Positions 1-54,017 of a stretch of 54,017 nucleotides of DNA are shown here, one piece after another (the first letter of the stretch is position 1; every line of letters begins with the position of its first letter). The notes below the pieces were generated by a model that worked only from the letters and a program-made list of their open reading frames with translations, was not told the origin of the DNA and made no database searches. The position numbers and the translations under genes are program-made. The stretch covers positions 1-54,017 of the forward strand of contig NZ_AMSF01000086.1 of the NCBI RefSeq assembly GCF_000334915.1, written 5' to 3'. The stretch is from Dyella ginsengisoli LA-4 (GTDB lineage Bacteria > Pseudomonadota > Gammaproteobacteria > Xanthomonadales > Rhodanobacteraceae).

Positions 1-86
1 ATGAAGATTGGCAGTGGCCCGAAAGCCTGGGGCAAAGGCGTCATGCACCCGGGGTTGATCGGAAGTCTCTTACGGAGTTGTTAGGT
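1..86 (-). other. attC: partial attC recombination site of an integron cassette
   Basis: On the minus strand the cassette stop codon TAG is followed at once by ACCTAAC (86 to 80), which fits the inverse core site RYYYAAC that opens an attC site. The matching closing core GTTRRRY was looked for on the minus strand down to position 1 and is absent, so the site is longer than 86 bp and runs off the window. The sequence after the core (AACTCCGTAAGAG) would be one arm of the imperfect palindrome; the other arm is not visible. Confidence 0.6.
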
Positions 87-413
87 CTAATGCACTGCAA
101 CGGCTGTGCCTTTTTGTGTATTGACCCGCCAGCTAGCTACTACTGTGCCATTGATCTTGTAGGTGACAATGAATAGGTGGGTAGTGTCCAGGACGCCGGG
201 CTCAACGGGGCGCTTGACCAACCAAGTGCGCACCTTAGTGTCATGCCACCAACTATCAGGGTTGTCCACAGCGCGAATCTTGGCCTGCTGCGTAGTTACT
301 ACGATACGAATTGCAGTGGTTGGAGAACTTTGCTGAGGGTTGCCTGCCCACACGGTAGTTGCTGCAGCGAGCGACACACATGCACCGATGATTGATTTGA
401 ACGACTGATGCAC
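87..413 (-). CDS. integron-cassette gene for a small secreted protein of unknown function
   Basis: This 108-residue protein is not recognised. Its first 23 residues look like a Sec signal peptide: a positive start, the hydrophobic stretch IIGACVSLAAATTV, and an Ala-x-Ala-like site at VWA before GNPQQ. The mature part of about 85 residues has no motif I can name and no cysteines. The gene is flanked by integron core sites (436-430 before it, 86-80 directly after its stop) and points away from the integrase, as cassette genes do. The region looks less GC-rich than the chromosomal genes around it, as expected for a captured cassette. The start is the ATG about 17 bp inside the cassette. Confidence 0.6.
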   Translation of the reverse strand: MHQSFKSIIGACVSLAAATTVWAGNPQQSSPTTAIRIVVTTQQAKIRAVDNPDSWWHDTKVRTWLVKRPVEPGVLDTTHLFIVTYKINGTVVASWRVNTQKGTAVAVH

Positions 414-429
414 AGCTGACTCCGCTGAG

Positions 430-596
430 ACCTAACGCTTAGTAGACCCCATATCTGGGGTGTTGCACCGAGTATGCCTGAGGCTCCAGACCGCCAACAA
501 GCGACAAATTCCTACATGTCATCAAGCGGTTACGTGACTGTGTCGGCGACGTTTGGATCGCATGCTGCTCGTGTTACACGGCGGATGTGAGGGTGT
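430..596 (-). other. attI: attI-like integron insertion site
   Basis: The minus-strand heptamer GTTAGGT (436-430) fits the GTTRRRY core at which cassettes join attI. It sits between the integrase start (597) and the cassette gene start (413), the usual place for attI. A perfect inverted repeat ACCCCA-TATC-TGGGGT lies at 446-461, 10 bp from the core. The accessory integrase-binding sites and a cassette promoter (Pc) could not be identified with confidence. Confidence 0.55.
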
Positions 597-1592
597 ATGA
601 GTTACGCAGGCGGAAACGAGGGTGTAACAGAGGCGAATTCGCCGCGGTTGCTGGATCAGGTGCGTTCGCGTTTGCGGCTCCGGCACTACAGCCTGCGGAC
701 GGAGCAGGCGTACATCGGTTGGATACGACGCTTCATCCTGGCCAACGGGAAGCGGCATCCTCGTGACATGGGGGTGATGGAAGTGGAGGCCTTTCTCAGC
801 AGGTTGGCGACCGATGGCAAGGTTGCGGCCGGGACGCAGAACCAGGCGTTGTCTTCACTGTTGTTTCTCTATCGCGAAGTGCTGGGCGTGGAATTGCCGT
901 GGATGGAGACGGTGGTGCGCGCCAAGCGCCCCCGTCGTGTACCGGTGGTGCTATCGCGCGACGAGGTGGGGCGGCTGCTCGCTCGTCTCGACGGGCAGTA
1001 CGCGCTGATGGCTTCGCTGCTTTACGGAGCGGGCATGCGTCTGATGGAATGCATCCGGTTGCGGGTGAAGGACGTGGACTTCGGTCGGAACGAGATCTGC
1101 GTGCGCGACGGCAAAGGTGGCAAGGATCGTCGCGTGCCGCTGCCGAAGAAGTTGCACGAGAGTCTGCGCCTGCAGATGGAGCGCGTGGCGGTCATCCACG
1201 GTGAGGATCTCGCCGCCGGCTTCGGTGCGGTCTGGCTGCCTCATGCGCTGGCCCGCAAATACCCCTCGGCTCAGCGCGAGCTGGGTTGGCAGTATGTTTT
1301 TCCGGCAGCGCAACGTTCACGCGACCCGCGCGATGGCACCGAGCGGCGCCACCACGTGGGCGAGACGCAGTTGCAGCGGGCGGTGAGGTCGGCACGGATC
1401 CGTGCCGGTATCGTCAAGCCGGCCACCTGCCACACCCTGCGCCACTCCTTTGCGACCCACCTGCTGGAAGCGGGGCAGGACATCCGCACCATCCAGGAGC
1501 TGCTCGGTCACAAGGATGTGGCGACCACGCAGATCTACACACATGTGCTCAACCGGGGTGGGATGGGCGTGGTCAGTCCGCTGGATCGGTGA
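597..1592 (+). CDS. intI: integron integrase IntI (tyrosine recombinase)
   Basis: The 331-residue protein is a site-specific tyrosine recombinase that inserts and excises gene cassettes at attI/attC. It aligns along its length with class 1 IntI1. The N-terminal SAM-like domain includes [10 protein letters not shown] (30-39). The catalytic domain has R148, K173, H279, R282, H305 and nucleophile Y314, each offset by two from the IntI1 residues. The segment around 186-237 ([10 protein letters not shown]) is the extra patch that separates IntI from XerC/D. No frameshift or internal stop is present, so the gene looks functional. GAGGG lies 5 bp before the ATG. Cassettes lie to the left on the other strand, so this marks the start of an array that continues outside the window. 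Confidence 0.93.
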
Positions 1593-1630
1593 GGGTGGCG
1601 GTCCGGGCGATGGGGTGCGATGAAAAGGGT

Positions 1631-1652
1631 GTCGGGGCTGAAGCCCCTCCCA
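1631..1652. repeat. REP-type palindromic repeat, copy 1
   Basis: A 22-bp sequence containing the palindrome GGGGCT-GA-AGCCCC (1634-1647). The identical 22 bp recur at 17481-17502, also between genes. It resembles the short REP elements scattered between genes in Xanthomonadales and Pseudomonas. Confidence 0.6.
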
Positions 1653-1728
1653 AAAGGGATCGCCGCGCGCGGTCCAGCAGAGGAACGAGCTGGCGCGGGC
1701 GGCCCTGCGCAGTCTTCGCGGGTGTTGC

Positions 1729-1811
1729 AGGAGCCCGCTCGCGGGCGATGCTTTTTTGTTTCGATGTGGATCAGGATCAGGAGCAGGAGCATCGCCCGCG
1801 AGCGGGCTCCT
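1729..1811. repeat. paired REP element (BIME-like), 23-bp perfect inverted repeat
   Basis: Positions 1729-1751 and 1789-1811 are perfect reverse complements over 23 bp and are separated by a 37-bp spacer. Each arm contains the smaller palindrome CCCGC..GCGGG typical of REP elements. The pair lies between convergent intI and the fliK/flhB-like operon, where the large hairpin could also end transcripts from either side. With copy 1 of the other repeat it explains the gene-free stretch 1593-1827. Confidence 0.65.
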
Positions 1812-1827
1812 ACGGGGGCGAGGTTGC

Positions 1828-2100
1828 CTAGAGCTTTTCGCCGGAGGCCTCGTACACGCAGGCCAGCACCGAGGCGGCGGCGGCGTAGAGCGTGCCGGGC
1901 ACGTCGTCGCGCAGGCGCAGCGAGGCGAGCAGGGCGGCAATCTGCGGGTCCGGATGCAGCGGGATGCCCTGGTCGCGGGCGCGGGCCAGCAGCAGGTCCA
2001 GGGTTTCGGCCGGGACGCGTGGCGCGGCTGGCGCGTCCTTGCCGCCGGTGCCCAGGCGCAGGGTGACGCGGCGTTGCGGATTCGGTAGCGACTGGGTCAT
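1828..2100 (-). CDS. FlhB C-terminal-domain homologue (FlhX/YlqH-like)
   Basis: The 90-residue protein corresponds to the part of FlhB that follows the NPTH autocleavage site in the cytoplasmic domain of the flagellar export switch. Residues about 30-85 match the FlhB pattern, with GIPLHPDP and LYAAAASVLACVY. It lacks both the four membrane helices and the NPTH motif, so it cannot be the export-gate FlhB itself. Its ATG overlaps the stop of the upstream fliK-like gene (ATGA, 2100-2097), implying translational coupling. Small proteins of this kind next to a FliK-like gene are known, for example B. subtilis ylqG-ylqH. A role in tuning export specificity is inferred only. Confidence 0.75.
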   Translation of the reverse strand: MTQSLPNPQRRVTLRLGTGGKDAPAAPRVPAETLDLLLARARDQGIPLHPDPQIAALLASLRLRDDVPGTLYAAAASVLACVYEASGEKL

Positions 2101-3359
2101 GCCTGGGCCTTCAGCAGGTTGGCGGTCTGGCGGCCGGTGCCGCGCGGCAGGCCGGTCTGGCAGGTGAGCTGGTCGAGCAGCAGGCCGCAGGCGGCCAGGC
2201 GCTGGCGCAGGGCGGTGAACTGCTGCTCCAGCCGGTCGGTGGTGCTGGCGCGTTCGGCCCACAGCCGCACCGACAGGCGCAGGTCGTGCAGGTGCAGCTC
2301 GCCCTGCACCGGGCCGAGCGTGGGCAGGTCGATGGCGAAGCCGAGCGTCCATTGCCGCGGTGGCTCGCCTTCCGGGCCCGGCACGTGATCGAGCTGCAAC
2401 TGCAGGATGTCCTTGCCATCGCGGCTCTTGATCGGGATCTCGGTCATCCACGCCGGCACGGTGGTGGCTTCCAGCTGGGCCACCTCCACCCGGGCCAGCG
2501 CGGCACGTACGGCAGTATGCAGTTGGGTCAGCACCGGCGTCGGGTCGTCCTCGGCGCCCAGCCGGGTGAGCTGGGTGGCCAGCTCGGCGGCGCGTGCCTG
2601 CGGTTGCACGCCACGCTGGAGCAGCGGCGGCGGGGTGTCCAGTTCGGATCCGGACAGCGCCGGTCGCGCGGTCTGCGAACTGCCACTGGCGCTGGCGCTG
2701 CCACGCGGCGGGGCGTAGCTGGCGAGCAGGTTGGACAGCTTGAGCAGGACCGCCTTCCAGTCGTCCTCGCCCACGTTGGAGGCCAGCAGCGGCCCCTGGG
2801 TAAGGCTGGACTCCATGAACAGCCCGCTGCGCACGATCGCCTCGCGCAGGCCGGCGCCGGTGGTGACATCGGCCGGCGTACGGATCGCCTGCTCCAGTTG
2901 GGCCAGCACCGGGCGCAGCTCGGCCGGGATCTGCCGCATCACCGGTCGCTGCGACAGCGCCTGCACCGAGGCCAGCAGCGGGGCGAAGCCGTTCTGCTGG
3001 GGCAGCCGTTCGCGCATGGCGATCTGTGCGGTGGATTCGGCCACCTGCGGCAGCATCACCTCCAGCGTGGGCTGGCTGCCCAGGCTGAGTACCCGCACCT
3101 GGAACTGCGCCGGCAGCGCCGCCTGGGTCTGGCCGGGCAGCAGCATCGATCGGGGATCGGGGGCGCCGCCGCCACCGGACTGGCCGGACAGGTCCGCCTC
3201 CACGGCCATCCCGCCCACCTGCAGCAGGATCTTGCCCTGGTCGGTGACGCCCAGCGGTCGCGCGGACAGCACCACTCCGATGCGCCAGCTCTCGGCGGTG
3301 GTGCCGGAGGCGGCGCCGAGCCAGGTCAGTGCGGCAAGGCTGGTGGGTTGGATGATCAA
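2097..3359 (-). CDS. fliK: FliK-like flagellar hook-length control protein
   Basis: The 420-residue protein has a low-complexity N-terminal half and a C-terminal Flg_hook-type domain (about 300-400, containing LHLHDLRLSVRLWAER). FliK proteins measure hook length and trigger FlhB to switch export from rod/hook to filament substrates. The reading frame opens with TTG at 3359, preceded by AGGAG at 7-bp spacing, which I take as the start because no better ATG follows soon. A sigma-28-type promoter lies upstream on the same strand (3444-3418). It overlaps the small FlhB-like gene. It could be a second FliK-like paralogue rather than the main FliK, because no hook or basal-body genes are beside it. 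Confidence 0.72.
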   Translation of the reverse strand: MIIQPTSLAALTWLGAASGTTAESWRIGVVLSARPLGVTDQGKILLQVGGMAVEADLSGQSGGGGAPDPRSMLLPGQTQAALPAQFQVRVLSLGSQPTLEVMLPQVAESTAQIAMRERLPQQNGFAPLLASVQALSQRPVMRQIPAELRPVLAQLEQAIRTPADVTTGAGLREAIVRSGLFMESSLTQGPLLASNVGEDDWKAVLLKLSNLLASYAPPRGSASASGSSQTARPALSGSELDTPPPLLQRGVQPQARAAELATQLTRLGAEDDPTPVLTQLHTAVRAALARVEVAQLEATTVPAWMTEIPIKSRDGKDILQLQLDHVPGPEGEPPRQWTLGFAIDLPTLGPVQGELHLHDLRLSVRLWAERASTTDRLEQQFTALRQRLAACGLLLDQLTCQTGLPRGTGRQTANLLKAQA

Positions 3360-3417
3360 GCGAGGCTCCTTCGCCCCACGGCGGAGATCGTGCAGTCAGA
3401 CGGCGGCTTGTCGAGGG

Positions 3418-3444
3418 CTAACGGCCGCGCGCGCGGGAACTTTA
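3418..3444 (-). promoter_or_regulatory. sigma-28 (FliA) type promoter for the fliK-like operon
   Basis: Read on the minus strand the sequence is TAAAGTTC, 11 bp, GCCGTTAG, against the FliA consensus TAAAGTTT-N11-GCCGATAA: 7 of 8 and 6 of 8 matches with exact spacing. It lies about 60 bp before the TTG start of the fliK-like gene. Confidence 0.75.
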
Positions 3445-3503
3445 GCCCCGTGTGCGCAACCGCACGGAATGCCGGACGCGGTGACGATCGGAGCACCGGC
3501 CGC

Positions 3504-3530
3504 TAAAGCCTCGGCCGCCCCCGCCGATAA
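3504..3530 (+). promoter_or_regulatory. sigma-28 (FliA) type promoter for the chemotaxis operon
   Basis: TAAAGCCT, 11 bp, GCCGATAA: the -10 element is a perfect FliA match, the -35 keeps TAAAG and the final T, and the spacing is exact. It ends 45 bp before the ATG of the STAS gene that heads the cheY-cheA operon. It is divergent from the promoter at 3418-3444. Confidence 0.85.
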
Positions 3531-3575
3531 GCCCCCCGAGCGAAACACCGGCCACACCGCCGACGGGACAAGTGC

Positions 3576-3899
3576 ATGGGCAGCAAAGCGTCATCGAAGA
3601 GCAAACCGACCGGGGCCGCGGCAGGCATCGTGCTGCCGGCGGACTGCCGCCTGGGCGCACTCGACACCCTGGCGCCGCAGTTGCGCGAAGCCGCCGGCGG
3701 CGGCGCCGCCACGCTGGACGGCGCGGCGGTGGAAAAGGTCGACGGTGCGGCGATGCAGCTGCTGGTGGCGTTCCGCCGGGCAGCGGTGACGGCCGGCGGC
3801 AGCGTGTCCTGGGCCGGGGCGAGCGAAGTATTGCACGAGGCGGCCAGCCTGCTGGGGCTGGGCGCGGAACTGGATCTGCCGGCCGTCCGGTCGGCCTGA
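3576..3899 (+). CDS. STAS-domain protein heading the chemotaxis operon
   Basis: A 107-residue single-domain STAS protein, the fold of anti-sigma-factor antagonists. The motif normally carrying the phosphorylated Ser/Thr reads VDGAAMQLL, so no hydroxyl residue is present there; in this respect it resembles MlaB-like STAS proteins that are not switched by phosphorylation. It is the first gene after the FliA-type promoter, 13 bp before cheY. STAS genes next to che genes occur in other Xanthomonadales, and a role in assembling or tuning the signalling array is an inference. A second STAS gene with an intact phosphosite closes the cluster at 15041. Confidence 0.8.
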   Translation: MGSKASSKSKPTGAAAGIVLPADCRLGALDTLAPQLREAAGGGAATLDGAAVEKVDGAAMQLLVAFRRAAVTAGGSVSWAGASEVLHEAASLLGLGAELDLPAVRSA

Positions 3900-3912
3900 A
3901 ACGAGGTGGAAG

Positions 3913-4275
3913 ATGGCAAAGATTCTTGCAGTGGATGATTCGGCGTCGATGCGCGGCATGGTCGCGTTCACCCTGCGTGGCGCCGGCCACGAGGTGAGCG
4001 AGGCCGAGAACGGCCAGCTGGCACTGGACCAGGCCAAGGGCGGCAAGTACGACCTGGTGCTGGCCGACGTGAACATGCCCGTGATGGACGGCATCTCCAT
4101 GGTGCGCGAGCTGCGCACGCTGCCCGAGTACAAGGGCGTGCCGATCCTGATGCTGACCACCGAGTCGCATACCGACAAGAAGATGGAAGGCAAGGCTGCC
4201 GGTGCCACCGGCTGGCTGGTCAAGCCGTTCGATCCCGAACAGCTGCTGGCCACCGTCAACCGCGTCCTGGGCTGA
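3913..4275 (+). CDS. cheY: CheY-type response regulator
   Basis: The 120-residue protein is a lone receiver domain. The acidic pair follows ILAVDD (residues 3-8), the phospho-acceptor Asp lies in LVLADVNMPVMDG, the switch Thr in LMLTTE, and the conserved Lys in WLVKPFDP. There is no output domain, so it should act by protein binding, either at the flagellar motor switch or as a phosphate sink. It precedes cheA by 14 bp and is surely co-transcribed. It is of the one-domain PixH/CheY type usually paired with hybrid-free CheA kinases. Confidence 0.95.
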   Translation: MAKILAVDDSASMRGMVAFTLRGAGHEVSEAENGQLALDQAKGGKYDLVLADVNMPVMDGISMVRELRTLPEYKGVPILMLTTESHTDKKMEGKAAGATGWLVKPFDPEQLLATVNRVLG

Positions 4276-4289
4276 TCCGGAGAACACCG

Positions 4290-6266
4290 ATGGCCAACGT
4301 CAGCATGGCGCAGTTCCACCAGGTCTTCTTCGAGGAGAGCCTGGAAGGACTCGACAACATGGAAACGGCGCTGCTGGCGCTGGACGAGGGTGGCGACAAG
4401 GAGTTGGTGCACACCATCTTCCGCGCTGCCCACTCGATCAAGGGCGGTGCGGCCACGTTCGGCTTCCCGGAGATGTCGGCCTTCACCCACGAGGCCGAAT
4501 CGCTGCTGGACGAGCTGCGCGACGGCCGTCGCCCGATCGACAAACCGATCATCGAGCTGCTGCTGCGCAGCGTGGACTGCCTGCGCGGCATGTTCGCGCG
4601 TGCCCAGGCCGGGCAGCCGTTGAATGATGAGGCGGCCGAAGCCTTGCGCGGGGAGCTGGCGGCGGCGATGGGGCGTGAAGCGGCCACCGAGGTGAAGGCG
4701 CGTCGCTCCGGCGACCACGCCGACGCCTGGGTGATCCGCTTCCGCCCTCATCCGGGCATGGCGGCCAGCGGCAACGACCCGCTGCGCCTGATGCGTGAGC
4801 TGAAGGCGCTGGGCGAGATGAAGGTCACCGCCGAGCTCGACAAGCTGCCGGCGCTGGACAAGCTCGAGCCGGGCGAGTGCCACATCGGCTGGACCATCGA
4901 GCTGCGTGGCCAGACCAAGCGCGACGCGATCAAGAGCGTGTTCGACTGGGTCGAGGACGAGTGCGATCTCAGCATCGAGCCGCTGCACGTGGTGGCCCCG
5001 CCGGCCGCCGCCGAGGCGCCGAAGGCGGCCGTGGCCGACGTGGCCACCGCGCGCGCCGCGCGCGAGGGCGCCCCGGCGGCCAGCGCCGAGTCCAGCTCGG
5101 TGCGCGTGTCGATCGACAAGATCGACAGCATGATCGACCTGGTCGGCGAGCTGGTGATCACCCAGTCGATGCTCGACCAGTTCCGCGAGAATTTCGACAT
5201 CGCCAAGCTGGCGATGCTGCAGGAAGGGCTCACCCAGCTGGCGCGTCACACGCGCGAGCTGCAGGAGAGCGTGATGGGCATCCGCATGCTGCCCATCGGT
5301 TCGGTGTTCAACCGCTTCCCGCGCCTGGTGCGCGACCTCAGTTCCAAGCTGGGCAAGAACGTACGCCTGGACATGCACGGCGAGCACACCGAGCTGGACA
5401 AGACGGTGCTGGAGAAGATCGGCGACCCGCTGGTCCACCTGGTGCGCAACGCCATCGACCACGGCCTGGAAATGCCCGACAAGCGGCGTGCGGCCGGCAA
5501 GGTCGAGCAGGGCACGCTGCGCCTGGAGGCGTTCCACCGCGGCGGCTCGATCGTGGTGGAAGTGGCCGACGACGGCGCCGGCCTGAACCGCGAGGCGATC
5601 GTCGCCAAGGCGGTCCAGCGCGGCCTGATTTCCTCGGGTGAGGGCATGAGCGACGAGGCGGTGGCGGAGCTGATCTTCCAGCCCGGCTTCTCCACCGCCG
5701 CCGTCACCACCGACCTCTCCGGTCGCGGTGTGGGCATGGACGTGGTCCGTCGCAACGTCGCCGATCTCGGCGGCTCGGTGACCATCCGCTCCACGCCGGG
5801 CAAGGGCAGCGTGTTCACCATCGTGCTGCCGCTCACCCTGGCCATCATCGATGGCCTCAGCGCCGCGGTGGGCGAGGAGAGCTACATCGTGCCGCTGGTT
5901 TCCATCGTCGAATCGGTGCAGCTCAAGCCCGACGCGATCCGCAGCGTGGCCGGTGGCGGCGAGCTGTTCCGCTTCCGCGGCGAGTACCTGCCGGTGATCC
6001 GCCTGCACGAGGTGTTCGGCTGTGCCGGCGCGGTGAAGAAGATCGAGGACGGCCTGATGATCGTGGTCGAGGGCGACGGTTCCCGCGTGGGCCTGTTCGT
6101 CGACGGCCTCAACGGCCAGCAGCAGGCGGTGGTGAAGTCGCTGGAGGCCAACTACCGGCGGGTGCAGGGCGTTTCGGGCGCCACCATCCTGGCCGACGGT
6201 TCGGTGGCGCTGATCGTGGATATTGCCGGACTGGTGCGTCTGCAGAGCCGTCGCAAGGCGGCCTGA
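4290..6266 (+). CDS. cheA: chemotaxis histidine kinase CheA
   Basis: The 658-residue protein passes receptor signals to CheY and CheB by phosphotransfer. The P1 Hpt domain has the phosphorylated His48 in HSIKGGA. A P2-like region covers about 150-235, and P3 dimerisation starts near 270 (SVRVSIDKIDSMIDLVGELV). The P4 ATPase has the N box (HLVRNAIDHGLE, about 383-394), G1 (DDGAG, about 427) and G2 (SGRGVGMDVV, about 477). A P5 CheW-like domain runs from about 515 to the end. All kinase motifs are intact and no receiver domain is fused. After the stop, an 8-bp-stem hairpin at 6316-6337 precedes the next gene. Confidence 0.97.
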   Translation: MANVSMAQFHQVFFEESLEGLDNMETALLALDEGGDKELVHTIFRAAHSIKGGAATFGFPEMSAFTHEAESLLDELRDGRRPIDKPIIELLLRSVDCLRGMFARAQAGQPLNDEAAEALRGELAAAMGREAATEVKARRSGDHADAWVIRFRPHPGMAASGNDPLRLMRELKALGEMKVTAELDKLPALDKLEPGECHIGWTIELRGQTKRDAIKSVFDWVEDECDLSIEPLHVVAPPAAAEAPKAAVADVATARAAREGAPAASAESSSVRVSIDKIDSMIDLVGELVITQSMLDQFRENFDIAKLAMLQEGLTQLARHTRELQESVMGIRMLPIGSVFNRFPRLVRDLSSKLGKNVRLDMHGEHTELDKTVLEKIGDPLVHLVRNAIDHGLEMPDKRRAAGKVEQGTLRLEAFHRGGSIVVEVADDGAGLNREAIVAKAVQRGLISSGEGMSDEAVAELIFQPGFSTAAVTTDLSGRGVGMDVVRRNVADLGGSVTIRSTPGKGSVFTIVLPLTLAIIDGLSAAVGEESYIVPLVSIVESVQLKPDAIRSVAGGGELFRFRGEYLPVIRLHEVFGCAGAVKKIEDGLMIVVEGDGSRVGLFVDGLNGQQQAVVKSLEANYRRVQGVSGATILADGSVALIVDIAGLVRLQSRRKAA

Positions 6267-6315
6267 CATCGCGCGATGTGGCGTGGGGGCGCCGCGGTTT
6301 GTCGTTGGGGGAATC

Positions 6316-6337
6316 GCCGTCGTCGGAAAACGACGGC
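6316..6337 (+). other. intergenic hairpin between cheA and mcp
   Basis: GCCGTCGT, loop CGGAAA, ACGACGGC: a perfect 8-bp stem in the 156-bp gap between cheA and the receptor gene. No T-run follows, so it is not a standard terminator. It could stabilise or partly attenuate the operon mRNA. Confidence 0.45.
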
Positions 6338-6422
6338 AACCGGCTCGGTCCGGTCCTGCGTGCGCAAGGAATACCCCGGGGTACGCGCATCCCCGCTTTG
6401 ACGAAAACCGCTGGTGGATACG

Positions 6423-8132
6423 ATGCGTAAGCTTTCCCATTTTTTCGATCGCCTGAGCCTCAATGCGCGGGTCTGGCTGGTGATCGTCCTGGTGATCGCC
6501 GGTCTGGCGACCCTCACCGTGGTCACGGCGCTGGAGACCCGCAAGCAGCAGATGGCGGCGCTGGAGGTCGACCTGGCCAACCACGTGGACAGCGCGATGG
6601 CGATCGCCGAGTCGTTCCGCCAGCGTGCCGCTGCCGGCGAGTTCGATCAGGCCGAGGCGCAGAAGCGCGCGCTGGCGGCGATCCAGGCGATGCGCTGGGA
6701 CAACGGCACCGGCTACCTGTTTGCGCTGGATTCGAAGCTGGTGTTGCGCATGCATCCGATGCGCAGCAAGGATATCGGCAAGTACGTGGGCGACGAGCAC
6801 GACCGCAACGGCACGTCGCAGTACCGACTGATGGTGGAGGCCGACCAGAAGGACGGTCATGGCCTGACCGAGTATGTGTGGCCGATGCCGGGCACCAAGA
6901 AGATCGAGCCGAAGATTTCCTACAGCCAGTGGTACAAGCCGTGGGACCTGCATTTCGCCACTGGCGCGTACTACGTGAACATCGACGCGGCCTATCGAGC
7001 CAACCTGGAGGCGCAGCTGCTGCGTGCCGGGGTGATCGGCCTGCTGGTGATTCTGGTGGTATGGCAGTCGATGCGCTCGATCCGCAACAACATCGGCGGC
7101 GAGCCGCGCTTCGCGGTGGCGATGGCCTCGCGGATCGCCGACGGCGACCTGCAGCGGCCGGCGGACGAGCCGGCGTTCGGTGCGGACAGCCTGCTGGGTG
7201 CGTTGCAGCGCATGCGCGACAAGCTCACCGGCATCGTGCACGAGGTGCAGCGCGGCTCGCAGGTGGTGTCCACCGCCGCGCAGCAGATCGCCAGCGGCAA
7301 CGACGACCTGAGCCAGCGCACGCAGGAGCAGGCCTCCTCGCTGGAGGAGACCGCCGCCTCGATGGAGGAGATGACCTCCACCGTGAAGCAGAGTGCCGAG
7401 AATGCCAGCCACGCCAACCAGCTGGCGGCCAGTGCCCGCAAGCAGGCCGAGCACGGCGGCGAAGTGGCCGGCCGGGCCAGCGAGGCGATGCGCGAGATCG
7501 AGGCGGCCAGCCGGCAGATCACCGACATCGTCCAGCTGATCGACGAGGTGGCCTTCCAGACCAACCTGCTGGCGTTGAACGCGGCGGTGGAGGCCGCGCG
7601 TGCAGGCGAGCAGGGTCGCGGCTTCGCGGTGGTGGCCACCGAGGTGCGCAACCTGGCCCAGCGCAGTGCGGCCGCGGCGAAGGACATCAAGGCACTGATC
7701 AACACCACGGTGGACAAGGTGCAGGCCGGCAGCACGCTGGTGGACGAATCGGCGGCGGCGCTGGGCGAGATCATCGGCAGCGTGAAGCGGGTGACCGACA
7801 TCGTGGCGGAGATCGCCGCGGCGGCGCAGGAGCAGTCCACCGGCATCGACCAGGTGAACCACGCGGTGACGCAGATGGACGAGGTGACCCAGCAGAACGC
7901 GGCGCTGGTGGAGGAGGCCTCCGCTGCGGCGCGCGCGATGCAGGAACAGTCCGCCGCGCTGGCCGAGCAGATGCGCTACTTCCGCACCCACGAGGCCGAT
8001 GTCCCGGCCATGCGGGAGGACATCCCCGTCCGGGCGCCGGCTCCGCCGGTGACACGGGCGGCCCGGGTGCCCGCGGCGCCCCGGGCACCGGTCACCCAGC
8101 CGGTCGCCGCCGGCGCGTGGCAGGAGTTCTGA
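6423..8132 (+). CDS. methyl-accepting chemotaxis protein with a Cache sensor domain
   Basis: A transmembrane receptor of 569 residues. TM1 lies near residues 12-34. A periplasmic single Cache (sCache_2-like) domain follows to about 195 ([22 protein letters not shown]), then TM2 (about 200-217, [12 protein letters not shown]), a HAMP-like linker and the MA signalling domain, whose tip has [20 protein letters not shown]. It ends in AWQEF, matching the xWxxF peptide that tethers CheR/CheB in enteric receptors. I prefer the ATG at 6423 with GGTGG upstream; a GTG at 6414 in the same frame is the alternative. The ligand is not predictable, although this Cache type often senses small organic acids. 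Confidence 0.92.
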
Positions 8133-8197
8133 ATCCGCACGAAGCACCGCCGGCCGCGTCCGGCGGTGTCGCTTTACCGCCCCAAGGAGGACAGCTC

Positions 8198-8695
8198 ATG
8201 ACCGATACCCCCGACAGCCTGCGCACCCGGTACCTCACCCTGATCCTGGGCGACGACCTGTACGCCGTGCCGCTGGGTGCGGTGAAGGAGATCCGCGGCA
8301 GCTGCGCCAGCGTGGCGCTGGAGGGCGTGCCGCCCTACGTGGTCGGCCGGCTCGACCAGCCCGGCGTGGCCGCCCCGGTGGTCGATCTGCGCCGCCGGCT
8401 CGACATGCCGCAGGCGCAGGCCGGCGCTCCGTCAGTGCATGTGCTGCTCGAGCGAGGCAGGCGCCCGCTGGTGGTGCGCGCTGACGCGGTGGCCGACGTG
8501 GTCGACCTGGGCATTCCCGACGAGCCGGGTACGACCGAAGGGCCGGATGCCCGCGCCGACCTGGCGTGGCTGCGCGGCGCCGCGGCGGCTGCCGACCGCA
8601 TGGTGCTGATGCTCGATGTCGACCAGCTGGTCGCGCCGGCCGACCGTGCGGCGGTGGATGCCGCGATCGCCGCCGACCAGGCCCGCGCGGCCTGA
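8198..8695 (+). CDS. cheW: CheW-type chemotaxis coupling protein (divergent)
   Basis: A 165-residue single CheW domain that would link receptors to CheA. It starts at the ATG 7 bp after AGGAGG (8185-8190). It is more diverged than the next cheW: the usual ...VLGVLNLRG stretch reads VVGRLDQPG, and an insert lies near residues 105-120. Because the receptor-binding loop differs from its neighbour, the two CheWs may serve different receptors or array positions (inference). It follows the Cache receptor in the operon. Confidence 0.88.
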   Translation: MTDTPDSLRTRYLTLILGDDLYAVPLGAVKEIRGSCASVALEGVPPYVVGRLDQPGVAAPVVDLRRRLDMPQAQAGAPSVHVLLERGRRPLVVRADAVADVVDLGIPDEPGTTEGPDARADLAWLRGAAAAADRMVLMLDVDQLVAPADRAAVDAAIAADQARAA

Positions 8696-8707
8696 TTTTC
8701 CCGCCCC

Positions 8708-8729
8708 GAGTGGCCGTTCGCGGCCACTC
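8708..8729 (+). other. UUCG-tetraloop hairpin between the two cheW genes
   Basis: GAGTGGCCG, loop TTCG, CGGCCACTC: a perfect 9-bp stem capped by the extra-stable UUCG tetraloop, in the 118-bp gap between the cheW genes. There is no following T-run. It may act as an mRNA stability or processing element that sets unequal expression along the operon. Confidence 0.5.
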
Positions 8730-8813
8730 AAGTTCCTCGTCCTGCGGCCGATCTGCTCCCTGATAGCAACAAGCGCCAAGCGCCCTGCGCGCTCCCCCGC
8801 ACGAGGTCCTTCC

Positions 8814-9320
8814 ATGTCTGACGCTGCATCCCACGACGCCCCGACGTCGCAATACCTCACCCTGAACCTCGCGCAGGAGGAATACGGCGTGGATATCCTC
8901 GCCGTGCGCGAGATCCGCGGCTGGACGCCGGTCACGCGCATTCCCCAGGCGCCGCCCTACGTGCTGGGCGTGCTCAACCTGCGCGGCGCGATCGTGCCGG
9001 TGATCGACATGCGCCTGCGCTTCGGCCTGCAGCGCGAGGAGTACACCCCCAACACGGTGACCGTGATCGTCGCCGTGGGCGGGCGCAATTTCGGCGTGGT
9101 GGTCGATGCCGTGTCCGACGTGCTGGACGTGAAGACCTCCGAGTTGCGCCCGGTGCCCGACATGGGCACCACCGTGGACACCGAGTACCTCAAGGGTCTC
9201 ACCGCGGTCGAGGACCGCATGGTGCTGCTCCTGGACGTGGACAAGCTTTTGCAACCGCAGGACGCGCAGATGCTCGAGGCCGCGCTTCCTCCGGCCGCTG
9301 AAGTCAAAGCCGTTGCCTGA
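8814..9320 (+). CDS. cheW: chemotaxis coupling protein CheW
   Basis: A canonical CheW of 168 residues that bridges receptors and the CheA P5 domain. Core motifs are [11 protein letters not shown] near residue 24, the highly conserved [18 protein letters not shown], and the end pattern [12 protein letters not shown]. It sits 11 bp before the second receptor gene, so the pair is translated from one mRNA. A GAGG-like site (ACGAGG) precedes the ATG. Confidence 0.95.
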
Positions 9321-9331
9321 CAGGAAATTCC

Positions 9332-11065
9332 ATGAAACTGCCCAAGCTCTCGTTCAAGCTCCCTTCCCTCAACCTGCGCTGGCGCCTGCGGCTGGTGCTC
9401 GGCCTGCTGATGCTGATGCTGGTCATCGGCGCCGTCATCGGCTTCGGTTCGATGCAGCTGCAGAACGAGGCGCTGCGCCGCACGTACCAGGATGAGCTGG
9501 TCCCGGCCAACCTGATCAGTTCGCTCAACCGGCACTCCCTGCTGTCGTTCATCACCCTCGGTGAGGCGGTCAGCAACGTGAGCAAGCCGGATCAGGTCAA
9601 GCAGAAGGTGGCCGACTACCAGAAGCAGCAGGACATGATCGCCGCCGACGAGAAGGCGTTCGATGCGCTGCCCAAGAGCGACGCGATCAAGAAGCAGTAC
9701 GCCAAGTACAAGGCCAGCGACTCGGACTACCAGAGCGGCATCAAGGACATCATCGATGCGCTCAACCACGGCGACACCGGTGCCGGCGACGTGCTGGACA
9801 TGGAGGTGCGGCCGTTCCTGATGGATCGCCAGGAGCAGCTCAGCAAGCTGATCGACCTGCAGCGCAACGAGGCGCAGGGCATCTACGAGGCGCAGATTTC
9901 CCGGGTAAAGGTGGTGCGGGCCTTCAGCCTGGTGGCACTGGGCCTGGGCATGGCGTTCGCCCTGTTCCTGGCGCTGGCGCTGAGCCGCTCGATCATCGGC
10001 ACCCTGGCCTATGCCGGCAAGATCGCCCGCGAGATCGCACAGGGCAAGCTCGGCCACGATATCCAGGTCAACCGCAAGGACGAGCTGGGCGAGCTGCTCG
10101 ACGCGTTCCGCACGATGGATCTGCGCCTGTCCTCGATCGTAAGCGAGGTGCGCAGCGGCTCGGGTGAAGTGAGCACGGCCGCCCAGCAGATCGCCCGCGG
10201 CAACGACGACCTCAGCCAGCGCACCCAGGAGCAGGCCTCCTCGCTGGAGGAGACGGCCTCGTCGATGGAGGAGATGACCTCCACCGTCAAGCAGAATGCC
10301 GAGAACGCCAGCCACGCCAACCAGCTCGCCCGCGGCGCCCGCGAACAGGCCGAGCGCGGTGGCGAGGTGGTGACCCAGGCGGTGGTCGCGATGAAGGCGA
10401 TCAACGAGTCCAGCCGCAAGATTTCCGACATCGTCAGCCTGATCGACGAGATCGCGTTCCAGACCAATCTGCTCGCGCTGAATGCGGCCGTCGAGGCCGC
10501 CCGCGCCGGCGAGCAGGGCCGCGGCTTCGCGGTGGTGGCCACCGAGGTGCGCAACCTGGCCCAGCGCAGCGCGAATGCGGCCAAGGAGATCAAGGGCCTG
10601 ATCAAGGACAGCGCCGAGAAGGTGCACAACGGCACCACGCTGGTCGACCAGACCGGCAAGTCGCTGGCCGAGATCGTCGACAGCGTGAAGAAGGTGACCG
10701 ACATCGTCGCCGAGATCGCCGCGGCCAGCGCCGAGCAGTCCGCCGGCATCGACCAGGTGAACCACGCCGTGATGCAGATGGACGAAATGACCCAGCAGAA
10801 CGCCGCCCTGGTGGAACAGGCCGCTGCCGCTGCCCGCGCCATGCAGGAGCAGGCCGGCGAGCTGTCGCAGCAGGTGGGCTTCTTCCAGCTCGACGAGTCG
10901 GTCAGCCAGGTGGCGCCGTCGGTGACCACCCGCGCCAAGGCCGTGGCGGCCGAGGCCGAGGCGGTGTTCGCCGCGGTGCGCAGCACCCCGGCCCAGCCGG
11001 CTGCCCCCAGGGCTGCTCCGCGCTCGACCGAGGCGGTCGATTCCGGCGCCTGGAAGGAGTTCTGA
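9332..11065 (+). CDS. methyl-accepting chemotaxis protein, four-helix-bundle sensor type
   Basis: A 577-residue receptor. A basic N-terminus precedes TM1 (about 20-42). A mostly helical periplasmic part with alternating charged residues to about 190 fits a 4HB_MCP sensor. TM2 (about 195-216), HAMP, and the MA domain with the tip [20 protein letters not shown] follow. It ends with AWKEF, again an xWxxF tether for CheR/CheB. Its signalling domain is nearly the same as that of the receptor at 6423, even at DNA level around 7306-7430 and 10206-10330, while the sensor halves are unrelated. This suggests domain swapping or gene conversion. cheR starts 3 bp after its stop. Confidence 0.93.
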
Positions 11066-11068
11066 GTC

Positions 11069-11962
11069 ATGGCCGCGCCCGTCATGACCGATGATCGCGT
11101 CGCCTCGGCGGGTTCCTCGGCGGCGGGCCTGAACGGGCCGACGCTGCAGGACGCCGAGTTCGCCTTCCTGCGCCAGTTCGTCTACGACCAGTGCGGCATC
11201 GCACTGAGCGACCAGAAGCGGCAATTGGTGCAGGGGCGTCTGCAGCGGCGCCTGCGCGCCCTGCGCCTGCGCGATTTCAGCGAGTACTGCGAGCTGCTCA
11301 AGCGCGACCCCGCCTCCGAGCTGGGCGAGCTGGCCAGTGCGATCAGCACCAACGTCACCGCGTTTTTCCGCGAGATGCATCACTACGACCTGCTGATCGA
11401 GAAGCTCCTGCCGGAGTGGATCGAGCAGAAGCGTCGCGACGGCGGGCGGCTGCGGATCTGGTCCGCAGGCTGTTCCACCGGCGAGGAACCCTACGCCATC
11501 GCCATGGTGCTGGCCGAGGCGCTCGAGCGCACCGGCGCCAAGATCGACGCGAAGATCCTGGCCACCGACCTGTCGCCGCAGGCGCTGGAGCAGGCGCGCC
11601 GCGGCGTGTACGCCTTCGACCGCCTGGGCGGGGTCAGTGACGAGCGTCGCAAGCGCTGGTTCCTGCGCGGGCAGGGCGAATACGACGGGCTGGCCTCGGT
11701 GCATCCGCGCCTGCGCGAGCTGGTCACCATCCTGCCGTTGAACCTGTTGCACGACTGGCCGATGCAGGGTCCGTTCGACGCGATCTTCTGCCGCAACGTC
11801 GTCATCTATTTCGACAAGCCGACCAAGGAAAAGCTGTTCGCCCGGTATGCACGCATGTTGCCGTCCGGCGGCTATCTGTTCCTGGGCCACTCCGAGTCGA
11901 TGCACGGACTGAGCAACGATTTCGAACTGATCGGACGCACTGTCTACAGGAAGCGCACATGA
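11069..11962 (+). CDS. cheR: chemotaxis protein methyltransferase CheR
   Basis: A 297-residue enzyme that methylates receptor glutamates using S-adenosylmethionine. The N-terminal helical domain spans about 25-95. The SAM-binding core includes WSAGCSTGEEPYAIAM (about 131-146) and ATDLSPQALEQARRGVY. FDAIFCRNVVIYFD is the signature near the C-terminus. It works against CheB (12743) on receptors whose tails carry the WxxF tether present in both larger receptors here. Its stop overlaps the cheD start in ATGA (11959-11962). Confidence 0.96.
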   Translation: MAAPVMTDDRVASAGSSAAGLNGPTLQDAEFAFLRQFVYDQCGIALSDQKRQLVQGRLQRRLRALRLRDFSEYCELLKRDPASELGELASAISTNVTAFFREMHHYDLLIEKLLPEWIEQKRRDGGRLRIWSAGCSTGEEPYAIAMVLAEALERTGAKIDAKILATDLSPQALEQARRGVYAFDRLGGVSDERRKRWFLRGQGEYDGLASVHPRLRELVTILPLNLLHDWPMQGPFDAIFCRNVVIYFDKPTKEKLFARYARMLPSGGYLFLGHSESMHGLSNDFELIGRTVYRKRT

Positions 11963-12636
11963 GCGCTGTCGCCCAGGTCGCCACCGTCGTCCCCGCGCTG
12001 AGTCATTTCGACCCCGGCCGGGTCATGCCTGGCTTCGAGCACATGCGCCGGTTCTGGGACCCGACGCTGTCGCGTTACAACGTGAAGGTGCTGCCGGGCG
12101 AGTACTACATCAGCCGGCAGGACGAGATGATCTCCACCGTGCTCGGCTCGTGCGTGTCGGCCTGCATCTATGACCGGCGCCTGCGGCTGGGTGGCATGAA
12201 CCACTTCATGTTGCCCGAGCCTACCGGCGAGCGCAGCGCCGAGCGCGACAGCTGGTCGGCCACCGTCGGCCGCGCCGCGCGCTACGGCAACGACGCGATG
12301 GAGCACCTGATCAACGCCCTGTTGAAGGCGGGCGGCCGGCGCGAGGACTGGGAAATCAAGATCTTCGGCGGCGGCAAGGTGCTGACCCAGATGACCGACG
12401 TGGGCCAGCGCAACATCGCCTTCGTCAAGCGCTACCTGGAAACCGAGGGGCTGCCAGTGGCGGCGTCCGACCTGGGCGACATCTATCCGCGCCAGGTGCA
12501 GTTCTTCCCGACCACCGGCAAGGCGCGCGTGCGCCAGATGCGCGGTCGCGACGAGGCGGCCCTGGTCGATCGCGAGAAGCAATACCTCAAGCAGTTGGCA
12601 AACGATCCGATAAAGGGAGAGGTCGAGCTGTTCTGA
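11959..12636 (+). CDS. cheD: chemoreceptor glutamine deamidase CheD
   Basis: The 225-residue protein deamidates receptor glutamines to create methylation sites. The catalytic Thr and Cys are in STVLGSCV and the His is in GGMNHFMLP. An N-terminal extension of about 35 residues precedes the core. The last residues are GEVELF, almost the same as the tail GEIELF of the receptor-like protein at 13831, suggesting a shared docking peptide (inference). It is translationally coupled to cheR. The following 106 bp before cheB hold no gene, only GC-rich imperfect palindromes. Confidence 0.95.
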
Positions 12637-12742
12637 GCGGGGGCCCCTGTGGGGTCCAGGCGTGGCGCCGATGGCGCCGGAGCAGCCGATCGGTCGGCCG
12701 CAGTCGCGGCGCAGACAAGACGAAGTCGAGAGAGAACGGGCA

Positions 12743-13834
12743 ATGGAAAAAGTGCGAGTCCTGGTGGTCGATGATTCCGCGCTGGTGCGGAAGCTGATGT
12801 CGACCATGCTCTCGAGCGATCCGCGCATCGAGGTGGTCGGCACCGCGCCGGACCCGCTGATCGCGCGCGAGAAGATCAAGCAGCTCAACCCCGACGTGCT
12901 CACGCTGGACGTGGAGATGCCGCGCATGGACGGCATCACCTTCCTAGAGAACCTGATGCGGCTGCGGCCGATGCCGGTGGTGATGGTGTCCTCGCTGACC
13001 GAGCAGGGCGCCGAGGTCACGCTGCGCGCGCTCGAGCTGGGCGCGGTGGATTTCTTCACCAAGCCGAACAGCGACCTGGCCAGCACGTTCTCCGACGGGG
13101 CGCAGGAGATCTGCGCCAAGGTCATCGCCGCCGCCGGCGCCAAGCCGCGCGTGCGCACCGAAGTGCGCAAGCTGGACGTTCCGCCGCGGCTCTCGGCCGA
13201 TGCGGTGCTGCCGCGCGCCCAGGGCGCCGGTACCCGCGGCGGCAGCCCGCTGATCGCGATCGGCGCCTCCACCGGCGGCACCGAGGCGATCCGCGTGGTG
13301 CTGGAGCAGATGCCGCCGGATGCGCCGCCGGTACTGATCACCCAGCATATTCCGGCGGCCTTCAGCGGCCCCTTCGCGACCCGCATGGACCATTGCTCGG
13401 CGATGCGCGTGTGCGAAGCCCAGGATGGCCAGCCGATCCAGCCCGGCCACGCCTACATCGCGCCCGGCGGCCAGCATCTGCTGGTGATGTGGGACGGTGC
13501 CAAATATGTCTGCCGCTTGCATGACGGCCCGCCGGTGAACAGGCACAAGCCGAGCGTCGACGTGCTGTTCCGCTCCATGGCGGCCAGTGCCGGCGCCGCC
13601 ACGGTCGCCGCGCTGCTCACCGGCATGGGTGACGACGGTGCGCGAGGCCTGCTCGAGCTCAGCCAGGCCGGTGCCCGCACCGTGGTGCAGGACGAGGCGA
13701 CTTCGGTGGTGTGGGGCATGCCCGGCGCCGCCTGGAAACTCGGTGCGGCGCGCGAGGCGCTGCCGCTGGACGAAATCGCCGCGCGCCTGCTGCAGATGGC
13801 GCGCCAACCCCTCAAGAGCGCCGTCGGCGCATGA
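12743..13834 (+). CDS. cheB: chemotaxis response regulator / protein-glutamate methylesterase CheB
   Basis: A 363-residue enzyme that removes methyl groups from receptors when phosphorylated by CheA. The receiver domain (1-120) has [10 protein letters not shown] and the phospho-acceptor in [11 protein letters not shown]. The esterase domain has the catalytic Ser in [10 protein letters not shown], His in ITQHIPAAF and Asp in [10 protein letters not shown]. The start is the ATG at 12743, where the receiver begins; an upstream in-frame extension to 12662 has no homology and is unlikely to be used. Its stop overlaps the next start in ATGA (13831-13834). Confidence 0.96.
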
Positions 13835-15030
13835 TCGAGCCCAATCCCATGCAAGCCATCCTCCGCTTCTTCCAATCGCGCCTCGCCGTCGGCCTGCCGG
13901 CCAGCATCGTGGCTCTGCTGGTCAGCCTGTTCTGGCACCCGGCCTGGCTCGCGCCGCTGCTGGTGGTGCTGCTCACCGCGGTGTGGATCGTCGAGAGCCG
14001 CCGCGTGCCGCCGGCACCCGAGGTGGAAGCCGCGTCGCCGGCCCACGTCGAGCCGGTGCGCGAGGCGCTTGAAGACGTGCGCAGCGCCCTGGTCGACGAG
14101 CTCGGCCACGCCACCCGCGAGCTGCACCAGGCGATGGACCTGCTGCGCGACGCGGTGCTGGAGCTCGGCGGCGGCTTCGATGGCCTGTCGCGCAAGACCG
14201 GCCAGCAGCAGTCGCTGCTCAAGCAGATCATCGACGTGCAGAACGGCGAGGTGTCGGTGCAGGACTTTGCCGGCCGCACCTCCGACCTGCTGGAGCACTT
14301 CGTCGGCATGATCGTGCAGATGTCGCGCGAGAGCCTGCGCATCGTCTACCGCATCGACGGCATGGCCAAGGAGATGGACGCGGTGTTCGGCCTGCTGAAG
14401 AACGTCAACACCATCGCCGAGGAAACCAACCTGCTGGCGCTGAATGCGTCGATCGAGGCGGCGCGCGCCGGCGAGGCCGGTCGCGGCTTCGCGGTGGTCG
14501 CCGGCGAGATCCGCAACCTGGCCAGCCACTCCAACCAGTTCAACGACCAGATCGGCAGCCACGTCGAGCGTGCCCGCGGTGCGATGGAGCAGCTGCGCGG
14601 CCTGGTCGGAACGATGGCCTCGCAGGACCTCAACGTGGCGCTGTCGGCCAAGGGCGGCATCGACGCGATGATGAGCCACGTCACCGAGTCCGACGCGCGC
14701 ACCAGCGCGGTGGCCGACCAGGTGGTGGAGATCAACCGCGGCCTGGGCAGCGACGTGTCCACCACGATCCGCTCGCTGCAGTTCGAGGACATCCTCAGCC
14801 AGCTGATCAACCAGACCCGCACCCGTCTGGTCGAGCTGCAGGAGGTGATCTCCGACAGCACCCGCGACATCGAGGACCTGGCCTGCGGCGGCGTGGAAGA
14901 CGATGCGATCGCCCAGCGCGCCGAGCAGGTGCGCAGCCGGCTGGCGATCCAGCGCGAGAAGGCCCGCCTGCGTGCGCGCGGCCCGGCGCTGCAGAGCTCG
15001 ATGGACGCCGGCGAAATCGAACTGTTCTGA
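13831..15030 (+). CDS. membrane-anchored methyl-accepting signalling protein without sensor domain
   Basis: A 399-residue protein. Two hydrophobic segments near residues 19-32 and 36-52 are separated by only a few residues (FWHPAW), so there is almost no periplasmic part. The rest is cytoplasmic: coiled helices and an MA-type tip ([20 protein letters not shown], about 198-217). No HAMP domain is obvious. It lacks the WxxF tether of the two larger receptors and ends in GEIELF, the tail shared with CheD. It may sense membrane state or internal signals, or act as an array component (inference). It is coupled to cheB by ATGA and followed 11 bp later by a STAS gene. Confidence 0.88.
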
Positions 15031-15040
15031 GGTAATAGCC

Positions 15041-15346
15041 ATGAGCCTGACCGTCCACCACGACAGCGAGAACGACAGCCTGACCCTGCAGCTGGGCGAG
15101 CGCTTCGACTTCTCCGTACATCGCGATTTCCACGACGCCTGCCTGGGTGCCCAGGTGCGCGCGCGCAGCTACATCGTCGACATGAGCGACGTCACCAGCA
15201 TGGACAGCTCCGCGCTCGGCATGCTGCTGCTGCTGCGCGAGCACGCCGGCTCGGACAAGGCGGAGATCCGCATCGTCAATGCCGGCAGCGAGCTGCGCAA
15301 CACGTTCAAGGTGGCCGGCTTCGACAAGCTGTTCGTGCTGCACTGA
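15041..15346 (+). CDS. STAS-domain anti-sigma-factor-antagonist-like protein
   Basis: A 101-residue single STAS domain. The phosphorylation motif is intact: TSMDSSALGMLLLL, with DSS at the site where the antagonist Ser is phosphorylated in SpoIIAA/RsbV proteins. It lies 11 bp after the receptor-like gene and is the last gene of the che operon. No kinase or phosphatase of the partner-switch type is adjacent; the nearest in the window is at 50487-52808. A link to receptor arrays or to that switch is only inferred. Confidence 0.88.
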   Translation: MSLTVHHDSENDSLTLQLGERFDFSVHRDFHDACLGAQVRARSYIVDMSDVTSMDSSALGMLLLLREHAGSDKAEIRIVNAGSELRNTFKVAGFDKLFVLH

Positions 15347-15456
15347 GATCGCTCCGGCGCTGGTGGCGTCGGGGCGGCTCTGGCATCGTACCGGGGCATC
15401 GCGGCCGGGGCAGGGAGGGCTTGCCGCCCGGCGACGCGTGTCCATGGAGGAACACG

Positions 15457-16302
15457 ATGCCGTCAACCATCCGCAAGGCCGGCTTCGTGCTGGCCTTTGT
15501 TTTGGGCGCCGCCCGGGCGGCCACGCCGTTGCCCGACCCCATGCGCGTGCCGATCCGGCTGGAACATGGCCTGCCCACCACACAGGCGACGATCGGCGGC
15601 AAACCGGTGACGCTGTTCATCGATGTGGGCAACTACCAGGTGGTGGGCCTGAAGACCGACGTGCTTGCACGCTTGCCGGTGACCTTCACGGGCGACGCCG
15701 AATCGTGGCGCGACGCCAGTGGCCGGTTGTTCACCTCGCGCATCTTCCGTGCCACCGGCCTCGTCGCCGGACGACTCACGGCGACGCAGTTCGACGGCAA
15801 CGAGCTGGTGGGGGACGCCGGCAAGGCGGGTTACCCCCAGGATGGTCTGATCGGGTTCGGCCTGCTCGGGCGATACCAGATGGTGTTCGACGAGTCGGGT
15901 GGCGAGCTGCGGCTCTATCCGGCATCGGCCGAAGGCGTGCTCGAGGCCGAGTGCGGCAGCGTCGGCGGCCCGCTGCGCCTGGAGAATGGCGTGATGGTGT
16001 CCGAGGTGCAGACCGGAAAGGGGCCGCTGCGGGTGCAGTGGGACACCGGTGCCGCTGCCGACGTGCTGCGTCCCTCGGCGATCGCCAGCCGGGTCGAGGA
16101 CGCGGACCTGCTGCGTCGCTTTACCTTCCAGCGCTTCGAAGTGGCCGGTCAGCCGGCCGGTCCCTGGAAGTTCATGTTGCGCCAGTTCACGGCGCCGGAC
16201 GTCGACGCGGTGCTGGGCAGCGGCTTCTTTGCCCGCCACGTGGTGTGCCTGGACCCGGTGCACGGGCGGGTGGCGTTCCGGCAAAAGAAAACGGGGGCCT
16301 GA
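15457..16302 (+). CDS. secreted retropepsin-like aspartyl protease family protein
   Basis: A 281-residue protein with a signal peptide (about 1-23, AGFVLAFVLGAARAA). It has two aspartyl-protease-like motifs: FIDVGNYQVVGL near residue 53 and VQWDTGAAADVLRP near residue 195. Each half also has a following hydrophobic-Gly segment (LIGFGLLGRYQM and AVLGSGFFARHVV). This layout fits a duplicated, pepsin-like pair of lobes in the periplasm. The first motif has DVG rather than D-T/S-G, so activity is uncertain. The start is the ATG 6 bp after GGAGG; a possible start at 15421 would spoil the signal peptide. A hairpin terminator overlaps its stop codon. Confidence 0.7.
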   Translation: MPSTIRKAGFVLAFVLGAARAATPLPDPMRVPIRLEHGLPTTQATIGGKPVTLFIDVGNYQVVGLKTDVLARLPVTFTGDAESWRDASGRLFTSRIFRATGLVAGRLTATQFDGNELVGDAGKAGYPQDGLIGFGLLGRYQMVFDESGGELRLYPASAEGVLEAECGSVGGPLRLENGVMVSEVQTGKGPLRVQWDTGAAADVLRPSAIASRVEDADLLRRFTFQRFEVAGQPAGPWKFMLRQFTAPDVDAVLGSGFFARHVVCLDPVHGRVAFRQKKTGA

Positions 16303-16314
16303 GGCCCCCGTTTT
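16288..16314. terminator. bidirectional rho-independent terminator
   Basis: AAAACGGGGGCC, loop TGA, GGCCCCCGTTTT: a 12-bp stem with an A-run on one side and a T-run on the other. It serves the convergent genes ending at 16302 (+) and 16341 (-). The loop is the stop codon of the plus-strand gene. Confidence 0.9.
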
Positions 16315-16340
16315 CTGGCAGTGGGTTTGACTGGATCGTC

Positions 16341-16703
16341 TTACCAGGTGCGCACCGAGGCGATGCTCACCGTGTAGGTGGCCATGTCGGAGGAGTAGCG
16401 GAACAGGCGACCCAGGTCGAAATCGACCGACTGGCCCGGGGCGATGTTGGTGGTGCCGGCCGGCCAGCCCTTCTTCTCCTGGATCACGTTGCCGTTGGCG
16501 TCCTTCGCGGCAATGGTGATCTGGGCAGCAGCCGGCTCGGCGCAGTGGTTGACCACCTGGCCCTTCATCATCATGCGGGTGCCCATCCCGGCGCCGGAGG
16601 CGGCGACCTTGAAGTCCTGGATGGCGAAATCGGTCGGCGCGCAGGCGGCATGGGCAGCCAGCGGGGCCAGCAGCAGCACGGCGGAGGCGAGCAGGGTCTT
16701 CAT
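16341..16703 (-). CDS. small secreted protein of unknown function
   Basis: A 120-residue protein with a clear Sec signal peptide (MKTLLASAVLLLAPLAAHAA, cut near residue 19). The mature part (ACAPTDFAIQDFKV...) has two cysteines that could form a disulfide, and a beta-rich pattern like small Ig-fold periplasmic proteins. I do not recognise the family. A perfect CRP/Clp-type palindrome lies 89-104 bp upstream, suggesting control by the cAMP receptor protein or the Xanthomonad Clp homologue. It ends at the bidirectional terminator. Confidence 0.75.
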   Translation of the reverse strand: MKTLLASAVLLLAPLAAHAACAPTDFAIQDFKVAASGAGMGTRMMMKGQVVNHCAEPAAAQITIAAKDANGNVIQEKKGWPAGTTNIAPGQSVDFDLGRLFRYSSDMATYTVSIASVRTW

Positions 16704-16791
16704 GAGCAGGATTCCCTCGGGGATGGATGGAGACAGTTGCTGAGGGAATCGGCGCTGCGCGGGAAATCTTTAGCTCCCATCGCGCAACTTG

Positions 16792-16807
16792 TGTGATGTG
16801 GATCACA
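16792..16807 (-). promoter_or_regulatory. CRP/Clp-type binding site
   Basis: TGTGA-TGTGGA-TCACA is a perfect match to the CRP half-sites TGTGA-N6-TCACA. It lies 89 bp upstream of the small secreted-protein gene that starts at 16703 on the minus strand and overlaps the stop codon of the Nudix gene. CRP-family proteins in Xanthomonadales (Clp) bind this sequence. Position and direction favour control of the 16341-16703 gene. Confidence 0.7.
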
Positions 16808-17390
16808 TTTCGTGCGTGATGTGTTCGGCCTGCCCGCCGTGTTCCAGGAACCACAGTCCGGCGAACAGCTTGGGGTCGATCGAATAGCCTTCGGCCGCCC
16901 GGGCGAACAGCCAGGCGCCGGCCTCGGCCCTGGGCACCTCGTGGACGATGATGTCCTCGCTCTCGTCGCCGCCTCCGGGGCCGACCTTTTCCAGCTCCCA
17001 GGCGCGCGCGAAGGCGATCATCTCGGTGCTCATGCCCGAGGACGACGGGCCTTCGTGGATGAAATCCATCCGGCCGCAGCGGTAGCCGGTCTCCTCTTCC
17101 AGCTCGCGCGCTGCGGCGATCAGCGCGCCTTCGTCGGCCTGTTCGGCAAGGTCGCCGACCAGACCGGCCGGCATCTCGATGGTCCGCTGCAGGATCGGCA
17201 CCCGGTATTGCTCGACGAACAGCACGCGGTCCTGGGGTGTCACCGCCAGGATGATCACCGCACCACCGGGGTTGTTGCGCTCCACGTACTCCCAGCGACC
17301 GCGCTGTCGCAGGGTCAGCCAACGGCCCTGGTAGAGGGTTTCCACGGGAGCGTGGGCGTCGGGTGGCGTCGGCAGGGTGTCGGGATTCAT
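16803..17390 (-). CDS. Nudix hydrolase, ADP-ribose pyrophosphatase-like
   Basis: A 195-residue protein that should cleave a nucleoside-diphosphate derivative such as ADP-ribose. The Nudix core is present as AARELEEETGY (E-x7-REUxEExGU pattern) after the EMPAGL strand typical of the ADP-ribose subgroup. The loop between the first Gly and first Glu of the box is about five residues longer than usual (GLVGDLAEQADE), so substrate range may differ. FVEQYRVPILQRTIEMPAG is typical of NudF/NUDT5-like proteins. The start is the ATG at 17390, just before MNPDTLPTPPDAH. The upstream gap contains a REP pair. Confidence 0.85.
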   Translation of the reverse strand: MNPDTLPTPPDAHAPVETLYQGRWLTLRQRGRWEYVERNNPGGAVIILAVTPQDRVLFVEQYRVPILQRTIEMPAGLVGDLAEQADEGALIAAARELEEETGYRCGRMDFIHEGPSSSGMSTEMIAFARAWELEKVGPGGGDESEDIIVHEVPRAEAGAWLFARAAEGYSIDPKLFAGLWFLEHGGQAEHITHEM

Positions 17391-17443
17391 TCGCGCATGG
17401 TGCCCCGCGCCAGCGCTGCGCTCAACCACCGGCGCGCCTTCGC

Positions 17444-17502
17444 GGGAGGGGCTTCAGCGCCGACGCTTCCGCGGGCCGACGTCGGGGCTGAAGCCCCTCC
17501 CA
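17444..17502. repeat. paired REP element, copy 2
   Basis: Positions 17481-17502 are identical over 22 bp to 1631-1652. Positions 17444-17464 are the reverse complement of 17481-17501 with one mismatch, forming a large hairpin with a 16-bp spacer. It lies between genes (17391-17565), which hold no other feature I can see. Confidence 0.65.
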
Positions 17503-17565
17503 CGAGTTCCCTTTGACCGTGAAGCAGCCCGATACCGGCCGCCGGTGCGGCGCACTGGGAAAGCC

Positions 17566-18486
17566 TCAGTCGTCGGCCAGCGCGCGCAGGCGCGCACGGG
17601 TCAGCGGGCCGAAGCGCAGACGCTCGCACAGGGCATCGAGCGTGCCGGTGTCCACCGGTGCACGGCGCAAGCCGTCCACGTGGTCGGTCACCGGCGCGTC
17701 CAGTGCGATGCGGGTCAGCCGGCGGTACAGCCGTGCCATCTCTCCGTGCTCGCGCAACCGCGCGGCGCAACTGGTGGCGCCGCGCAGGCGCAGGAACGGC
17801 ACCTCGTCGACCCGCTCCAGCAGCGCGTCCAGGCTGCCGAAGTGGGCCAGCAGCGCGGCGGCGGTCTTGGCGCCCACGCCGGGCACGCCGGGGATGTTGT
17901 CCACCGCGTCGCCGCACAGGGCGAGGTAGTCGGCCACCTGGTGCGGGTGCACGCCCAGCTTTTCGTGCACGCCGTCCGGGCCCCAGCGCAGATTGCGGGC
18001 GAAGTCCCATTGCCGGTCGTGCTCGCCGAGCAGCTGGCCGAAGTCCTTGTCGGCCGACACGATCACGCTGGGAATGCCGTGGCCGCGCAGGTGCCACAGC
18101 GCGCTGCCGATCAGGTCGTCGGCCTCGAAGCTGTGGTCGATCAGCACCGTCACGCCCAGCGCCGCGGTGACCTCGCGGCACAGCACGAACTGATGCTCCA
18201 GGTCCGGCGGCGGCAACTCCCGGTTGGCCTTGTAGGGTGGATAGATCGCGTTGCGGAACGAGCTGGTGAGCGAGGCGTCGAAGGCCACCGCGACACGCTC
18301 CGGTCGCGTCTTCTCCAGCAGTTCGCACAGGAACCGGGTGTAGCCGTGCACGGCGTTGACCGGGTGGCCGTCGACGTCGTGGAACTCGTCCGGCATCGAG
18401 TGCCATGCGCGGAACACGTAGAGGCTGCCGTCGACCAGATGTGCCGACGGATGGGCGGCAGACGCGCTCACACCGGGTCGCGCCAT
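17566..18486 (-). CDS. 5'-3' exonuclease / flap endonuclease (Xni/ExoIX-like)
   Basis: A 306-residue stand-alone protein of the PolI 5'-nuclease family. Acidic metal-binding positions are visible in HLVDGSLYVFR (about 16-26), VAFDAS, FEADDLIG, VSADKDFGQLL and CGDAVDNIPG. IPGVPGVGAKTAAALLAHFG is the helix-hairpin-helix DNA-binding signature. No polymerase domain is attached, which fits Xni/ExoIX-like enzymes that trim flaps in replication and repair. Its ATG overlaps the end of the nitroreductase gene by 19 bp, so the two are co-transcribed. Confidence 0.9.
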   Translation of the reverse strand: MARPGVSASAAHPSAHLVDGSLYVFRAWHSMPDEFHDVDGHPVNAVHGYTRFLCELLEKTRPERVAVAFDASLTSSFRNAIYPPYKANRELPPPDLEHQFVLCREVTAALGVTVLIDHSFEADDLIGSALWHLRGHGIPSVIVSADKDFGQLLGEHDRQWDFARNLRWGPDGVHEKLGVHPHQVADYLALCGDAVDNIPGVPGVGAKTAAALLAHFGSLDALLERVDEVPFLRLRGATSCAARLREHGEMARLYRRLTRIALDAPVTDHVDGLRRAPVDTGTLDALCERLRFGPLTRARLRALADD

Positions 18487-19055
18487 TCGCTGAGCAGGTC
18501 GTCCACCCTTGGCCGTTCGCGGTCGGGCACTTCGGCCTGCAGCGTGCCGATATGCACGAAGCCGACGACCTGCTCATGCTCGCCCAGCCCGAGCAGCGAG
18601 GCGACCTCGCTGTCGTAGGCGGTCCAGCCAGTGAGCCACTGAGCGCCGAAACCCAGCGCCTCGGCGCCCAGCAGCAGGTTGTAGGCCACGCAGCCGGCGC
18701 TGAGCTGCTGCTCCATCGGCGGCACGCTGCTGGTGGTGTCGATGCGGCAGACCACCACCAGCACCAGCGGCGCGAAGGTGTAGCGCGTGCGTTCCTTTTC
18801 GCGCTTGGCCTCGGACAGTTCCGGGTTGCGCGCGATCGCCCGCGAGGCCAGCCGTTCGCCGAAGCGCAGCTTGTGTTCGCCGCGCAGGGCGATCAGGCGG
18901 AACGGCACCAGCTTGCCGTGGTCCGGCACGCGCACGGCCGCTTCCAGCAGGGCATGCAGCGTGGTCGGGTCGGGTGCCGGGTCGACCAGCTGGCGCGACG
19001 GCGGCGAGTGGCGCCGGTGCAGCAGGGCGAGCGCGTCGGCAGGGGTGTCGGTCAT
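18468..19055 (-). CDS. nitroreductase family protein (YdjA-like)
   Basis: A 195-residue single-domain flavoprotein of the nitroreductase family, reducing nitro or related substrates with NAD(P)H and FMN. Motifs include LLHRRHSPPSRQL near the start (the FMN-binding RRS-type segment), VPDHGKLVPFRLI, and GAEALGFGAQWLTG. The length and the DHGKL..FRL block fit the short YdjA subgroup. The start is the ATG at 19055; the reading frame extends upstream without homology. It lies 4 bp after the stop of cytidine deaminase. Confidence 0.88.
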   Translation of the reverse strand: MTDTPADALALLHRRHSPPSRQLVDPAPDPTTLHALLEAAVRVPDHGKLVPFRLIALRGEHKLRFGERLASRAIARNPELSEAKREKERTRYTFAPLVLVVVCRIDTTSSVPPMEQQLSAGCVAYNLLLGAEALGFGAQWLTGWTAYDSEVASLLGLGEHEQVVGFVHIGTLQAEVPDRERPRVDDLLSEWRDPV

Positions 19056-19059
19056 GGCA

Positions 19060-19479
19060 TCACTCGTGGGTATGGGGGAGGCTGAACGAGCCTGGCAGCA
19101 GTTCGGCCACGCTGACGCGCTGCACGCGCTCGCCCAGGTGGCCAAGCAGTACCGGCATCGCCTGGTCGCACAGCTCGGCCATCACCTGGCGGCAGGCGCC
19201 GCAGGGGCTGACCGGCGCCGGGGTGTCGGCGACCACGGCCAGCCCGGCAAAGTCGCCGGGTCGGCAGCCGGCGGCGATCGCGCTGAATAGCGCGGTGCGT
19301 TCGGCGCAGTTGCACAGGCCGTAGGCGGCGTTCTCCACGTTGCAGCCGCGGAAACGGCGTCCGTCGCGGGTCAGCACCACGGCGCCGACGCGAAAGCGCG
19401 AGTAGGGGGCGTAGGCAAGCAGGCGGGCGGCGCGGGCGTCTTGCAGCAGTTCGTCGACAGGCAGCTGGTCTGGATCCAT
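19060..19479 (-). CDS. cdd: cytidine deaminase
   Basis: A 139-residue enzyme that converts (deoxy)cytidine to (deoxy)uridine in pyrimidine salvage. The zinc site is complete: CAERTAL with the catalytic Glu, and PCGACRQV with the two further Cys ligands. YAPYSRFRVGA is the substrate loop. The length fits the homotetrameric single-domain class. The start is the ATG at 19479. The following 168 bp to pntA are a divergent promoter region in which I see no defined motif. It starts a three-gene minus-strand operon with the nitroreductase and the exonuclease. Confidence 0.95.
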   Translation of the reverse strand: MDPDQLPVDELLQDARAARLLAYAPYSRFRVGAVVLTRDGRRFRGCNVENAAYGLCNCAERTALFSAIAAGCRPGDFAGLAVVADTPAPVSPCGACRQVMAELCDQAMPVLLGHLGERVQRVSVAELLPGSFSLPHTHE

Positions 19480-19648
19480 CAGGGTCTCCGCGGTGACCCC
19501 GCCGGACGCCTCCGGGCAACCGGCGGCGGGCCAGTCTACTGCGCCCGGGGCGACCGGTTCATCCCTGCCGATCGGCATCCGCGGGCAGGGTCGCCAAGCG
19601 CCTGGCGCCGGACTACGATGCCCGGACCTTTCCCTGGGGGAGTGCACG

Positions 19649-20749
19649 ATGCCGATCACCGTGGCCGCACTGCGCGAAACCGCCGCCGGCGAGCGCCGGG
19701 TGGCGATCACGCCGGAAATGGCGAAGAAGATGCACGGCCGCGGTTGGCGGGTGCTGCTCGAGCACGGCGCTGGTGCTGCGGCAGGCTTCCCCGATATGGC
19801 TTATCCGGAGGCGACGTTCGCCCCGGCGAACGAGGTCTGCGCCCAGGCCGATGTGCTGGCCTGCGTACTGCCGCCGACGGACGCCGCAGTGGCGGCGCTG
19901 CGCGAGCAGTCGGTGGTGGTCGGTCAGCTGCGTCCCTACGGCGCTGCCGCACGGCTGGCGGCGATGGGCGCGCGGCGACTCGCCGCGTTCGCGCTGGAGC
20001 TGCTGCCGCGGACCACGCGGGCCCAGGCGATGGACGTGCTCAGTTCGCAGGCAGCCGTGGCCGGCTACCGCGCGATGCTGATCGCCGCCGAAGCGGCGCC
20101 GAAGTTCTTCCCCATGCTCACCACGGCGGCCGGCACCATCCGTCCGTCGCGCGTGCTGGTGATCGGTGCGGGTGTCGCCGGCCTGCAGGCGATCGCCACC
20201 GCCCGCCGGCTCGGCGCGCAGACCGAGGGCTACGACGTGCGCCCGGAAACGCGCGAACAGGTGGAGTCGCTGGGAGCCAAGTTCCTCGACCTTGGCGTCA
20301 GTGCGGCCGGCAGCGGCGGCTATGCGCGCGAGCTTTCGGCCGAGGAGCGCGCGGCGCAGCAGCAGGCCCTGGCCGACCACCTGAAGAACATCGACGTGGT
20401 CGTTACCACGGCGGCGGTACCCGGGCGCCCGGCGCCGAAGATCATCAGTGCGGCGATGGTGGCGGGCATGAAGCCCAGCGCCCTGATCGTCGACCTCGCT
20501 GCCGAGGGCGGCGGCAACTGCGAGCTGACCCGGCCGGGCGAGCGGGTGGAGCAGGGCGGGGTGGTCATCCTCGGCCCGCTGAACCTGCCGGCCGGCGCGC
20601 CGCTGCACGCTTCGGAGATGTACGCCCGCAACGTGTTCAACTTCCTCGAGCTGCTGGTGCGCGACGGCGAACTCGCGCCCGACTACGAGGACGAGCTGGT
20701 CGCCAAGAGCTGTGTGACACGCGACGGCCAGGCCCACTTCGGCGGCTGA
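19649..20749 (+). CDS. pntAA: NAD(P) transhydrogenase alpha subunit, part 1 (NAD(H)-binding domain I)
   Basis: The 366-residue soluble domain I of the proton-pumping transhydrogenase, which moves hydride between NADH and NADP+ using the proton gradient. The N-terminal alanine dehydrogenase-like part has ETAAGERRVAITPE. The NAD-binding Rossmann motif is VLVIGAGVAGLQAIATARRLGA, near residue 168. ATG at 19649 follows GGGGGAG. In the three-subunit form, PntAA, PntAB and PntB are encoded together. Here the partner genes lie 1.7 kb downstream, separated by a block on the other strand. Confidence 0.94.
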   Translation: MPITVAALRETAAGERRVAITPEMAKKMHGRGWRVLLEHGAGAAAGFPDMAYPEATFAPANEVCAQADVLACVLPPTDAAVAALREQSVVVGQLRPYGAAARLAAMGARRLAAFALELLPRTTRAQAMDVLSSQAAVAGYRAMLIAAEAAPKFFPMLTTAAGTIRPSRVLVIGAGVAGLQAIATARRLGAQTEGYDVRPETREQVESLGAKFLDLGVSAAGSGGYARELSAEERAAQQQALADHLKNIDVVVTTAAVPGRPAPKIISAAMVAGMKPSALIVDLAAEGGGNCELTRPGERVEQGGVVILGPLNLPAGAPLHASEMYARNVFNFLELLVRDGELAPDYEDELVAKSCVTRDGQAHFGG

Positions 20750-20764
20750 GCCGCCGGCGGCCGC

Positions 20765-21364
20765 TCAGAACGGGTGGTGCCGGCCCCCTGCTCCAGGAGG
20801 TGGCGGGGGAGGGGGCGGCGGGGGCATGCCCCCGTGCCGCATGCCGCCATGGCGCATGTGGTCGATCCACTGCTGTCGCTGCTCGATCGAGAGCGAGCGC
20901 CACTGGCGCAACAGCGCCTCGCGCCGATCCGGCGGCATCGCCTGGAACTGGCGGAACGCGTCGTGCAGCTCGCGCCGCTGCTGCGGCGGAAGTTCGTGGA
21001 ACTTGCGCATGTTCTCGCGGGCCAGTCGGCGCTCCTCCGGCGTCATGGCCTGCCAGCGGGCGATCCGTTCGCGGATCTTTTCCCGCTGTTGCGGCGGCAG
21101 CGCCAGCCAGTGCTCGCTCTTCTCCAGCATGTGCGCCTGCTTGCGCGGAGGCAGCGTGTTCCAGTCCTTGTGCAGGGGAGCGAGCAGCTCGCGCTGTGCC
21201 GGCGACAGGCTCTGCCACGGCCGCGGCGCCGGCGCAGCCGTGCGCAGGATATCGGGTACCCCCTGGGGAGAGGAGTCCTGCGCGTACAGCGCCGACGGCC
21301 CGGCGGCCAGCAGCAGGCCGAAGGCGAGGATCAGGCGCACAGCGGGGGAGCGGGAGGCGTGCAT
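20765..21364 (-). CDS. DUF3106 domain secreted protein
   Basis: A 199-residue protein with a signal peptide (about 1-29, LILAFGLLLAAGPSALYAQ). A run of short helical repeats follows, rich in LxPxQR and MPPxxR patterns (LSPAQRELL, LPPQQREKI, MTPEERRLA, LPPQQRREL, MPPDRREAL), the hallmark of DUF3106. The end is Pro-rich, with ten prolines before a Gly/His tail. The function is unknown; the acid- and base-rich helices resemble Spy/CpxP-like periplasmic proteins. It is the last gene of the sigma factor/DUF3619/DUF3106 unit, 3 bp from its neighbour. Confidence 0.85.
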   Translation of the reverse strand: MHASRSPAVRLILAFGLLLAAGPSALYAQDSSPQGVPDILRTAAPAPRPWQSLSPAQRELLAPLHKDWNTLPPRKQAHMLEKSEHWLALPPQQREKIRERIARWQAMTPEERRLARENMRKFHELPPQQRRELHDAFRQFQAMPPDRREALLRQWRSLSIEQRQQWIDHMRHGGMRHGGMPPPPPPPPPPGAGGRHHPF

Positions 21365-21367
21365 GGC

Positions 21368-21760
21368 TCAGCGCCGGGTGGTGGCAGGCGGGTCGTTGGC
21401 GGCCAGCCAGCCGTAGAAGTCGAGGTTCTGGTAAAGCGCGGGATCGGCGCTGTCGGCATCCGGCGGCAGCTCGCCGTCGTCCGGTGCCCGTGCCGCGGCG
21501 GCAGCGACCATGGTCGCCGGGGCGCCAGCCGGTACCGGATGGCGTGGCGACCAGACCATCAGCGCGGCCAGCGCGACCGCGGCAAAGGCGCCAGCCGGCA
21601 GCAGAAGCAGGCGGACTGCTCGGTGTGCGGGTGTTGCCGTCTGCAATGCATCCCGCCGTGCGGCGCGGAGGCGATCGGCCATGGCCGGGTCCAACGAGTG
21701 GCTGGCCTGCCGGAACAGCGCACGGGCACGTTGTTCGATGCGATCGTCGGGCGAGTTCAT
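21368..21760 (-). CDS. DUF3619-like membrane protein, putative anti-sigma factor
   Basis: A 130-residue protein. The N-terminal 40 residues are helical and charged, with a LRAARRDAL segment typical of DUF3619. A single transmembrane segment follows (about 52-70, LLPAGAFAAVALAALMVW), then a periplasmic part. Its ATG overlaps the stop of the sigma factor gene (ATGA, 21760-21757). Being next to and coupled with an ECF-type sigma factor and having one membrane span, it is a good anti-sigma candidate, but no zinc-binding HxxxCxxC motif is present. Confidence 0.78.
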   Translation of the reverse strand: MNSPDDRIEQRARALFRQASHSLDPAMADRLRAARRDALQTATPAHRAVRLLLLPAGAFAAVALAALMVWSPRHPVPAGAPATMVAAAAARAPDDGELPPDADSADPALYQNLDFYGWLAANDPPATTRR

Positions 21761-22395
21761 CGCCAGTCCTCCAGTTGGTCGCGCAGGTGGTGCATGGCGC
21801 GCGACAGATGGGTTTTCACGCTGCCCTCGGAGCAGCCCATGGCGCGGGCGGTCTCGGCGACGTCCAGCCCTTCCAGCACGCGCAGCATGAACGCTTCGCG
21901 CTGGCGTTGCGGCAGCCTGCGCACCGCTTCGGCCATGTCCCGGTAGGACTGCGCGTCCTGCAGCCGGTCCAGCGGCCCCGGCGCGCGGTCGGCCGGTTCC
22001 CACGCAGGCAGTTCCTCGCCATCGCCGTCGCGGCCGCCACCGAGCCAGCCGACCACGATCGATCGCACCTTGCGACGACGCTGCAGATCCACGATGCGCC
22101 GCCGCAGGATGCCCCAGAACAGCGGGGCCCACTCGCCGGGGGGCTTGTCCCGGTAATGCCGCACCAACCGCAGCATGGCGTCCTGTACCGCGTCGAAGGC
22201 GTCCTCGCGGTGGCCCAGCTGCAGCTCGGCCATGCGGAAGGCGCGACGTTCGACCTGGGCCAGGAAGGCGTCCAGCGAGGCAGGTACGGCACGGGCGTCG
22301 TTACCGTCGACCAGCAGGTCGTCGGCCAAGGGCTGGGCGAGGCTGCTCATCGCTTCGGCGTCCACGGGTCCCGGCAATTCATCGTCCGGCTCCAT
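21757..22395 (-). CDS. RNA polymerase sigma factor, ECF type
   Basis: A 212-residue sigma-70 family factor. Region 2 covers about 40-105 (HREDAFDAVQDAMLRLVRHY and FWGILRRRIVDLQRR). Region 4 covers about 150-205, with the helix-turn-helix VAETARAMGCSEGSVKTHLS. An acidic linker joins them. The start is the ATG at 22395 with GGGGAGA upstream; an in-frame extension to 22611 lacks homology. It is followed by its likely anti-sigma partner and a DUF3106 gene. The trio reads against the transhydrogenase genes on both sides. The target regulon is not predictable. Confidence 0.9.
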   Translation of the reverse strand: MEPDDELPGPVDAEAMSSLAQPLADDLLVDGNDARAVPASLDAFLAQVERRAFRMAELQLGHREDAFDAVQDAMLRLVRHYRDKPPGEWAPLFWGILRRRIVDLQRRRKVRSIVVGWLGGGRDGDGEELPAWEPADRAPGPLDRLQDAQSYRDMAEAVRRLPQRQREAFMLRVLEGLDVAETARAMGCSEGSVKTHLSRAMHHLRDQLEDWR

Positions 22396-22488
22396 CGGTT
22401 CGGTCTCCCCGCTCAACGCGGCACGCTCGCACACGTTGACGGCCGCCCGTATGATGCCCGAACCACATCGTGCTGGCGGGGAGGGGTC

Positions 22489-22796
22489 ATGATCGACGGT
22501 TTCCTGGCGCTGTACATCTTCATGCTGGCCGCGTTCACCGGCTACGAGATCATCGCCCGGGTGCCGGTGATCCTGCACACGCCGCTGATGTCGGGGTCCA
22601 ATTTCGTCCACGGCATTGTGCTGGTCGGCGCGATGATCGCGCTAGGACATGCCGATTCGACGCTGGGTATCGCGATCGGATTCATCGGCGTGCTGCTCGG
22701 CGCGGGCAATGCCGCCGGGGGCTACGTGGTGACCGAGCGCATGCTGGAGATGTTCAAGTCCAGCAAGCCCGGCGGCGGCAAGCCGGGAGGCCACTG

Positions 22797-22797
<1 letters not shown>
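22489..22797 (+). CDS. pntAB: NAD(P) transhydrogenase alpha subunit, part 2
   Basis: A 102-residue membrane protein with three to four helices (YIFMLAAFTGYEIIARVP; VHGIVLVGAMIALG; LGIAIGFIGVLLGAGNAAGG). It is the first membrane part of the transhydrogenase proton channel. GAGGGG precedes the ATG by 2-3 bp. Its TGA overlaps the pntB ATG (22795-22799), so the two are coupled. The soluble alpha subunit pntAA is 1.7 kb upstream rather than adjacent. Confidence 0.93.
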
Positions 22798-24210
<1,413 letters not shown>

Positions 24211-24230
<20 letters not shown>

Positions 24231-24645
24231 GCCGGCGCGCGGTCAGTGCGGCCACGGCCGCGCCCGCGACGAACCAGATCCACTGCCAGTGGGGTGTGCC
24301 CAGCCCGGCCAGCGACCACAGCATGGCCGGGCCGGCGGTGCGCATGGTCTCGGTCAGGCCCAGGCCCAGTGAGCCCGCCAGCTGCAGGCTCGCGATCAGC
24401 ACGTTTGCATAGACCGCCGCGAGCAGTGTGGCTGCGGCAGCAAGCCACGGTGCTGCCCGGCGTCGGGGGCTGATCCAGCGAGCGATGGTCCAGCCGAGCA
24501 CGGCACCGACCGGGATGGCGAGCCAGGCCGTGGCGCCCTGCCGATAGGCGACGGGCAGCATCCACACGGCGCCGGCGGCAAGGCCGAGCATGGCGGCACT
24601 GATCAGCGAGAGCACGAACGACATGAAGCGGTACAGCCGCTTCAT
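24211..24645 (-). CDS. small integral membrane protein of unknown function
   Basis: A 144-residue protein with four predicted membrane helices: about 7-29, 42-58, 67-90 and 120-138. It has no signal other than the first helix, no cysteines, and a basic loop (SPRRRAA) near 59-65. I do not recognise the family. It is convergent with pntB and overlaps it by 20 bp, and is divergent from sufT across a 190-bp gap. The start is the ATG at 24645; MSFVLSL seven codons later is a possible alternative. Confidence 0.65.
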
Positions 24646-24834
24646 GGGGCGAGGGTTTGGGCCGGACGGGACATCGGGATCAGGTTTCCGCGCAAAGCGC
24701 CCATGATAACGCGGGCTCGTGGTGGCCTGGCGCGGGGTTGATTCGGACGAGGGGAGACCTGATCTGCTGCGGGGCGTCATAATGGCGGCCCCGAACATGC
24801 GTCCTCGGCGCATGGATCTCACCACGGAACAAGC

Positions 24835-25392
24835 ATGAGCGGTTTCAGTCTGAGCAGCGAACCTTTCACCCTCGAGCGGGATTGCCCGGCCGTCATGGTG
24901 CCGCAGGGGGAGACCGTGGTGCTGCCAGCGGGCCAGGTCGGCTACATCACCCAGGCCCTGGGTGGGAGCTTTACCGTGTACGTCGAGGGCAACCTGTTCC
25001 GGATTGCCGGCAGCGATGCAGATGCGCTGGGCAAGGAGCCGCCGCCGGCGATCGAGCTGGCCGACGGCGCTGGCGACGCCGAGGTCGAGAAGCTGGTGTG
25101 GGAGCAGCTGCGCACCGTGTTCGACCCGGAGATCCCGGTCAACGTGGTGGAACTGGGACTGGTCTACGACGTCAGCATGGAAGGCACCGAAGACGGCCAG
25201 CGCAAGGTCTACGTGAAGATGACCCTGACCGCGCCGGGCTGTGGCATGGGCGATATCCTGGTCGACGACGTTCGTACCAAGCTCGAACTCATCCCCACCA
25301 TCGCCCAGGCGGATGTCGATCTCGTGTTCGATCCGCCGTGGAACCACTCGATGATGTCCGAGATCGCCAAACTCGAGACCGGGATGCTCTGA
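24835..25392 (+). CDS. sufT: putative Fe-S cluster assembly protein SufT
   Basis: A 185-residue protein with a C-terminal MIP18/DUF59 domain: IPVNVVELGLVYDV near residue 102, the conserved Cys in LTAPGCGMGD, and a final VFDPPWNHSMMS. The N-terminal 80 residues are the SufT-specific extension. SufT helps mature iron-sulfur proteins alongside the Suf system. No suf operon genes are adjacent; it appears to be a single-gene unit. The 413-bp stretch after it, up to 25806, contains only the upstream region of the M4 protease gene. Confidence 0.9.
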   Translation: MSGFSLSSEPFTLERDCPAVMVPQGETVVLPAGQVGYITQALGGSFTVYVEGNLFRIAGSDADALGKEPPPAIELADGAGDAEVEKLVWEQLRTVFDPEIPVNVVELGLVYDVSMEGTEDGQRKVYVKMTLTAPGCGMGDILVDDVRTKLELIPTIAQADVDLVFDPPWNHSMMSEIAKLETGML

Positions 25393-27983
<2,591 letters not shown>

Positions 27984-28025
27984 TTGCCGCGACAGACGGG
28001 GCGGAGTCCCCGCTGGATTGACCCG

Positions 28026-28057
28026 AAGGCCCGGTCAGGATGACCGGGCCTTTTTTT
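28026..28057 (+). terminator. rho-independent terminator of the M4 protease gene
   Basis: AAGGCCCGGTCA, short GGA-containing loop, TGACCGGGCCTT followed by seven T: a strong GC-rich stem plus U-run, 43 bp after the stop codon. Confidence 0.92.
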
Positions 28058-28618
28058 GTCCGCTCGACGCCAGCCTGGCGGCCCCGCCGGGTCCCGGGCG
28101 CGCCGGGGTGTCGGCGCGACAGACTCCGGGGAGTCCTCGACTCGCGTGCGTCATCGGTGGGCAGGTGCGGATTCAAGCGAGGTTTTCCACTTGCTTTTCG
28201 CCGGTCAGGGGAGCCGATAGTCAGCATCTCATTCGCATTTAATTGCGAATGCGCAAAATGCGCCTATTGCAAGTAACTGTCTGAATTGGTTTTCGAAATT
28301 ACTTGCGAATATTTTGAGAAGTCGCGCACTACCCCACAGGAAAAATTCCAATTGTCTCCCCTCATGGCGAGCGCCTAATGTCGGGTGATTCGCCTTCCGA
28401 ACGGGGGGCGAATGGTTTCTTTCAAGCTGACACGCGGGGCGGCGCGCCAAGGTGCACGGGGCGCGCCGGGCCTGACAGGACGTCATATGGCCGGGCTTTG
28501 AACGAGACGGTTGGGCAAATCCATGAATTGATTGGCTGCATGGCGCAGCGATTAAACACCGCGGTCATTCGATCGTGGCGGGGATTGTTTGTCCTGAATA
28601 ATTCAATTGGGGAGTGAC
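28058..28618 (+). promoter_or_regulatory. long AT-rich leader of the second secreted-protein gene
   Basis: No gene is supported in these 560 bp. From about 28190 the sequence becomes clearly AT-richer than its surroundings. It holds the inverted repeat ATTCGCA-N6-TGCGAAT (28231-28250), a second TTGCGAAT at 28303-28310, and the element CCTGACAGGACGTCA (28471-28485) shared with the M4 gene upstream. GGGGAG lies 5 bp before the ATG at 28619. These are candidate operator sites for co-regulation of the protease genes. Confidence 0.45.
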
Positions 28619-30667
28619 ATGCTTAATACGCAGAAAAATCGTTTGCTGAAAACCGCAATTACCTGTGCGCTTTTCGGCCTGGCTGGCAGCGCCGCCGTCG
28701 CCCATGCCAATGGGCAGCAGGTCGGTAATCCGTACGCGCCCGCCTATGGCCACCACTACCGCCACGGCGCCGTGCCGACCCGCGAGGCGCACTCCCGGAT
28801 GAAGCAGTTCGCCGCGGCCCACGCGGCCAATGCCGCCACGACGGCGGCGACCGGCACCGAGACGCTGAGCTACGGTGGTGGCGTCGACGGCATCGGTGTC
28901 ACCAGTGGCACCCCGAAGGTGTACCTGGTCGTCTACGGCAGCCAGTGGGGCACCTCCGGTACCGACGCCAACGGCAACATGACCCTGTCGGGCGACTCGA
29001 TCGGCGCCGTGCCGTACCTGGAGAAGCTGTTCAAGGGCCTGGGTACCGGCGGCGAGCTGTGGTCGGGCACCATGACCCAGTACTGCGATGGTCCCACGGT
29101 CTCCAACGGCGCCACCTCCTGTCCGTCGGGCGCCCCGCACATCGGTTACCCGACCGGTGGCGCCTTTGCCGGCATCTGGTACGACAATTCGGTGTCCTCG
29201 CCGAGCAATGCCACCGCCGCGCAGCTCGCCCAGGAGGCGATCAAGGCCGCCGCACATTTCGGCAACACCACGGCGGCGTCCAATCGCTACGTGCAGTACG
29301 TGATCCTGTCCCCGACCGGTACCCATCCGGACGGCTTCAACACGTCCAGCGGCCAGTTCTGCGCATGGCATGACTACAACGGTGATGCGGGCGTGTCCTC
29401 GTCCTATGGCGATATCGCCTTCACCAACATGCCCTACGTCTACGACATGGGCACCAGCTGCGGCACCGGGTCGGTGAACGGCAGCTCCGCCGGCAAGCTC
29501 GACGGCTTCTCGATCGTGGAAGGCCACGAGTATGCCGAGACGGTCACCGACCAGAACCCGGCCGGCGGCTGGACCAACCACACCGGCAGCTCCTACAACG
29601 GCCAGGAGAACGGTGACGAGTGCGCCTGGATCTCCTCCGGCCAGGGCGCCACCGCCAACGTGACCATGGGTACCGGCACGTTCCCGATGCAGTCCACCTG
29701 GTCGAACGACACCAACGAGTGCGACCTGTCGCATCCGATCGTGTCGGGCGGCACCACCAACAACCCGCCGGTCGCCAACTTCAGCGACACCATCAGCGGC
29801 CTGACCGTCAACTTCACCGACAGCTCCACCGACAGCGACGGCAGCATCTCGTCGCGCTCGTGGAACTTCGGCGACGGCAGCACCTCGACGGCGGCCAACC
29901 CGAGCCACACCTATTCCGCCGCCGGCACCTACAGCGTCTCGCTGACGGTGACCGACAATGGCGGTGCCACCAACACCAAGACGGCGTCGGTGACGGTGAG
30001 CAGCTCCGGCGGCGGTGGCGGCAACGTGCTGCAGAACGGCGTGCCGATCACCGGCCAGTCCGGTGCCCAGGGTGCGCAGCTGTTCTACACCGTGACCGTC
30101 CCGGCCGGCGCCAGCAACCTGGTGATCTCCGAGTCCGGCGGCACCGGCGATGCCGACCTGTACACCAAGTTCGGCTCCGCTCCGACCCTGTCCAGCTACG
30201 ACTGCCGTCCCTACATCACCGGCAACAACGAGAGCTGCACGGTGGCCTCGCCGCAGGCGGGTACCTACTACGTGATGCTGAACGGCTATGCGGCGTTCTC
30301 GGGCGTCACCGTCAAGGCGACCTGGAGCACCAGCAGCGGTGGTGGCGGTGGTGGCAACGTGCTGCAGAACGGCGTGGCGGCCACGGGTCTGAGCGCCACC
30401 AAGGGCAATTCCGTGGCGTACACCATGGTGGTGCCGGCCGGTGCGACCAACCTGAGCTTCAAGATCGCCGGCAGCACCGGTGATGCCGACTTGTACGTGA
30501 AGTTCGGCTCCGCACCGACGACCTCGAGCTACGACTGCCGGCCGTACCTGGTTGGCGATAACGAGACCTGCAACATCTCGAACGTGCAGGCCGGTACGTA
30601 CTACGTGATGGTCCGGGCCTACGCGACCTACTCGGGCGTCAGCCTGACCGGCAGCTACACCCCGTAA
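28619..30667 (+). CDS. secreted PKD/PPC-domain protein with HExxE motif, putative protease
   Basis: A 682-residue exported protein. The signal peptide is about 1-30 (ending AAVAHA). An N-terminal domain of about 340 residues contains PKVYLVVYGSQWG and, at 302-312, GHEYAETVTDQ with H303, E304 and E307. Such a HExxE motif looks like a zincin zinc site, but I know no named peptidase family that fits. The HE-AE-V/I-TDP pattern also occurs in uncharacterised bacterial secreted proteins. A PKD domain (about 379-460) and two PPC domains (about 469-567, 580-682) follow, joined by Gly-rich linkers. The PKD is nearly the same as in the sedolisin at 31411, and the PPCs match those of the M4 protease. 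Terminator at 30691. Confidence 0.7.
   Translation: MLNTQKNRLLKTAITCALFGLAGSAAVAHANGQQVGNPYAPAYGHHYRHGAVPTREAHSRMKQFAAAHAANAATTAATGTETLSYGGGVDGIGVTSGTPKVYLVVYGSQWGTSGTDANGNMTLSGDSIGAVPYLEKLFKGLGTGGELWSGTMTQYCDGPTVSNGATSCPSGAPHIGYPTGGAFAGIWYDNSVSSPSNATAAQLAQEAIKAAAHFGNTTAASNRYVQYVILSPTGTHPDGFNTSSGQFCAWHDYNGDAGVSSSYGDIAFTNMPYVYDMGTSCGTGSVNGSSAGKLDGFSIVEGHEYAETVTDQNPAGGWTNHTGSSYNGQENGDECAWISSGQGATANVTMGTGTFPMQSTWSNDTNECDLSHPIVSGGTTNNPPVANFSDTISGLTVNFTDSSTDSDGSISSRSWNFGDGSTSTAANPSHTYSAAGTYSVSLTVTDNGGATNTKTASVTVSSSGGGGGNVLQNGVPITGQSGAQGAQLFYTVTVPAGASNLVISESGGTGDADLYTKFGSAPTLSSYDCRPYITGNNESCTVASPQAGTYYVMLNGYAAFSGVTVKATWSTSSGGGGGGNVLQNGVAATGLSATKGNSVAYTMVVPAGATNLSFKIAGSTGDADLYVKFGSAPTTSSYDCRPYLVGDNETCNISNVQAGTYYVMVRAYATYSGVSLTGSYTP
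29758..29999 (+). repeat. PKD-domain DNA repeat, copy 1
   Basis: About 240 bp encoding the PKD domain are highly similar at DNA level to 33049-33291 in the sedolisin gene, including long shared runs such as the codons for FTDSSTDSDGSI and WNFGDGST. This indicates recent module exchange or duplication between neighbouring genes. Confidence 0.7.
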
Positions 30668-30690
30668 TCGATTCATGCAGTGGAACGACG

Positions 30691-30722
30691 ACTCCCGGCC
30701 CGAAAGGGCCGGGAGTTTTTTT
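30691..30722 (+). terminator. rho-independent terminator of the PKD/PPC protein gene
   Basis: ACTCCCGGCCC, loop GAAA, GGGCCGGGAGT followed by a run of T: an 11-bp stem with a GNRA tetraloop, 24 bp after the stop. Confidence 0.93.
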
Positions 30723-31410
30723 GTGCCTTCCCCGAGTGGCCGCTCTGGTACGCCCGTTCCGGGTGATGTGACCGCCGGGGCGCATCGAAGGGTCTTTGGA
30801 TCACGTTTTGCCCAAGGTTCTGCCAACTACCGCGCCATGGTTGCAGCGGGCGAGGGCATCTTCCGTGACGGGTGGATGGTGGTCGTTTATCTGTACGGAG
30901 CCATGCCGGTATTTACTGGCGATTCTGGTTATTCGGATTCACATAAATGAATCGCAATGGACCGCAATATCTTTCGATTATCAGAAGGGTCGGGTATTCC
31001 GGATTTCGTGCGTTATGCCAAATGACCTCAAGGTATTTGTCGGTATGCGCGATGAATAATCGAACGAGGATGATGATCGAACGGTAATGCGGTGTTTTCT
31101 ATTTGATTTTCGTCATTTGGGATGGAATGCAGGAATTAGTCCTATTGACGCTTTCCAAAGAATAAACCTAACGTCGATGACGTCCTTGGCGAAATCGCCA
31201 ATGGATGATCCTTGCCCCATGCGGACCCCTGTCTGTCCGTGACGGGAGCGTCGGTTCCAGGCCAGCTTCGCGAGCGGCATGCCATGTGACCGGCAGGATC
31301 GCTTCAACCAACCCGTTCCCTGTCGCCGCAGCGGCGACGATCCCAAGCCATGGGGCCTAACGGCCGCATCAGGTTGCTGCATCCCAAATTCAGGTCAGGA
31401 GACCAATCAC
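30723..31410 (+). promoter_or_regulatory. long AT-rich leader of the sedolisin gene
   Basis: There is no convincing gene in these 688 bp; short open frames here begin inside the terminator or lack family features. About 30890-31180 is much more AT-rich than the chromosome. It contains GATTCA-CATAAA-TGAATC (30936-30953), an inverted repeat fit for a regulator site. AGGAGA lies 8 bp before the ATG at 31411. The composition suggests either a silencer-bound (H-NS/MvaT-like) region or an acquired segment. Confidence 0.45.
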
Positions 31411-33780
31411 ATGCCCAGCCCGATTCGTTCCAAATCGATCGCGATCGCCATTGCCCTCGCCATGAGCCCATTCGCCGCGGGAATGGCGGCGGCGGCCGGC
31501 ACATCCATGTCGCACCTCGCAGGTCCGATGTCGTTGCATCCCGGCGATACCGTCATTGGTGCCGTCCCTGCCTCGCAGCCGATGCATATCGAGGTGGCGC
31601 TGAAATTGCGCAACCCGGGTCAGCTGCACGCATTCATCGCCCAGACCCACGCCTTCGGCGTGATGGCGACGCGGCCAGTGATGAGCCGTGCGCAGTTCCG
31701 CAGCCAGCATTCACCCACCGACACGCAGGCGCAGGCGGTCGCCGCGTATCTGACCAAGGCGGGTTTCACCCACGTGAACATCGCCTCCAACAACATGCTC
31801 GTGTCCGGCGATGCGACCGCCGACGTGGTCAAGGCGGCCTTCAACACCAGCTTCGAGCGGGTGCGCACGCGCCACGGCCGCGAAGGCTTCATCAACACCG
31901 GCGACGTCAGTATCCCGAATGCGCTGAAGAACAGCGTGCTGTCAGTGATCGGCCTGCAGAACGCCCGCGTGCCGCACACCTTCGTGCAGTACTCGATGCA
32001 GTCCGGTCTGCAGCCGCAGGCGGTGACCGGCCACAACCCGACCGAGTTCGCCTCGATCTATGGCGGCAGCGGTGCGCCGACGGCCTCGGGCGTGACCGTC
32101 GGCATCATCACCCAGGGCAAGCTCAACCAGGTCGTCACCGACCTGAACACCTTCACCTCGAACAATGGCCTGCCCACCGTCAGCACCACCACGGTGAACA
32201 CCAACGGCACCAGTACGGACACCTCGGGCCTGGGCGAGTGGGACCTGGACAGCCAGGACATCGTCGGCATGGCCGGCGGGCAGATCGGCGGGCTGATCTT
32301 CTACAACATCCCCACGCTGTCCAACGCCAATCTCACCGCCGACATCAACAAGGTGGTGTCGGACAACGCGGTGAAGATCATCAACGTGTCGCTGGGCGAG
32401 TGCGAGACCAGTGCCCAGGGCGACGGTTCCGCGGCGGCGCAGGATCAAGCCTTCCAGCAGGCAGTGGCGCAGGGCCAGACCTTCTCGGTCTCCACCGGCG
32501 ACTCCGGCGCGGACGAGTGCGGCAATGGCGGCACCACCCCGAGCTGGCCGGCGGCCTCGCAGTACGTGATCGCCGTGGCCGGCACCAAGCTCGATGCCTC
32601 CACCACCACCTGGAACAGCGAAGTGGTGTGGAACGAGCTGAGCATCAACGAGGGCGCCACCGGTGGCAGCGAGAGCACCTTCGAGCCGAAGCCGAGCTGG
32701 CAGACGTTGTGGTCGGGCACGCACCGCGGCGTGGCCGACGTGGCGTTCGACGGCGATCCGCAGTCCGGCTCCAAGGTGATCGTGCAGGGCGCCACCCAGC
32801 AGATCGGCGGCACCAGCCTGGCGGCACCGCTGTTCGCCGGCTTCTGGGCCCGCGTGATCGCCGCCAAGGGCAGCAGCGTGGGCTTCGCCGGTCCGATCAT
32901 CTACGGCCTGCCGGCGAGCGACTTCCATGACGTCACCTCGGGCAACAACAGCGGTGAAAGCGCCGGTCCCGGCTACGACCTGGCCAGCGGTCGCGGCAGC
33001 ATCATCATGGCCAGCGCGATCAACGACATCGCCGGCGGTGGCGGCGGCACCAACAACCCGCCGGTGGCGAACTTCAGCGACAGCATCAACGGTCTCACCG
33101 TCAGCTTCACCGACAGCTCCACCGACAGCGACGGCAGCATCGCGTCGCGTTCGTGGAACTTCGGCGACGGTAGCACCTCGACCGCGACCAACCCGAGCCA
33201 TACCTACGCGGCGGCGGGCACCTACAGCGTTTCGCTGACGGTGACCGACAACGATGGCGCCACCAACACCAAGACCCAGTCCGTGACGGTAAGCGGCTCC
33301 GGCGGTGGCGGCAGCCAGCTGCTGGGCAACACCGGGTTCGAGACCGGCTCCGCGGCGCCGTGGACGACGACCAGCGGTGTGATCAACAACAACAGTGCCG
33401 AGCCGCCGCACGCCGGTTCCTGGGATGCCTGGCTCGACGGCTACGGCTCCAGCCACACCGACCGCGTCGCGCAGACCGTTAGCATCCCGAGCGGCAAGAG
33501 CTCGGCCACGCTGAAGTACTACCTGCACATCGATACGTCGGAGACCACCTCCACGTCCAAGTACGACAAGCTGAAGGTGCAGGTCTTCAACACGTCGGGC
33601 ACCCTGCTGCACACCTACGCCACGTTCTCCAACCTGAACGCGGCCGGTGGCTACAGCGTGCATACCGCCAACCTGTCCAACTACATCGGGCAGACCGTGG
33701 TGATTCGTTTCACCGGCACGGAAGACTCCTCGCTGCAGACCTCGTTCGTGCTGGACGACATCACCCTGACGGTGCAGTAA
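31411..33780 (+). CDS. secreted S53 sedolisin (kumamolisin-like) protease with PKD domain
   Basis: A 789-residue acid-type serine-carboxyl protease. The signal peptide is about 1-29. A pro-kumamolisin activation domain runs to about 190 (RPVMSRAQFRSQHSPTDTQA). The catalytic domain follows to about 540: E276 and D280 in GLGEWDLDSQD, oxyanion D364 in STGDSGADEC, and nucleophile S469 in GGTSLAAPLF. The calcium-site pattern GPGYDLASGRG is at its end. A PKD domain (about 546-628) and a C-terminal beta-sandwich domain of about 155 residues (LLGNTGFETG to the end) may help binding or export. All catalytic residues are present. It is the third secreted gene of the cluster, with its own leader and terminator. 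Confidence 0.94.
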   Translation: MPSPIRSKSIAIAIALAMSPFAAGMAAAAGTSMSHLAGPMSLHPGDTVIGAVPASQPMHIEVALKLRNPGQLHAFIAQTHAFGVMATRPVMSRAQFRSQHSPTDTQAQAVAAYLTKAGFTHVNIASNNMLVSGDATADVVKAAFNTSFERVRTRHGREGFINTGDVSIPNALKNSVLSVIGLQNARVPHTFVQYSMQSGLQPQAVTGHNPTEFASIYGGSGAPTASGVTVGIITQGKLNQVVTDLNTFTSNNGLPTVSTTTVNTNGTSTDTSGLGEWDLDSQDIVGMAGGQIGGLIFYNIPTLSNANLTADINKVVSDNAVKIINVSLGECETSAQGDGSAAAQDQAFQQAVAQGQTFSVSTGDSGADECGNGGTTPSWPAASQYVIAVAGTKLDASTTTWNSEVVWNELSINEGATGGSESTFEPKPSWQTLWSGTHRGVADVAFDGDPQSGSKVIVQGATQQIGGTSLAAPLFAGFWARVIAAKGSSVGFAGPIIYGLPASDFHDVTSGNNSGESAGPGYDLASGRGSIIMASAINDIAGGGGGTNNPPVANFSDSINGLTVSFTDSSTDSDGSIASRSWNFGDGSTSTATNPSHTYAAAGTYSVSLTVTDNDGATNTKTQSVTVSGSGGGGSQLLGNTGFETGSAAPWTTTSGVINNNSAEPPHAGSWDAWLDGYGSSHTDRVAQTVSIPSGKSSATLKYYLHIDTSETTSTSKYDKLKVQVFNTSGTLLHTYATFSNLNAAGGYSVHTANLSNYIGQTVVIRFTGTEDSSLQTSFVLDDITLTVQ
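33049..33291 (+). repeat. PKD-domain DNA repeat, copy 2
   Basis: This copy pairs with 29758-29999. The encoded PKD domains differ at only a few positions (SDSINGLTVSF versus SDTISGLTVNF), and most codons are identical as well. Confidence 0.7.
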
Positions 33781-33819
33781 GACCCCGGGTCGCTGCACGG
33801 ATGCGGCGACCGGAAACGC

Positions 33820-33852
33820 GAAGGCCCGGCGCTCGCGCGCCGGGCCTTCTTT
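33820..33852 (+). terminator. rho-independent terminator of the sedolisin gene
   Basis: AAGGCCCGGCGC, loop TCGC, GCGCCGGGCCTT then CTTTC: a 12-bp stem 41 bp after the stop. It may also serve the convergent asparaginase gene ending at 33875. Confidence 0.85.
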
Positions 33853-33874
33853 CATGTCGGCGTACGGTGGGCGA

Positions 33875-34360
33875 TCAGGCTTGTTCGAAGCGATTGGCCT
33901 CGCGGTTCTTGCGCACCTTGGCCGGATCCCACACGCGACCGTTCATGGTGATGTAGACGCCGTCCGGCAGGGTCTGCACCGCGGCCACTGCGCAGCCGAT
34001 GTTGAACACCGCGTCCGAGCCCTGGAAGCGGGCCGGGTTGAGTGCGCCGGTGAGCACGATCACCTTGCCGGGGATGCCGGCCAGCACCTTGGCGGTCTCC
34101 ACCATGGTGTCGGTGCCGTGGGTGACCAGCACGTGGCGATGCGGCTGCGCCTCGATGGTGGAGCGGATCAGCGCGCGGTCCTCGTCGGTGACGTGCAGGC
34201 TGTCCTTGCGCAGGATCGGGATCACGTCGTACTGGAACGCCACGCCGAGCTGGCCGAGGATCTCGCCGATCTGCGGCGCGCCGATCTTGTAGTCCGACTT
34301 GTCGTCGAAATAGATCTTGTCGATGGTGCCGCCGGTGGTGACGATGGACAGATGCTGCAT
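33875..34360 (-). CDS. short asparaginase-domain protein
   Basis: A 161-residue protein that corresponds to only the N-terminal domain of L-asparaginase (normally about 330 residues). Both catalytic Thr motifs are present: IVTTGGTIDK near residue 7 and LVTHGTDTMVET near 79. The second domain is missing, although the stop codon is clean and a terminator follows, so it is a natural short form and not an obvious truncation. Similar single-domain proteins exist in other proteobacteria. Whether it hydrolyses asparagine is unknown. It lies 76 bp downstream of the aidB-like gene on the same strand. Confidence 0.85.
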   Translation of the reverse strand: MQHLSIVTTGGTIDKIYFDDKSDYKIGAPQIGEILGQLGVAFQYDVIPILRKDSLHVTDEDRALIRSTIEAQPHRHVLVTHGTDTMVETAKVLAGIPGKVIVLTGALNPARFQGSDAVFNIGCAVAAVQTLPDGVYITMNGRVWDPAKVRKNREANRFEQA

Positions 34361-34436
34361 GCTGGCTGCGCCGAAGGAGGAAAGGCGGCCATTTTAGCCG
34401 CGACCGGCCGACAACCCCAGCGTGCCCCGGCAGGTG

Positions 34437-36077
34437 TCAGTCAGCGAGCAGTCGCGCGGTGTCCGCATGGTCGGGCCAACGCAGACGGTCGAGCCCGAGC
34501 TGGACGAAGCGGCGCAGTGCGGCGCCAGGCCGGGTGTCTCCCCTGGCGGCGGCCCATCCGGCGTGGCGCGCAAGCAAGGCAGCGGCGGCGCACCGTGCAA
34601 GCGTGAAGGCCAGGCCGCGCGCGCCGGCTTCCAGGGCATCGCGGTGCCCGCCCTGGCGATCGAGGAAGGCGCTGGCGTCGTCCAGTGCAGTGCGGATGGC
34701 CCGGGCGCTGGCCGGATCGTCGTTCTCTCCCAGCCACTGCGAGACGGCGATGCGCAGCGCGCCCAGTCCCTCGCCGATACCGCGCAGCGTGTCCAGCGAC
34801 AGCACGTTGGTGGTGCCCTCCCAGATGGCGTAGACCTGCGCGTCTCGCAGCAGCTGCGGCAGGCCGGTGTCCTCGACGTAGCCGGCACCGCCGAAGCATT
34901 CCAGCGCCTCCGAGCAGATCTTTACCGCCAGCTTGCCGGTCCACAGCTTGGCCAGCGGGGTCAGCAGGCGCAGCAGGGCTGGCTCGTGCGGCTCGGCCGC
35001 ACCGTGTTCGACCCGCCCGAGCAGGTGCGCGACCTCGAAGGTGAGTGCGAAAGCCGCCTCGAACGAGGCCTGCAGGTCGGCCAGCGTGTGCGCATGCAGC
35101 GGCAGCTCGACCAGGCGGCGACCGAAGGCGCTGCGGCGCCGGGCGTAGTCGCGCGCCAGGGCGATCGCGCGCGCCATGCTGGCGACCGCGCACACGGCGT
35201 TCCAGGTACGCGTGACGTTGAGCATCGGGGCCACCTGGCGCACGCCGTGGGCCAGCTCGCCCACCGGCCAGGCCGGCAGTCCCTCCAGGTGGATCTCCGC
35301 GGTGGGCAGCTCGTGCGTGCCGAGCTTGTCCTTGAGGCGGTCGATCACCAGTTCGGGCCGGCGTCGCGTGCCGTCCATCGTCTCCACGTAGAACAGCGCC
35401 AAGGCACCGGCGCCCTCGCCGGCCCCCTCAGGTCGTGCCAGCGCCAGCGCGGCCTCGCCGACCACGGCGGAGCTGAACCACTTGCGGCCATGCAGGCGCC
35501 ACTGGCCATCGGTGTCACGCCGCGCCACGGTGCCGGTGCGGCCGACGTCCGAGCCGCCGGCGGTCTCGGTCATCCACTGGCCGCTGAGCCAGAAGGTGGC
35601 CGGGTCGCGGCTGAGGAAGCGGGGCAGGGCGCGTTCGATCAGTTCGCGATTGCCGGAGGCTTTCAGCGCGGTCGCTGCGCCGTCGGTCATCGCCAGCGGG
35701 CAGGTATAGAACTCGCTGGCCACGTGGTAGAGGTAGACCCGGGCGAATTCCTCCAGCCGTGCGTGAGGCGAATCGGCATGGCCGGCGGCCAGTACTGCGT
35801 GGCGCGTGGTCAGGGCCGCGCCCTCCTGCCAGGCCGGAGTCAGCTCGATGCGGTCGACCCGGCGCCCCCAGCCATCCCAGCGGATCAGCTCCGGCTTGCG
35901 GCGCGTCGTCGTCGTGGTCCGCTCCCAGGCGGTCAGTGCGTAGTCGCCCAGCGCATCCAGGTCGGCGTCGAGCTCGGCGCGTCGATCCGCCGGCAAGGTA
36001 CGGTCGAGCGTGGACCGCAACGTCCGATCATTGCGGAACGGGTGCGAGAGCACCGGCGCGTCCTGGAGAAAATCCAT
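34437..36077 (-). CDS. aidB: acyl-CoA dehydrogenase family protein, AidB-like
   Basis: A 546-residue flavoprotein close in length and layout to E. coli AidB (isovaleryl-CoA dehydrogenase activity, adaptive response to alkylation). Seen features are an N-terminal AidB-specific segment (about 1-150), WLSGQWMTETAGGSDVG (FAD/substrate loop, about 167-183), GRKWFSSA, the helical part with NVTRTWNAVCAVASMARA, and ECFGGAGYVEDTGLPQLLRD, the acyl-CoA dehydrogenase C-terminal signature. The C-terminal 100 residues are longer than in ordinary acyl-CoA dehydrogenases, as in AidB. The start is the ATG at 36077. No ada or alkA gene is nearby. Confidence 0.88.
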   Translation of the reverse strand: MDFLQDAPVLSHPFRNDRTLRSTLDRTLPADRRAELDADLDALGDYALTAWERTTTTTRRKPELIRWDGWGRRVDRIELTPAWQEGAALTTRHAVLAAGHADSPHARLEEFARVYLYHVASEFYTCPLAMTDGAATALKASGNRELIERALPRFLSRDPATFWLSGQWMTETAGGSDVGRTGTVARRDTDGQWRLHGRKWFSSAVVGEAALALARPEGAGEGAGALALFYVETMDGTRRRPELVIDRLKDKLGTHELPTAEIHLEGLPAWPVGELAHGVRQVAPMLNVTRTWNAVCAVASMARAIALARDYARRRSAFGRRLVELPLHAHTLADLQASFEAAFALTFEVAHLLGRVEHGAAEPHEPALLRLLTPLAKLWTGKLAVKICSEALECFGGAGYVEDTGLPQLLRDAQVYAIWEGTTNVLSLDTLRGIGEGLGALRIAVSQWLGENDDPASARAIRTALDDASAFLDRQGGHRDALEAGARGLAFTLARCAAAALLARHAGWAAARGDTRPGAALRRFVQLGLDRLRWPDHADTARLLAD

Positions 36078-36162
36078 GGTCGGCTCCGTTCGGGAAACGG
36101 GGCGAGTATACGGATGCCGCGTGATCATGCTGGCGCGATGGGCGGCTGTCCGCCCGGGGTTT

Positions 36163-38511
<2,349 letters not shown>

Positions 38512-38515
<4 letters not shown>

Positions 38516-38985
38516 AGCTGTTTGCCCGTTGCGCCCTGCTGGTTGCCGTGGCCGTGGTCATGCCCGTGCAGGCCGCGATGCCGGCCAGGCCTGCGCTCAA
38601 GGTCACTACGCTCGACGGCACGCCCTACGACCTCGCGGCGCAGCGGGGGCACTGGGTGATCGTCAATTTCTGGGCGACCTGGTGCGTGCCGTGCATCAAG
38701 GAGATGCCCGATATCTCGCATTTCGTCAGCACCCACAAGAACGTCAGCGCGATCGGGCTGGCCTACGACGACAGCGCGCTGGCGGACATCAAGGCCTTCG
38801 TCGCCAAGCACCCGGTCAGCTACCCGATCGCCCAGGTCGGCCTGGACAACCCGCCGAAGGATTTCGACGAGCCGCGCGGCCTGCCCACCACGTACCTGAT
38901 CGCGCCGGACGGCACGGTGGCCAAGCGGTTCGTCGGTCCGATCACCGGCGACGTGCTGGCGGCCGCGATCACCGACGCAAAGTAG
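38512..38985 (+). CDS. TlpA-like periplasmic thioredoxin-fold protein
   Basis: A 157-residue protein with a signal peptide (about 1-22, ending VQAAMPA). The redox site is WATWCVPCIKEMPD (CVPC), and the cis-Pro loop is GLPTTYLIAPDG. This is the TlpA/ResA type of exported thiol-disulfide oxidoreductase. The partner protein is not clear. It is coupled to yihY before it and to the acylphosphatase gene after it (stop TAG overlaps GTG at 38985). Confidence 0.9.
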
Positions 38986-39251
38986 TGGCTACCGCGCGCT
39001 TCCTGGTCAGCGGCCGGGTGCAGGGCGTGTTCTACCGCGCCAGCACCCGCGAGCAGGCGCTGGCGCTGGGCCTGGCCGGGATCGCGCGCAACCTGGCCGA
39101 TGGCCGGGTGGAAGTGATCGCCTGCGGAGCGCCGGCGGCGATCGATGCGCTGGAGCAGTGGCTGCATTGCGGTCCGCCCGCCGCCCGGGTCGAACAGGTA
39201 TGGCGGGAAGCCGACATCGAGTGGACCGGCAGCGGCTTCGCCACCGGCTGA
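38985..39251 (+). CDS. acyP: acylphosphatase
   Basis: An 88-residue enzyme that hydrolyses acyl-phosphates. The phosphate loop GRVQGVFYR holds the catalytic Arg, and the catalytic Asn is in IARNLADGRVEV. I place the start at GTG 38985, which overlaps the previous stop and gives the normal family length; no ATG fits. It is convergent with ppk2, with only 3 bp between the two stop codons. Confidence 0.92.
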   Translation: MATARFLVSGRVQGVFYRASTREQALALGLAGIARNLADGRVEVIACGAPAAIDALEQWLHCGPPAARVEQVWREADIEWTGSGFATG

Positions 39252-39254
39252 GGC

Positions 39255-40022
39255 TCAGCGCGGCGGCGCAATCCAGAAGCCGGCATCGGCCAGCTTCTCC
39301 TGCCTGGGTTTGCCGCGCAGCTTCGGCAGCTTCACCTTGGTGTCGGGCACGCGCACGTCGGGCAACTGGTCGAGCAGGTGGCGCATCAGGGCCAGCCGTC
39401 CCTTCTTCTGGTCGTTGTAGTCGACCACGAACCACGGCGCGTGGGCGGCATGGGTGCGCGCCATCATCACGTCGCGCAGCCGACCGATCTCCGCGTACTT
39501 GGTGCGTGCCGCCAGGTCCACCGGCGACAGCTTCCAGCGCTTGAGCGGGTCGGCGGCGCGCTCGGCGAAGCGGGCTTCCTGTTCGACCTGGTCCACCGCC
39601 AGCCAGTACTTGAACAGCAGGATGCCGTTGTCGGCCAGCATGCGCTCGAACGCCGGACAGTCGTCGAGGAACTGCGCGTACTGCGCCTGCGTGCAGAAGC
39701 CCATCGCCGGCTCGACCACCGCGCGGTTGTACCAGCTGCGATCGAACAGCACGAGCTCGCCGGCGGCCGGCAGGTGCGCCACGTAACGCTGGAAATACCA
39801 CTGCGTGACTTCGCGCTCGTTCGGCTTGGGCAGGGCGACCACGCGGTAGCCGCGGGTATCGAGCCGGTCGGTGATCGCCTTGATGGTGCCGCCCTTGCCG
39901 GCCGCATCGCGGCCTTCGAAGATCACCAGCAGGCGCTTGCCGCTCTTGCGCAGCCAGCGCTGCACCCCGGTCAGCTCGATCTGCAGGGCTTCCAACTGCT
40001 GCTCGTAGGCCTTGCGCTTCAT
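39255..40022 (-). CDS. ppk2: polyphosphate kinase 2 (PPK2 family)
   Basis: A 255-residue kinase that transfers phosphate between polyphosphate and nucleotides. Walker A is FEGRDAAGKGGTIKAI (about 35-50), Walker B is LFDRSWYNRA (about 91-100), and the lid has the Arg/Lys-rich RWKLSPVDLAARTKYAEI. One domain and this length fit class I PPK2 (mainly NDP phosphorylation), but the class cannot be fixed by reading alone. It is likely a single-gene unit. Confidence 0.93.
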   Translation of the reverse strand: MKRKAYEQQLEALQIELTGVQRWLRKSGKRLLVIFEGRDAAGKGGTIKAITDRLDTRGYRVVALPKPNEREVTQWYFQRYVAHLPAAGELVLFDRSWYNRAVVEPAMGFCTQAQYAQFLDDCPAFERMLADNGILLFKYWLAVDQVEQEARFAERAADPLKRWKLSPVDLAARTKYAEIGRLRDVMMARTHAAHAPWFVVDYNDQKKGRLALMRHLLDQLPDVRVPDTKVKLPKLRGKPRQEKLADAGFWIAPPR

Positions 40023-40091
40023 GCGGTGTTCTCCGGCACGGTGGATCGGGCGAGGGTAGCGCGGCGCGGGCTTCCGGCGTCACCGCATCCG

Positions 40092-41174
40092 TCAACCGGC
40101 GTCGGTGAGCGCCTTGAGCTGGTCGGCCTGGTCCTCGCGCATCAGGGCGTCGACGAGTTCGTCCAGGTTGCCCTCCAGCACGTCCGGCAGCTGGTACAGG
40201 GTGAGGTTGATGCGGTGGTCGGTGATCCGGCCCTGCGGGAAGTTGTAGGTGCGGATGCGCTGGCTGCGGTCGCCGGAGCCGACCTGCAGTCGCCGCGATT
40301 CGGCCTCGGCGGCCGCCTGCTTGGCCCGCTCGGCGTCCAGCAGCTGGGCCTTCAGCCGCTTCATCGCCTTGTCGCGGTTGGCGTGCTGCGAGCGCTCGGT
40401 CTGGCACTCCACCACCAGCCCGGTCGGCAGGTGGGTGATGCGGATCGCCGAGTCGGTCTTGTTGACGTGCTGGCCACCGGCGCCGGAGGAGCGGAAGGTG
40501 TCCACCCTCAGGTCGGCCGGGTTGATCACGATGTCCTCGACCTCTTCCACGTCGGGGATGATCGCCACGGTGGCCGCCGAGGTGTGGATGCGGCCCTGCG
40601 ACTCGGTGGCCGGCACGCGCTGCACCCGGTGCGTGCCCGACTCGTACTTCAGCCGCGAGAACGCGCCCTTGCCCTCGATCCGCGCCACGGCCTCCTTGTA
40701 GCCGCCATGCTCGCCCGGGTGCGCCGATTCGATCTCGGTGCGCCAGCCGCGGCGTTCGGCGTAGCGCAGGTACATCCGCAGGAGGTCGCCGGCGAAGATC
40801 GCCGCCTCGTCGCCGCCGGTGCCGGCGCGCACCTCCAGGAACAGGTTGCCCTCGTCGCGCGGATCGGTCGGCAGCAGCAGGATCTGCAGCTCGCCGTCGA
40901 GCTCGTCCAGCCGCCGCTCCAGCCGGGCCACGTCGTCGGCCGCCATCTCCTTCAGCTCCGGATCGGCCAGCATTGCGCGGCTCTCGGCGAGTTCGCGCCG
41001 GGCCTGGTCGTGCTCGCGCAGCGCGGCGGCGACCGGTTCCAGCTGGGCGTACTCGCGCGAGAGGGCGCGGAAGCGTTGGCTGTCGTTGATGACCTCGGGC
41101 TGGGCCAGCAGCAGGCCCACTTCCTCGTGGCGTTCGGCGAGGGCTTCGAGTTTGGCGCGGATGGAAGGAGTCAT
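40092..41174 (-). CDS. prfA: peptide chain release factor 1
   Basis: A 360-residue factor that reads UAA/UAG stop codons. The catalytic GGQ is in [16 protein letters not shown], and the codon-reading tripeptide PAT is in [10 protein letters not shown], which marks RF1 and not RF2 (SPF). The length is standard. It follows hemA on the same strand with a 61-bp gap; hemA-prfA is a widely conserved pair. Confidence 0.97.
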
Positions 41175-41235
41175 GGGCGGGGCGTCGGCAGAGGGCTGGG
41201 CGGGCGAACGGGCGTGGAGCCGGGCGTTCGCGCCG

Positions 41236-42504
41236 CTAATCCTCGCCGGCCTCGCGCTCCAGGCCGTACAGGCGTCCGGCCGCGTGCAGCAGGTCGAGGT
41301 CGCCGCTGAGAGCGGCCTCGCGCAGGGCGGCGCTGGGATGGTGCAGCAGCTTGTTGGTCAGGGTGTTGGCGAGGAAGGCCAGCGCCTCGTCCGGCGACTT
41401 GCCGCGGGCGATCATGCCGCGCGCCTTCTCCAGCACCTCGTCGCGGTAGACCTCGGCGTGGTGGCGCATGTCCACCGCCGGGTTGCGCACGCCCAGCGCG
41501 CGGCGCCAGGCCATGTAGCGGTCCACCTGCAGGTCGATGATGGCCTCCGCCTCGCGGGCAGCGGCTTCGCGCGAGCGCAGGTTGTCGTCGATCACCTGGC
41601 GCAGGTCGTCGATGCCGTAGAGGAACACGTCCTCCATCGTGCCGACGCTGTCCTCGATGTCGCGCGGCACCGCGATGTCGACCATGAACATCGGCTTGCG
41701 GCGGCGCGCGGCGATGGCCTTCTCGACCATGGCCCGGGTCAGCACCGGCTGCCGCGCCGCGGTGGAGGCGATCACGATGTCCGCCTCGGCCAGGTGCTGC
41801 GGCAGGTCGGCCAGGGCGATCGCGTAACCGCCGTGGCGGGTAGCCAGCTCATGGGCGTTTTCCAGCGTGCGATTGGCCACGATCAGCCGGCTGACCTGTT
41901 TCTCGACCAGGTGTCGGGCGGCCAGTTCGATGGTGTCGCCCGCGCCGAGCAGCAATACGCAGGCCTGCCTCAGGTCGGTGAAGACCTGCTCGGCCAGCCG
42001 CACCGCGGTGAACGCCACCGACACGGTGTGGGCGCCGATCCGGGTGTCGGTGCGGACCCGTTTGGCCACCGCGAAGGTGTGCTGCAGCAGGCGGTCCAGC
42101 GGCGCTTTCAGCGCACGCGCCTCGCGCGCCTGCTGGTAGGCGTCCTTCACCTGGCCGAGGATCTGCGGTTCGCCCAGCACCATCGAATCCAGCCCGGTGG
42201 CCACGCGGAACATGTGACGCACGGCATCGTCGTCGCGGTGGAGGTAGAGGAACTCGTCCAGCTTGCCCGGGGTCAGACGGTGATGCCGGTTCAGCCAGGC
42301 CTGCGGCACGTCCTCGGCGCCGTCGGCGACGCCGACATAGAGCTCGGTGCGGTTGCAGGTGGACAGGATCATGGCCTCTTCCACCCCGGGTTCGCCGGTG
42401 AGCTCGCGCAGGGCCTCCTCGGTCGACCCCGCGTCGAAAGCCACCTGCTCGCGCAGGTTGACCGGCGCGGTGAGGTGGTTGAGCCCGAGGGCGATCAGCG
42501 GCAT
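41236..42504 (-). CDS. hemA: glutamyl-tRNA reductase
   Basis: A 422-residue enzyme making glutamate-1-semialdehyde from Glu-tRNA, the first step of tetrapyrrole synthesis by the C5 route. The catalytic Cys50 is in STCNRTELY. Further motifs are [22 protein letters not shown], the NADPH-binding [16 protein letters not shown], and the C-terminal dimerisation helices. The NADPH loop has GAGDT rather than the common GAGEM, as in related species. It is divergent from the TPR-lolB-ispE operon; the roughly 100 bp between them must hold both promoters. Confidence 0.96.
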
Positions 42505-42603
42505 GACGAGGCAGACATTTCGGCGACTAGGGTGTCCGGCGGCGTAGGCTAAGCTTGGTGCTCGTCGCGTGCGATGACGGAAACAGCCGAAACAGGCGAA
42601 CAG

Positions 42604-44358
42604 ATGAACGATAGTGTGCTGAGCGGGTGGGCCAAGTTCAAGCAACTGCGGCATTTTGCGGTGGCCGGGGGGCTTGCGCTCGCCGCCACCGGTTGTGCCA
42701 CGGTCCGGCCTGGCGGGGTGCCGGCGGGCCCTCGCGGCGATTCGCAGCCGCTGGCCCGGATGGTGGTGGCCACGCCGGATGCCGACCACGACGTGCTGGC
42801 CCAGCTGCTGGCCGCGGAGATGGCGCTGACCCACTCCGACCTCAAGACGGCCGCGGCCGGCTACGGCAAGGCGGCCCAGCTCTCCGGCGATGCCCAGGTG
42901 GCCGAGCGCGCCACCGAGCTGGCCTTGGCGGTCCATGACGATGTCGCCGCGGAGAAAGCGCTGGCGCGCTGGCAGGCGCTGGGCGCGCCAGCGCCGGACC
43001 TCGCGCAGAGCCGGGCCCAGCTCGCACTCGATCGTGGGGACGCCGCCGAGGCCCGGAAGCAGCTCGAGCAGCTGATCAAGCTCGGTGGCCCGGACGCCTG
43101 GCGGCGCTTCGGGCGCGTGCTGGTCGGGGCGCGCGACTCCGCGCAGGCGGCCCGCCTGCTCGAGGCGATGGCCACGCCGGAACGCCTGCCCGATGACGAG
43201 CGGGCCTGGCTGGCGATGAGCGAACTGGGCGAGCGGCTGGGGCGGCGCGGCTATGCGCTGCGCATCGGCAAGGCCGCCGTGCAGCGCTTCCATACGCCGA
43301 CTACCTACGCGTGGACGGCGCAGATGATGCTCCGCGCGGGCGACCGCGACGGTGCGAAGAACCTGCTGCACAAGGCGATCGTGGACCATCCCGGCGAGAC
43401 CCGGCTGCGACTCGCGTACGCCACCATGCTCGCGCAGGGCGGGGACTATCCGGCGGCCTCGAAATTCCTCGCGTCGGGCAAGCAGAGCGCGGATATCTAC
43501 AACTTGCGGGCGGCGCTCGCGGCCAAGGCCAATGATCGCAAGACGCTGGCGGCGCTGTACCGGCAGCTGAAGAGCGCCAGTCCCGACATCCGCGACGCCA
43601 GCACCTTCCTGCTCGGCCAGCTGGCCGAGATGCAGGGCCTGAAACAGGCTGCGCTGGACTGGTACGACCAGGTCGGCGACGACGACCCGCATGCTTTCGA
43701 TGCGGATCTGCGCAGTGCGATCATCCTGCACCAGCAGGGCAAGCTGGCCGAAGCGCATGAGCTGCTCGGCCAGCTGGAAACCGCCTATCTCGACGAGCCC
43801 GGGCAGCTGCGCCGCGCCTACGAGGCCGATGCCGACCTGTACATGACCGAGCAGCGCTACCCGCAGGCCGAGATGGCCTTCAGTCGTGCGCTGCAGGTGG
43901 TGCCGGACGATCCCGGGCTGCTCTACGGACGCGGGTTGGCGTATGCCGAGTCGGGCAAGATCGATCTCGCCGTGGCCGACCTGCGCCGTCTGCTGCAGCT
44001 CAAGCCCGACGATGTCGATGCCAGCAATGCGCTGGGTTACACCCTGGCCGATGCCAATCGGGATCTGCCGGAGGCGGAGAAGCTGATCGGGCAGGCGCGC
44101 AAAGCCAAGCCGGACGATCCGGCCATCGCCGACTCCTGGGGCTGGCTGCAGTATCGGCTGGGGCACCTGGATCAGGCGGTCGCGGTGTTGCGCCAGGCCT
44201 GGAAACAGCGGCAGGACGCCGATGTCGGCGTGCACCTGGGCGAGGTGCTCTGGGAGAGTGGCCGGCATGACGAGGCAAACCATGTGTTCGACCAGGTGCG
44301 CAAGCTCGATCCGGGCAATGCCAGCCTGCTCAGCACGCTCAAGCGGCTGAAGCCGTGA
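42604..44358 (+). CDS. TPR-repeat lipoprotein-like protein upstream of lolB
   Basis: A 584-residue tetratricopeptide-repeat protein. A hydrophobic stretch ending in LALAATGC (about residues 24-31) resembles a lipobox, so it is probably an outer-membrane lipoprotein. TPR units fill about 60-570, clearest in the last third (ALQVVPDDPGLLYGRGLAYA, LLQLKPDDVDASNALGYTLA). I choose the ATG at 42604 with AGGCGA before it; an ATG ten codons upstream (42574) is possible. It overlaps lolB by GTGA. The neighbourhood suggests a role at the outer membrane, but no function is known to me. Confidence 0.85.
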   Translation: MNDSVLSGWAKFKQLRHFAVAGGLALAATGCATVRPGGVPAGPRGDSQPLARMVVATPDADHDVLAQLLAAEMALTHSDLKTAAAGYGKAAQLSGDAQVAERATELALAVHDDVAAEKALARWQALGAPAPDLAQSRAQLALDRGDAAEARKQLEQLIKLGGPDAWRRFGRVLVGARDSAQAARLLEAMATPERLPDDERAWLAMSELGERLGRRGYALRIGKAAVQRFHTPTTYAWTAQMMLRAGDRDGAKNLLHKAIVDHPGETRLRLAYATMLAQGGDYPAASKFLASGKQSADIYNLRAALAAKANDRKTLAALYRQLKSASPDIRDASTFLLGQLAEMQGLKQAALDWYDQVGDDDPHAFDADLRSAIILHQQGKLAEAHELLGQLETAYLDEPGQLRRAYEADADLYMTEQRYPQAEMAFSRALQVVPDDPGLLYGRGLAYAESGKIDLAVADLRRLLQLKPDDVDASNALGYTLADANRDLPEAEKLIGQARKAKPDDPAIADSWGWLQYRLGHLDQAVAVLRQAWKQRQDADVGVHLGEVLWESGRHDEANHVFDQVRKLDPGNASLLSTLKRLKP

Positions 44359-44957
44359 GGGTTGCCCGTTTCCTGGCGGGGCTGGGTGCGCTGGCCCTGC
44401 TCGCGGGCTGCGCCCCTGCCGTTCGGCTTAAAGGCGATGCGGCGATGTACCGGGCCCAGCAGCAGCGCGAGCGCGCGCTGGCCGGCACCGAACACTGGTC
44501 GCTCAGCGGTCGCTTGGGCGTTTCCGATGGCCACAGTGGCGGCAGCGGCAGCCTGGAATGGCATCAGGACGGGGATCATTACGACTTCCAGTTGCGTGCC
44601 CCGATCACCGGCAAGAGCTTCCGCCTGACCGGCGGCCCCGACGGCGCCCTGCTCGAGGGCCTGGATGGCGGCCCGTTGCGCGGTCCGGATGCGGAGTCGC
44701 TGATGCGCAAGGCACTGGGCTGGGAAGTGCCGCTGTCGGATCTGCGTGCCTGGGTGCTGGGCCTGCGCGCCGACAGTGGTCCGGCCGAGCTTCGCTTCGG
44801 CGAGGATCATCTGCCTTCGCTGTTGCTGCAGGATGGCTGGACGGTGGATTACCGGAGTTGGGACCAGAGCCGCCGGCCCGCCCTGCCGGTGCAGATCTTC
44901 GCGACCAAGCCACCGTACAAGGTGCGCCTGTTCGTTGAGTCCTGGCAGCTGAAGTAG
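44355..44957 (+). CDS. lolB: outer-membrane lipoprotein receptor LolB
   Basis: A 200-residue lipoprotein that takes lipoproteins from LolA and inserts them into the outer membrane. The signal peptide ends in the lipobox LALLAGC (Cys19). The LolB fold is indicated by HWSLSGRLGVSD near residue 47, FRLTGGPDGALLEG and WSVDYRSW-like strands. It starts with GTG at 44355, overlapping the previous stop (GTGA). Next to ispE, as in most gammaproteobacteria. Confidence 0.92.
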   Translation: MRVARFLAGLGALALLAGCAPAVRLKGDAAMYRAQQQRERALAGTEHWSLSGRLGVSDGHSGGSGSLEWHQDGDHYDFQLRAPITGKSFRLTGGPDGALLEGLDGGPLRGPDAESLMRKALGWEVPLSDLRAWVLGLRADSGPAELRFGEDHLPSLLLQDGWTVDYRSWDQSRRPALPVQIFATKPPYKVRLFVESWQLK

Positions 44958-45026
44958 CCCGGAGCAGCTAGGCTATCGGCCCCGCGCGGACGCCGTGCTG
45001 TGAGCCGCTTCATCGCAAGAGCCCCC

Positions 45027-46430
45027 ATGAACGCAGTGATCGAACGTGCCCGACCGGACGAGGTGGATGCGCTTTGCGCCATCGAGCGCGCGGCCGTGCA
45101 GTTGTTTCGCGGTCATCCGGCCTGGCCGTTCTATGCCGACATGGCGATTCCGCCCGAATTGCTGCACGCGGCGGTGGCGCGCGGTGTGGTGTGGGTGGCG
45201 CGAACCGCTGCTGGCGGGGAGCCGCTCGGCTTCGTCTGGCTGGATGACGCCTTGCCGGGCGATGCCATCGGCATCGGCGAGCTGGACGTGTTGCCGGAAC
45301 ATGGTCGCCGCGGCATCGGCGCCGCTCTGCTGGAGCATGCCTGCGACTGGGCGCGAGCAGCCGGTTACCGCCGGGTCGACCTGGGCACGCTGGCCGACGT
45401 GCCGTGGAACGCGCCGTTTTACGCCCGACACGGTTTTGTCGTGGTCGACAAGAACGATCCGGCCTTCGCTTTCGCGCGCGACCGCGACCGCGAAAACGGC
45501 TTTCCCGACCGGCTCCGGGTCTTCATGAGCCGCCCGCTGCCGCCGCTCGATGCGACCGATTGGAGCGCCTGGCCGGCACCGGCCAAGCTCAACCTGTTCC
45601 TGCGCATCACCGGACGCCGTCCCGACGGATACCACGAGCTGCAGACCGTGTTCCGCCTGCTCGACTGGGGCGACGAGGTGCGCCTGCGGTTGCGTGACGA
45701 TGGACGGATCCACCGCCATGGCGGCGTTCCGGGTGTTCCCGAAGACAGCGACCTCACCGTGCGCGCCGCGCGCCTGCTGCAGGAGGCTTCGGGATGCCGG
45801 CAGGGTGCCGACATCGCGGTCGACAAGCGCATTCCGATGGGCGGCGGCCTCGGCGGCGGCAGTTCCGACGCGGCCACCGTACTGGTGGCGCTCGATCACC
45901 TCTGGGGCACCGGGCTGGGCGAGGATGCGCTGGCCGAACTCGGCCGACGGCTGGGGGCCGATGTGCCGGTGTTCGTGCGAGGGCGCTCGGCCTGGGCTGA
46001 GGGGATCGGCGAGCGACTGATGCCGATCGGGTTGCCGCGACGCCACTACGTGGTGCTCGACCCGCGCGAGCACGTGCCCACCGCGGCGCTGTTTCAAGCG
46101 CCTGAATTGACACGAAATGCCCCCCGGGCGACAATTTCGTCCTTTGTTTCGGGCGAAACTGCCGAGAATGCCTTCGAGACGGTCGTACGCGCGCGGCATC
46201 CGCGCGTGGACGCAGCGCTTGAATGGCTCGGCGGCTTCGGCCTGGCGAGACTCTCCGGCAGCGGCGGATGCGTTTTCCTGGAAACGCCCTCGTTGACCCG
46301 GGCGCTTGCGATCGCCGGGCAGTGTCCCGCGGCGTTCGGCGTCCAGGTGGCGGCCGGAGCGGACCGATCGATGCTGCACCGTGCGCTGGACCGCCATCGC
46401 GGTGCGGCGCAGGCGAGGCATACAACGTAA
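45027..46430 (+). CDS. ispE: GNAT acetyltransferase fused to IspE (CDP-ME kinase)
   Basis: One open frame of 467 residues joins two enzymes. Residues about 1-170 are a GNAT acetyltransferase: GIGELDVLPEHGRRGIGAAL is the acetyl-CoA loop, and NAPFYARHGFVV the C-terminal signature. Residues about 180-467 are IspE, which phosphorylates 4-diphosphocytidyl-methylerythritol in the MEP isoprenoid pathway: PAPAKLNLFLRI holds the catalytic Lys, PMGGGLGGGSSDAA the GHMP ATP loop, and LGADVPVF the catalytic Asp. There is no stop between them. A good internal ATG at 45525 (MSRPLPPL) could also give IspE alone. GTG at 45000 is a less likely start. It lies between lolB and tRNA-Gln. Confidence 0.88.
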   Translation: MNAVIERARPDEVDALCAIERAAVQLFRGHPAWPFYADMAIPPELLHAAVARGVVWVARTAAGGEPLGFVWLDDALPGDAIGIGELDVLPEHGRRGIGAALLEHACDWARAAGYRRVDLGTLADVPWNAPFYARHGFVVVDKNDPAFAFARDRDRENGFPDRLRVFMSRPLPPLDATDWSAWPAPAKLNLFLRITGRRPDGYHELQTVFRLLDWGDEVRLRLRDDGRIHRHGGVPGVPEDSDLTVRAARLLQEASGCRQGADIAVDKRIPMGGGLGGGSSDAATVLVALDHLWGTGLGEDALAELGRRLGADVPVFVRGRSAWAEGIGERLMPIGLPRRHYVVLDPREHVPTAALFQAPELTRNAPRATISSFVSGETAENAFETVVRARHPRVDAALEWLGGFGLARLSGSGGCVFLETPSLTRALAIAGQCPAAFGVQVAAGADRSMLHRALDRHRGAAQARHTT

Positions 46431-46433
46431 TAC

Positions 46434-46510
46434 TGGGGCGTCGCCAAGCTGGTTAAGGCACGGGATTTTGATTCCCGCATGCGCAGGTTCGAATCCTGCC
46501 GCCCCAGCCA
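46434..46510 (+). tRNA. tRNA-Gln (anticodon TTG)
   Basis: The acceptor stem TGGGGCG pairs with CGCCCCA (46500-46506). The anticodon loop TTTTGAT reads TTG, the T-arm GGTTCGAATCC is standard, and the CCA end is encoded. It begins 3 bp after the ispE stop and lies before prs, so it is probably processed from the same operon transcript. Confidence 0.97.
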
Positions 46511-46547
46511 CTCAAGCCAGGACCTTACAGGTCGAGAGGAATTGTCC

Positions 46548-47507
46548 GTGGACACGTCATCCAGCCCGATGCTCTTCACCGGCAACGCGCACCGCGCGCT
46601 GGCCGAGGACGTGGCGCACCGTCTCGGTATCCCGCTGGGCAAGGCCCTGGTCGGCACCTTCAGCGACGGCGAGGTGCAGATCGAGATCGAGGAGAACGTG
46701 CGCCGGCAGGAAGTGTTCGTGCTCCAGCCGACCGGTGCCCCGAGTGCGGAGAACCTGTTCGAGCTGCTGACCCTGGTCGACGCGCTCAAGCGCGCGTCCG
46801 CGTCCAGCGTGACCGCCGTGATTCCGTACTTCGGCTACGCCCGCCAGGATCGCCGCCCGCGGTCGGCGCGCGTGCCGATCACGGCGAAGATGGTGGCCAA
46901 GATGATCGGCACGGCCGGCGTCGACCGGGTGCTGACGGTGGACCTGCACGCCGACCAGATCCAGGGTTTCTTCGATATTCCGGTGGACAACGTCTATGCC
47001 TCGCCGATCCTGCTGGCGGACATCTGGCGCAACCACTCGATGGACGACCTGATCGTGGTCAGCCCGGACGTCGGTGGCGTGGTACGCGCCCGTGCGCTGG
47101 CCAAGCGGCTGGACGACGCCGATCTGGCGATCATCGACAAGCGCCGTCCGAAGGCGAACGTGGCCACGGTGATGAACATCATCGGCGACGTCGACGGCAA
47201 GACCTGCGTGCTGGTGGACGACATCGTCGATACCGCCGGCACGCTGTGCGCGGCCGCCGCGGCGCTGAAGGAGCGCGGCGCGCGCAAGGTGGTGGCGTAC
47301 TGCGTGCACCCGGTGCTGTCCGGCGCGGCGATCCGCAACGTGGAAGGCTCGCAGCTGGACCAGCTGGTGGTCACCAACACGCTGCCGCTGCGCCCCGAGG
47401 CGCAGGCCTGCGCGAAGATCCGCCAGCTTTCGGTCGGCGAGCTGCTGGCCGAGACGATCCGCCGCATCGCCTTCGGCGAGTCGGTGAGCTCGCTGTACGT
47501 GGATTGA
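46548..47507 (+). CDS. prs: ribose-phosphate pyrophosphokinase
   Basis: A 319-residue enzyme making PRPP from ribose 5-phosphate and ATP. Motifs are [47 protein letters not shown] and the PRPP loop [14 protein letters not shown]. The start is GTG at 46548 ([10 protein letters not shown]) with GAGAGGA 7 bp upstream. It directly follows tRNA-Gln. The order ispE-tRNA-prs-rplY-pth-ychF is highly conserved in gammaproteobacteria. Confidence 0.96.
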
Positions 47508-47585
47508 TTCGATTTCCGACTTCCCTGGTCGCGGGGAAGTCACCCGGCCGCCGCAAGGCGGCATTCCCAACCCAAGGTGTAAACC

Positions 47586-48230
47586 ATGTCTCAGACCCAT
47601 GAAATCAAGGCCGAGAGCCGCAAGGACGAGGGGAAAGGTGCGAGCCGCCGCCTGCGTCGTGCGTCGTACGTGCCGGCCGTCGTCTATGGCGGCAAGCTGC
47701 CGCCGCAGAGCATCCAGATCGAGCACAACACCATCCTGCTCGCCGCCAAGCACGAGTGGTTCTTCTCCTCGGTGCTCGACCTGAACATCGACGGCGCCGT
47801 GCAGAAGGTGCTGGTGCGCGACTGGCAGAAGCATCCGTACAAGCAGCAGATGCTGCACATGGACTTCCTGCGCATCGACGAGAACGCCGCCGTGCGCGTC
47901 AGCGTGCCGCTGCACTTCCTCAACCAGGAGAAGTCCCCGGCCGGCAAGACCTCCGGCGTGGTGGTCTCGCACAACCTGACCGAGCTGGAAGTGTCCTGCC
48001 TGCCGAAGGACCTGCCGGAGTTCGTCGAGGTCGACCTGGCCGACCTGAAGCCGGGCGACATCGTCCACCTGTCGCAGATCAAGCTGCCGAAGGGCGTTGA
48101 GATCCCGGCCCTGTCGCTGGGCGCCGACCACGATATCGCCGTCGTCACCGCCAACACGGTGAAGGAAGAGGTCGAGGAGACCCCGGCTGCGGCCGAGGGC
48201 GAAGAGAAGCCGGCTGGCGACAAGAAGTAA
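47586..48230 (+). CDS. rplY: 50S ribosomal protein L25, long (Ctc) form
   Basis: A 214-residue protein that binds 5S rRNA. The N-terminal L25 domain (about 1-95) has KDEGKGASRRLRR and VVYGGKLPPQ. The C-terminal TL5/Ctc domain (about 100-190) contains LTELEVSCLPKDLPEFVEVD. An Ala/Glu/Lys-rich tail ends the protein. It is twice the length of E. coli L25 (94 residues), as in many proteobacteria. An intergenic hairpin (48239-48266) separates it from pth. Confidence 0.96.
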   Translation: MSQTHEIKAESRKDEGKGASRRLRRASYVPAVVYGGKLPPQSIQIEHNTILLAAKHEWFFSSVLDLNIDGAVQKVLVRDWQKHPYKQQMLHMDFLRIDENAAVRVSVPLHFLNQEKSPAGKTSGVVVSHNLTELEVSCLPKDLPEFVEVDLADLKPGDIVHLSQIKLPKGVEIPALSLGADHDIAVVTANTVKEEVEETPAAAEGEEKPAGDKK

Positions 48231-48238
48231 GCCCGCTT

Positions 48239-48266
48239 CCGCCCGCGCCGCCAGCGGCGCGGGCGG
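48239..48266 (+). other. strong intergenic hairpin between rplY and pth
   Basis: CCGCCCGCGCCG, loop CCAG, CGGCGCGGGCGG: a perfect 12-bp GC-only stem, 8 bp after the rplY stop. No T-run follows, so it is more likely an mRNA 3'-end stabiliser or partial attenuator than a full terminator. Confidence 0.5.
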
Positions 48267-48284
48267 AGTCGGCTTGCCGGACGC

Positions 48285-48887
48285 ATGGCAGGACTTCGAC
48301 TCATCGTCGGGCTGGGCAATCCCGGTGCCGAATATCTCCGAACCCGGCACAACGCCGGGTTCTGGTTTGTGGACGCCCTGGCGGCGTCGCAGGGCGAGCG
48401 CTGGAGCTTCGACGGCAAGCTGCACGGCGAATCCTGCAGGGTGCGGATCGGCGGCGAGCCGGTCTGGCTGCTCAAGCCTTCCACGTTCATGAACAAGAGC
48501 GGCATCGCCGTCGCCTCGGCGCTGCGCTACTACAAGATCGAGCCGGCCGAGTGCCTGGTGGCGCACGACGAGCTTGACCTGCCGGCCGGTACCGTGCGGA
48601 TGAAGTTCGACGGTGGCCACGGCGGCCAGAACGGCCTGCGCGACATCGCTACGCACCTCGGCCACGGCAAGTACCATCGGCTGCGCATCGGCATCGGCCA
48701 CCCGGGACACAAGGATCGCGTGACCGCGTGGGTGCTGGGTCGTCCGTCCGCGTCCGACGAGGACGCCATCGTCGACGGCATCGCCCGTGCGCTGGACGCG
48801 CTGCCGCTGGCGGTCGACGGGCAGTTCGACAAGGCGATGCAGCAGCTGCACACGGTGGGGGCGGGGAGCGGCAAGAAAGGAGCGTGA
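48285..48887 (+). CDS. pth: peptidyl-tRNA hydrolase
   Basis: A 200-residue enzyme that releases peptides from stalled peptidyl-tRNA. [20 protein letters not shown] includes the conserved Asn and catalytic His22. [21 protein letters not shown] and [12 protein letters not shown] are the further conserved blocks with the active-site Asp. It sits between rplY and ychF. Confidence 0.96.
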
Positions 48888-48964
48888 GCGCCCATGGCGC
48901 GCCTCTCCCGTCCGTTATCCGTTTCCATTTCCTGGTTTTCCCCCAAGTTTCCGGAGCTCCCATC

Positions 48965-50056
48965 ATGGGCATCAAATGCGGCATCGTCGGCCTGCCCAAC
49001 GTCGGCAAGTCCACGCTGTTCAACGCGCTGACCAAGGCCGGCATCGCGGCGGCCAACTTCCCGTTCTGCACGATCGAGCCGAACGTGGGCGTGGTGCCGG
49101 TGCCCGACGAGCGCCTGAACGCGCTGTCGGCCATCGTCAATCCGCAGAAGGTGATCCCCACCGCCGTGGAGTTCGTCGACATTGCCGGCCTGGTGGCCGG
49201 TGCTTCGAAGGGTGAGGGCCTGGGCAACAAGTTCCTGGCGCACATCCGCGAGGTCGATGCGATCGCCCACGTGGTGCGCTGCTTCGAGCACAGCGACATC
49301 GTGCACGTGGCCGGCAAGGTCGACCCGATCGCCGACATCGAGACCATCGACACCGAGCTGGCGCTGGCCGACCTCGACTCGGTCGAGAAGGCGCTCAACC
49401 GCGCCGAACGCGCGGCCAAGGCCAACGACAAGGAGGCGCTGGCGAAGAAGCCTGTGCTGCAGAAGCTCGCCACCGGCCTCAACGAGGGCAGGACCGCGCG
49501 CAGCCTGGGGCTGGACGAGGAGGAAAAGGCGCTGGTGCGCGACCTGTTCCTGCTCACCCTGAAGCCGTTGATGTACATCGCCAACGTGCGCGAGGACGGT
49601 TTCGAGAACAACCCTCACCTGGATGCCGTGCGCGCCCGCGCGGCGGAAGAGGGCGCCGAGGTGGTGCCGGTGTGCGCGGCCATCGAGGAAGAACTCTCGC
49701 AGCTCGAGGATGCCGATCGCGACGAATTCCTGAAGGACCTGGGCCTGGAAGAGCCGGGCCTGAATCGCGTGATCCGCGCCGGCTACAAGCTGCTCAACCT
49801 GCAGACCTACTTCACCGCCGGCGTGAAGGAAGTGCGTGCATGGACGATCAAGCGCGGCTTCACCGCGCCGCAGGCGGCCGGGGTGATCCATACCGACTTC
49901 GAGCGCGGCTTCATCCGTGCCGAGACGGTGTCCTTCGACGACTTCGTCCAGTACAAGGGCGAGGCCGGCGCCGCCGCCGCCGGGCGCCTGCGCAAGGAAG
50001 GCAAGGACTATGTGGTCAAGGACGGCGACGTCCTGCACTTCCTGTTCAACGTCTGA
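48965..50056 (+). CDS. ychF: redox-regulated ATPase/GTPase YchF
   Basis: A 363-residue P-loop protein of the Obg family (OLA1-like, favouring ATP). Walker A is [14 protein letters not shown], the switch region is [11 protein letters not shown], and [18 protein letters not shown] is the Walker B/G3 block. A coiled insert and a C-terminal TGS domain (about 280-363, [12 protein letters not shown]-like) follow. It has been linked to ribosome function and stress responses. It ends the plus-strand operon at a large hairpin. Confidence 0.96.
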
Positions 50057-50060
50057 TTCC

Positions 50061-50093
50061 GCGATGGGCGGGCTCCTCTGGCCCGCCCATCGC
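50061..50093. terminator. hairpin terminator between convergent ychF and STAS genes
   Basis: GCGATGGGCGGGC, loop TCCTCTG, GCCCGCCCATCGC: a perfect 13-bp stem filling the 41-bp gap between the two convergent genes. The T-run is poor, so termination efficiency is uncertain. Confidence 0.65.
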
Positions 50094-50097
50094 CGCT

Positions 50098-50490
50098 TCA
50101 GTTCCCGCCGTCGGTATCGTCGATGATCTTCTTCTGGATGCGGTCGAGGTAGGCGTCCAGTTCCGATGTGCTGGTGAACACCTCGCTGACCGGCACCGCC
50201 TTGACGATGTCGAAGACCTTGCGGACCTGCGGTTGCGGGTCCAGCAGCAGGGTATGTCCATCCAGCGCGCGGGTGGTTTTTCGGATACGCGCCACGCTGC
50301 GCAGTCCTGCGCTGCTGATGTACTCCAGGCCAGCCATGTCCAGCACCACGGTGGCGCCGGTCGGCAGCTCGGCCAGAAGCGGCCGTGCCGCGCCGTCGAA
50401 TTCCAGGTAGGTGTTGGCGTCCAGGCGTCCTTGCAGGTGCAGGACCAGACGGTCGGGAGAGGGTCGTTCCGTGCGCACGTCAAGCGTCAT
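50098..50490 (-). CDS. STAS-domain anti-sigma-factor antagonist
   Basis: A 130-residue STAS protein. The phosphosite is intact: YISSAGLRSVARI (about 57-69), with the Ser expected to be phosphorylated by a RsbW-like kinase and dephosphorylated by a PP2C. A C-terminal tail of about 20 residues ends in DDTDGGN. Its ATG overlaps the stop of the upstream gene (ATGA, 50490-50487), which encodes exactly those two enzymatic domains. It is therefore the likely substrate of that switch. Its downstream target is unknown. Confidence 0.88.
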   Translation of the reverse strand: MTLDVRTERPSPDRLVLHLQGRLDANTYLEFDGAARPLLAELPTGATVVLDMAGLEYISSAGLRSVARIRKTTRALDGHTLLLDPQPQVRKVFDIVKAVPVSEVFTSTSELDAYLDRIQKKIIDDTDGGN

Positions 50491-52808
50491 GTCGGCGATT
50501 CCGTCTGGTCGGGTTGGATGAAGCGCAGTTGCAGGTGATTGCCGTCGCGGTCGTGGTGATAGGCCAGCTCGCTGGCCATCGCGCGGACCAGATGGATGCC
50601 CAGTCCACCCACTTCTTCGGCGTCGGCCACGTCGCCCGAGAGCGTGGGCGAGGCGGCCTGCAGCGGGTCGAATGCCATGCCGTCGTCGTGAAGTTCGGCG
50701 AGCACGATGCCCTCGTCAGCGCGCAGGTGCAGCCGGATCGAGCCGTCCGACGGGTTCCCGTGGCCGTGATGGACCATGTTCACCATCAGCTCCTCGAGCA
50801 CGAGGCGCACGTCCTCACGCGTACCGGCGGCCACGCCCGCTTCGTCCAGCGCGGACTCGCAGCGCTCCAGGGCGGCGAACACATCCTCCAGCGTGGTCTT
50901 GAGCGTCAGGTCGAGCATGCCGGCGTTCTCCCGGGACCGATGGTGCCAGCTGAGTGCGAGGATCGTGATGTCATCGGTCTGGTCGCAGCCTTCGGCGAAT
51001 GCATCCACATCGGCCATCAGTCGGGCAGTGAAGTCGCGGGGAGTCGTCGGCAGGGGCATCCGCTCCAGGCTGGCCAGCGTGCGCTCGATGCCGAACATGC
51101 TGCCATCGGGCGCTCCGGCCTCGGTGATGCCGTCGGTATACATCAGCAGCGTATCGCCGGCTTCCATCGCCAGTTCCTGCTCGACATAGCCTGCGTCCTC
51201 GTCCAGCCCAATCGCAGGGCCCGTGGTGACCTCGATGAGGCGCCCGATACCCCTCTGGTACAGGATGGGAGGCTCGTGCCCTGCGCTGGCCAACACCAGT
51301 CGGCCGTCCGACGTGTCGAGCACACCACACAGCAGGGTGATGAACATGCAGCTTTCGTTGCCCTGGCACAGCTCGCGGTTGAGCTGGTCAAGCAGCAGGG
51401 CCGGATGCCGCGCCCGTGGCGCCAGCGCCTTGGCCAGGGTGATCGCGCGGGCCATGAACAGGGCGGCCGGAATCCCCTTGTCCGATACGTCTCCCACCAT
51501 CAGGCAGAAGTGCCGCTGGTCGAGCATGAAGTAGCTGTACAGGTCGCCTCCGACCGCGCGTGCCGGGCGCAGCGTGGCGTGGAGCTCGAACATGGCGCAG
51601 CGCGCATCCAGGTAGTGCTCGCTGGGCAGCAGGGCCACCTGGATCTGGTGGGCGATCTCCAGTTCGCTGCGCAGGCGCTCCTGTTCCCGGGTGGCCCGGG
51701 TCAGTTGTTCCAGGTGGTGCGCCAGCTGTCGCCGCATCCGATCGAAGGCATGCGTCAGCCGGCCAATCTCATCGCGGCGCCGGACCCGGGGCAGGGTGAA
51801 GTCCAGCTCACCGCGCGCCACGTGCTCGGCTCGACCGGTCAGGGTCGCGAGCGGTGAGAGGGTCCGGCGGGTGACCACCAGGATGATGACCGCGATGCCC
51901 AGCATCGCCAGCAGGCCGAGCGAGAGCTCGCGGATGAAGAGGTGGCGGAGACTGCTTTCCAGCTGTGCCTGCGGCACCAGCAGGCCCAGCGTCCAGCCTG
52001 TGCCCGCCACCGGAGCACGATAGAGCCACGCACGTCCGGCGACGCCGGGGTCGACGCCGGCCGGCAGTTCTCCCGGTGCGTCTCCGGTCATGGCCAGCGC
52101 CTGCCGCAGCTCCGGGGTGGCTGCCAGACCCAGTCGGGCGATGCCGTCATGGGCGAGGAAGCGACCCTCTTGGTCGACCACGAACATGAGTGCTCCATCC
52201 GGGCGCTTGAGTGGGCCCAGGACGCTCTGCAGCCACGCCAGCGTCACGTCGGCATTGACGATGCCGATGCTCCGTCCGGCCAGGCGGATCGCCACCGAAT
52301 AGTTGATCAGGCGCTCTTGCCTGGACTGCGAAAAGAACGGCTTTTGCCAGCAGCCATCCGTGCAGTCCAGGCCCGTCCGGAACCACGGTTGTTCCCAGTA
52401 CCGGGTGCCGTCGTGGCTCAGGTCGCGCCGGCTCAGCGAGCCGTTCGGGCGGCGGTCGACGAACGGCGCCGCGGGCGGATGTGCGGGGTCGTCGGGAGTC
52501 CACGCAAACAGGATACCCGCGAGATCGGGGTTGGCATTCAGTGCGTCGGAAGCCAGCTGTTCGGTCAGCTCGGAGCGGGTCCGGGCGAGTCGCGCCAGCA
52601 GGCGTGTCACCTCGGCCGCGCGGGCGAGGTGGGCTTCGATGCCGTGTGCGGCAGCCAGCGCCAGCGTGCCTCCCTCGCGATGCGCCGAGCGCAGCCAGGT
52701 CTGGCGCAAATGGCCGAGCAGGAGCATTCCGATGGCGGTGAGCACGAGGGCCGAGCCAAGCAGGCTCCACAGCGCCAGCCGCGACGCGATACTGCGCAAT
52801 CCACGCAT
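50487..52808 (-). CDS. membrane sensor with PP2C phosphatase and RsbW-like kinase domains
   Basis: A 773-residue partner-switching sensor. TM1 lies at about 12-30. A large periplasmic dCache-like domain (about 35-290) includes RYWEQPWFRTG. TM2 is about 294-315, then HAMP. The SpoIIE/RsbU PP2C domain (about 380-618) has metal Asp residues in AVGGDLYSYF, VGDVSDKG, YTDGITEA and TDDITILAL. A HATPase_c domain (about 630-773) has LEELMVNMVHHGHGN (N box) and LHDDGMAFDP (G1). Both opposing activities sit in one protein, as in HsbR-type regulators, but with a Cache sensor. The start at 52808 follows GGGGAGGGG. It is coupled to the STAS gene. Confidence 0.9.
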   Translation of the reverse strand: MRGLRSIASRLALWSLLGSALVLTAIGMLLLGHLRQTWLRSAHREGGTLALAAAHGIEAHLARAAEVTRLLARLARTRSELTEQLASDALNANPDLAGILFAWTPDDPAHPPAAPFVDRRPNGSLSRRDLSHDGTRYWEQPWFRTGLDCTDGCWQKPFFSQSRQERLINYSVAIRLAGRSIGIVNADVTLAWLQSVLGPLKRPDGALMFVVDQEGRFLAHDGIARLGLAATPELRQALAMTGDAPGELPAGVDPGVAGRAWLYRAPVAGTGWTLGLLVPQAQLESSLRHLFIRELSLGLLAMLGIAVIILVVTRRTLSPLATLTGRAEHVARGELDFTLPRVRRRDEIGRLTHAFDRMRRQLAHHLEQLTRATREQERLRSELEIAHQIQVALLPSEHYLDARCAMFELHATLRPARAVGGDLYSYFMLDQRHFCLMVGDVSDKGIPAALFMARAITLAKALAPRARHPALLLDQLNRELCQGNESCMFITLLCGVLDTSDGRLVLASAGHEPPILYQRGIGRLIEVTTGPAIGLDEDAGYVEQELAMEAGDTLLMYTDGITEAGAPDGSMFGIERTLASLERMPLPTTPRDFTARLMADVDAFAEGCDQTDDITILALSWHHRSRENAGMLDLTLKTTLEDVFAALERCESALDEAGVAAGTREDVRLVLEELMVNMVHHGHGNPSDGSIRLHLRADEGIVLAELHDDGMAFDPLQAASPTLSGDVADAEEVGGLGIHLVRAMASELAYHHDRDGNHLQLRFIQPDQTESPT

Positions 52809-52916
52809 GCGCCCCTCCCCTTGTTCCCTCGGGTGCCTGGCCGTATCCGCGGAGTCCGTCCGCAAGTCGGCTTGTGCGGGCATACTGCACGTTTTCGATC
52901 GACGGGAGCAGTGCCT

Positions 52917-53411
52917 ATGCCGGGACAGCAGAGCGAAGTCACTTTTCGTTTCCTGGCCGAGCCCACCGATGTCAATTTCGGAGGCAAGGTCCACGGCGGC
53001 ATGGTGATGAAGTGGATCGACCAGGCCGGCTACGCCTGTGCGGTGGGCTGGAGTGGCGCCTATTGCGTCACCGCCTCGGTCAGCGGCATCCAGTTCGTCA
53101 AGCCGATCCTGATCGGCGACCTCGTCACCGTGCGGGCGCGGCTGATTCACACGGGCACCACGAGCATGCATCTGGCGGTCGACGTGCAGGCGAGCGACCT
53201 GAGAACCGGCGAGCGGCGCCTCGCCACCAGTTGCGTGATGGTGTTCGTCGCGCTGGATCGTCCGGACGGCCGCCCGACGGCCGTGCCTACCTGGACGCCC
53301 CGCAACAAGGAGGATGAGCGCCTGCAGGAACACGCGCGCCGCCTGATGGAGATGTCCAAGGCGATGGAGGTCCAGGTCGTGGCGATGCCATCGGAGCCCG
53401 CTTCGGACTAG
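52917..53411 (+). CDS. acyl-CoA thioesterase, hotdog fold (YciA/BACH-like)
   Basis: A 164-residue hotdog-fold thioesterase that cleaves acyl-CoA to fatty acid and CoA. The signature is VNFGGKVHGGMVMKWIDQAGYACA near residue 19-42, with the catalytic Asp in WIDQAG. VKPILIGDLVTVRARLIHTG and the C-terminal helix (DERLQEHARRL) fit the YciA/acyl-CoA hydrolase group. GGGAG lies 8 bp before the ATG. It is divergent from the PP2C/kinase gene across 108 bp. Confidence 0.9.
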   Translation: MPGQQSEVTFRFLAEPTDVNFGGKVHGGMVMKWIDQAGYACAVGWSGAYCVTASVSGIQFVKPILIGDLVTVRARLIHTGTTSMHLAVDVQASDLRTGERRLATSCVMVFVALDRPDGRPTAVPTWTPRNKEDERLQEHARRLMEMSKAMEVQVVAMPSEPASD

Positions 53412-53524
53412 ATCGCGCGGCATCAATTCTCACGGAAGGCTTGCCCTGCCGTTGCGAACCGAGCATGATGCGCGCCCCGTGCGGTTTCGCGGCTGGCCGC
53501 GCTCCGGAAAATGTCGGTAAAGTG

Positions 53525-53560
53525 TTGACAGTATCCGGGGGCGTGGCGAAAATAGGCGTT
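53525..53560 (+). promoter_or_regulatory. tRNA-tuf operon promoter
   Basis: A perfect -35 TTGACA (53525-53530), 17 bp, then GAAAAT (53548-53553, 4 of 6 to TATAAT), followed by a GC-containing discriminator AGGCGTT. It lies 15 bp before tRNA-Tyr, as expected for a strong, stringently controlled stable-RNA promoter. Confidence 0.65.
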
Positions 53561-53567
53561 CTTTGTT

Positions 53568-53653
53568 GGAGGGATACCCAAGCGGCCAACGGGGGCAGAC
53601 TGTAAATCTGCTGGCTTACGCCTTCGGTGGTTCGAATCCACCTCCCTCCACCA
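53568..53653 (+). tRNA. tRNA-Tyr (anticodon GTA)
   Basis: A type II tRNA of 86 nt with a long variable arm. The acceptor GGAGGGA pairs with TCCCTCC (53643-53649). The anticodon loop CTGTAAA reads GTA. The CCA end is encoded. Confidence 0.97.
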
Positions 53654-53681
53654 GTCAGGTTCCGCGCAGGTTTTCGATCGG

Positions 53682-53755
<74 letters not shown>

Positions 53756-53778
53756 TTGAATTCGGCCTCAAGTTTTCC

Positions 53779-53854
<76 letters not shown>

Positions 53855-53859
53855 CCTCA

Positions 53860-53893
53860 GGTGGCACGTCCAGCAGGGCTGGCCGGCGCCACC
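53860..53893 (+). other. nested hairpin in the tRNA-Thr/tuf spacer
   Basis: The outer stem GGTGGC/GCCACC encloses the inner stem CCAGC-AGG-GCTGG. It starts 6 bp after the tRNA-Thr CCA and ends 47 bp before tuf. It may guide RNase cleavage between the tRNAs and the tuf mRNA, or act in the leader. There is no U-run for termination. Confidence 0.45.
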
Positions 53894-53939
53894 ATTGAGT
53901 TTTTCTAACTTCAATCGACTCCATCGGGGTTTAACGCGT

Positions 53940-54017
53940 ATGGCAAAGGGTAAATTCGAGCGCACCAAGCCGCACGTCAACGTGGGCACGATCGGTCACG
54001 TGGACCACGGCAAGACG
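53940..54017 (+). CDS. tuf: elongation factor Tu (5' part only)
   Basis: The first 26 codons of EF-Tu, which carries aminoacyl-tRNA to the ribosome. [14 protein letters not shown] is followed by the P-loop GHVDHGKT, where the window ends. Its position after the tRNA-Tyr/Gly/Thr set matches the tufB operon. The [12 protein letters not shown] start fits Xanthomonadales. Confidence 0.97.

Follow-up and report, generated by a model that had tools for sequence, protein, structure and literature searches.

We lean towards reading the integron of Dyella ginsengisoli LA-4 as a distributed one, in which a composite attI site of about 200 bp would outlive its integrase gene intI, would be swapped between loci and would be served in trans by whatever IntI remains. 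The stretch of DNA from which this reading starts, hereafter the window, comprises bases 1-54017 of contig C86 (54,017 nucleotides) in the assembly of this strain (genome G000; 4.55 Mb, 99 contigs), and it would represent the integrase end of the system, with an intact IntI beside its own attI. In the mechanism that we propose, deletion of intI would leave the module in place, since the module would still be receiving cassettes with IntI acting in trans, and it would perhaps also drive these cassettes. Recombination would carry modules and their arrays from one locus to another, and an attC-targeting element of the IS1111 type would break the arrays up.

An intact integrase at the edge of a chromosomal integron

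The left end of the window carries the following features.

1-76, plus strand: right end of an IS1111-type insertion sequence within an attC (94.7% match to the last 76 bases of the insertion sequence in genome G003)
77-86, minus strand: what is left here of the interrupted attC, including the outer (R'') heptamer GTTAGGT at 80-86; in G003 and others the remainder of that attC is found across the insertion sequence, at its opposite end
87-413, minus strand: first cassette gene, an ORF of 108 aa with a start that by eye resembles a signal peptide
431-477, minus strand: attI core, with the crossover heptamer at 430-436; common to contigs C12, C37 and C36, and partly to C15
478-570, no strand: spacer of weakly conserved sequence (identity 0.66-0.73) and fairly constant length, as judged from core-to-intI distances
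571-630, no strand: distal block of two imperfect repeats with TGTTAC / GTGTAAC half-sites, over intI codons 1-11
597-1592, plus strand: intI, intact integron integrase of 331 aa, identified by TIGR02249, catalytic residues and alignment to 2a3v

The original prediction had placed the edge of a chromosomal integron in the window, with an integrase still intact and a cassette array to the left, and this description is supported. The product of 597-1592 scores 506.8 bits against the NCBIfam model TIGR02249 'integron integrase' (cut-off 265), and it falls far under the cut-offs of both XerC (145.3 bits, cut-off 335.15) and XerD (141.4 bits, cut-off 329.6). Residues 19-331 align to the solved IntI4 2a3v (E 2.3e-99), and the IntI-specific insert, at the place where we presume it to lie, falls inside this alignment. 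A check by position found the catalytic set R148, K173, H279, R282, H305 and Y314 to be complete, each of the six residues standing where it had been said to stand. The protein thus passes as an integron integrase by its TIGR02249 score, by its better match to that family than to XerC or XerD, by its catalytic residues and by the alignment through the insert. It is the single IntI over the TIGR02249 cut-off in G000. Among the best 80 named loci, the seven closest to the window intI all belong to Rhodanobacter, at 81-83% identity.

The two core heptamers were likewise found as claimed, ACCTAAC at 430-436 and GTTAGGT at 80-86, both read on the plus strand, and the gene said to point away from intI between them is the minus-strand ORF 87-413, for which no Pfam or NCBIfam match was found. 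The attI core at 431-477 adjoins intI, and the attC array that completes the chromosomal integron lies on contig C7, assigned to this locus by synteny and unjoined to it in the assembly. An intergenic palindrome (GGAGCCCGCTCGCGGGCGATGC...GCATCGCCCGCGAGCGGGCTCC), REP-like in kind, lies beside intI at window 1724-1816 and occurs also at 5419-5494 of L012, near another attI locus. An Rfam search of window 1-3000 returned four microRNA-family matches on this palindrome, all far under their gathering scores, and these were rejected.

That the integron at the window is not a chance assembly of motifs follows from the attC sites of the same genome. A covariance model was built from 14 attC sites of G000 (on C12, C67, C15 and C37), with the alignment and the structure set by us. 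It finds at least 30 sites in G000 at E <= 1 and at least 28 at E <= 5e-4, the 14 training sites included; these numbers are lower bounds, with 150 of 11,767 candidates scored. The R and L boxes pair in the folded single strand, as expected of attC, and 94.2% of the cells in the 14 sites are paired, a value that 0 of 500 shuffles reach, against 86.1% in shuffles and 29-44% when the sequences are slid. Of the 500 shuffles, 86 equal or exceed the 14 sites in the number of pairs changed on both sides, and 422 do so in the number of further pair types; two of the five measures of covariation are no higher in the 14 sites than in the shuffles.

An insertion sequence within attC

The contig stops at position 1 because an IS1111-type element has inserted in an attC. 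A reading of window 1-76 as part of the attC itself was ruled out, these bases being the end of the insertion sequence. The sequence of window 1-85 is met again where C12 begins and where C15 and C67 end, with divergence setting in always at the same point, and in copies from several genomes the insertion lies between ...GAGT (or a near variant) and NNGTTAG of the attC. The complete element, as found in G003, measures 1,496 bp and encodes a transposase of 356 aa (ORF 81-1151; PF02371 2.3e-24, PF01548 5.3e-14), which leaves about 345 bp downstream; its subterminal inverted repeats are 11 bp long, AAGAGACTTCC / GGAAGTCTCTT.

Among the G000 loci compared, left ends of the element are found on C7, C72, C48 and C67 and right ends on C12, C15, C67 and C86, which amounts to about four copies. 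A search of the G000 assembly with PF02371 gave no match; the assembly holds ends of the element only, and the body is described from G003. Synteny with the single-contig genome G003 places C7, which has three attC matches, as the left flank of the intI locus, and synteny with G001 places C72 as the left flank of C12, while C67, with ends of the element on both sides, is unplaced. The array that had been predicted to the left of the window therefore does continue, on other contigs. The test that had been put forward along with it, in which the lack of an attC within about 200 bp beyond position 1 was to count as refutation, would have misfired, because the element separates the R'' box from the remainder of the attC: judging by its relatives, an insertion of about 1.5 kb intervenes, and the array resumes after it.

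Elements of this kind form the IS1111-attC group, which was reportedly treated by Tetu and Holmes in 2008 and by Post and Hall in 2009. The element described here shows the marks of the group, namely a DEDD/Transposase_20 transposase (in the G003 copy), subterminal repeats within the range of 11-13 bp together with a downstream NCR, and insertion at one attC end. As far as the accessible part of PMC11187229 goes, it is in this way like ISKpn4 and ISPst6, whose group has a DEDD-type transposase, subterminal inverted repeats, a long non-coding stretch downstream of tnp and insertion at one end of attC; the likeness is one of described features rather than of alignment with the named sequences, and the body of the element is known from G003.

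Further attI modules in the same genome

G000 contains at least five attI modules, and the one on C86 alone has an intact intI. Further copies of the window's attI region (431-624) are found at C12, C36 and C37, and a weak one at C15. These four intI-less modules have all kept both the core and the distal block, each of them heads a cassette array, and each is followed by a remnant of intI, 40 codons long at C12 and about 13-24 codons at C36, C37 and C15. Within about 170 bp after the module comes a chromosomal gene, which encodes a prolyl aminopeptidase at C12, an OYE-type oxidoreductase at C36 and an ABC transporter at C37. The OYE-type oxidoreductase gene, which adjoins the C36 array (L012 7540-9603), gives no match at its curated cut-off. 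At another array, C15:36-38k, no attI module was found.

Such extra arrays could in principle arise from off-target insertion of cassettes into non-attI (attG) sites, a route that has been proposed for integrase-less arrays (Cury et al., as cited in the accessible part of PMC8618304). We hold it to be very improbable here: an attI module, followed by remains of intI, stands at the head of these arrays, which refutes the attG route for every locus that has a module.

A family-wide survey of attI sites

The survey covered 197 genomes of the family. An attI model, R2, built from four G000 sites and including the distal block, matches 61 of the 197 genomes at E <= 1e-4, with at least 127 matches by hand sum. 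Seventy-four of these were classed, mostly the higher-scoring ones and with some at contig ends left out, and they divide into 24 with a full intI, 10 with a partial one and 40 without. Because the alignment cut of R2 could have made the sharp end of the modules an artefact, the count was redone with the 19-base attI core alone, allowing one mismatch and seeking intI within 1.8 kb. This core survey gave 67 sites in 33 of the 197 genomes, against 0 for the reversed control pattern: 40 are without intI, 21 have a full and 4 a partial intI, and 2 lie too near a contig end. At least one core-found intI-less site is present in 24 of the 33 core-bearing genomes.

By our reading, an attC (E <= 0.01) lies on the expected side at 30 of the 40 intI-less sites found by R2; no attC was found at the other ten, four of which had less than 700 bp on that side. 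Many intI-less loci have two or more attC sites without a nearby intI, as a CALIN would, and some have one attC or none; what departs from the CALIN definition is that the attI platform, there taken to be absent, is present as a module. Outside the family R2 gave 38 matches, and the 20 that were fetched comprise 10 with full, 7 with partial and 3 without intI; most of these 20 have, by eye, a distal block of like kind.

One might suspect that a draft assembly simulates intI-less sites, intI being present and lost at contig breaks, particularly as G000 is split into so many contigs and copies of the insertion sequence break its arrays. The chromosomal genes that follow the modules at C12, C36 and C37 do so on the same contig, however, the single-contig genomes G003, G032 and G040 also carry intI-less sites, and the two core-found sites too near a contig end were set aside. 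The probability that we would give to such an artefact is negligible.

A more serious alternative is that the intI-less modules are dying relics, that is, full integrons once, from which intI was deleted and whose attI and array are slowly fading. Decayed modules do exist (clearly so G003:1118k, and further G003:3645k and G092:C5), and the accessible part of PMC12444791 describes loss of intI as common in Xanthomonas. Against this, the distal block scores above the maximum of 160 null windows in 37 of the 40 core-found intI-less sites, so that it has largely been kept.

Anatomy and conservation of the attI module

The attI module is about 200 bp long and consists of a crossover core, a spacer and a distal block, made up of short half-sites in inverted arrangement, that reaches over the first 11 codons of intI. 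Measured in 20 intact sites, the distance from the core start to the estimated start of intI ranges from 161 to 178 nt, and 17 of them fall within 161-171 nt. Conservation was expressed, band by band, as identity to the nearest intact site, for intI-less against intact sites; 6 of the 20 start positions in this reference fall off an ATG, which blurs the positions, and 1 of the 21 full sites is without a usable start. Measured in this way, the core is 0.86-0.90 identical in intI-less and 0.81-0.88 in intact sites, the spacer 0.66 against 0.73, the first half-site band of the distal block 0.73 against 0.74, and the two half-sites after the ATG 0.81 and 0.81 against 0.88 and 0.79. The start codon reaches 0.84 against 0.95 and the band from +10 to +24 of intI 0.70 against 0.79, and from +36 the intI-less sites stand at 0.64, 0.59 and 0.58 against 0.72, 0.82 and 0.87. 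In a good part of the intI-less sites, by eye, the ATG has been swapped for another triplet with the surrounding half-sites kept.

These bands bear on the distributed reading in both directions. The intact sites are somewhat better conserved in several of them, the start codon and +10 to +24 among others, which counts against it, but up to about +33 of intI the conservation of the distal block in the intI-less sites stays near that of the intact ones, and it is there that it drops, which argues against relics.

The ends of the modules were also mapped by loss of homology to intI. For the 40 model-found intI-less sites this loss falls at +29 to +47 of intI in 21 and at +57 to +85 in 8; among the rest it falls at +112 and +114 in 2 and was earlier or not found in 9. 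We weighed, and rejected, the idea that an exact second recombination site closes the distal block: the end point varies among recent copies (about +20 to +90, by eye), and for this reason we prefer a deletion that runs as far as a conserved boundary.

The distal block may belong to attI, act as a promoter/operator, or do both. As a promoter/operator for both the cassettes and intI it would be kept because cassettes need a promoter, a reading that is compatible with IntI acting in trans and to which we would give just short of an even chance. The block straddles the start of intI, where promoters are to be expected, but a search of window 420-900 for promoters of the sigma-70-like type found none. 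Moreover, the attI core contains half-sites similar to those found in the distal block, and both parts differ in step between the two main types of module (both by eye). This pattern speaks against the promoter reading and would favour one binding protein for core and block. With regard to LexA-type regulation, the accessible part of PMC3108266 describes the LexA proteins of Xanthomonadaceae as failing to recognise the beta/gamma-proteobacterial motif.

Availability of IntI

Service in trans would presuppose an IntI elsewhere in the genome. IntI over the cut-off is present in 50 of the 61 genomes with an R2 match. A core-found intI-less site is present in 24 genomes; the search for IntI took in 23 of them, and 20 of the 23 have a match over the cut-off (hand tally), two of which, G040 and G145, match over part of the protein only. 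In the other three of the 23, G002, G086 and G182, intI-less sites are present and no IntI match over the cut-off was found, which counts for the relic explanation and against the distributed one.

Two further loci may be recorded here. Genome G014 has five attI-like modules (L180, L182, L192, L199 and L205) and no IntI match at E <= 1e-25, and in L250 (G035:C17) intI is internally deleted, residues 1-97 and 300-330 matching and the middle missing.

Cassette differences and probable exchange of modules

The same chromosomal loci carry intI-less modules in different species, and the cassettes beside them mostly differ. Pairwise comparison found matching right flanks for 33 pairs of intI-less sites, and 28 of these pairs have no common left stretch of at least 120 nt, with up to 3 kb compared; the pairs are non-independent, two lie within one genome, nine of the flank matches are shorter than 320 nt and some of the left sequences are only about 0.5 kb. 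Where the flanks match over at least 700 nt, 20 of 24 pairs are without a common left stretch. The five pairs that do share one include C36 / G002:C6, where it is flank, and two where its length makes it look like flank; possibly related cassettes are found in G024:C10 / G094:300k (69%) and G081:1248k / G155:C37 (80%). The best pair is G032:520k / G059:C2, with the same junction, a module 96% and a flank 94% identical, attC in both and no common left stretch. Within the genus of G000, C12 and G001:C1 have the same intI break at codon 40 and no common 150-nt stretch in the parts of the arrays compared. That modules persist at matching loci with a different cassette side in most pairs argues against relics, and we think it unlikely, on the evidence from all these comparisons, that the intI-less modules are no more than that.

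The arrays could also have come to differ because parts of a longer ancestral array were deleted, because homologous recombination changed them, or because intI was lost after the exchange. Some cassettes are shared between loci. One cassette is common to the intI array of G001 and its intI-less C4 array (94.6%), the attI-proximal cassette of C36 matches one in the G001 intI array (86%), and a cassette common to C37 and G003:3645k (91%) lies directly at attI in the latter.

The modules themselves appear to have been exchanged as well. At the C37 locus, four genomes have four module sequences, 0.66-0.78 identical to each other, with the same gene end, and the G003 module at this locus is 95.7% identical to the window module over 185 bases and ends like C37, so that by eye it is a hybrid. 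Near-identical modules occur also within one genome: 97% in G076, where one has intI and one does not, 96% in G035 and 95% in G102. In G145, modules L234 and L253 (C1:3010k and 3081k) share 98% identity, lie about 71 kb from each other, point in opposite directions and have different arrays; this pair is a recent duplication or conversion.

The intI locus was compared between G000, G001 (G001:C2:370k) and G003 (G003:C1:2122k). The IntI proteins are only 68-72% identical, against 79-98% (mostly 86-98%) for the flanking DNA in 250-base bins. Identity jumps near the 3' end of intI, a pattern that would fit replacement of the platform through recombination. A like case is given for X. arboricola in the accessible part of PMC12444791, with ilvD at 97.1% and intI at 68.2%.

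Taken together, these facts fit modules that would be useful without an intI of their own and would be exchanged between loci, which is short of proof of capture in trans. More tentatively, the Xanthomonadales integron as a whole might be a genome-wide network, with a long attI whose distal half-sites extend into the start of intI, with sites inherited, duplicated and exchanged independently of intI, with one IntI filling many of them in trans, and with the conserved CALIN positions of Xanthomonas as old attI ports; this extension we hold to be possible but somewhat doubtful.

Comparison with known systems

CALINs, the loss of intI and the IS1111-attC elements are already known, and integrase-less arrays have so far been taken for degraded or static leftovers. 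If such arrays start at a working attI, the number of capture ports per genome would be undercounted wherever only intI and attC are sought. The model also predicts the size of attI, and it offers a reason why arrays would keep their chromosomal positions across species. According to the accessible part of PMC9024848, attI sites other than those of class 1 have been described only poorly, and IntegronFinder does not detect them. The accessible part of PMC12444791 reports Xanthomonas CALINs at conserved positions and explains them by ancestral integron activity, with attI at these positions going unmentioned in that part. In a literature search limited to open-licence papers, no account of intI-less attI modules occurring as families was found.

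Like the sedentary chromosomal integrons of Vibrio and Xanthomonas, the system described here has an IntI, an attI and an array of attC cassettes divergent from intI; unlike them, it has five attI modules on different contigs for one intact intI in G000. With CALINs (clusters of attC sites lacking an integron-integrase) it shares cassette arrays without an adjacent intI, but these arrays start at a conserved attI module, which in a CALIN is usually assumed to be absent. A Shewanella prophage has been reported to carry a CALIN headed by an attI of its own (accessible part of PMC9892861), and there, as here, the same replicon also contains an intact integron; in contrast to that single prophage case, 40 of 67 core-found sites, spread over 24 of 33 genomes, are without intI here, and the module is long and composite. 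Finally, as far as the accessible part of PMC12901181 goes, the Delta-attI gene cassettes of mobile integrons are similar in being attI-derived sites away from an intact attI-intI pair, but they are parts of cassettes in mobile resistance integrons, whereas those described here are chromosomal modules beside chromosomal genes.
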